A model generated the notes under the pieces. It searched no databases. It saw only the letters and a list, made by a program, of their open reading frames with translations, and was not told where the DNA came from. Both the position numbers and the translations under genes were made by a program. A DNA stretch of 64,000 bases from Antedon mediterranea. Lineage: Eukaryota; Echinodermata; Crinoidea; Comatulida; Antedonidae. Below are positions 1-64,000 of the stretch, piece after piece; the stretch's first letter is position 1, and every line of letters begins with the position of its first letter. Where the stretch lies: contig NC_092671.1 in the NCBI RefSeq assembly GCF_964355755.1, positions 21,168,001-21,232,000 on the forward strand. The letters run 5' to 3'.

Positions 1-959
1 CATTTATCTTCCTTTTCTTCATTTTAAATACATTACATTAATTATTTCAACATAGGACACATTTCTTAATTATACTACTTCTTATGCAAGTTGGTGTTAA
101 GTACGGAAGCTTAAAGTGACCGTCAATTTCCACGATTCCAACATAAAGTTATCCGTGTAACACGGAATAAAGCAGAGACGTCTTTCCGGAATATGCTGTT
201 GGTGTGCGTTAAAATAGACATCATGTGAACATTTTGTACAGAATAGCGAAAATCGTACTATAGGTATATTTTGTCTAAAATAGAGAGATTGTATTTTATA
301 GAGACATTCAGATTTGTTAAAAATGTAAACATTTTGGAAAAATTTCAATGTCTCTATTAGAACAATTCTATTATTTTGGACATATACTGCCGAGAAAAGT
401 GCTTATCTGCAAAATGCTAATTTTTTAGTAATAGACCAAAACGCACTTTCGTTTGTCATTACAAAAGTTCATGTGTAGTCCGCCCGAGACAAATTGGCAT
501 CCACTCCGGGCTTTTATTCGAATAAATACCGGTACGGTATTTAATTTTCGACATGGGTGTGATTGGATAAAAGGAATAGTGATAAAATTCCGATGATACC
601 ATGGATGACCAAGGTTAATGTGGAATGTCAGCCATTTTTAAATTGAAAATGGCGGGTAAAGAAGTGGTTGCACCTAACTTTTTTAAAATTAGCAACTCAA
701 GAATAAAAAAATTATCCAACAAAATATATTTTGGCGAATGCATTATCTATCCCTTAATCTTCTACAAATATCGATTGCTAGTGAAAAAGTATCAACAACG
801 ATGGTTACGTCGAGACTTGGTGCCATAGGACTTATTCGAGAATTCATTTCAACTACCTTCAATCACAGTGGACCTAGCGAATTCGTACCATGCTGGGTAT
901 AAAAAAGAAAATATTCTCACAGATTTTCTTATCATATCGTTTCAAATTAATTAAATTTC
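1..959. other. AT-rich non-coding stretch
   Basis: I see no supportable gene here; the short open frames at 97-348 and 625-828 have no recognisable domain. At about 499-545 the words cgggcttttattcgaataaa and ccggtac resemble the foldback element at 48960-50280, so a fragment of that repeat family may lie here. Confidence 0.4.
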
Positions 960-960
960 A

Positions 961-1787
961 GGGGCCGGATTTATCAAACTTGCTTAGCAAAAAAATCGTC
1001 TTAACTTTGCCTTAAATCCTTGATTTTGCCTAAGTCAGATTTATCAATATATCTAAGCAAAAAAATTTGCTTAATTTTGTCTTAAATCTAAGACGAAAAA
1101 CACCCTGCCTTAAGATGAAAAGTTTCGTCTTATCTCATTTCTGCAACAGAAACATTCTTTTTTGACAACGCGAGCGCGCTAGGCCGGAACATTGAACATT
1201 CGGAAAGGCTACGCTAGTGCGTTTTACGCTGTACTACGGACGCTAAAATAATGATATCGATCTTCACAAAGATGGCCTAGAAATTGGACGAGCAAAACTA
1301 ATATTTTCGGGATAGGTACGACCCAATTGACTAGCCTTTAGAAAACTGTATCGGCTGCCAAGGGTCGCTGTCATTGATAAAAATAAATAAATGTTGATTT
1401 GATTTAAGTTTAGAGCGAATGATTTTCGTATGTATTTCCGACTGTTGTGCTCTTTCTCTATTTCAAGTAATAAAAACAATAGTAGCCAGAATGCGCCCTC
1501 TCTTGTTGGGAGTGAAAATACAGAGATAAAATGTTATAGCGCCGCCATCGCTAAGAGAAAAAAGCTAATACGCATGCGTAAGCAAGAATTTTTCGTCTTA
1601 AGACATAATTTGCTGCCCTCTAGAGTTTAATTTTGCGCATGTGCAAAGTAAAATTGACCTAAGACAATTTTTCTGCTAAGACATTGCTAAGACGGTTTGA
1701 TAAATAAGATTAAGTTATTTGCTTAAGCACTTCTTAAATATTTCAGCTTAAGCAAAAATATAAGCAAATATTGATAAATGCCAACCC
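961..1787. mobile_element. Foldback / MITE-like element with terminal inverted repeats
   Basis: The left end (ggccggatttatcaaact...) and the reverse complement of the right end (ggttggcatttatcaata...) share atttatcaa and ttgctta in register over about 40 bp. Within the left arm the motif atttatcaa...aagcaaaaaaat...cttaaatc is repeated with a period near 75 bp (962 and 1038). The short open frames inside (1264-1479 minus, 1430-1630 plus) match no family I know. No target-site duplication is clear, so the superfamily is undetermined. Confidence 0.6.
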
Positions 1788-1920
1788 AGTACATCAACGA
1801 GTGATTTAGAATTAATGTTAAAAAATGATCTCATCGTCAACACTAAGAAGACAACATCAGTGCTCATTGCAACCCATAATAAACTTCGTCAACATAAAAA
1901 TATCAATCTTAAAATTAATT

Positions 1921-2341
1921 ATTAGATCTCGTCAGTGCAGCTCAGGTTTTTGAAATGTACCGCAGAACTGGCACAATATATAGGCTGAGCCAGGTATACG
2001 GGACATGGTACACTGATTATGAACACAAAGAGTGCACAAGCTCAACGAGCGTGCTTTGCAAAATGCTAATAGTATTCACAACAAAAATGCACCGTTTCGA
2101 AATGAAGAGTGCTCTACAAAATAACATACTATATATGAATATAGCAGAAAGTAGAGGAGCGAAAAATCCAATCTGCAGACAGTACTGTTTCGATCTTATT
2201 AGATCTCGTCAGTGCAGATCACGTTTCGAAATGAAATGTACCGCAGAACTGGCACAATATATAGGCTGAGCCAGGTATGCGGGACATTGTACACTGATTA
2301 TGAACACAAAGAGTGTACAAGCTCAACGAGCGTGCTTTGCT
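1921..2341 (+). repeat. Direct repeat pair, about 140 bp
   Basis: Bases 1921-2061 (attagatctcgtcagtgcag..., gtaccgcagaactggcacaa..., gctcaacgagcgtgctttgc) recur at 2198-2341 with few differences, offset 277-281 bp. The sequence between the copies is not repeated. The open frame 1955-2269 crosses both copies and looks incidental. Confidence 0.75.
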
Positions 2342-2439
2342 TTAATGAACATTAATTATATATATTTTTATAAGTTCTAAGTGTAAATAGGCTAACTGCA
2401 CACTACAAAGTTGTGGATGAGAGTTTGGTGTTAAGGGTA

Positions 2440-3428
2440 TGTTCAGACCTACGGAGTTATGCTTTCGTATCACAGCCAAGGTCATATTTTAATGAGCGTC
2501 GTAAGAGCAAAGTGTTCAGATTCATTGCAACGAAGTTGCGTTACAAACGGATATGATGTCACTCGCTGGCGATTAACCAAACTCTAACACACGCATATCA
2601 TAGAGACCTACCTTCGTTGTTATTAAAAGTAGTAGTGGTTGGTTTAGGAGTTACAGGCCTAAACCGAACACTTGGGCTCGGCATTATCGATTGGTTGTCA
2701 GGCATACCAACCAGCCGATCGTTTTGGGGTTTGGGTTTATATTTGGTCTATGACCTAAAATATCATTTATGGCAGAAAAATGTTCAAATCCCGTACTTGC
2801 ACCGGCTCCAGATTTATTTACTCGGTCTTTCGCCGCTTTATATGACGACCCCTTCAATTTCGTTTGGATATTAAATCCTTCTTTTTATGAGGATGGCCCA
2901 TCTGCTAACGTGTCCGCCATCTCGTTGAACACAGACATCTTGTTGTCGGTGCTTTTACGCCAGTTTTTCACTTCCAACCGATCTCTGAACTCAGGGCTTC
3001 CCCACAATGAAATAAGGTATTTTACTTCGGTTTCTCGCCAATGCGCACGCTTCGATGACATTTTAAATTAATTAATATATAATAATATTAATAATAATAC
3101 TGTATAGTGTAACAACAAAAGGTATGATTTTTTCGCACGTTCACCGATCACAACAAATGGATCAGCTTGGCTATACGATGAGGAGCACATGTCACGATGT
3201 GATGTGGCGAATATTGTAATTTGATTGGCTAGATCTAACCTAGGTCATATTCATCGATGCGTGACTTTCGTATTGTAAGCGACGTCCACTAAACTCATAC
3301 CTTGAGCTTTCGTAGCGTACGAAATATCAGTGTCGTACGAGGTGGCTTCCACTAATCTTTTCCTGATTCAGACATATGGACTTGTACGCCGCGTACAATA
3401 CGAAAGCATAACTCCGTAGGTCTGAACA
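2440..3428. mobile_element. Harbinger-type transposon C, small, with perfect terminal inverted repeats
   Basis: The left end (tgttcagacctacggagtta...) is the exact reverse complement of the right end for about 31 bp (2440-2470 and 3398-3428). A 3-bp direct duplication GTA flanks both ends (2437-2439 and 3429-3431). PIF/Harbinger elements make 3-bp duplications, and the only protein remnant inside is a Myb/SANT-like domain typical of their second gene. At 989 bp there is no transposase, so it is a non-autonomous derivative. The flanking host sequence rejoins as gtttggtg... Confidence 0.85.
2684..3061 (-). pseudogene. Myb/SANT-like DNA-binding protein remnant (Harbinger accessory protein)
   Basis: Reading the minus strand from the ATG at 3061-3059 gives MSSKRAHWRETEVKYL..., with the three-helix tryptophan spacing of Myb/SANT-like domains (HW, LISLWG, NWRK). 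The frame meets one TAA at 2885-2887 and then continues in the same frame through YKAAKDRVNKSG...GFEHFSAINDILGHRP, the usual C-terminal part of this domain family, to a TAA at 2684-2686. The product would be about 125 residues if the internal stop were read through. Such proteins are known to bind transposon ends and carry the transposase to the nucleus. The first segment alone is only 58 residues. I infer a decayed copy of the accessory gene inside the element at 2440-3428. Confidence 0.75.
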
Positions 3429-3431
3429 GTA

Positions 3432-3670
3432 GTTTGGTGAGAATTGGATAAAAACTGTGGTCTCTAGACAGTAAAATAGTTTTTTGTTAGTTGTGACCTT
3501 GACCTATGACCTTTCCCCTCAAACTAGTCCGAGCTTTTGAGGCATAGATCACTGTGGCCAAATTTGGTGAGAATCAGATAAAAACTGTGGCCTCCAGGCT
3601 GTTCACAGACACACACACGCACACACCCATACAGGGGGTGAAAACATAACCTCCTTGGCGGAGGTAATTC
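3432..3670. repeat. Dispersed repeat fragment with a ggcggaggtaat tail
   Basis: The segment has two related halves: gtttggtgagaattggataa at 3432 and atttggtgagaatcagataa at 3562, each followed by aaactgtgg. A CA-rich run and the tail cataacctccttggcggagg follow. That tail is common at the ends of dispersed repeats in marine invertebrate genomes (family knowledge). The minus-strand open frame 3524-3757 here is not a real gene. Confidence 0.5.
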
Positions 3671-3804
3671 CAACACCATCTTTCTCACTCTCGCATTGAT
3701 TACTGCAGTGTGTGGAGGATCACTATTTGAATCCAATATAAACATCCAAAAATACAAAATAAAGCTTCTACATGCTTATCCACTTACGCGAAACACTATA
3801 CGGC

Positions 3805-4095
3805 ACTATCAAAGAGGGCGTTATATAAGCATGGACAGATAAATAATTTGTGTAAACAGCGTTTGCCAACCGGTATGTTTGGTCTACTGGTAAAGGTTTA
3901 ACCTGTTGCATTGGAGCCCTCGGTTCGAGGTCTAGCAAGAACATGTTTTTTTAATAGTTGAGAGAGAGATTATTTAGAGGTTTTGTTTAGCATATTTAGA
4001 AAGTAGATCTTTCTAATAGAAAAATAATTAAGGTAATGAATTATTCATGATTTCTGCCTTAACCTCATAGGAAAAAAATGATGCGCGCCGGACTA
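3805..4095 (+). mobile_element. MULE-like MITE copy 1, with a tRNA-like core
   Basis: This is a diverged copy, in the opposite orientation, of the complete element at 45456-45828. Shared blocks are gagggcg, gtgtaaaca.cgtttgccaa, the tRNA-like core, ttgagagagattatttagag and the right end ggtaatgaattattcatgat. The right terminus looks like tgatgcgc near 4088-4095. The left end is truncated or too diverged to place. Confidence 0.65.
3878..3935 (+). promoter_or_regulatory. tRNA-like core with A-box and B-box (possible Pol III promoter)
   Basis: The A-box-like tggtctactggtaaagg at 3880-3896 and the B-box ggttcgaggtc at 3922-3932 are spaced as in tRNA genes. The acceptor stem does not close and no tRNA can be folded, so this is a tRNA-derived segment. 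The same core is in the copy at 45620-45690. Confidence 0.55.
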
Positions 4096-4157
4096 CCATA
4101 ACTTCCATCTTACCAGAACCCCAACAAGGTCCAATACACTCGAAGTTCTACAAAAGG

Positions 4158-5030
4158 TTGTTGTTTTTGTTCCTTTTCCTCATCTTACAGCTTAATCTTT
4201 CTGAATCTCACGATATAACTAAACGACTTGAAAGTTGTCTCTCTAAAATATCATCCTGGCTATCATCCAACATGCTCTTGCTTAGCAATTCTAAAACCGA
4301 ATTTATCATTTTCTCCACCAAAAACATACGTTCAAAATTCAATATTCCCTCGTTTTCTTTTAATTCCTGTAAAATTTTTCCATCACCTTTTGTTAAAAAT
4401 CTTGGGGTTTATTTTGATGGATTATTATCCTTCAACAAACATAAGTCATGTTACAAAAACTACTAACTTTCATTTACGTAACAATGCTTGCTTCAAAGCG
4501 TACTGCCTCTACATTAATAAATGCCTCTGTCACTCGCCTTGATTATTGCAACTCTCTTTTTTTTGCCCTACCGAAATCTTTAATGAATCGACTTCAACGT
4601 CTCCAGAACACTGCTGCTGTCCACGTATTCTAACTCTTACTAGAAGATCCTCACACATATCTCCTATTATCTGCCATGGGCTACCGTATAAAATATAAGA
4701 TCCTTTTACTAACATTTAAAACGCTACTTCTTAAACAACCTACTTATCTCCTTGATCTTCTTCCCTCCTACACCCCTCTTGCTTGTCTTCGTTTGGCTGA
4801 CCAAAACCTACTACTTGTTCCTAGAATTAACACCAATTAACACCTTATGGACAAAGGTCTTTTATGTTCACTGCTGCTTCTCATTAGAATTATCTCCCTC
4901 GTCATTTTACTAAATCAACTTCTATTGCTATTTAAAAAAAAGAACTTAAAACGCATCTTTTTAACATAGTCTTCTCGGATAAGCACTATAAACCAGTGTA
5001 CATCTGGCTCATGTGCACTTTAAAGAACCT
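4158..5030 (+). pseudogene. LINE reverse transcriptase C-terminal remnant, frameshifted
   Basis: Frame 4158-4466 reads ESHDITKRLESCLSKISSWL...NSKTEFIIF...VKNLGVYFDGLLSF, the region just after the YADD active site of non-LTR reverse transcriptases. After a frameshift, 4448-4633 gives TLINASVTRLDYCNSLFFAL...RLQRLQNTAAV. Further shifted pieces follow: PTYLLDLLPSYTPLACLRLA near 4740-4800 and KELKTHLFNIVF near 4940-4970. These blocks in this order are typical of L2/CR1/Jockey-like LINEs. The catalytic part and the endonuclease lie upstream and are missing. Several stops and frame changes make it dead. Confidence 0.8.
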
Positions 5031-5214
5031 ATTACATCTTTCGAGACGAGTAGGGGGTTACCCCGGTGTACTAGGTAATTCATACATACACACACACTGT
5101 TGTGGACAGACGTATTGGCACCGTAGTTGGCTGCCGATGTCACAATGGGACCCTTAGTGGAGCAGTAGCCTTCAACTATGAAGTTTGATCCTTAAAATAG
5201 AATAAGAGAAGAAA

Positions 5215-5335
5215 ACATCCAATATAAGCACCTTGGATTTTTACTTCGGTTTAGTTGATTCTGGCGCTATACAAATACCTAAATTATTATTATTATTATT
5301 ATTATTATTGTTAATATTATTATTATATTATATTA
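5215..5335 (+). repeat. LINE 3' tail ending in an (ATT)n microsatellite
   Basis: The words ttctggcgctatacaaatac followed by taaattattattatt... (5280-5335) match the form of L2-type LINE 3' ends, which finish in a short tandem repeat. It probably belongs to the LINE remnant just upstream. Confidence 0.6.
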
Positions 5336-5340
5336 TCTTG

Positions 5341-5625
5341 AAACCTTCATGGACAGTTTTTTCAACTAAAGCGCCGTATTTGCTCAATGCATTACCCGTC
5401 GAAATCCGAAACTCAACGTCATTTAATATTTTAAGAGTTCGACTAAAAAAATAAGCATTGTTTCGGAGGGTTTCGAAATTTTCATATTTTTATTCGTCTA
5501 TATTTTTCTATTTTTGTGTTATTGTATTTCTCGTATTTGTGTTGAGGGCTCATGCATGTCAGCCTCGGCTGTTTTGAGTCACCCTTATTAAAAAAAATTA
5601 ATTTAAAAAGAGAAGAAAACAAATT
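5341..5625 (+). pseudogene. Second LINE C-terminal fragment with 3' UTR
   Basis: The frame 5341-5454 reads WTVFSTKAPYLLNALPVEIR...SFNILRVRLKK, the last block of a LINE ORF2 (the ALPxEIR...FK..LK motif). It is followed by a T-rich 3' UTR-like stretch with ggctgttttgagtcaccctt (5565-5587) and an A-rich tail at 5587-5610. It abuts the (ATT)n of the previous LINE, so it is either another insertion or a rearranged piece. Confidence 0.6.
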
Positions 5626-5699
5626 AAACAAATTAATGAACTGAGGAGAATAAATCAAGAAAAGTTTCATTTTTTAAATATCCTCAAATGACTATAATA

Positions 5700-6480
5700 T
5701 TTGATATTACATTTTTTATATAAAATACAATACGGTAGCTAATATGTAGAATATTATTATTCTAATTATTATAAATAATTAAACTATATACATTATGAAT
5801 ATAAATATTGTATCAATACAATTTTTATTTTTATTCAGTTAAGCAAATGATGTTGTTGTAAGGTGTCTTTCCATTGTTTTAGTATTTGTAAAAAATATAG
5901 TATATCAATTGCAGTTCCTTTTAACAGTAAATTAATTCATAAATACCATCCTAGAGTTTGAAACTCACTATTATATAAAGATTGACGAGCAATTATAGAT
6001 AAACATAAATCTTGTTTTAATGAAAACTCAAATATTGCTATTAATACTGGTGATTAGAAGGCTTTGTAGTTGACCGACTTTAATATTCCTTGGGCTAGAT
6101 AATCGTTATAATTATAAATATTGACAATTGTAGAGATCAGCTAAATTTTGTTAAAAACAAATTCGACTTTTGGTCTAAATATGGAAACTAAAAGTGTTTG
6201 CGAGCATGAGCACTTCAAAGAAATTGACGGAAGAATGGAACCAGATCAGTTACTATTATTTGATTTACATGCGCAAATATTGTCACGTAACCAAAATGAG
6301 AAAAAATAGGTATCAAATACAAATATATAAACAGATGACTATTTAGAAATAGATAGTGCCATGCATAACTGGAAAAACCCGATAACAATTTCATGGTGAC
6401 AATCAGCAAAAAATATTGACAAAGATATTACTACATTTGAAAAATCAATCAAATATGCATTTAAAGAGCAATTGATAAAA
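5700..6480. other. AT-rich stretch, nothing supportable
   Basis: No protein similarity or clear repeat was seen. The short open frame 6215-6409 (minus) is hydrophobic low-complexity and reads as noise from AT-rich DNA. Confidence 0.4.
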
Positions 6481-6489
6481 AATACCTAG

Positions 6490-6845
6490 TAGGATAGAGA
6501 ATGGATAATTGAAAAAACCTTAAAACAATAAATAATATAAATTATAACCATGAAAAACAACACATGCTTATTTAAGAAATAAATATATACTAAAAATCTA
6601 TTAAAACGGGAAAAAAAGAAAAAACATAATAAGACTCTTCGACGAAAACGATATTCAAGATTCTGGCTAAATCTCAGAAGAGAAAAAAACAATACATCAA
6701 ATGAAATTTCATTAATGGAATGGCATCGATATTTTAGTAATTTATAAATTAGATGAAGTTATAAATAAAAGGATAATACCTGGGTATTGATGGTATGATC
6801 AGCAACATATTATTGAATGATGTCCTAAATGAACATAAGAAATAG
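6490..6845 (+). pseudogene. Decayed LINE fragment (endonuclease-RT linker to RT start)
   Basis: One frame gives RRKRYSRFWLNLRREKNN...EISLMEWHRYFSNL before a stop near 6748, and another frame shortly after gives GIDGMISNILLNDVL (about 6783-6830). A FW..L..EK...W..YF..L block followed by PGxDG(I/M) is the usual order leading into the reverse transcriptase of non-LTR elements. The DNA is very AT-rich and broken, and the family cannot be named. Confidence 0.45.
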
Positions 6846-6879
6846 AAGTTAAGCTTCTCTTGAATTAATATTTGTCAGT

Positions 6880-7000
6880 TGACATTTTGGCAAAGCAGAT
6901 TTGCGTATTTTGGCATGATTTGTTTATTTTGGCAAAGCATAGCGCCCTCAATTTTCGTATTTTGGCAAAATTCTGGCGTATTTGGCAGGGTACTCACCAA
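6880..7000 (+). repeat. Cluster of ATTTTGGCA words
   Basis: The word attttggca (or tatttggca) occurs five times between 6882 and 6990 at irregular 22-34 bp spacing, several times followed by aaag. No flanking inverted repeat was found. Confidence 0.4.
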
Positions 7001-7132
7001 CCTTAATGCAATAGACTGATTCAATGTGGACAGATGGATAACATTGTAGCAAGCCGAGTTTAGGAAAGGATATCGAACACTCGGCAATATATTTATTTTG
7101 AAAAAAATATCTTAAAAAAAAAATCCTTTCAA

Positions 7133-7410
7133 AACAGCTCCTTTTATTTTATTTTTTATTTTATTTTATTTCATACTCATCCAACAGCGAGTAACCCGCC
7201 AATTACAGGATGGATAAACTATTTAATAATTTCACAAGACAAACATATACACAAGATGCTCTACATAAACAAAGACTCTTTGGGAGTGGAGTTGTAAATT
7301 GTCATGAGAAAAAACCCTGACATATGACAGGACTTGAACCCAGGACCCTTAGATTGGTAGCCAAGCATCATAACCACCAAGCCACAGCTCCACTCCACTC
7401 CACTTCCTCG
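7133..7410 (-). mobile_element. tRNA-derived SINE
   Basis: On the minus strand a tRNA-like head has an A-box-like tggcttggtggttatg (near 7395-7380) and the B-box ggttcaagtcc (near 7337-7327). A body with tttatccatcctgtaattgg follows (near 7216-7197), and then a tail of AAAT-type repeats at 7141-7172. The word ggagctgt occurs just before the head and just after the tail and may be the target-site duplication. The open frame 7261-7464 in this region is an artefact of the SINE. A 3' fragment of the same family lies at 19525-19590. Confidence 0.7.
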
Positions 7411-7479
7411 AATACTTCGATCGAACTGTGGCCATTTTAGAATCAGAAAATTGCCGGAAATCAATGTATGTTTTATTTT

Positions 7480-7914
7480 CTGTTATTAGTTTTAAACTTT
7501 AACGGAGTACTATACCAAGAAAAATAAATGCAAGTACTCAGCATTAGTTTTTTTCTAAACAGGACAAATATTTAAGGTTGTATACTGCACATTTATAGAT
7601 GTATTTAAAGAGCAGAAACTATCGTACAATTTTACTCGCTACACTCTTTTAGTTTATTATCATTATTACCGACATTAAATAATAATTTATCTATTCATTT
7701 ATGTTTTCAACTTTTGATAAAGAAGATGAACTGCAAGATTGTATGATTACTCTAGATAAGTACTACGACACCAAACAATTCAGAACAGCAAATAAAAACA
7801 AAAATAATTTGAATATCATCAAAAAGAATACAAACATGGGACAAAGAGAATATCTTATGAAGGGCCAATAATATGCTAAAGGGGTCGTCAAACACGCGGC
7901 CAGCCTGTGGTTCT
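7480..7914. other. AT-rich stretch, nothing supportable
   Basis: No gene or repeat that I can support lies between the SINE and the foldback element that follows. Confidence 0.35.
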
Positions 7915-8287
7915 TTTTTGGTCAGCCTGTGGTCCGAGGGCGCTAGACATTTGGCCAGCCTGTGGTCCCGAGGGCGCTAGACATTTCGGTCACTCAGCCA
8001 GAGAGCCATAGAGACAGAGAGATGTAATAAGAACACTAGAGGGCGTACTCCAGACTGAAAAGTGATTCCAACAGGAGGGGGAACCAACAAGATGGCGGCC
8101 GTAAATGTGTCCAAAAACATTATTTAATATAAAAAATAATAATCTAATATAATACATTAAGACCCATAAATTACAACACATATTCTTGTCAAAGCACAGT
8201 GATTTTTTTATAAAATGAAAACAGCTGTAGAGGGCTCACTTTAGAAAAGCATGGAAAAGTTCTAGCGCCCTTGGGACCACAGAGCCA
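7915..8287. mobile_element. Small foldback element with ctgtggtcc..gagggcgctaga arms
   Basis: The block cagcctgtggtcc(c)gagggcgctagacattt occurs twice in tandem at 7925-7955 and 7957-7987. Its inverted form, tctagcgcccttgggaccac, occurs at 8261-8280. This gives inverted arms around about 270 bp of unique DNA. It directly abuts the next MITE at 8284. Confidence 0.5.
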
Positions 8288-8719
8288 TATATAGAGAGTT
8301 TCGACATTGAATGGATTAGAAGCCGTGTTTGTGTCCAACTATTCCTATGTAGCGTATGGAGTTGAGACTTTTGTTTTGAAAATGTATAACGTTCAAAAGG
8401 CTTTAATTATCGAATTTAATATCAAAACAATCAATTTGTTTAAAGGTAAAATAATAAAAAAATTATAAAGTTACTGCGAACATGATTTTAAACAACAAAA
8501 ATAGCAATTTCGGAACGGCTCTGGTTGTGCGCTCCATGCACGCTCTACGCGTTTAGTTTGTACAGCGATTCTCTGTAGCAAAGAATATATTCTTTGTCTG
8601 TAGTAATGCATTGTTTTTACATTTTGTTGTTTAAAATCACACAAACATGGCCGGCGTGCACACCACGTGACTTTCTAAAATCCGTGAACGCAATGCCGTA
8701 ACTCTCTCTATATATGGTT
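8284..8719. mobile_element. MITE F, copy 1 (complete)
   Basis: The left end gccatatatagagagtttcg (8284) and the reverse complement of the right end, ccatatatagagagagttac (from about 8717 down to 8691), form terminal inverted repeats of about 27 bp ending in cattg. The interior from 8310 (gaatggattagaagccgtgt...) to about 8640 is nearly identical to 12255-12585 (copy 2). It has no coding capacity. Confidence 0.7.
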
Positions 8720-9035
8720 CTGGCTGGCCACAGAGCAATTATATAGAGAGAGTTACGGCATTAGAGAGCTTTCGCTATCTCGATCGGGAACGAGAACCAG
8801 CATTAATTACCGGTTCTCGATCTCGTACTCGTTTTAAGAACAAATGTAGTTTCGTATCCTCGATCACCGATAATATGAAAACTATAGGTGGCAGCAGAGT
8901 TCTGGTACGCTTCAAAGCATACGATATAAACAAAAACAAACTACTGTAGGCCTACTGTATAGTAGTACAGTAGTAGTACTGTGTACACTCGATCGTAACT
9001 AATCGGCACCAGGTCCTTGGGTACTATTAAAGTAA

Positions 9036-9425
9036 CGTGAAAATGGCCGAAAATTTGGTAGATTTTGCAACAATTATTTGGAAGGTCATTACTGCTTGTA
9101 TGGAGATCCAGCGTATCCTATACGCCCATGGCTGATTTCACCGTTCAGACAAGGAGCTGCTAACTTAGATCAGCGTCAGCAGGAGTTCAATGCTGCCATG
9201 TCTTCTGTACGTGTTTGTGTGGAGTGGGTATTTGGAAAGATGCTACAGAACTGGGCTTTTGTGGACTTCAAGAAAGACCTTAAGGTGTTTTTACAACCAG
9301 TGGCAAAATACTATATTGTGGCTGGTTTGCTAACCAATTGTCATACTTGTTTGTATGGGTCAGTAACTGGATCATTTTTTGAAGTCGAACCCCCAACACT
9401 CGAGGAGTATTTGGGCAACGCTTAA
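9036..9425 (+). pseudogene. Harbinger transposase, C-terminal half only
   Basis: The frame is open from 9036, with no ATG in frame, to the TAA at 9423-9425. It shows HYCLYGDPAYPIRPWLISPF, which carries the second catalytic Asp of the DDE triad. It then shows FNAAMSSVRVCVEWVFGKM, with the catalytic Glu before WVFG, and a C-terminal tail. The block with the first Asp and the N-terminal helix-turn-helix region are absent. An ATG at 9043 lies in a different frame and gives only about 30 residues. A full Harbinger transposase is about 350-450 residues, so roughly two thirds are lost, by internal deletion or loss of upstream exons. The start cannot be assigned. Confidence 0.85.
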
Positions 9426-9579
9426 TTGAAAACTATAATAGATCCTCAACATAATTATCAATTGCAAATATATGTATTTATTGCACTACTACTACCATAG
9501 GTCAAAATTACTTTTCAATTACTATATTTATAAACAGTCTACTATGCTAAATTTCATATTTAATTAGATTGTATATAAC

Positions 9580-10335
9580 ATTACTATCCACTTAGTAACG
9601 AAATATTGTTTTGATATTAAATGTTTTATAGGCCTATCAATAATATACCACTAAACACAGTAAAGAAGTACGATTTACAATACTTTTTTAAAACTGTCCC
9701 TGTATTCACAGTAAGACAATTTTGATTCAAATGCCAAACAAAATGGTTAATATGTACAGTATTTTACAATATTGTCAAAGTATTGCAATATTATATGTAA
9801 GTTTTATTCTTCAGGGCCCATAAATTTACCTACTTGTGTTAAACCATGGGCTCATAAATTTATCTACAAACTGGGAGTCTGATAGATTGGAATGTTCCAT
9901 TCATCGCAAATCAATACATTTGTATAAACGTATATTAAATCTATCAAAATAGTATTTTTTTAAAGAAAATCGGCCTGTCTTCAAAATTATGATACTGTAC
10001 TCGAGCTGTTCAACCGGTTTTCAGCTATTAAAAACAATTATCGTAGGAGGAGATAGGAATTGTGTGCAGGTATTTTTTCATGAGAACATCCATTAGACAG
10101 TGTATACAAAGATCGGAAAACACCCTATTTGGGGCAAATCGTTGAACCTAAATTCGTTTTAATCATCAATAACTAATTATCTAACTAAATTTAATTAGTA
10201 AAAAGGGTTACATCAGGTGGTTAAAATCACTACCGAGATTCTAACCAACTTTATATACCATCGAGTAAACATTCTAGAAATAACACGCGATTTACCGAGT
10301 TTTGCACTTACGTAAATTTATATATAGATAGTGAG
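9580..10335 (+). repeat. Repeat E, copy 1
   Basis: This stretch matches 20320-21285 closely. Shared landmarks are ttttataggcctat.aataat, gttccattcatcgcaaatca, gaaaatcggcctgtcttca, gttcaaccggttttcagcta, the block after it with cccctatttggggcaaatcg, and the end cttacgtaaatttatatata. It has no open frame of note. Confidence 0.75.
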
Positions 10336-10345
10336 AATAAATAAA

Positions 10346-11707
10346 TTATTTATTGGCAAATGCCTTCAAACACTCTATTAGAGCGTCCCTCTCTTCTTTT
10401 TCTCTCTCTCTTCTGAAAAACGCCTCCTCCCTCTGCAACTGCAGCTCTTGCCTTCTAACCTCCAACTCCCTTTCCTTAAGATCCAGTTCTCTATTCTTCA
10501 TAGTTGTGTAATTATGAAGTGAATTTGTCTTCATCTTTTTTTTTTCACTGGTTTTATCTGCCATAAAATATAAAAACAAAGTACAGTAAAACACCATTAA
10601 AAATGTTGAAAGTATTAACCCTTTCTGAAGATGTTTTGGAAAAAAGTCTGGGTTTTCAGTTTTATGACATAATTTGTCATGATATATTTTAGAATATAAA
10701 ATATGGAACCAATCAAATAGATTTTTTTTTTCACTGAATGAGATTTTACATAATGATTTTGGTAATCATTGCTGTGTCATCACCCAGGGTAAAATGTTCA
10801 TGCTTGTTTTCAAAGAGTTAAAGTTTATAATTACTTTAACTTACTTTATATATATAGAGTATACTAACCTCTATTTACTGGACCCAATGTTTCCAATGCT
10901 CTTTTTCTAATTTCTAAACCTGATTCAAACAACACCTCTGATTGAGTATTTTGCTTGATTTGTGGCTCTCATCCTTCAGGGTAGTTAGTTCTGTTAACAG
11001 CTGTTCTCTCTCCGAATATTTTTCAGCACATCACGATCTGAAAAATTACATTGAATTTCTGGTAATTTAAAAGCAGGTTAATGAAAACTTTATACATACA
11101 TATTATTTATTTAGCACAGGCGGGTGAAAAGTATTATTACCTTTTTTTATGCAGATGTCCTTAATTTGTAGACATTAGAAAAGCTTACATACCTCATTTT
11201 TACTTTATGTTTCCAAATAGTTATGTTAACTATGAAGAATTCATAAATACACTTACTTTCTTAGTGATTCTAACTGCTGCGACTTAAATATCCTCAAGAG
11301 CTTTTCAACCCTCTCTTTAACTGATCTCGTGTTTACCTGCAAGGTGGATGAACGAAACACCTTGAGGGCAACATTGAAATTTGAAGCTACATCGTTCCAT
11401 TTTTCTCCATTTTCATAAGGGTTTAGTGACAGGACCTCCTTCAGCAGCATTATGTCCGTTGCTGCGCAATACCTTATGGTTTTTTTGCTATAAAGAAATA
11501 AAAGTTATATGATTTCAACTATTTTCATTTTCATAATTAATAATATAGACCATTCAGTGTTTTTAACACTCATTATTAATATTATACAGAAAAGCTCCAT
11601 AACGAAAATAATCGATAATCGATCGAATAATTGATCATTTTAAATCATAAATGACGACTTACCTATTTTCTTTCTGACCCAGTCCAAGCTCTTTAATTTA
11701 ACAGCTC
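10346..11707 (-). pseudogene. Myb/SANT-like protein gene of Harbinger A, spliced and frameshifted
   Basis: I read four exons on the minus strand with good splice signals: 11707-11663 (frame ELGLGQKEN), 11487-11257 (...NPYENGEKWNDVASNFNVAL...RSVKERVEKLLRIFKSQQLE), 11037-10869 (EQLLTELTTLKDES..., then SGLEIRKRALETLG) and 10557-10346 (charged coiled coil RELDLKERELEVRRQELQLQ... ending KAFANK). A possible first exon ends ATG|GTGAGT at 12084-12086. The W..VA..FN...L block followed by RSVK.R and an arginine/glutamate-rich coiled coil is the standard layout of the Harbinger DNA-binding partner protein. The third exon needs two frameshifts, and the first listed exon has an upstream stop in frame, so the gene is broken. 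It runs opposite to the transposase fragment. Confidence 0.75.
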
Positions 11708-12585
11708 CTGTTAAATAAAATTGTAAATATTTTGGTGGAGAATATAATATTTTTACAGCTAAGTAGGCCTAGTTTAAGTTAGGCCCTAGCTGTTTAATAA
11801 ATTATACAAGCTATGTGACTAGCCTAGGCCTAGTAGTATTAGTAAGTAGGATCGGAGGCCCTGCCTGGCACCTACACCGCCTAAAAACTAGTTTAGGCCG
11901 CCTCCTCCTCTAGGCGTAGGCTAGGCCTAAACTAAATGTTTTCTGACTAGGCCTAGGCCTACAGAAAGTTCACAAATATATAATTTAGATTAGTGTTGAG
12001 ATGAGTCTAATTCTTATTTTAATAACTTATATCAGGAAAAGTACATGAAACGTTTTTTGCTATTGTTCAAAAGTTTAACTCACCATGTCGCGACGTCGTG
12101 TATTTCTCGATTTTGCAGACGAGAACCAGCTCCTGTATCTCGGGCTACGAGCATTAGTTAATTAAAATTTCACATAAACTAATGACGTCATACACAAAAA
12201 ACCCTTACTTTCTCGGCGGCTCGTTCCCGATCGAGATAGCGAAAGCTCTCTATTGAATGGATTAGAAGCCGTGTTTGTGTCCAACTATTCCTATGTAGCG
12301 TATGGAGTTGAGTCTTTTGTTTTGAAAATGTATAACGTTCAAAAGGCTTTAATTATCGAATTTAAAATCAAAACAATCAATTTGATTAAAGGTTTTTGTT
12401 AAAATACTAAAAAAATTATAAAGTTACTGCGAACATGATTTAAAACAACAAAAATAGCAATTTCGGAACGGCTCTGGTTGTGCGCTCCATGCACGCTCTC
12501 TAGGCGTGCGCGTTTAGTTTGTACAGCGATTCTCTATAGTAATGCATTGTTTTTACATTTTGTTGTTTAAAATCATACTGGGGAA

Positions 12586-12965
12586 AGAGGTCATTTTGAG
12601 GTCAAAGGTCATTTGGTGTAAAATTAGAGATACGCCTGTTATTGTTTTAATGACGTTGTAAATTTTAAATGTACCTCATTTTGTTTAGTATCAAATGATA
12701 GCTTACTAAATTATCTTTATTTTGATATATAGTTATGTAGGTATATATTGGGTTATAGTATGAATTTTGGTCAATTAATACTAATTTATAAGCATTTTTT
12801 CCAAAAAAAAAAAAAATTATATATTTTACACCAAAAAAAAAAATTAAGCTAGCACTCAATGGTAACGAAACTTCTGTAAAAATATCTCTCCAATATAATG
12901 ATCATGTGTAAAAAAATTTGAATCATTTGATCGTTGATTGTGGACATGGGTGTAGATTGAAGTTA
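12586..12965. other. AT-rich non-coding stretch
   Basis: Contains ggtcattttgaggtcaaagg near 12590-12612 and two poly(A) runs, and no supportable gene. The open frame 12665-12859 is low-complexity. Confidence 0.35.
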
Positions 12966-12969
12966 TTGG

Positions 12970-13105
12970 CCCGTATTCATGAAAGGGGACTAACTTTAGT
13001 CCTGGATTATCTCTGGATTTAGTCCTGGACTATTTTGAAATGGTATTCATGAAAGGGGACTAACTTTAGTCCTGGACTAAACCTGGACTAAACCTGGACT
13101 AAAAC
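12970..13105. repeat. Repeat fragment with tandem gtattcatgaaaggggacta
   Basis: The word gtattcatgaaaggggacta plus actttagtcctgga occurs at 12972 and again at 13042, followed by three copies of taaacctggac. It resembles one end of a MITE; I found no matching inverted end. Confidence 0.45.
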
Positions 13106-14322
13106 CGTCGTCGTGAGGTGGTTTCCCGAATGATCGTAAAATCAAAACGGTACTGGGTATGACCAACTAGCGTTATTGTCACCGGCTAGTCATCCATTCA
13201 TAGGAGTACTAATGTAGTAGCCTACCTGTACGATGACCATAGAATGTGACCCGAGGCATGACTAACTACGACTTTTAGATGATAGAAAGTTGAGAAAAAA
13301 TGTTACGAGTAGTTGTACGACATGAAGATGTTTATGAAATTATGTCAATAATGTTTACACACTAGCCTAGGCATACAAATAGTAATGTGTGTTAGTAAAA
13401 ATAATTTTGAGTTAATAAGAATAAGATATAAGGAAGAAAAGCAAAGAGACTATGGAGCGGCTGTTCCTGAATATACAATACTAAGTATCGTAGATTTAAA
13501 TTATAAATTTTAGGCGATTTTGTCAAAGGTCAAGCGCCATATAGCCTGCCACGTTTCGATATTCAATATTGAACTTGACCTGACGTGGTTCCATGGTATC
13601 TTTATATGAAAATGGTAGAGTGGATAGAAAATAATTAATTAAAAATTTACCTTAAAATGGTTTTGAACTGAACCGGTGGATGTCTTGTTGTTGTATGGTT
13701 TTAGTTTAAAATACTCTATGTTCGATATTAGTGCGTGTGCGTAATAGAAAGAAATGCTTGCGTACGATGTGCGTGATGCAGAGTTGTACAATAGTGTATG
13801 CTTATAAGTGTATCGTACATAGTAGTAGAAGATCGAAAATATAACATAGGTATATAATATGGTAGAATATGAAAAAGTAGTATAGAATGTAGAAATAGGA
13901 AATGTTTGTTAATTAAAAGAATAGATTTTGAATGTGAGGAATGACTTATGACGGTTAGATCCCACTAGAGATCTATGTCGGCTCCTAGGCCTGTATAATC
14001 GTCGTGAGTTGGTTTCCCGAATGATCGTAAAATCAAAACGGTACTGGGTATGACCAACTAGCGTTATTGTCACCGGCTAGTCATCCATTCATAGGAGTAC
14101 TAATGTAGTAGCCTACCTGTACGGTGACCATAGAATGTGACCCGAGGCATGACTAACTACGACTTTTAGATGATAGAAAGTTGAGAAAAAATGTTACGAG
14201 TAGTTGTACGACATGAAGATGTTTATGAAATGATGTCAATAATGTTTACACACTAGCCTAGGCATACAAATAGTAATGTTTGTTAGTAAAAATAATTTTG
14301 AGTTAATAAGAATAAGATATAA
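13106..14322 (+). repeat. Direct repeat pair, about 320 bp, 0.9 kb apart
   Basis: Bases 13106-13430 recur at 14000-14322 almost unchanged (cgtcgtgag.tggtttcccg at the start, gttaataagaataagatata at the end). The second copy is interrupted at its last bases by Harbinger B. The 570 bp between the copies is not duplicated and shows no gene. Confidence 0.85.
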
Positions 14323-14655
14323 AGCCTATTTTCCACTAGGCGAATTTGTTCGCGCGAATCGAAAGCGTCATGCTATGCGCATGCGTATTCAAGTTTCTGT
14401 CTGTCATACTCCCTTCTACGACGAATTCTAGTTCCTTTGATTTTTCACTTCAGCGAAATTTACTAGTTTCTACTTTTTGCGAAGCGAAAACTTCTCAACC
14501 AATCACAGAGCTGCTCGAGAAATGAGTTGTCAACAAATCGTCTGGCGGCCCGGCGGATTTCTCAAATTGTTCATACGACCTCGCGCTTTTTTTTTATTAC
14601 AGTATACTATCCGATCTGATTCAAGTGATAGGCCTATTTTTTGAGTCATATTAAT

Positions 14656-15868
14656 ATGGAGTGTAGCGAAATTCTCATGACAATTGAAGATGGTGCTGTA
14701 AAAGATCTAGAAGAGACAGAATTAGGCCTAGGCCAAATACTAATAGGCCAAGGCTATTACGAGTGTGATGAGCAGCAGACTAGGCCTAGGCCTAGGCCTA
14801 GACCTACCGGCACTGGAGCAACAGAAGCAGGCGTCGTAGTCGTCGGGACAGAACCCCAGCCACAGGAGGCATGCAGTCCACCACCAGCAGAGGAGAAAAG
14901 CTTAGGCCTAAGCCTAGGTCTGTTTAACAAAGAACTCTTCATAGAAGAAGTCAGAAAACACAAATGTTTGTGGGAAGTTAACTCTGAAAAGTATAAAAAC
15001 CGTGCAATTAAAGTTAACGCCTGGAAAACAATAGGAGAAATTTTCAATAGAGAAGGTAAAAACAAACTCTAAGTAAACCTAGGCCTAGAGCCTACTAGGC
15101 TACTAGGACTAGGTTAGACTAGGCCTACTACTTGCTAGGCTAGCTATGCTAGGCCTAGGCCCCTATATCTTAATATTAAATTAGTATGCCATGCCTAGAT
15201 AGGTCTAATCTACTAGCCTAGCTAGGCCTAGGCTACTCTATCTAGCAAGCCTACTGGCAGGCAGGCCTATTCGAACATTCCATTTTCAATTTTGGATAAA
15301 TTACTCGCGTGTAGGGCTACAAAAATTAAAGTTAAAGTGTTAATTCGGTATAATTTGTTATATTTTTTTAGTTGAATTCCTTCAGCGACAACTCAAAAAC
15401 CTGAAAGACACACTAAAGAAGTGCCTAAACAAGAGAAATTCAATTATACGGTCTGGGGCAGCCGCTACGTCTTTACCGCAATGCAAGTATTTTGAACAGA
15501 TGAGATTTCTGCATGAAAAAACAGCCAACTAGCCAACTGTCAGCAACTGTCAAGCTACAAGTAGTGGTACTACTGCAAGGCATGCTTCTAATGAAGAGAA
15601 TATTGATCCCTGTGTGTCGACGATACCACAAGTACCGATAAAACGAAAAAAGCAACATGACGAACTTGATACAATGCTAATAAACCAACTGGAAACGACA
15701 TCGGAAGCCATTAATTCTTTGATATCGGGTTCGAATCAACAGGAAGATGAAGTCGCTCTATATTTCAGGAGCCTTATCCCAATTGTTTCAGCATTTGACC
15801 GCCGAAGACAACGACTCGCTATGGTCAAAATAAGCCAATTGCTTTTTGATATAGAATTCGAGGAGTAA
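14656..15868 (+). CDS. MADF-BESS DNA-binding protein of Harbinger B, two exons, one in-frame stop
   Basis: Exon 1 runs 14656-15055 (donor G|GTAAAA) and exon 2 runs 15372-15868 (acceptor tttttttag). The ATG at 14656 is the first in frame. The product would be about 298 residues. It starts with an acidic N-terminus, ELGLGQ and a short Arg-Pro tract. The MADF domain (about residues 98-133: FNKELFIEEVRKHKCLWEVN...AWKTIGEIFNRE) continues over the splice into VEFLQRQLKNLKD. The C-terminal BESS motif is DEVALYFRSLIPIVSAF...KISQLLFDIEF. MADF binds DNA and BESS mediates protein contacts; in Harbinger elements this protein partners the transposase. A single TAG at 15530-15532 interrupts an otherwise open second exon, so it is either a recent pseudogene or a sequencing difference. 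Confidence 0.8.
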
Positions 15869-16390
15869 AACAGACATATTTAACATAAGAACTGTTAATA
15901 TGTTACCATTTACTAATAACATTTAATGCGTCTTTGCAAATAATTATATACTGTAAACGAAAACTGTTATTTACATTTCAATTGAATCGGATCGGATAGT
16001 ATACTGTAATTAAAACAAATAATGATTTGTTTAGTGTTATTTATATAGTGCAAATAAGTATTATACTGTATACGTCTACAAAAACCGTTATTTACATTTT
16101 AATTAAATCGGATTGATGTAACAGTATTGATTTCCTTCATATTAAATATTTTCATTTACTTATTTTTAAATTTCGTTATACTGTAAACCGACTGTATTTC
16201 TTTAAGTTCGGTTAACTAATCCCCATTGCTATTGTACAGCGGCAGCAGCATCCTTGGAATAGTTGTTCGAACCTATCCGACGTATCGATTGTAGACCACC
16301 GTGCAAATTAATATCGGTATCTTGCCTCCATTCACTGGCGTTACCCCTGTTGGCCCATCATTGTCAACAAATTGTAATGGGCAATATTTA
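15869..16390. other. AT-rich spacer between the convergent Harbinger B genes
   Basis: The words tatactgtaa and ttatttacat.tcaattgaat recur imperfectly (15945-15990 and 16065-16110). There is no gene. Confidence 0.4.
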
Positions 16391-17080
16391 TTACCATTTT
16401 GATGCATTTTGTTTCATTAGGAAATTGTGAAGAACGACAATAGACTGCGTTATGAGCACAACCTTCCGTACTTTGGCAATAATTGGCCTCCTCAGAATGC
16501 GAAATCTGCTTGCAGCTATACCAAAGGTGTTTTCGATGACTCTTCGTGCTCTCGACAGCCTATAGTTAAACACTCGTTGATCAGTTTCTAAATGTGAAGA
16601 AGGATAGGGTTTCATCATATGCTTCTTTAATCCAAAAGCATCGTCTCCAACAAACACACAGGGCAATGTTTTGTCTGAATTTGGGAGCATCTCTCGAGCT
16701 GGAATGTTGAGCAAGTTATTCTCTATAGCATGTCCCAAATAACTACATCCATATACACTACCATCACTCTGACGTCCACTGTCTCCAATGTCTACTAAAG
16801 TAAATTTATAGTTCGCATCACAAACCGCCATAAGTACAATACTAAAGGTTTTCTTGTAATTAAAATATGATGAGCCTGAATTATTAGGTGCTTGCATCAC
16901 TACATGCTTCCCATCTATAGACCCAACACAGTTGGGAAAATTCCATGACTCGAAAAATTCATTAGAAATATCTTTCCACTCTTCCTCTGTTGATGGATGT
17001 TTGATGAAGCCTTTCTCTTTTAGGACTGTCCATATAGCACCACACGTCCACCCGATTCTGCTACTGTCCACAGGTGCTAT
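16391..17080 (-). CDS. Harbinger (PIF-type) DDE transposase, main exon
   Basis: The frame is open from a splice acceptor (tatagttttacag, exon begins at 17080) to the TAA at 16391-16393. Numbering from the ATG at 17071, the catalytic residues are visible: D53 in GSIDGKHV, D143 or D144 in VFVGDDAFGLKKH, and E180 in RARRVIENTFG. Nearby conserved blocks are FTLVDIGDSGRQSDGSVY and IVVLHNFL. This is the DDE_4 nuclease core, with no stop or frameshift over 226 residues. The N-terminal exon should lie upstream in the minus direction. The LTR element at 17201 sits in that intron, and I did not find the exon beyond 27016. The gene is convergent with the MADF-BESS gene and is probably inactive without its first exon. 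Confidence 0.85.
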   Translation of the reverse strand: MAPVDSSRIGWTCGAIWTVLKEKGFIKHPSTEEEWKDISNEFFESWNFPNCVGSIDGKHVVMQAPNNSGSSYFNYKKTFSIVLMAVCDANYKFTLVDIGDSGRQSDGSVYGCSYLGHAIENNLLNIPAREMLPNSDKTLPCVFVGDDAFGLKKHMMKPYPSSHLETDQRVFNYRLSRARRVIENTFGIAASRFRILRRPIIAKVRKVVLITQSIVVLHNFLMKQNASKW

Positions 17081-17200
17081 CTGTAAAACTATAGCAAGTT
17101 ATACACGTTGCTGTCTGCTATAAATGCTGTACTTTTAAAACACGGTACACTGTCTGTAGCACAGTGTGTGTTGACAATTTACAATGATGTACAACCATAG

Positions 17201-17861
17201 TGTAATATAATGTTGCGTTGTTGAGGTACTAATGAAGACTCTTACTCGCTTGACTGTCGTAACACATATATTGTTTATTCAGTATAATACTTCAGTACAA
17301 TATACAACTATAAGTATAGATAAGGAACGGAGGATCAATGATGCTGTCGGTGAGGTGTGAAGTGTGTAGGTCTGCTTCTGAAGAAGTGGCTGTGAGGTGT
17401 AGATGTTCTTCTGAAGAAGTGGCTGTGAGGTGTGTGCTCCGTGAAGTGGCTGTAAGGTGTGTGCTCCGTGAAGTGGCTGTAAGGTGTGTCTGGGCTCTTC
17501 TGGAACTTGGGAGTATATTGGCCCTCGGTTCATTTACATATGTCACTACGTAATCTTAGAGGTTACTGATTGGTCCTAAGTTGGTCCAGGGGTGTTTAAG
17601 TGGGAATGATTGATCTTATCTGGGGAGGTTACAATGATGAATTGGCCCTGTCGAATCTCTGCTAAAAACTGTCAATATCTAATTGTTTTACGATGGGAAC
17701 AGTCCCAAAGTTATTCTTTAGGGATTCTATTATAAACTAAATGGTCTTTAAAACATCTGGACAAACTCTCCTCTGGACTTTCTGGGTCAAGTTTGTGAAC
17801 CTATTTGAATTCTGATACAAAGGTCAATTTTTTAAATATAACAGTATATCGTTATATTACA
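17201..17861 (-). repeat. LTR, 3' copy (661 bp)
   Basis: It has TG..CA ends with the 10-bp inverted termini tgtaatataa/ttatattaca. On the minus strand AATAAA lies at 17279-17274, about 75 bp before the end, as expected for a polyadenylation signal. It contains the minisatellite at 17371-17491. Compared with the other LTR it has one 33-bp unit more and only a handful of base differences. Confidence 0.9.
17371..17491. repeat. Minisatellite inside the LTR
   Basis: Units of 27-33 bp contain gaagtggctgtgaggtgt or gaagtggctgtaaggtgtgt. This copy has four units; the LTR at 26389 has three. The overlapping open frames in two minus-strand frames and one plus-strand frame arise only from the repeat. 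Confidence 0.8.
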
Positions 17862-17885
17862 TCCCTCTGTTTCCTTGTTTTTTTT
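17862..17885 (-). other. Polypurine tract of the LTR element
   Basis: On the minus strand, acaaggaaacagaggga, preceded by a run of A, ends directly at the TG of the 3' LTR. This is where plus-strand DNA synthesis is primed in LTR retroelements. Confidence 0.75.
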
Positions 17886-19520
17886 AAAAAATCTATTTAA
17901 AATATAAAAATGGTTATAATAGTGGCATGCAAATTTAAAGTTATATAAAAGAAAAAAAAACAGTATTATACATAATTATAAGCAAAAGTTGAGTTAGCCA
18001 AAACCATTGACTCTGAAGTGTAACCTTATCACTTTCACTCTCTCTCTTCTCTCTCTTAAAAAAATTAAAATTAAAAATGAATTTGGTATAAAATTCGCGT
18101 AAATCAAACATAAATCAGTTAAAAATAAAATTACAAAACTTAAAAATAGTATGTTACATTGAACATACATCAAATCGTGCGACAACTCATCGCGTTCTAA
18201 TGGTCTTCAAACATAAATCATCAAATTAAAACATAAAACTCAAGAAACTGTGGCTGATTAGCCTAAAATCAAAATATCAAACTTAATCACTTAAAACTTT
18301 AAAGAAACAAATGTGTGTGTCCCGTTGACACAAACTTATCCACAATATATCGTTATCGTCACAACTTTATCGATTTAAGCATTTATATTCACAGGTAATT
18401 ACGATTTCAATCAATCGACAAATTCGACTTTTGTACTCAATGTCAAAAAAATTACAATTAAAAGTACTAAGAAAATCTCCTGTTATTGTATATCAATTAA
18501 TTAATGCTTGAGATTAACGACTCAAAGGTTAAACAAAATATTTGTTACAAAATGCTTGTCGTTCTTTTCAATATCTCAATATATCGATCATCAAAATTCA
18601 AAATTAATCTTTATCAAAAAACTCGTTACAAAATCAATACTTAATCATAATTTCAATTCTCTTTTAACTGAAATCACATCATTACTAAACAAATCTCATC
18701 AAAAATACGTAGACTATGCTATCATTAATTTAGCAAACTAGATGGCACGCTCGCTTCGCTCGCGTACCATCTAGGGGTGCTCACAGATGGTTCTCGAATA
18801 CAGTAGAATCCACGGACGGGGACTTTTTTGGGACACTAAACAAAAACGGAAGTGTCCCCCTAATTGGGGTATTCAGAAATAGAGACAACAAAACCAATAC
18901 TGAATTCCATAAAGGACAATTAATTTATGTGGATTAAAGAAATTAGGGAGAAATGGAAATGTATGTACGGGAATTGGGCGACACGTGGTGGTGGTGATGG
19001 AACCGCAGTAATAAAGTTGATTGTATTTATATATTATAAGAACCAAACTAAATAAATAGACCTAGACATTCTGCGAAATGAAAATCGGAAATGCAAGCTC
19101 CTATTCAGTGAAAAATTAAACTGTAGTCTACCTAAATATTTAGGGCAAATCATCGGTTGTGGTGTTGAAATTCCTGTAAACATTTGTGTGAACCAAACTG
19201 GGTCGAATTTCTGTCATGAGTACTGATTTGTTGGCCTGTGATTTATGACGCCTAAGGGATCTATCTAGACTTATTTTTTAGAATAATGTACGTACCTGTC
19301 AGATACAATTGTCTTGTGTCGTATAATAAATAAGTACTGTAATAGTTACTGAAGTTACTATTACAATCTCGTCAATGAAAACACGAAAATGTATATGCAC
19401 TTACTTATGAAAACGTATACAGTATTATACTCAGTTATTGAAACAGTAGGTTTAAAAGTTTCGTTTGTCTGTAAAATGATGTAATCAAGCTGTTTACATG
19501 AGTCTTAATTTATAAGCACA
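17886..19520. other. Interior of the LTR element, no coding signal
   Basis: AT-rich. At 18741-18774 a near-palindrome (agatggcacgctcgc ttcg gctcgcgtaccatct type) is present. The plus-strand open frame 18508-18741 is low-complexity and shows no domain. Confidence 0.4.
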
Positions 19521-19524
19521 TCAA

Positions 19525-19590
19525 TAATAAAATAGTTTATCTATCCTGTAATTGGCGAGATTATGGTCGCTGTTGAATGAAATAAAGCCA
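19525..19590 (+). repeat. SINE 3' fragment
   Basis: The stretch aaatagtttatctatcctgt, aattggcgagattatggtcg and ctgttgaatgaaataaa matches the 3' part of the SINE at 7133-7410 (there on the minus strand). The tRNA-like head is absent. Confidence 0.6.
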
Positions 19591-19894
19591 ATCGGTATCA
19601 TATTTGTACAGAAACGTTTTCGCGGCCGAAGGGTGTAACCTAAATTCGTTGTATTATCGTCAAGAACTAACTGTAACTAAACTTACATAGAAAGTAGGGT
19701 ATCATAAATTTGGCCTTAGCACTCGGGGGAGTGGCTAAGATGAAGTCCGTGGGACTACTAAATATAAATTGTAATGAACCTCGAGGGACATAAATAGGAA
19801 TATTTCATGTTTCATTATCAATGTATAATAAATGGAAACTGTTTACCGATTCAAATAATAGAAATTGGTTTTTAACATTTTCCGAACCTATTGC

Positions 19895-20235
19895 AAGTTT
19901 ATTCTCAAAGGGCCTACCGTATGTGTTAAACCAAGGGCTCATAAATTTACCTACAGTACTTGTGTTAAACCAAACTCTGGCAGACTGAGAGATTGGGATG
20001 TTCCATTCATCGCAAATCAATACATTTGTATAATCGTATATTAAATCTATCAAAATAGTATTTTTTAAAGAAAATCGGCCTGTCTTCAACATTATGATGG
20101 TGTACTCTAGCAATCTATCAAAATAGTATTTTTTAAAGAAAATCGGCCTGTCTTCAACATTATGATGGTGTACTCTAGCTGTTCAACCGGTTTTCAGCTA
20201 TTAAAAACAATTATCGTAGGAGGAGATAGGAAAAT
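19895..20235 (+). repeat. Repeat E, partial copy with a 68-bp internal duplication
   Basis: It corresponds to the middle of repeat E. The block starting aatctatcaaaatagtattt occurs at 20044 and again at 20112 in direct tandem (68-bp period), then runs on through gttcaaccggttttcagcta. Confidence 0.7.
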
Positions 20236-20319
20236 GCGAAGCCTCCTCGCTATGTAACATTAGGGTTGAGGGATGGGAAAGCGGATAGGTACAAAGAGGA
20301 ACAATTTTTAAATATATTC

Positions 20320-21285
20320 TTTATCCACTGAGTAACGAAATATTTTGTTCATGTTTTATAGGCCTATAAATAATATACCTCTAAATACAGTAGGCCTAAA
20401 ACATTTGCGATTTAATACTTTGTTAAAACTGTCACTGTCATAATCAATTGAAATATTAAAGTACATGTCACGATACACCACTACGACGTTTATATTTTTG
20501 GTAACTATTAATTAATACAAACGTTGAGAAGGAACTGTCAGTATAAAGTTTATTTGTATATCTAACAGTAGAGCCTATCCACAGTCTCAGTAATAAAGTT
20601 TATTTGTATATATTTTTATATTACATCTAACAGTACGAACATTCACAGTAAGAAATGTTCGATTCAAATGAAAAATAGTTAATAGGTATTTACAGTATTG
20701 TCAAAGTATTGCAAGTTTATTCTCAAAGGGCCCATATATTTACCTACCGTATGTGTTCAAGGGCTCATAAATTTACCTACAGTACTTGTGTTAAACCAAA
20801 CTCTGGCAGACTGAGAGATTGGGATGTTCCATTCATCGCAAATCAATACATTTGTATAATCGTATATTAAATCTATCAAAATAGTATTTTTTAAAGAAAA
20901 TCGGCCTGTCTTCAACATTATGATGGTGTACTCTAGCTGTTCAACCGGTTTTCAGCTATTAAAAACAATTATCGTAGGAGGAGATAGAAAAATGCGAAGC
21001 CTCCTCGCATTTTTTTGGCGGGTATTTTTCAAGACGGACATCCATTAGACAGTGTATACCACGATCGGAAAACACCCCTATTTGGGGCAAATCGTTTAAC
21101 CTAAATTCGTTTTAATCGTCAATAACTAATTATTTAACTCAATTTAATTAGTAAACAGGGTTACATCAGGCGGTTAAAATCAGTACCGAAAGTACGAACC
21201 AACTTTACATACAATCGAGTGAAAATTCTAGAAGTAAGGCGCGATTTACCGAATTTTGCCCTTACGTAAATTTATATATAGATGT
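20320..21285 (+). repeat. Repeat E, copy 3 (longest)
   Basis: It is collinear with 9580-10335 inside Harbinger A. It includes a perfect hairpin at 20988-21014 (stem aaaaatgcga / tcgcattttt, 7-base loop). The right end is again cttacgtaaatttatatata. No open frame lies within it. Confidence 0.7.
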
Positions 21286-21319
21286 CGTAATTAAAAAAAA
21301 ATTCTTGCAAAAAATTAAA

Positions 21320-21850
21320 TCAGTAACTTGTTGCATTATACAAACGTTTTATGAATCGGTTTGGCGATCCACTTATCGGTATCTGTTTATCATTAATGAT
21401 CTCTTTAATCAATTTCTCTGTATCGTTATATCTGTCAATATTCCACCAAAATTTTCGATCATTAGATTCGTGTTTTGTTTCATCAGTGTTACGTTTGGCT
21501 GAAGTCGGTTTAGAATACGAAACTAAAACTTGGAAATGTCCTGCTTTAAATCTACCTCGGTTTAATGTCATATTTGAATCATTAGGTGCTGTCATAATTA
21601 GATTAGTTTGTTCCTTAATTTCTTCCTCTTTCATTTGGAATGGGGCTGCTAATCTCATGTTATTCTCTACACAGTCAATGTAAGGTTGTACGTTAAGGGG
21701 TTCTACTTTAGTTGGATGTGTAAGGGTATCTGATTGCAATTGGGTTGGTGTCCTATCATGTTCGTTGACAAATTAAAAATTGTTTTCGTCATTTACTACG
21801 TTAACGGTGTTCTGAATTTTCTCATTATTATCGGTGGGTTTATTCAACAA
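21320..21850 (-). pseudogene. Gag-like open frame of the LTR element, family unknown
   Basis: The frame is open from 21850 to the TAA at 21320, except for one TAA at 21773-21775, giving about 175 residues. No ATG is near its start. The visible protein is hydrophilic and charged (for example APFQMKEEEIKEQTNLIMTA, NDRKFWWNIDRYNDTEKLIK), with no zinc knuckle or nuclease motif. I do not recognise it. Its place in the interior of an LTR element and its orientation suggest a gag remnant, but that is inference. Confidence 0.4.
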
Positions 21851-22012
21851 TTATGTTAACAATTTAAAAAACAACGTTAGTGTATATATATAAACTCTCA
21901 CTTTTTCAATCAAGGTTACAAATCAAAAATCAAAATGGTTTTTACTTACCCCAAAGGCTTCGGATCCAATTAAAAATGAATTAAAGGAATGCAAAAAGTG
22001 TTCAAAAATGTT

Positions 22013-25000
22013 TAAGAGCCATTGTCTGTAAGAATCAAAGAAATATCAAAAAGAGTGGCAGACTCAAAAAAATGGATTTCTTTCAAATTTTGTACGTGGC
22101 TATATATGTGTTGAGAGAAATCAAATATGAAGTATTTTTTTTTCACATGTATATTTCCATGGCAACGGCCAAATTTGTGTTTTTGACAAATTTTGTCCTT
22201 TTTTAAGGTTTTTTAAAATGGATATTGGTACTATTTTGATGAATGATATTTTTGTTTTCTTCATTTAATTATAAAAAATAATTAGTGTATGCATAATAAC
22301 AATGCATTGTTTACCTGTTTCAAATTTTTTAATTTTTTTTTATTTCATACTTTGGGAGATACCATTTATTTAAAAAGGGGTGTTTTTCACTTTTTTTAAA
22401 TTGTTCAATGCAACTAAACTTTACTTCACCATAACGCCCAAAGTGGTGTATTTTTTTAGCTGATTTATTACAAATAGGTAGTTCTAATGTTTAATAATTG
22501 ATTTCTAAAATAAAATACTGGGGTAAATTTAAAATCTACAAGCAGTGTTGCGAGAAACATAGGCATTTTTATAAAAAAAAAACATGGTATATTAGTAAAA
22601 CCATTTTATTTTCTTTGATTATTTGATTTGAAACTCATTGGTCAGAAAAATTCTTAATGTTTTATATAGTTCTAGTTGTGTTGTGAGAAAAAAAATTAAT
22701 TTTTAATTATAGATTCTGTAATTCCCAGTTTTAATGTCATTTTATAGGTTATATCCTCTGGAAATTTGAATAAATTATCAGATCGTTGTGAATTTTAATC
22801 TTTGCAACAGATTACTCCTCTCTTATTTTGAAGCTCCTCTTTCATTTGTTTACTTCTTTTATTTACTAACCTAAGCAGATCCCACATGCCCATCCACCAC
22901 CACTTTCGACTACCACCCTCCCTCCGCCCCTTCCCCACCCCGACTATAACCACAAAAAGATAAACTGCAACACTTTGGTCGATCATCCACTATAGAGTAT
23001 CAAATGCATGCATTCAAGCACCACCCACACTGCCGCTGGTATCGCCTTAATGAATAGACGGATTCAAATTCCTCCATTCCACCCCCTCCCCCCTTTCTCC
23101 AAGCCCCCACCCACCCCAACTTAAAAATTGCAATGCAAAAGATAGGACATAAAGTTAAGTTTTTAGACCCTCGCCTTCAACCCCCTAACTATTTAAAAGT
23201 CCTGGATCCACCACTTTCCTCTCCCCAAAATAGAACCAATCAAAAGTCAATGATATACTCATGGTATGTTAATGCTACATAACAAATATTGAAGCCCTGA
23301 TTTGAAATTTCATTTCATTTAAGGTCAGCATGTAAAATATCACACTTTATTATTAAATATTGGTTTTAAATTCTATATTTTTTTACTGTGATGGTTGGAT
23401 TCAGTATTAATTATTAATTAATAATTATCTGATATTTATTTAATTTCCCTTAGTTATACATATCAACAGTTACTATGGTAACTAAAATTGAGATATTCTT
23501 TAGATTTTGCATATTTATCTCATACAAATTTAAATTTGTAGATTATTAGCAGGCATGCCTTATTTGCATTTTCAAATTACCGTTTCACAAGGTCATATTC
23601 GTAAGCACTTTCTTCTGTGATTATTTTTATTCATGAAAACCCCATATTTTATTTACAGCGGCCACCTCCCTTATAACGGACGCACTTTGAAAAGCCTGTT
23701 TGTTCTTCCTATCTAATTAGTGCATTTGGTGCTTACCGTAAGCAGCTGGGGCACCTTTTTATACAAAAAATGAGATTTTTTGTAAGCGGCCAATCGAAAA
23801 ATGTGATACTTATTGCATGGACCTATGAATTAGAGGTGCATGTTTATTGTATTTCTTTATATATTAGCTTTATTTTGAAGAGGTTTTAAAAACATTACCG
23901 TGAAGAGATGAGAAAACTACACAGATTTTGACCGACCCTTTTTCATATGATAAAAGTTTTTAAAATTTGTCTGAAAATGCTAAAAAATACTAAACCACCT
24001 GATTATAAATAATAATAGGCCTACAATTATAAGCGGCCACTTTTCCAGGTCCCGAGGGTGGCCACTTACGGGAGGTTAAACTGTATTTAAAAAAAACAAT
24101 TATCCTTAGGTATGCATAGAAACAGGTTCTAAGATAACATAAATAATACATTTTGACATAACTTGACCCAACAAATGACCCTTTCACAAGGTCAGACATT
24201 TTCTGGGATTCAGTAGATAAGTAAATTTGGGAAAAGATAGTAAAGCTATGTAATCAATTGTTTGTAGTCATGAAACCCCATATTAAAAATATTGTACTTA
24301 GTTACGTATAGAAACAGTTGCTACAATACACTATAGGTAAAATGTTGATGTCATTTGATCTCAATATGTAAAATTTTTTTTTTTCATGAAAACTCCATAT
24401 TTAATTTTTTTTTTAAAATATCATTAGTTACGTAAACAGGTTTAAGATAACACTAAAGGTCATTTTTTTACCTTTATTCAGATTCGTCAAGACTTTCTTT
24501 CTGAGATTATTAGGATTCAGTATTTAAAGTAAATTTGGCAAAAAGTAGAAATGTAAAACTATGTAGAAAAAATGTTTTGTATTTATGAAAAACCCCTTAA
24601 TTTTCACATAGAAACAGTTACTATGGTAAAAAATGAATAAATAATGAATGAATGAATTTACAAGGTCAAGTTTGTCATTAATGGAATGCAGTAGAAGTAA
24701 AATTGAGAAAAATTACAAATGCAATCAATTCTTTGTATTTATAAAAACGCCATTTTTTACGTTTAAAAAAAAAATTACTTTCCTTAGTTACACATAGAAA
24801 TGGTTGCTAAGGTAACACTATAGGTAAAATATGAAAATTGTTGAGAATTGTTATGAACTATCCTGTAAATTTTGATCAAACATTAATAGTTGTAGTAAAG
24901 TGGGGACCTGTCCTGTTTTGCATTCTGACCCCTTTTGACCTCAAATGACCTATTTACAAGGTCAGATTTTTTTGGAGGTCTTTCTGTATCTCTTTACACA

Positions 25001-25816
25001 AAATAGATTTAAAAATTTATAAAAACCATTGACGCAATTATTTCCAAGTTTAACATTATTTGCCAAAAACTAAATATTTCAATGCAAAATACTGTTTTTC
25101 TGGCAATTAATTGAAATAAACCTGGCAACACATTCTCCTATTTTATCTAAACTATTTGTATGACTCTAGTAGCATTATGACAAGCCACATATACATTTTA
25201 TTATTGGATTAGCCATATTTAAATTGTGTTTCATGTGTTTTGTTTGTTGATATTTTGTTATATATTTTGTATTTTTCGTATTTTCCTGGCAACACAAAAC
25301 CTATGTACGAAATTTACCCCAGTGTTTTTTTCGTGATTATTGTTTACACACCTATTTACTATCAAATTAAAAAACCTCATTGATTTAAAAACACCACTTT
25401 GGAAGTTATAGGTACGTTTATGAGGTATACTTTTATAAAAAAAATATTTTTTTAAAACACCCCTTTTTAAAATAATGGTATCAACCAAACTCCATTTTGT
25501 AATTTTTTTTTCTACATTAAATGGAACTTAATACATGTTGTTTACACTGCTATAAACAAAAACTGTATACTGTAAGTATTTTTGGTTAAAATAAGTATAC
25601 AAGTTTGTACTTTTTCACTATAGAAAATCTGTGAAAAATGGCAAAAACATCAAAATTTGGATAATTGACCGTTGTCATGGCAACGGAGGCTAAAAATTAA
25701 AATGAATGTTGTAGATATGCTTTTATTGAAATGTCTATTCATGGTAAAAATTTGAGAGAAATCCATTTTTTTACATCTGCCACAAAATCTTTGATTTTTA
25801 CAGACAATGGCTCTTA
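22013..25816. mobile_element. Long-TIR DNA element nested in the LTR element
   Basis: The left end taagagccattgtctgtaa (22013) is matched by the reverse complement of the right end (to 25816). The arms stay similar, with gaps, for about 600 bp: ggcaacgg blocks, gataccat..aaaaaggggtgt, aaagtggtgt, ctggggtaaattt. The direct duplication AATGTT flanks the element (22007-22012 and 25817-25822). The 2.6-kb middle has no gene but contains imperfect repeats of tcacaaggtca, acatagaaacagtt.ct and catgaaaaccccatat between 23590 and 24850. The superfamily is not identified. Confidence 0.7.
23656..24088. repeat. Inverted-repeat segment of gcggccacc type inside the long-TIR element
   Basis: The block agcggccacctcccttataa at 23659 is answered by the inverted-type block aagtggccaccctcggg and acctcccgtaagtggccac on the minus strand (24085-24028). 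This resembles the ends of pogo/Tc1-like MITEs, but the left end is incomplete. Confidence 0.4.
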
Positions 25817-25859
25817 AATGTTCAAATAACGAATTAAAGAAATGTTAAAGTGCTCATCA

Positions 25860-26340
25860 ATGTTCAAATTTTCAAACAACGAATTCAAAAAAATGCGAAA
25901 GGTGTTCATCAATGTTCAAAATGGTCAAAAAAGTAAATGTTAAAAAAAACGATCGAAAAAAAACGGCGTGAAGTTGAAAGTGTCCAAACGAAACAGTTCT
26001 TGTCCGCTTGCTTCTGTTTTGATTCTTCTTGGGTCTTCCTCGATTATCTTCTTTGTCTTTATCCAATGGTTATAATTTGATAAAATTTCTGCTTGTCTCG
26101 ATCTCATTCAAATATAATTTCAGCTTGTCTTTTGTGTCTTCCTCGATTATCTTCTTTGTCTTCATCCAATGGTAATAATTTGATAAAATTTCTGCTTGTC
26201 TCGATCTCATTCAAATATAATTTCAGCTTGTCTTTTGAGTCAAAGTAAATTTCTGGTTTTCTCCTTTCAAACAAATATGGTTATTTTGTCTTCGTCTTCG
26301 TCTTCGTGTCTTGTTAAGTGTTTATTTCTTGTTTTCTTGT
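25860..26340 (-). pseudogene. Gag-like 5' region of the LTR element, tandemly duplicated
   Basis: A segment of about 103 bp is duplicated at 26036-26135 and 26139-26238. On the minus strand each copy encodes KDKLKLYLNEIETSRNFIKL, followed by PLDEDKEDNRGR or PLDKDKEDNRGR. The downstream copy continues into a basic stretch (RPKKNQNRSKRTR). Stops and frame changes separate the pieces. Just downstream of the primer-binding site is where gag is expected, and a basic, charged protein is compatible, but there is no diagnostic motif. Confidence 0.4.
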
Positions 26341-26368
26341 TATTCTGTTTTCTCACTCTGTTCCTTAT

Positions 26369-26388
26369 GAAATTTGGGTCTTCCACCA
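26369..26388 (-). other. Primer-binding site of the LTR element
   Basis: Directly after the 5' LTR on the minus strand the sequence starts TGGTGGAAGACCC. A TGG start complements the CCA end of a tRNA. Which tRNA primes cannot be named from sight. Confidence 0.7.
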
Positions 26389-27015
26389 TGTAATATAATG
26401 TGAGTTGTTGAGGTACTAATGAAGACTCTTACTCGCTTGACTGTCGTAACACATATATTGTTTATTCAGTATAATACTTCAGTACAATATACAACTATAA
26501 GTATAGATAAGGAACGGAGAATCAATGATGCTGTCGGTGAGGTGTGAAGTGTGTAGGTCTGCTTCTGAAGAAGTGGCTGTGAGGTGTGTGCTCCGTGAAG
26601 TGGCTGTAAGGTGTGTGCTCCGTGAAGTGGCTGTAAGGTGTGTCTGGGCTCTTCTGGAACTTGGGAGTATATTGGCCCTCGGTTCATTTACATATGTCAC
26701 TACGTAATCTTAGAGGTTACTGATTGGTCCTAAGTTGGTCCAGGGGTGTTTAAGTGGGAATGATTGATCTTATCTGGGGAGGTTACAATGATGAATTGGC
26801 CCTGTCGAATCTCTGCTAAAAACTGTCAATATCTAATTGTTTTACGATGGGAACAGTCCCAAAGTTATTCTTTAGGGATTCTATTATAAACTAAATGGTC
26901 TTTAAAACATCTGGACAAACTCTCCTCTGGACTTTCTGGGTCAAGTTTGTGAACCTATTTGAATTCTGATACAAAGGTCAATTTCTTAAATATAACAGTA
27001 TATCGTTATATTACA
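26389..27015 (-). repeat. LTR, 5' copy (627 bp)
   Basis: It is almost identical to the LTR at 17201-17861, apart from the loss of one minisatellite unit and a few substitutions (for example gtgagttg versus gttgcgttg near the left end). Confidence 0.9.
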
Positions 27016-27019
27016 ATAG

Positions 27020-29013
27020 GCAGGTTTTCGTGCTGCCATGCAAGAATGGATAGGTGTTTTCCGCCGCTTTTAGGCCTTCTTGTCAATTATTGTTATTATT
27101 ATACGAATTACGTAATTAGTCTAGTAGCTCATCTACCTTTTTAGCAGGGCATAATGAATATTGTAGCTAGGCTAGGCCTACTAGTCTAGCGGGAAATCAA
27201 CCAATTATTTGGTTGGATACGAGTTTAGGGTAGGAAGGTAAGTACGAGTTGGCATGGGTACGAGTCGACCAGGGGTGAATCAAACAGAGTACACCTGGCC
27301 GCCCTACTAGAGCATAGGCTACAGGCCTGCAGGAATGGGAAATCTGTCCTAGCTATAGGCATAGGCCTACATTGGGACGCCCAAAAAAGCCATCCTATGA
27401 GCATAAAAAGGCCTCATAGAGCCAGACATGTTAACATATACTACACAGTACTAGTACGTCTACCATTTATTATAGTTCCATGGTACTACGGATCACTACT
27501 ATATCTAGGCCTAGATCTAGTAGGCTAGGGTAGGTTTCCACTAATTTCGGTCGCGTTTTTTCAAGAGGGCATGTGAGAGGTGAGGTAGGTTAGCCCAGCT
27601 AGGCTAAACTAACATGTAAGTAGTATTCTACCATGGGATGGGAACGAGTCGGCATGGGGGTACGGGTTGATCTTTATCCGTATTCTAAGGTGCTGGTCAA
27701 CCCGTAACGTACCCATGTCAACTCGTACCAAACTTGGCTAACTCGTACCCAATTAATTAGTCAACTCGTACCAATAGCTTTATAGCTTTATTGATAGCTG
27801 GGTTCAAATCTAGGTTGGGACGGTTTTTTCTCATTCTAAAACAGATTTCCTTATAATAATAAAATAATATCGACCTATGAATTTAACTTAAATATTGTAT
27901 TGTATACATAATATTAGTAGTAATAGTATTTCCCATTGCATTTATTATTATAATATATTTTACGGTTACCCCTTAATTATACTAGTATAACTTCCTTGTT
28001 ATATTTTACAATATTTTCTTCATAATTCAACAATTTTTTTTCACAGCTAATTATCAAACTGAATCATCACACACCAAATCTCATGAAATCGCTAGTGTAT
28101 TTCTCCAAGCTAATCCAGCTACATGGTATTGCCTTGAGGCTAAACTACACTGTATACTGGGCACTACCATCATTCCTGGCCCGTCAACCTGGACCACATT
28201 ATGGTCCAACACAGTCGTGTACTACTGATTCCAAATAGTGAATTACATCCTGTGGTCAAGGATTTATTTGCACCGTAATATGCTTATTTCCTCCAGCATA
28301 CAGAGTACGTAGGGCTTTTAATTTGCTTTTATACCTGTTAATTAAAAAATCGTTTATGCCTATTGTTGCATAAAGATCAAATTTAGACTGTAAATACTGG
28401 GATGATCACCCTAAATTTCCTTTTTCATTTAACAATTTTATATTTCACAGCAAGAAAAAAGCATACAGAGTTTTTTTTATTCATAACTGTTGAATTGCAT
28501 CCAAATACATGGTACCTATTGGTATTATATCTATAAATATAAAGTACTCTCTTATAAATAGATGTATCTCTCCAAACTACTCCAACTACCTAATCTAATA
28601 ATAGTACTATTAGCATACTACTGTACACTTTGTAGACAAGAAATAAGTTGTATCTACCTAGAGGACTTATGGTAGTACTGTACAGTCGATCGTCCTCTCA
28701 CTGGCCTGGTCAACATAATCTATGCCTAGATTATTACAGTAATTAAAAAGTACATTATTACAGATATTATTTTTTTTTTTGCAGAAATCAAAGTTATGTG
28801 TATAGAAAGCAGTACTCGTATTAAAAACTAAGCAGGTTGTACTGAACGGAAACTGGCAGGATATTTTGAATATTTTTTGTTCATTTTCCACGAACTGGAG
28901 ACAAAGACATACTACGACCCTTTTATTTAAATTTATTTGGAAAGACCTCCATGTAAATTCATTAAAGGCTATATGATTGTTTTATATTTTAATAATGTGA
29001 TAGTAGAAAACCA
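27020..29013. other. Continuation of the Harbinger B flank and unannotated DNA
   Basis: It should hold the displaced part of Harbinger B, but I recognise neither the transposase N-terminal exon nor a right terminal repeat. TAGGCC-type words are frequent up to about 27,600. A hairpin lies at 27641-27771. From 27,850 to 29,000 the DNA is AT-rich and has no supportable gene. Confidence 0.4.
27641..27771. repeat. Imperfect hairpin of gtacgagt / actcgtac words
   Basis: The arm gaacgagtcggcatggg...tacgggttga (27642-27671) is mirrored by tcaacccgtaacgtacccat...caactcgtacc (27693-27728). More actcgtacc words follow at 27741 and 27763, and gtacgagt words precede at 27243 and 27259. Confidence 0.6.
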
Positions 29014-32000
29014 TTGTGAATAATGAGAGAGAGAGAGATAGATCAGCAAGAGAGAGAGAGATAGATAGATCAGCGAGAGAGAGAGATAGATAGATAGATC
29101 AGCGAGAGAGAGAGAGATAGATCAGCGAGAGAGAGAGAGATAGATCAGCGAGAGAGAGATAGATCAGTGAGAGAGAGATATAGATCAGCGAGAGAGAGAT
29201 AGATCAGCGAGAGAGAGATAGATCAGCGAGAGAGAGATAGATCAGCGAGAGAGAGAGAGAGATAGATCAGCGAGAGAGAGATAGATCAGCGAGAGAGAGA
29301 TAGATCAGCGAGGGAGAGATAGATCAGCGAGAGAGAGATAGATAGATCAGCGAGAGAGAGAAAGATCAGCGAGAAAGAGATAGATTAGCGACAGAGAGAT
29401 AGATCAGCGAGAGAGAGATAGATCAGCGAGAGAGAGATAGATCAGCGAGAGAGAGAGAGATAGATCAGCGAGAGAGAGATAGATCAGCGAGAGAGATAGA
29501 TCAGCGAGAGAGAGAGATCAGAGAGAGAGAGAGATAGATCAGCGAGAGAGATAGATCAGCGAGAGAGAGAGAGATAGATCAGCGAGAGAGAGATAGATCA
29601 GCGAGAGAGAGATAGATCAGCTAGAGAGAGATAGATCAGCGAGAGAGATAGATCAGCAAGAGAGAGATAGATCAGCGAGAGATAGAGATAGATCAGCGAG
29701 AGAGAGATAGATCAGCGGCAAGAGAGATAGATCAGCGAGAGAGAGATAGATCAGCGAGAGAGATAGATCAGCGAGAGAGAGAGATAGATCAGCGAGAGAG
29801 ATAGATCAGCGAGAGAGAGAGAGATAGATCAGCGAGAGAGAGATAGATCAGCGAGAGAGAGATAGATCAGCGAGAGAGAGATAGATCAGCGAGAGAGAGA
29901 TAGATCAGCGAGAGAGAGATAGATCAGCGAGAGAGAGATAGATCAGCGAGAGAGAGATAGATCAGCGAGAGAGAGATAGATCAGCGAGAGAGAGATAGAT
30001 CAGCGAGAGAGAGATATAGATCAGCGAGAGAGAGAGATAGATCAGCGAGAGAGAGAGAAATAGATCAGCTAGAGTGAGATAGATCAGCGAGAGAGAGATA
30101 GATCAGCGAGAGAGAGATAGATCAGCGAGAGAGAGGTAGATCAGCGAGAGAGAGATAGATCAGCGAGAGAGAGATAGATCAGCGAGAGAGATAGATCAGC
30201 GAGAGAGAGAGATAGATCAGCGAGAGAGAGATAGATCAGCGAGAGAGAGAAAGATCAGCGAGAGAGAGATAGATCAGCGAGTGAGAGATAGATCAACGAG
30301 AGAGAGATAGATCAGCGAGAGAGAGATAGATCAGCGAGAGAGAGACAGATCAGCGAGAGATAGAGAGAGATAGATCAGCGAGAGTGAGATAGATCAGCGA
30401 GAGAGAGATAGATCAGCGAGAGAGAGATAGATCAGCGAGAGAGAGATAGATCAGCGAGAGAGAGATAGATCAGCGAGAGAGAGATAGATCAGCGAGAGAG
30501 AGATAGATCAGCGAGAGAGAGATAGATCAGCGAGAGAGATAGATCAGCGAGAGAGAGATAGATCAGCGAGAGAGAGATAGATCAGCGAGAGAGAGATAGA
30601 TCAGCAAGAGAGAGATAGATCAGCGAGAGAGAGATAGATCAGCCAGAGAGAAATAGATCAGCGAGTGAGAGATAGATCAGCGAGAGAGAGATAGATCAGC
30701 GAGAGAGAGATAGATCAGCAAGAGAAAGACAGATCAGCGAGAGAGACAGATCAGCGAGAGAGACAGATCAGCGAGAGAGAGACAGATCAACGAGAGAGAG
30801 AGACAGATCAGCGAGAGAGAGAGACAGATAGATCAGCCAGAGAGAGAGATAGATCAGCGAGAGCGAGAGAGATAGATCAGCGAGAGAGAGAGATAGATCA
30901 GCGAGAGAGGGATAGATCAGCGAGAGAGAGAGAGAGAGAGATCAGCGAGAAAGAGATAGATCAGCGAGAGAGATAGATAGATCAGCGAGAGAGAGGTAGA
31001 TCAGCGAGAGAGAGATAGATCAGCGAGAGAGATAGATAGATCAGCGAGAGAGAGATAGATCAGCGAGAGAGAGATAGATAGATCAGCGAGAGAGAAAGAT
31101 AGATCAGCGAGAGAGAGAGATAGATAGATCAGCGAGAGAGAGATAGATCAGCGAGAGAGAGATAGATCAGCGAGAGAGAGATAGATCAGCGAGAGAGATA
31201 GATAGATCAGCGAGAGAGAGATAGATAGATCAGCGGGAGAGAGAGATAGATAGATCAGGGAGAGAGAGATAGATAGATCAGCGAGAGAGAGATAGATAGA
31301 TCACCGAGAGAGAGATAGATCAGCGAGAGAGATAGATAGATCAGCGAGAGAGAGATAGATCAGCGAGAGGGAGATAGATAGATCAGCGAGAGAGAGATAG
31401 ATCAACGAGAGAGAGATAGAACAGTGAGAGAGAGATAGATCAGCGAGAGAGAGATAGATCAGCGAGAGAGAGATAGATCAGCGATAGAGAGAGAGATAGA
31501 TCAGCGAGAGAGAGAGATAGATCAGCTAGAGAGAGATAGATCAGCGAGAGAGAGAGAGATATATCAGCGAGAGAGAGAGAGATAGATCAGCGAGAGAGAG
31601 ATAGATCAGCGAGAGAGATAGATCAGCGAGAGAGAGATAGATCAACGAGAGAGAGATAGATCAGCGAGAGAGAGATAGATAGATCAGCGAGAGAGAGATA
31701 GATCAGCGAGAGAGAGAGAGAGAGAGATAGATAGATCAGCGAGAGAGAGATAGATAGATCAGCGAGAGAGAGATAGATCAGCGAGAGAGAGATAGATCAG
31801 CAAGAGAGAGAGATAGATCAACGAGAGAGATAGATCAGCGAGAGAGAGATAGATAGATCAGCGAGAGAGAGATAGATCAGCGACAGAGAGATATATAGAT
31901 CAGCGAGAGAGAGATAGATAGATCAGCGAGAGAGAGATAGATCAGCGAGAGAGAGATAGATAGATCAGCGAGAGAGAGATAGATAGATCAGCGAGAGAGA

Positions 32001-32686
32001 TAGATCAGCGAGAGAGAGAGAGATAGATAGATCAGCGAGAGAGAGATAGATAGATCAGCGAGAGAGAGAGATAGATCAGCGAGAGAGATAGATAGATCAG
32101 CGAGAGAGAGATAGATCAGCGAGAGGGAGATAGATAGATCAGCGAGAGAGAGATAGATCAACGAGAGAGAGATAGAACAGTGAGAGAGAGATAGATCAGC
32201 GAGAGAGAGATAGATCAGCGAGAGAGAGATAGATCAGCGATAGAGAGAGAGATAGATCAGCGAGAGAGAGAGAGATAGATCAGCGAGAGAGAGATAGATC
32301 AGCGAGAGAGAGAGAGAGATATATCAGCGAGAGAGAGAGAGAGATAGATCAGCGAGAGAGAGATAGATCAGCGAGAGAGAGATAGATCAACGAGAGAGAG
32401 ATAGATCAGCGATAGAGAGATAGATAGATCAGCGAGAGAGAGATAGATCAGCGAGAGAGAGAGATAGATAGATCAGCGAGAGAGAGATAGATAGATCAGC
32501 GAGAGAGAGATAGATCAGCGAGAGAGAGATAGATCAGCAAGAGAGAGAGATAGATCAACGAGAGAGATAGATCAGCGAGAGAGAGAGATAGATAGATCAG
32601 CGAGAGAGAGATAGATCAGCGACAGAGAGATAGATAGATCAGCGAGAGAGAGATAGATAGATCAGCGAGAGAGAGATAGATCGATT
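29014..32686 (+). repeat. Satellite 1, 19-bp purine-rich monomer (gatagatcagcgagagaga)
   Basis: There are more than 150 copies of a basic 19-bp unit with variation in the number of GA and GATA steps (units of 17-27 bp). A segment with the rare variant gatagaacagtgagag occurs at 31425 and 32172, which points to a larger repeat of about 750 bp. The array stops abruptly at gatagatcgattgaagc, where satellite 2 begins. It is the reverse complement of the array at 50945-64000. Confidence 0.95.
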
Positions 32687-32689
32687 GAA

Positions 32690-34600
32690 GCTATTCTGTA
32701 CACTTTGATGTTTTGTGTGAAAAAATTTTGTCGAAATCCTTAAAATGGTCTAAAACGTTTTTAAATACCATATTAATCTATTCTGTACACTTTGATGTTT
32801 TGTGTGAAAAAGTTTTGTCGAAATGCTCAAAATGGTCTTAAACGGTTTCAAATGTGATTTTAAGCACTTTTATGTTTTTGTGTATCCAAGTTTCATCGAA
32901 ATGCAAAAAATGCTCTAAGACGTCTCCAAATGCAATTTGAAGCTATTATTAGCTCTTTGGTGTTTTTATGTTAACAAGTTTTTTCGAAAATCACAAAATG
33001 GTCTAAAACGTCTCCAAATGCGATTTGAAGCTATTCTGTACACTTTGATTTTTTGTGTGAAAAAGTTTTGTCGAAATGCTCAAAATGTTCTTAAACGTTT
33101 TTAAATACTATAATAAGCTATTTTGTGCTCTTTGTTGTTTTTGTGTGAAAAGTTTTATTGAAATGCTCAAAATGGTCTAAAACGGTTTCTAATGTGATTT
33201 TAAGCACTTTGATGCTTTTGTGTAACCAAGTTTCATCGAAATGCAAAAAATGGTCTAAAACATCTCCAAATACGGTTTGAAGCTATTCTAAGCACTTTTG
33301 TGTTTTTATGTTAACAAGTTTTTTCGAAAATCACAAAATGGTCTAAAACCTCTCCAAATGCGATCTAAAGCTATTCTGAGCACTTTGGTGTTTTTATGTT
33401 AACAAGTTTTTTTCGAAAATCACAACATTGACTAAAACGTCTCCAAATGCGATTTGAAGCTATTCTGTACAGTTTGATTTTTTGTGTGATAAAGTTTTGT
33501 CGAAATGCTCAAAATGGTCTTAAACGTTTTTAAATACTATAATAAGCTATTTTGTGCTCTTTGTTGTTTTTGTGTGAAAAGTTTTATTGAAATGCTCAAA
33601 ATGGTCTAAAACGGTTTCTAATGTGATTTTAAGCACTTTGATGCTTTTGTGTAACCAAGTTTCATCGAAATGCAAAAAATGGTCTAAAACATCTCCAAAT
33701 ACGATTTGAAGCTATTCTAAGCACTTTTGTGTTTTTATGTTAACAAGTTTTTTCGAAAATCACAAAATGGTCTAAAACCTCTCCAAATGCGATCTAAAGC
33801 TATTCTGAGCACTTTGGTGTTTATATGTTAACAAGTTTTTTCGAAAATCACAAAATTGACTAAAACGTCTCCAAATGCGATTTGAAGCTATTCTGTACAC
33901 TTTGATTTTTTGTGTGAAAAAGTTTTGTCGAAATGCCCAAAATGGTCTAAAACGTTTTTAAATACAATTTGAAGCTACTCTTTGCACTTTGGTGTTTTTA
34001 TGTTAACAAGTTTTTTTGGAAAATCACAAAATGGTATAAAACGTCTCCAAATGCGATTTGAAGCTATTCTGTACACTTTCATGTTTTTTGTGAAAAAGTT
34101 TTGTCGAAATGCTCAAAACGGTCTAAAACGTTTTTAAATACGATTTGAAGCTGCTCTTAGCACTTTGGTGTTTTTGTGTGAAAAGTTGTATTGAAATGCT
34201 CAAAATGGTCTAAAACGGTTTCTAATGTGATTTTAAGCATTTTGATGTTTTTGTGTAACCAAGTTTCATCGAAAAACGTCTCCAAATGCGATTTGAAGCT
34301 ATTCTAATCACTTTGGTGTTTTTATGTTAACATGTTTTTTCGAAAATCACAAAACGGTCTAAAACGTCTCCAAATGCGATTTGAAGCTATTCTGTACACT
34401 TTGATGTTTTGTGTGAAAAAGTTTTGTCGAAATGCTCAAAATGGTCTAAAACGTTTTTAAATACGATATTAAGCTATTTTGTGATATTTGATGTTTTTGT
34501 GTGAAAGTTTTATCGAAATGCTCAAAATGGTCTAAAACGGTTTCAAATGCGATTTGAAGCTATTCTGTACACTTTGATGTTTTTAACATTTTGGTGTTTT
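32690..34600 (+). repeat. Satellite 2, forward arm, with 428-bp higher-order unit
   Basis: Monomers of 78-89 bp each contain aaaatggtctaaaacg. Five distinct monomers (starting at 33030, 33117, 33204, 33282 and 33370) form a unit that repeats at 33459 and 33887, that is every 428-429 bp. Other parts of the array use the same monomers in a different order. Confidence 0.9.
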
Positions 34601-37042
34601 TATGTTCGCATTTGGAGACGTTTTAGACCATTTTGTGCATTTCGAAAAAACTTTTCATACAAAAACATCAAAGATCACAAAATAGCTTAATATCGTATTT
34701 AAAAACGTTTTAGACCATTTTGAGCATTTCGACAAAACTTTTTCACACAAAACATCAAAGTGTACAGAATAGCTTCAAATCGCATTTGGAGACGTTTTAG
34801 ACCATTTTGTGATTTTCGAAAAAAATTGTTAACATAAAAACACCAAAGTGTTAAGAAAGAATAGCTTCAAATCGCATTTGGAGACGTTTCAGACCATTTT
34901 GTGCATTTCGATGAAACTTGGTTACACAAAATGATCAAAGAGCTTAAAATCACAATAGAAACCGTTTTAGACCATTTTGAGCATTTCGATAAAACATTTC
35001 ACACAAAAACATCAAAGTGCACAAAATAGCTTAATATGGTATGTAAAATCGTTTTAGACTATTTTGAGCATTTCGACAAAACTTAACATCAAAGTGTACA
35101 GAATAGCTTCAAATCACATTTGGAGACGTTTTAGACCATTTTGTGCATTTCGATTAAACTTGGTTACACAAAAACATCAAAGTGCTTAAAATCACATTAT
35201 AAACCGTTTCAGACCATTTTGAGTATTTTGGTAAAACTTTTCACACAAAAACATCAAAGTGCACAAATTAGCTTAATCTGGTATTTTAAAACGTTTTAGA
35301 CCATTTTGAGCATTTCGACAAAACTTTTTCACACAAAACATCAAAGTGTACAGAATAGCTTCAAATCGCATTTGGAGACGTTTTAGACCATTTTGTGATT
35401 TTCGAAAAAATTTGTTAACATAAAAACACCAAAGTGTACAGAATAGCTTCAAATCGCATTTTTAGACGTTTTAGACCATTTTGTGATTTTCGAATAAACT
35501 TGTTAACATAAAAACATAAAAGTGCTTAGAATAGCTTCAAATCGCATTTGGAAACGTTTTAGATCATTTTGTGCATTTCGATGAAACTTTTTCACAAAAA
35601 ACATCAAAGTGTACAGAATAGCTTCAAATCGCATTTGGAGACGTTTTAGACCATTTTGTGCATTTCTATGAAACTTGGTTGCACAAAAACATCAAAGAGC
35701 TTAAAATCACAATAGAAACAGTTTTAGACCATTTTGAGCATTTCGATAAAACTTTTCACACAAAAACATCAAAGTGCACAAAATAGTTTAATATGGTATT
35801 TTAAAACGTTTTAGACCACTTTGAGCATTTCTACAAAACTTTTTCACACAAAAAATCAAAGTGTACAGAATAGCTTCAAATCGCATTGGAGACGTTTTAG
35901 ACCATTTTGTGATTTTCCAAAAAACTTGTTAACATAAAAACACCAAAGTGCTTAGAATAGCTTCAAATCGCATTTTGAGACGTTTTAGACCATTTTATGC
36001 ATTTCTATGGAACTTGGTTACACAAAACAAAAACATCAAAGTGCTTAAAATCACATTAGAAACCGTTTTAGACCATTTTGAGCATTTCGATAAAACTTTT
36101 AACACAAAAACATCAAAGAGCACAAAATAGCTTAATATCGTATTTAAAAACGTTTCAGACCATTTTGAGCATTTCAACAAAACTTTTTCACAAAAAACAT
36201 CGAAGTGTACAGAATAGCTTCAAATCGCATTTGGAGACGTTTCAGACCATTTTGTGATTTTCGAAAAAAAATTGTTAACATAAAAACACCGAAGTGCTTA
36301 GAATAGCTTCAAATCGCATTTGGAGACGTTTTAGAGCATTTTGTGCATTTCGATGAAACTTTGGTACACAAAAACATCAAAGTGCTTAAAAGATCATATT
36401 TGAAACCATTTTAGACCATTTTGAGAATTTCGATAAAACTTTTCACATAAAAACATCAAAGTGCACAAAATAGCTTAAAATGGTATTTGAAAACGTTTTA
36501 GACCATTTTGAGCATTTCGACAAAACTTTTTCACACAAAACATCAAAGTGTACAGAATAGCTTCAAATCGCATTTGGAGACGTTTTAGACCATTTTGTGA
36601 TTTTCGAATAAACTTGTTAACATAAAAACACAAAAGTGCTTAGAATAGCTTCAAATCGCATTTGGAAACGTTTTAGACCAATTTGTGCATTTCGATGAAA
36701 CTTTTTCACACAAAACATCAAAGTGCTTAAAATCACACTAGAAACCGATTTAGACCATTTTGAGCATTTCGATAAAACTTTTAACACAAAAACATCAAAG
36801 TGCACAAAATAGCTTAATATCGTATTTGAAAACGTTTTAGACATTTTGAGAATTTCGACAAATTTTTTTCACACAAACCATCAAAGTGTACAGAATAGCT
36901 TCAAATCGCATTTGGAGACGTTTTAGACCATTTTGTGATTTTCGAAAAAACTTGTTAACATAAAAACACCAAAGTGCTTAGAATAGCTTCAAATCGCATT
37001 TGGAGACGTTTTAGACCATTTTGTGATTTTCGAAAAAATTTC
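34600..37042 (-). repeat. Satellite 2, reverse arm
   Basis: Past about 34,600 the same monomers run in the opposite orientation (cgttttagaccattttgagc). The switch lies between cactttgatgtttttaacat and tcgcatttggagacgtttta. The array is cut at 37043 by the TTAA-target transposon. Confidence 0.9.
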
Positions 37043-37046
37043 TTAA

Positions 37047-37075
37047 AGATGTATTGTCCCTTTGACTAATTCCAA
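37047..37075 (+). repeat. Left terminal repeat (L) of the TTAA transposon
   Basis: It begins agatgtattgtccctttg and continues actaattcc. It matches the internal end R1 (42785-42804) more closely than the outer end R2. Confidence 0.8.
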
Positions 37076-37392
37076 AAAAAATAAAAAATAACAGATTTCG
37101 AAAAAAAATGGGTCAATTTGAAGTATCATAATAGTAATTTAACTTTCAATAAAAATTAGTCGAAAAAAAAATCATTCAACTGAATTACAAACGGTTTTTT
37201 GTTAAAAAAATAACTGTGACTTCCAGTCAAAGTTTTCGATCAAAACATATCCCATAATGCAACGCGCTTGCTAATGAATTATACATACGACTCCTTTTTT
37301 TGGCTTGTTTATTTCTGTACGTACCGCAAGAGAACACACGTGTGAGTTGATTATCATCGTTCATCGCGAGAGAGACGAACCCGTGGTAAAGG

Positions 37393-37817
37393 ATGGGTAA
37401 ACGAGGCCCTTATTCTGGATTGAGATCATCGGAAAAGAAAAGGCGCAAACTTACACGTAATGTAGCGTCAAATGCTCGCAGAATTTTGCTAAACTTCGAT
37501 ACATTTCAGAGATGGTCCGTAGTAAAAGAAGCAAATAATTTAGCAAGTAATTCTGATGTTGCAAATTTTTTGCTTGACAGGTAACTTCTCTCTTTAGTAC
37601 AGTGTCCATCGGCTCTAGGGATTAGTTAGGGCCTTTTATTTAGTAAAATAGGCAATACTAGTAAGTAATGATAATTATTATTATTGGTACTATAGTTCCA
37701 CAGAGTTATAGATAGCCTAATTATTTTGAATTTAGTATAATACTAATAATAATAAATAGGTTAGGTTAGACCTCCAGGCTAGGCCTAGCCTATCTATACT
37801 AACTACTATATAGCCTA

Positions 37818-37855
<38 letters not shown>

Positions 37856-40800
37856 GGCCTGCCTACCTTTGCAATTAGATGAATCGTTCGAAAACAGGCG
37901 GATTGATAGGCCTAGCTAGATAGAGTAATACAACACACCTTTCGTAGTACAGCAGGTATTTTGAGACAGAAAGTATACTTTTATTTAGTGTTAGTGTTAT
38001 ATATAATCTAGCATAGAATAGCTAGCCGCTAGGCCTATGCCTAATTAAAATCATAGATCCGGTTACCTAGCTGAACATACACACAGCACAGGTCCTACCA
38101 TTTTTTTTAATAAAAAAATTGGCCACCCATGACGAAAAGGTTTACCTCCTAACCATTTGACTTGGAATTTTAAGTAGATAATTGATTACAATACCATCTG
38201 TTTGGTAGTGAGGGCCTTCACAAACAGGGCTGGTAAAATAATTATTTTCCTAGCTAGAGTGGGAATTAACTTTGGTACCTCCTCTGTTGTTACATTACTA
38301 GGGCTAGCCAGTGTCAATTTTAGTACAGTATTAATTTGATGATTTGGTATATTAATTTTTTTTTAAATTTAAATTGTAAAATTGTTTTCCCTTATTCTAT
38401 ACCTCTTCACACTGTGCTTTATTGTTTTACGTTTAGTCATGCAGAAAGACATAGCACAGCTTCTGGGCCGACCAGGACAACAGTTTCTACTCACCTTTCT
38501 ACAACATCGACGCCTATAGAAGGTGCTTATTTAAGAACTACACTATCTGGTGGTTCAGATACAAGGTATGAAAATTTAGATATAATACAAATTTTGTTAT
38601 GAAATATATTACTAATAATATTAATACCGTACTTAAATTAGATCACATGGGATTCACATAGTGAACGGTTGCTTTCTACACTCACGATTACATGGCTTCA
38701 ACACTCACTACTAACTGACTTCTCAATAGGAACTCTACAAATATAACTATAAAATATAGAAATTGTCATTGATCATAAATTGTTCTTTAGAATTTCTTCA
38801 ATATCTGGAATTGATAGATTTAGCAGTAACTCAAGTACTGTAACCGCTTTTCCAAGTGCTTCTGAAGATGGAAGGTAAGTTTAAACTAAAATTGCAGCGC
38901 TTTAACTTTTCTGTTTCACTTAATTCCAATGGAATGAACACAGCAAAATCCTTGTCTGTGGCTTGATAATACCCTGCACTCTTTATACACTATGCCAATC
39001 TGATTACTGTTATTGAGAAATAAAATGGCATTAAAACTGTTATTTTTTTAGTATAAGCAACATTAAAGAAGAGGACAGACCCAGATGCTCTGCTGAAATA
39101 TTAAAGTAAATGAATTCTGTATACTTTTCATTTTATATGTTACAATGTATTAATTTTAATTACATAGTTTAAAATCCTTTCCCCCTCGATTGCTAGTGTT
39201 TCTAATCACACAATTAAGAGGTTGACATCATTGCACAAGTATTACTATTATTCTTTCAGTATGACCATTGACATTAACTTGTCAAGTGAATCTGAGTCAG
39301 AGAGCACTTGTGATGAAGATGAAGATTATGATTTATATGAACCATCATTTGACATAAGCCTTTGGTAAGTCATCATCTATTCCTTTAACCTAAACTTCAT
39401 TGTGATGCAGTAAAGCATCATTTAAAAAAAAAATTAATGTTTGAAATTAAGTCATACATACATTTTTCAGTCCCAACAATGCACTTAACCTCAGAGAAAC
39501 CTCATTCGTTGAAGAGGAATTTGAAATTGAGGCAGAAAATGATGATCCATCCAGTCAGATTGAGGAGGACATTGAAGGGGTGGAAGTTGAAAGCCCTTAT
39601 GTTAAACACATTGATATTATGGAAGAGTCTGACTTTCTTATAAAAGATGAAACCTGCATAGTGTACTTAAACTGTTTGAAAACCTTGGCAGAAATCAAAA
39701 TCAACAAATCTTGTACTAGAAAATCCTGTAGTAGTCCTGTTGATCTGCATTCAAAGTTTGTTGGTTCTGCTGTGTATTTCAAATGGGTAAAAAGTCTTAC
39801 TTTCAATTTTTGTAAACATTTTATCTTAATTTAATAATTCATAATTCTAATTAATTCCTGAAACCAATTTATGAACAAGTCTATGGTACCATCAAACAAT
39901 GATGGTTGCTATGTAATGTGTTTCAGCTTGTCAAATGACTTATTTTATGAAATTGGTTTAATGGTTTATTTAATAAATATATTATTGTGATCTACTTAGA
40001 TTTGTACAAATGGCCACCTGAACAACAAATGGTGTTCTCAACCAATTCTAAAGAACAAATTGCATGGAGGGGATTTGTTAATGTCTACGGCACTTTTAGC
40101 TTCTGGAAACAACTATGCAAAGATTGCTCTTCTGGCCAAGTTTTTAAAACTTCATATTCTGAATGTCAACACCTACTATAGAATTCAGAGAAAATATCTT
40201 GTGCCTGCAGTTACTGAATTATGGGAAGATACCCAGAAAGAAATCTTGACAGCACATGAAGGAAAAGATGTTGTACTGCTTGGTAGGTATTATAATATAA
40301 AATGGAGGTGTATGGAAAAAAAATAAATGTGACTAAACTAAAGTTCATAGGTCAAGGCTTCATTGTGCAAATGAAAATGCAGGATGGAACTAAATTACTG
40401 AAAAACGCTAATATTGTTTTTGACGAGTTATAGTGAAGAGAAATTCTATTAAAAACTGTTGTTAGTGGTGGTCAGGTACAAATCTACTTATATACAATAC
40501 AAGAACGTTATTACTGTAAATATTTTTTTTTCATAGGAGATGGAAGGATGGACAGTCCAGGACACTCTGCACAATTTTGCACATATACTATGATGGACAA
40601 TGCTGACAAAAGTATTTTGTCAATTATGACAATTGATAAGCGGGAGACAGAGGGCAAAAGTAGGATTTCAGAAGAGTGTTTCATTTCTCAAACAACAAAA
40701 TGTGAATGTCGTTGAATGTGTAACCGATGCACACTTACAGATTGGCGCATTGATGAGTATGTTTTATTTTTACATCGTAATTCTAGATGATCACCAAAAT

Positions 40801-42628
40801 CTAAAATAAATTTTTGATTAACATGTTTTTATTCTGTAAAATATGGTTTATTTTTATATTTGTTTTTCTTCATCACTCTAGAAAACGAATATCCAGACAT
40901 CAAACACTCACACGATATTTGGCATGCTGCCAAGAATCTAGCAAAAGCATTGGTTGCAGTAAGTTTTTTGGTAATTTGCAGACAATGTAAATTATTTTAT
41001 TATAGTTATACCCTAATTTCATAATATGTAAAATAGGATATTTATTATACAAATTAATACTAATCTTTTGTTTCATTGGTATTTTTTATACAATTTAACA
41101 GGCTGGTCAGAAGAAAGACTGCAAAGTCTTATTAAGTTGGAGCAAAGATATTGTAAACCATTTCTGGCATACCTGCGAGACTTCAAAGACATATGATGAA
41201 TTTCTTGTATGTACATGTTTTAATTTAATGGTGCACATACTGTATATACACTCTCAAAGACAAGTTATATTGTTCTTGAACATAAACTTTAGCACAAGAT
41301 CTTCTTTATTGTGGAATTAATTTCTTTATTCTGGTTCTACTATGTTCATCAATTTTAAAGACTCACAGCTATCTTCAGATACTGACATTGTCATATTATC
41401 TCTGTGTGTATCTGATATTGTATCCATTTTTTCCATATTTAAAAAAAGAAATCTGTATTTGAGATATGTATTTTACTGATTTTCTTGTTCAATGATAGGG
41501 AATATGGTGTGGAATTCTTCACCATGTGGTGGATGAACACCAGTGGGCTTTATCATATAGTGATGTTGGTACAGCCTCCTGTAGTCATGGACCTCTTGAG
41601 AGCGAGAGACAAAAGGGATGGATGACAAAGGGTCATCCAGCGCACGATGCACTACGAAAGATCGTCCTAAACAACAGATTCCTAAAGAAAATCCCATATT
41701 GGCTTAATTTTCGGTAAGCAAATTGATTAAAAATAGAGGAATGGTTTAGACTGTACAAGCATTTCTGTGCATATTCTGTAGTATTGATTAAAGCTAAAAA
41801 AAAAAAAAACAGGTGCTCTAAACAATAAATATACATTTCAACAGAACAATATACACATAATAAACACATTTATTAGTATTACTTTAAAACTTGCATATTT
41901 TATTGCATTTGACAACAGTATTGACTTAGCTATTTATATATACATATTGTGTATTTTTAGTGGAACTGCTGAACTGGAAAATTTCCACCAATGTATTTTG
42001 ATGTATGCGGCCAAAAGATTCCATTACAGTCCACCAATGTACAAAGTAAGGAATCTTCTGGCAGCATTGGATTACACAGCAAACCATCAACGAGAGATCA
42101 AGAAAAATAAAGATGGGACCACAAGGTACATTCCATAGTTTTTTACAGTTGAATATTAATTGGCTATATTAATTACTAAATACCGTACTACATATGAAAC
42201 CGACAAGTCTATTCTTAAATCAATTGTATCTTTATGCCATGTACAACGGAACTAGCTACAGGTATATGGGCAAAAGAAATTTGACAATTAATTTTAAAAT
42301 CGGTTTTCCCGAATTGCAATCTAAGCAAAATATTCCAAATTGCTGTCAAAAATTATAAACAATTATTTTCTGTTGTGTAGATATCAACGCTTATTTAACA
42401 AAAAAAGTAAGAGGTGGACAGTGGTGCCTGTTAAAAGAAGAAAAGGATTACAGCTACATCCAGAAATTGGTGGAAATGGTTGTATACAGAAGACTACTTG
42501 ATGAAACTAGCATGTAAACAGTAACAGGCTTAGGAGAAGATGACCCAAGAAGGCTCAGCAGAAACATTGCTTCAGTACCAGCACCACCAACTCATCAACT
42601 AGTTGAAGAGAAATTGTCAAGATTTTAA
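37393..42628 (+). pseudogene. Kolobok-like DDE transposase, 13 exons, two frameshifts and one stop
   Basis: Exons by splice signals and frame: 37393-37580, 38437-38565, 38791-38874, 39052-39105, 39260-39364, 39471-39786, 40000-40282, 40537-40756, 40882-40958, 41102-41206, 41499-41713, 41961-42125, 42381-42628; about 730 residues. It has a basic N-terminus, then acidic and Ser/Thr-rich linkers. In exon 7 is ICTNGHLNNKWCSQP (C.NGH..W.SQP) and in exon 8 LLGDGRMDSPGHSAQFCTYT, with the likely first Asp. Next come VTDAHLQIGAL (second Asp), HSHDIWHAAKNL, LHHVVDEHQW, C.HG.L and TAELENFHQCILMYAAKR, with the likely Glu. This is a widespread animal transposase family, assigned here to Kolobok because of TTAA. 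One base is shifted near 40675-40695. Another shift lies near 42455-42465. A TAA occurs at 42515-42517. The last exon then reads on to the TAA at 42626-42628. Confidence 0.82.
37818..37855 (+). repeat. (TAC)n microsatellite in transposase intron 1
   Basis: About 13 tandem tac triplets; the surroundings are rich in taggcc words. Confidence 0.9.
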
Positions 42629-42784
42629 ACAAAACTATGATGTATCAGTTACCTTTCTATTCGTGCAAACAGTACTGGGCAATTCCTGTTAAGTTTTTAA
42701 TGTATTCAGTTAAAAATGATTTATTTTTTTCTGTTATGGTACTAAAATGAGCAATTAAATTTGGAAATCTATTTGTGGGAATTG

Positions 42785-42804
42785 TACAAAGGGACAATAC
42801 ATCT
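42785..42804 (-). repeat. Internal transposon end R1 between the two genes
   Basis: The reverse complement reads agatgtattgtccctttgt, identical to the left end for 18 bases. TTAA follows at 42805-42808. Similarity to the left end continues inward for about 130 bp (aattcc; aaatcattt..aactgaat). It has the orientation of a right end, like R2 at 44766. Confidence 0.75.
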
Positions 42805-43536
42805 TTAAATTCGTCCTGGTTGAAAACCAACATACTGGCCAAATGCATCGGGGTATTTGTCCCGTACTGCCCATACACAACTGGGTATTATATTCTGATG
42901 CCAATACCGAGACGACCATGTGGTCACAAAACATACTGCCGGTAGGCTGTATGTTTATGACCCCTATTCCATTTGTTGTCCATAGGCGCTGCTAATATAT
43001 CTTGATGATAGGCTCGTGCCAATTGCAACATTGCTTCATTTAGAATGAGCAACTAAAAGTCCTAAAATGAAAAAAAAAATGTTTATTTAGTATTTTTTGT
43101 TTAGTTTATGTTATGCACTATTTTTCAAAATAATATAAGCTGGTAACAGGTCTGTATTTTAACAACAGTACTTATTAAAAATAAAGCAGAACTTTTAAAA
43201 TTAGTTTGACAAAAAGACAATTCTTTTTGTGTTTTTTTAGATACACTATATCGACACTTTATCATTGTAATGCATTTTATCAATAAGTATGTTAAATTAA
43301 TATACTGTAATGTTTCACACGTGCAATTACCTGAAATTTGTTGTGTTTTCGTGTGTATAGCCACAGCCCACTCTTTCATTTTCAGTTTGAATTTGCCAGC
43401 AGTTGTTGCAAACACACCAACTTGGTGTAGTTGCTGGTGGTACAGGATGATGACCTCCCTCTGGTACTTTTTCTCTGCTGCTTCCTTTAGTTAGTAGGTC
43501 TTTAGCCTCTACCTCTGTCAATGCATTAATTTTAAC
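42805..43536 (-). pseudogene. P2X7 ballast-like (zinc-binding) domain protein, degraded
   Basis: One exon runs from 43536 (acceptor tactttag) to 43331 (donor cag|gtaatt) and contains TPSWCVCNNCWQIQTENERV.C, the WC.C..C...(P)T..E..C zinc-ligand block of the domain. A second part, 43046-42805, reads ILNEAMLQLARAYHQDI, then KWNRGHKHTAYRQYVL, an in-frame TGA at 42924-42926 where the family has Trp, PHGRLG, and after a one-base shift IIPSCVWAVRDKYPDAFGQY...GFQPGRI and the TAA at 42805-42807. The order and motifs match the cytoplasmic ballast domain of vertebrate P2X7 receptors and its many stand-alone invertebrate relatives. There is no channel part. An exon between the two pieces (with CL or CITHH-type motifs) was not found. 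The gene is convergent to the transposase and likely reads from the right terminal region. Confidence 0.75.
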
Positions 43537-44766
43537 CTAAAGTAAAATAAAATTGTTATAAATTGTTTACTGCTAAATATGGAAATATGAAATATTTATC
43601 GTGAGGAATCTTTGCCATTTGCCACCAGAATTTCAAATGTTGAACCAGGTTTCACAATATCTTTTTACCTTTATGTATTACTGGTCCATTGACAAGTAAC
43701 ATTAACAGTGAAGCTAATTAGTTGCGAATATTTCTAAAAGTATTGTCACAAAAATAGTAAATAACCACAGATCCTATAGATTTTTATATATATTGTATAT
43801 GGAAATTATAGTATTAATTATTAGTAACATATTTCTAATTAAAAAATCCCAAGGATATGATTAGTGTATTTCTTTTTATATACAGTACAATTCAATAGTT
43901 AGGCTACTACTACTAGTAATACGCTAGTCTTTAAAAATAGAACTGGCATCTCTCGTCAAAATCACGAATCAGTTGCCAGTACAGTGGGCTAACTTGGGCA
44001 CATTTTACTAGCCTATACTCGATAATTAGTAATGATGAACCGATCGGACCTGGCAAAAATTAATACGGGTAGCCAACGAATACTTAAAAATGAGTTTAAA
44101 GCATAGGCCTAATATTAATAAAAAGACAACGTGAACCTGAAAGGTAGACCTACCTACCTAGAGTAGCCTAGGCTAGAGTAGAAGGCTAGGCCTACTATCC
44201 TAGGTAGGTACTGTGCAAGTTACAGCTTAGAGCTAGGCTTAGTAGTAGTAGTAGCCTAGAGAATCTGAACTAGGCCACAAGTATACATTTTATTTGAGAG
44301 AAACTAAGTAAAAAATAGTAATATATTTACCGACAAATCTATGGGTTTCTTGAATACATTAAAACAAAATTCGTTCCGCAACTAGGCCTAGGCATACACT
44401 GCCGGCCGCGCCGGCGGCGCGCGTTACGTACAGTTTGGCTATATTATATGCATAATCATAAAACTTCCTCTCTCGCGCGATATGTGTAAAAACATCTCCT
44501 CAACCGTGACAAGTTGTAAACAATCTTAATTAGCATATCATGCATAATTCATACCCGTGGTTTGAAATCTTTGTTTACTTTCGCTCGGAATGATTTTCCA
44601 GACGAAATTTAATCAAACTAATTTACCTGTTAATTACGTAAACTTGTTGTTTTTGGCTCGAATTTTTAACTTAAAGTGAATAACTTTAATATTACTTTGA
44701 TATGGCCAATTTAAATTTAGAATATTTTGACCTTCATTTTTTTGTGTTCAAAGGGACAATACAACT
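43537..44766. other. Upstream region of the P2X7-like gene and right terminal region (R2)
   Basis: No exon was recognised here, although a first coding exon of the minus-strand gene would be expected. A GC-rich segment with gccggccgcgccggcggcgc lies at 44402-44421. The last 20 bp before 44766 are the right terminal repeat. TAGGCC words are frequent at 44,100-44,400. Confidence 0.45.
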
Positions 44767-44794
44767 TTAACATAAAAACACAAAAGTGCTTAGA
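44767..44794 (-). repeat. Satellite 2 stub right of the transposon
   Basis: The sequence ttaacataaaaacacaaaag and tgcttagaatagct continues the satellite 2 monomer cut at 37043, then changes abruptly to satellite 3. Confidence 0.8.
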
Positions 44795-47700
44795 ATAGCT
44801 AAATGATGCTATAATATTGCCATTTATGCAAATATATTGTGCTAACATCATCTTATAGAGCCATAGTAACGAATTATATCAAAATTTCCACTTTTCAAAA
44901 TTCAAAAATTATGCTATAATGCCATTTATGCACATAATATTGTGCTAACGTCATCTTATAGAGCCATAGCAACTACTTATGTCAAAAAATAAAGTGTCGA
45001 AAAATGACAAAAATGTTCCACTTTTTTTAAAATTCTATAATTATGCTATAATATTGCCATTTATGCAAATATATTGTGTTAACATCATCTTATAGAGCCA
45101 TAGTAACGAGTTATGTCAACAAATAAAAGGGTTGAAATTTTGCCATTTTTCGAAAATTTTCCTGCGGGGGACCATAGGATTTTTTTTCGAAAAATGGACA
45201 AAATTTCCAATTTCTAAAATTCGAAAATTATGATATAATATTGCCATATATGCAAATAGTTATGTCAAAAAAATAAAAGGGTCGAAAAATGGCAACATTT
45301 TCCTCTTTTTAAAATTAAATAAATATGCTATAATATTGCCATTTATACAGATATATTTTGCTAACATCATCTTATAGAGCCATAGTAACGAATTATATCA
45401 ACATTTAAAAGGGTTGAAATTTGACAATTTTTCGAAAATTTTCCTGCGGCGGACCGCGTGTTTTTTTTTCCAGGACGAACGTGGGCAGAAGTCATGAATA
45501 ATTCATTACCTTAATTATTTTCTATTATAAAGAATTGAAAGATAGCTGATCTACTTCCTAAATATACTAAACCTAACCCTCTAAATAATCTCTCTCAACT
45601 ATTAAAAAAAACATGTTCATGAAAGACCTCGAACCGAGGGCTTCAGCGTAATAGGTTAAAGCCTTTACCACTAGACCAAACATTTCTTGGCAAACGTTGT
45701 TTACACTAATTATATAATCTCTCTGCATTCTAATACAGCGCCCTCTATAATGTTCCCTATTATGTCATAATTAATCATGAATTATTCATGATTTCTGCCC
45801 ACGTTCGTCCTGGAAAAAAAAATTACGCCGGCGGACCATAGGAAATTTTTCCAAAATGGACTAGAATTCCAATTTATAAAATTCTAAAATTATGCTAAAA
45901 TATTGCCATTTATGCAAATATTGTGCTAACATCATCTTATAGAGCCATAGCAACTATTTATTTCAAAATATAAAAGGGTCGAAAATGGCAAAAATTGTCC
46001 ACTTTTTAAAATTAAATAATTATGATATAATATTGCCATTTATGGTCATATATTGTGTTAACATCATCTTATAGAGCCATCGTAACTAGTTATGTCAAAA
46101 AATAAAAGGGTCGAAATTTTGCCAATTTTGAAAATTTCCCTCTGTGGGACCATATGAATTTTTTCAAAAAATGACCAAAATTTCCATTTTTAAAAATTCT
46201 ATAATTATGCTATAATATTGCCATTTATGTACATATATTGTGTTAACATCATCTCATAGAGATATAGTAACTGCGGGGATCATAGGAAGTTTTTTGAAAA
46301 ACAAACAAAAAATAAACAAAATTTCCACCTTTTAAAATTGAATAATCAGGCTATAATATTGCTATTTATACAGATATATTTTGCTAACATCATCTTATAG
46401 AGCCATAGTAACTAGTTATGTCATCAAATAAAAGGGTCGAAATTTGGCATTCTCTGAAAATTTCCCTGCGGGGGACCATAGGAATTTTTTTCGAAAAATG
46501 GACAAAATTTCCACTTTTTAAAATTCGAAAATTATGCTATAATATTGCCATTTATGCAAATATATTGTGCAAACATCATCTTATAGAGCCATAGTAAATA
46601 GTTATATCAAAAAATAAAGCGTCGCAATTTCGACATTTTTGGAAAATTTTTCTGCGGGGGACCATAGGAATTTTTTCGAAAAATAACCAAAATTTCCACC
46701 TTTAAACTTCAATAATTAGGCTATAATATTGCCATTTATGCACATATATTGTGTTAACATCATCTTATAAAGCCATAGTAACTAGTTATGGCAAAAAATA
46801 AAAGGATCGAAATTTGGCCATTTTTCGAAAATTTTCCTGCGGGGGACCACAGGATTTTTTTCAAAAAAATAACCAAAATTTCCACCTTTTAAAATTCAAT
46901 AATTAGGCTATAATATTGCCATTTATGCACATATTTTGTGTTAACATCATCTTATAGAGACATAGTAACGAGTTATGTCAAAAAATAAAACGGTCGAAAT
47001 TTGGCCGAAAATTTCCCTGCGGGGGACCATATGAATTTTTTTCAAAAAATGGCCAAAATTTACACTTTTAAAATTCAATAATTATGCTATTATATTGGCA
47101 TTTATGCAAATATATTGTGTTAGCATCATCTTATAGAGCCATCCTAACTAGTTATGTCAAAATATAAAAGGGTCAAAATGTAACAATTTATCGAAAATTT
47201 CGCTGCGGAGGAACATAGGATTTTTTTCGAAAAATTGCCAAAATTACCACTTTTTAAAATTCAATAATTATGCTATAATATTGCCATTTATGCTCATATA
47301 TTGTGCTAACATCATCTTATAGAGATATAGCAACTAGTTATGTCAAAAAAATAAAAGGGACAAAAAATGGAAACATTTTCCACTTTTTAAAATTAAATAA
47401 TTATGCTATAATATTGCCATTTATAGAGATATATTTTGCTAACATCATCTTATAGAACCATAGTAACGAATTATGTCAAAAAATAAAAGTGTTGAAATTT
47501 GGCCATTTTTCGAAAAATTTCCCTTTCGAAAAATGGTCAAAATTTCCATTGTTTAAAATTGAAAAATTATGCTAAAATATTGCCATTTATGCAACAAATA
47601 TATTGTGCTAACATAATTTTATAGAGCCAGAGTAACTAGTTATGTCAAAAAATAAAAGGTGTTAAATTTGGCCATTTTTGCGAAAATTTCCCTGCAGGGG

Positions 47701-48060
47701 ACCATAGGAATTTTTTTCGAAAAATGGCCAAATATCCACTTTTAAAATTCAATAATTATGCTATTTCGCTGCGAGGATTTTTTTTCGAAAAATGGTCAAA
47801 ATGTTCATGGTTTAAAATAAAAAAAGTCTGCTATAATATTGCCATTTATGCAAATATATTGTGCTAACATCAGCTTATAGAGCCATAGTAACTAGTTATG
47901 TCAAAAAATAAAAGGGTCTAAATTTAGCCATTTTTCGAAAATTTCGCTGCGAGGATTTTTTTTCGAAAAATGGTCAAAATTTCCACTTTTTAAAATTCAA
48001 AAATTATGCTGTAATATTGCCATTTATGCACATACATACCTTTTTATTTTTGACTATGGC
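44795..48060 (+). repeat. Satellite 3, about 185-bp monomer
   Basis: A repeating unit contains gctataatattgccatttat, catcatcttatagagccata, tagttatgtcaaaaaataaa and cctgcgggggaccataggaa. Units are mostly 183-188 bp (for example ctataat at 46537, 46720, 46909, 47085 and 47273), with shorter ones at the left edge. It is interrupted by the MITE at 45456-45828. Confidence 0.9.
45456..45828 (-). mobile_element. MULE-like MITE copy 2, complete, with tRNA-like core
   Basis: Terminal inverted repeats of about 50 bp start gcgt.ttttttttccagga and include cgaacgtgggcagaa. A 9-bp direct duplication CGGCGGACC flanks it (45447-45455 and 45829-45837) inside a satellite 3 unit. A 9-bp duplication with long inverted repeats fits Mutator-like elements. 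On the minus strand, tRNA-like boxes lie at 45678-45662 (tggtctagtggtaaagg) and 45635-45625 (ggttcgaggtc). No open frame is present. Confidence 0.8.
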
Positions 48061-48074
48061 TCTATAAGATGATA

Positions 48075-48870
48075 TTAACACTGTAGCTATTCTTAGCACT
48101 TTGGTGTTTTTATGTTAACAAGTTTTTTCAAAAATCACAAAATGTTCTAAGACGTCTCCAAATGCGATTTGAAGCTATTCTGTACACTTTGATGTTTTGT
48201 GTGAAAACATTTTGTCGAAATCCTCAAAATGGTCTGAAACGTTTTTAAATACCATATTAATCTATTTTGTTAACTTTGATGTTTTTGTGGGAAAAGTTTT
48301 ATCGAAATTCTCAAAATGGTCTAAAACGTCTCCAAATGCGATTTGAAGCTTTTCTAAGAACTTTGGTGTTTTTATGTTAACAAGTTTTTTTCGAAAATCA
48401 CAAAATGGTCTAAAACGTCTCCAAATGCGATTTGAAGCTATTCTGTACACTTTGATGTTTTGTGTGAAAAAGTTTTGTCGAAATGCTCAAAATGATCTAA
48501 AACGTTTTTAAATACGATATTAAGCTATTTTGTTCTCTTTGATGTTTGTGTGTGAAAAGTTTTATCGAAATGCTCAAAATGGTCTAAAACGGTTTCTAAT
48601 GTGATTTTAAGCACTTTGATGTTTTTGTGTAACTAAGTTTCATCAAAATGCACAAAATGGTCTAAAACGTCTCCAAATGCGATTTGAAACTATTCTTAGC
48701 TCTTTGGTGTTTTTATGTTAACAACTTTTTTCGAAAATTACAAAATGGTCTAAAACGTCCCCAAATGCGATTTGAAGCTATTCTGTACACTTTGATGCTT
48801 TGTGTGAAAAAGGTTTGTCGAAAATCACAAAATGGTCTAAAACGTCTCCAAATGCGATTTGAAGCTATTG
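48075..48870 (+). repeat. Satellite 2, second forward block
   Basis: About nine monomers with aaaatggtctaaaacgtctc are in the same orientation as 32690-34600. Open frames 48262-48450 and 48684-48875 are products of the repeat. Confidence 0.9.
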
Positions 48871-48959
48871 TATAGTACAGGGATTTATAATAATAATAAC
48901 TGATACTTTAAATTGTTTCAATTTCAAGTGCTAGTTATTGCTGTCTCCAAGAACATTTT

Positions 48960-50280
48960 GATAGAAACGTCAAGCTCAACGGTTTTTTCGGAATGTTAGA
49001 AGTAACTTGCCATGTGTATCCGATTAAACGCCCCGGGCATTTATTGTCCAAAGGGGTTTTTAGGGGGAGGGGAGGCATCTTTATTTGGAGTATAATATGG
49101 TAACATGTATAATCAAATAAATACCACTTAGATGTAACAAAATACAGCACAATTAATATCAAAAAGTGAAAAAAATGCTTGGTAAATTGGAGATTATTGT
49201 AGTTAATGTAATGTGTTGTGATACAATTATTGTGTAAATGCATGTGGCGGGCGTATTCCACATGATGTTCTATTGGAGGGAATGGTGGCGTTTATTTGAA
49301 GGAGGCTTTTATTCAAAGCGGGTGTTAATTCGAATAAATTTAAATAATTATAATCGTTTCTCAACTGATAAAAGGTATTTTACATGATTCGTTTTCTTCT
49401 TTATGCTTTTTAACGAAATGTTTCTGTCTTTTAGAATAAAAGTGACACTGTTATAGATAACATTAAATGGATCTTCTCTTCCAGGTGCCAGTATAATGAT
49501 ATAAAACAATGACATATTATTATCTTGACACGATTGCACTCATAATGGATCTTCATTCTATCATCTGTATGTTTGTGACTACAATTTGACAACACTCTTT
49601 TGCATATTTTTAAACGCCAATACATAGTTTCATTACTATTGTACAATATGTCCAGCTTTCCTGAAAACAACCTTGTGTACTGTAGTATAGTGTTGTAGTA
49701 TGATTTTATCATGATAACTTCTGATGCTTTTATTGTCAATGCATTCAGTACCTAAAACATGTCAAAGTTTCTATTGGTATTGATAATAAATCTCCAGAAA
49801 CATATATTGTTTTATTATCTACACTGGGAACAGACATGTATAATATACACCGACAAAACTTATACATATTATGTACCGGTATAAGTTTTGTCGGTAACAT
49901 TAAAAAAAATTATGCAACAGTGTTACGGAATAATGACAATGAATTGGTCTATTATAGTTGTCTCTGATACCTTTTATTACATGATTGTACTTGCACCAGG
50001 ATAGAATGAGGTTTAATCCAGTTATTATTCTTATTATATTAATTAATTTCTTTTTAAATCTGGGATGTATTTATTTGATTATACATGTTACCATTATTAC
50101 ACCCAAACAAAATAAACGCCTTTCCTGAATAAATAAATGCCCGGGCCTTTTATTCGGGTAACTATGGTAAGTTACTTCTAGCATTCTTAACTGTTGAGCT
50201 CGAGTATTTATTCGAATTAACACCTACTTTGAATAAAACCCTCCCTCATATAAACGCCCTCCTTTATTTCTTGACATAAC
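48960..50280. mobile_element. Foldback element with long inverted arms
   Basis: The left arm (gaatgttagaagtaacttgc, cccgggcatttatt near 48990-49045) mirrors the right arm (gaatgctagaagtaacttac on the minus strand, 50184-50165). A second pair, ggcgttta...aggc.tttattcaaag and tgttaattcgaataaa (49275-49340), mirrors 50215-50275. The short open frames inside (48935-49261, 49348-49739) show no domain. Confidence 0.6.
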
Positions 50281-50281
50281 T

Positions 50282-50944
50282 AGTTACTATGGCTGTATAA
50301 GATGATGTTAACACAATATATGCGCATAAATGGATATATTATAGACTAATTATAGAATTTTGAAAATTGGATATTTTTGCCATTTTTCAAACAAATTCCT
50401 ATGGTCCCCCGCAGGGAAATTTTCGCCAAAATGGCCAAACTTCAAACCTTTTATTAGTCGCGTGGACGCGACTCTACAGTTCACTATGTCGGTCGGTCTG
50501 TCGGTCTGTCTGTCGGTCCGGTATCACTTTGCGTTTTATCGCTTTTCTGTACTTTTTGAACTGTTTTGATGTACAGAAAAGTTTTAAAGTACATTACTTT
50601 TTGAAAGTTCATTTATTTTTGAGAGCATGCAACTTATTGTTGTTGGCCTTGTTTTTTGACATAACGAGTTTCTATGGCTGTATAAGATGATGTTAACACA
50701 ATATATGTGCATAAATGGCAATATTATAGCCTAAATATAGAATTTAAAAAGGTGGAAATTTTGGTCGTTTTCGAAAAAAATCGTATGGTCCCCCGTAGGG
50801 AAATTGTTGCAAAAATGGCGAAATTTCAAACCTTTTATTTTTTGACATAACTAGTTACTATGGCTCTATAAGTTGATGTTTACACAACATATGTGCATAA
50901 ATGGCAATATTATAGTCTAATTATTGAATTTTAAAAGGTGGCAA
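50282..50944 (-). repeat. Satellite 3, reversed block with a small insertion
   Basis: It is the reverse complement of satellite 3 (aacacaatatatg.gcataa, ggtcccccgcagggaaattt). It is split at 50457-50650 by another sequence and ends abruptly in satellite 1 at 50945. Confidence 0.85.
50457..50650. mobile_element. Small insertion starting with a perfect hairpin
   Basis: Satellite 3 breaks after ccttttatt and resumes with ttttttgacataac. The insert begins agtcgcgtggacgcgact (8-bp stem) and contains a run of ggtcggtctgtcggtctgtc. Similar agtcgcg..cgcgact / ggtcggtctgtc sequences are common dispersed repeats in marine invertebrates. Open frames here are incidental. Confidence 0.5.

Positions 50945-64000
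<13,056 letters not shown>

Follow-up and report, generated by a model that had tools for sequence, protein, structure and literature searches.

The window, meaning the whole stretch of 64,000 nucleotides that was analysed, corresponds to C2:21168001-21232000 in the 354 Mb genome of the crinoid Antedon mediterranea. It contains a 7.7 kb element in which a transposase gene on the plus strand converges on a short gene for a domain resembling the C-terminal ballast of P2X7 receptors, referred to below as KolX (Table 1). The outer terminal repeats are 22 bp long, differ at one position and bracket both genes, with TTAA at 37043-37046 and 44767-44770. The element begins with AG after the first TTAA and ends with CT before the second, giving it termini of the form 5'-RR...YY-3', a Kolobok feature described by Kojima & Bao (2022, PMC9587614). 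The DNA left of 37043 is a tandem array whose unit measures 87 bp, and this unit continues right of 44770 from the TTAA (38 bases, score 69, where 401 control 64-mers from elsewhere in the window have a median of 16, a 95% value of 25 and a maximum of 106). Because the array unit resumes at the right TTAA and not at 42808, the element that was inserted at a TTAA is the entire 7.7 kb, ballast gene included.

Table 1. Features of the element and its two genes, in window coordinates.
Feature	Position	Strand	Remarks
Whole element, very probably Kol0-type Kolobok, TTAA to TTAA	37043..44770	plus	7.7 kb; terminal inverted repeat pair, right flank continuing the left array
Left terminal inverted repeat including TTAA	37043..37064	plus	seven left ends including the window, unlike flanks
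Likely first transposase exon	37393..37581	plus	56% identical over 50 residues to L009:9783-9932
Transposase exon	40009..40284	plus	78% identical to L009
Transposase exon, GDGR (first D) and VTDAH (second D)	40536..40755	plus	17 bp deletion and frameshift near 40660
Transposase exon, DxxH motif (HDIWHAAKN)	40881..40958	plus	
Transposase exon	41102..41206	plus	L009 comparison
Transposase exon, CSHGPLE	41499..41714	plus	
Transposase exon, likely catalytic E (GTAELENFH)	41962..42129	plus	88% identical to L009
Transposase 3' exon	42382..42628	plus	1-nt insertion near 42436 and stop near 42516 in window copy
Internal third terminal-repeat copy	42787..42808	minus	overlaps KolX stop codon; this insertion does not end here
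KolX exon B	42805..43061	minus	second ballast part; broken: TAG 43055-43053, TGA 42926-42924, frameshift just before IIPSC
KolX exon A	43331..43536	minus	WCVCNNC part of ballast domain
Right (KolX-side) terminal inverted repeat including TTAA	44749..44770	minus	similar end at L009:2885

The internal copy of the terminal repeat, which the preliminary description of this DNA had overlooked, matches the left repeat exactly, TTAA included. It is present in six other copies of the element, with one base changed in two of those, and was not found near KolX in the sister family L009 with up to 6 mismatches allowed. An element ending at this inner repeat was considered and rejected, as copies extend to 44770 and the array is not resumed right of 42808, where the flank scores 16, the control median; the inner repeat could nevertheless serve as an alternative end for a transposase-only element. 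Two different tandem arrays flank the element, at 35085-37038 (unit about 87 bp) and 45868-47834 (68-326 bp). Scans of the window with Rfam, at gathering scores, and for tRNA genes returned nothing. Elsewhere in the window are transposase pieces and a MADF DNA-binding domain at 16391-17095 (minus), 9036-9422 (plus) and 14632-15069 (plus), with E values of 1.4e-26 and 7.3e-12 for DDE_Tnp_4 and 6.9e-9 for MADF; the DDE_Tnp_4 pieces presumably belong to a Harbinger-like transposase.

In the transposase of the element, GDGR, VTDAH, DIWH and TAELE follow one another in that order across the exon pieces, the catalytic residues being assigned by eye, and Pfam gives only a weak match to MULE (E 0.086). 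FWHTC, HHV, EHQW and CSHG are present as well, candidate parts of the zinc finger that Kolobok transposases have between DxxH and the last E. The gene is damaged in the window, and its lesions are unevenly distributed among the six copies compared at these sites: the 17 bp deletion, which is defined relative to three other copies, and the stop near 42516 are both found in the window, C3 and C2 copies and are both absent from those on C1, C5 and C4, while the insertion near 42436 occurs in the window alone, the C2 copy having a different one.

The ballast domain is split between the two minus-strand exons, with PSWCVCNNC in exon A and TAYRQYVL, PHGRLG and IIPSCVWAVRDKYPDAFGQYVGFQPGRI in exon B. 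Read piecewise, with X standing for the exon join and for each of the two stops and with the sequence run together at the frameshift, the exons match Pfam PF20478 (P2RX7_C) at 69.1 bits and E 6.3e-19, the cut-off being 23.5. Searched singly against the same profile, two of the three exon pieces give matches that stay under the cut-off (E 8.7e-4 and 3.9e-3), and the last, of 22 residues, gives none. In the PDB, phmmer matches nothing but P2X7 chains, of 4 distinct sequences, with a best E of 3e-10. PSWCVCNNC agrees with the PxWCxCx2C motif described by Rump et al. (2020, PMC7016195) for the P2X7 ballast or ZCD. At the site of the LCCRx3GxC motif, the window has VGCGYTHENTTNF, which does not fit; other copies of its family have VCC (C4 and C9) or VFC (C1 and C5), and L009 has MCCGYNPDNC. 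The site of (LIV)PSC(C/S)x3IRx2(F/Y)P reads IPSCVWAVRDKYP in the window, a partial fit, and IPSCCVWKIRDRYP in L009. In an alignment of ten families read by eye, the arginine matching P2X7 R546 is kept in nine and is lysine in the window, and that matching R578 is kept in all ten (numbering of Rump et al. 2020, PMC7016195). It is clear from these results that the preliminary description had correctly placed the WCVC, AYRQ, PHGRLG and IIPSC blocks on the minus strand, had correctly likened them to the P2X7 domain, for which the profile and PDB searches now speak, and had correctly seen a gene convergent to a transposase within one pair of TTAA terminal repeats. It had missed that the ballast gene is broken, exon B being disrupted by a frameshift and by the stop codons TAG and TGA.

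Intact relatives of this gene are found in sister families. The L009 locus (C4:16213839 region) has a KolX-side terminus at 2885 that shares 17 of 22 bases with the left repeat of the window element, and an alignment of 98 bases between this end and the right end of the window element shows 75% identity. Eight pieces of its transposase are 71-90% identical to that of the window, and the first piece 56%. The L009 KolX is open, carries eight cysteines across three motifs and, with its two exons joined, matches P2X7 at E 7.6e-18; the KolX exon is open in the sister-family copies at C4:16213839 and C4:15947965. At L012, a THAP domain (E 3.5e-17) and transposase pieces accompany KolX (E 1.2e-18), and the KolX-side TTAA end of this family recurs at L004-L008, in five places with five different flanks. 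Opposite-strand transposase pieces were detected in 10 of the 20 fetched loci (L009, L010, L012, L013, L017, L018, L023, L024, L026 and L028), and two others of the 20, L011 and L027, have a THAP match only. A TTAA repeat pair scoring 15 or more surrounds the domain in five of these 10 kb loci (L012, L015, L017, L022 and L023); the other 15 scored below 15, some having their ends outside the fetched stretch, and the scores are given without a background. In L015 (3261-6403) and L022 (3256-7809), TTAA repeats beginning AGATCATGGAACATGGTA enclose a ballast exon (profile 106-184) and no transposase match; the same profile extent accounts for 14 matches in the genome listing.

The window element itself belongs to a family of closely similar copies. 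With its left 358 bases as the query, for which 40 of 1,416 first-look candidates were scored, the matches listed include six of 99-100% over the whole query, counting the window, and one more of 98% over 295 bases. The left flanks are unlike in all seven ends: pairwise comparison of six of them gives 13-24 identical bases in 60, and the seventh (L041) was judged by eye. A second query, 42629-44830 (40 of 1,705 candidates scored), gave six full or nearly full copies among the matches listed, the window included, on C1, C2, C3, C4 and C5. Identity to the window is 100% for the C3 and C2 copies, 98% for C1 and C4, and 98 and 97% for the two C5 pieces; a split copy on C9 is 99 and 96% identical. 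In four of the five other near-full copies (C3, C2, C4 and the second C5 piece), the match ends at query base 2142, which is window position 44770, and the matches on C1, C9 and C8 run a few bases into the window's flank, to 2157, 2150 and 2147, respectively. Much shorter relatives also occur. Thirty listed matches of 87-90% cover only about 1805-2142 of the second query, 33 further listed matches of 90-92% to the first query end near base 228, and at C7:2897331-2897889 two element end pieces abut, so the short matches look like a family of internally deleted elements of about 560 bp, present in many copies and composed of the equivalents of 37043-37270 and 44433-44770.

The lesions of exon B are not peculiar to the window. 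TAG, TGA and the frameshift are all present in seven of seven copies (window, C3, C2, C1, C4, C5 and C9). These seven occupy different sites in the genome, and over the compared stretches their identity to the window is 96-100%. On C8, a rearranged copy whose two pieces are 93 and 97% identical carries the frameshift and neither stop, so that the frameshift is found in all eight checked copies and both stops in seven of these. The simplest order would put the frameshift before the stops, each event having been followed by further copying, and the family appears to have continued to spread with its KolX broken, which argues against an essential role of KolX in cis.

What KolX does for these elements can be proposed only tentatively. 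KolX may be a small protein with a zinc scaffold that helps transposition and is able to act in trans. The window family would then have lost its own KolX stepwise, by a frameshift and later by two stop codons, and would have continued to spread by borrowing KolX from sister families or by managing without it. This sequence of events, in which a helper supplied in trans and dispensable in cis is lost by frameshift, followed by more transposition, two stops and renewed spread, is a reading to which we give somewhat less than even credence. If true, the lineage would offer a natural experiment on how the ancestor of the P2X7 tail serves a transposon. An alternative, somewhat unlikely in our judgment and yet the strongest of those considered, is that KolX was unnecessary in this lineage and was lost neutrally, with no supply in trans. 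The differing ages of the lesions in a family with many similar copies would fit such a loss, as would the transposase lesion sites, where three of six copies lack the 17 bp deletion and the stop. Against it, the two sister copies with an open KolX exon, together with the similar terminus of L009, coexist with the window family in this genome, which leaves room for supply in trans.

Genome-wide, PF20478 gives 70 matches, which merge into 66 loci; the window family is missing from these because its exons are too short or too decayed for the threshold. A Kolobok transposase match lies within 8 kb of 35 of the 66 loci, convergent with the ballast gene at 33 and not convergent at two, whereas of 20,000 positions drawn at random on C1-C10 only 58 have such a match equally close. 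The convergent layout is found again in other element families of this genome. In the reverse direction, KolX lies within 8 kb of 41 of 68 transposase loci, seven window-family copies counted, a proportion that is biased upward since the two transposase queries came from loci picked for a ballast gene, and that draws on 102 of 135 transposase matches. Among viral contigs, no relatives were confirmed, three pattern matches having failed tblastn.

The two genes also appear to share their history. Across 10 families, the distances of KolX (the last 50 or so residues) and of the transposase are correlated (Mantel r 0.82, p 1e-4, the lowest value that 9,999 permutations allow; L018 contributes only 94 transposase columns), and the correlation persists when the window family is left out (r 0.66, p 1e-4), so that KolX looks co-inherited rather than stray cargo. 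The comparison of the window with L009 yields dN values of 0.17 and 0.13 for two pieces of KolX and of 0.09-0.15 for four pieces of the transposase; synonymous change is saturated in five of these six segments. In close within-family pairs, KolX shows few changes or no constraint: dN/dS is 0.97 for L012-L021, in which L021 is broken, and 0.85 for L009-L010, with four changes, and L015-L016 differ by two replacement changes and no silent ones. The L009-L010 transposase has a dN/dS of 0.61 in one piece and a single replacement change in another. From these comparisons, we conclude that KolX is an old and regular gene of these elements. Its repeated acquisition as cargo by different transposons, with no role in transposition, would be in keeping with the spread of the window family with a broken KolX, with the missing transposase match within 8 kb of 31 of the 66 ballast loci and with the unconstrained close pairs; we nevertheless regard it as improbable in view of the correlated distances over 10 families, the recurring convergent position and a between-family KolX dN far below the saturated synonymous change. 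The preliminary description had spoken of a transposon cargo or accessory gene, and the carriage in a TTAA transposon stands, whereas the passenger sense of the phrase conflicts with the correlated distances and the between-family constraint. The idea of a host gene lying beside a transposon that ends at 42808, where the exact left-repeat copy has its TTAA, can be set aside as wholly implausible, given that the host array continues right of 44770 and not right of 42808, that the region up to 44770 is repeated in copies on C1, C2, C3, C4 and C5, and that further ballast loci adjoin convergent transposases. The window element is very probably a copy of a Kol0-type Kolobok whose ballast domain is KolX, an element gene inherited with the transposase, the Kol0 assignment being made from published features of the group.

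The P2X channel of this genome is separate from these elements. The 12 matches of PF00864 fall at two places on C3, for which the nearest ballast match listed is 1.7 and 1.5 Mb away; no listed ballast match lies within 1.4 Mb of either place, in a listing that can miss split, short or decayed copies, the window's own among them. With both P2X places this far from listed ballast matches, a P2X fusion in this genome was dropped as a candidate. Among the listed matches, then, the domain occurs in transposons and P2X occurs without it, which is silent on when the P2X channel gained the domain. One P2X7 chain is 33-45% identical to the last KolX exons of ten families, the closest being L013 (0.45) and L009 (0.41).

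The likeness of Kol0 KolX to residues 476-595 of human P2X7 and its adoption of the ballast fold were reported by Kojima & Bao (2022, PMC9587614), who regard KolX as the likely origin of the P2X7 tail and of Nanor and propose Nanor as a domesticated KolX; the main idea pursued here is, on that report, already known. The ballast domain had been traced through animals by Rump et al. (2020, PMC7016195). Full-text literature searches returned neither a co-phylogeny test of KolX and transposase nor an account of a family spreading with its KolX broken. The counts from this one genome support what was proposed in 2022, that Kolobok transposons have the P2X7 tail domain as one of their components, and the loss of KolX in a family that kept spreading offers a handle on its function.

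Among known systems, the stand-alone ZCD proteins such as nanor are alike in being short and consisting of the ballast domain only, and the sections of Rump et al. (2020, PMC7016195) considered here connect them with no mobile element and contain no word beginning transpos-. The C-terminal ballast of P2X7 (PMC7016195; solved chains 9e3m, 9e3q, 8tr5 and 6u9v) shares the cysteine pattern and motifs, which are complete in L009, and differs from the window copy, which has no P2X channel, lacks some of the cysteines and is broken. There is also a close likeness to the Kol0 Kolobok elements with KolX as described in PMC9587614, with which the window element shares the TTAA target, the RR...YY termini, a DDE transposase with DxxH and a second protein with the ballast domain, the last recognisable by sequence in a broken copy. 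Compared by description, it departs from the published Kol0 elements in its broken KolX and in having a further, internal terminal-repeat copy next to the stop codon of KolX.
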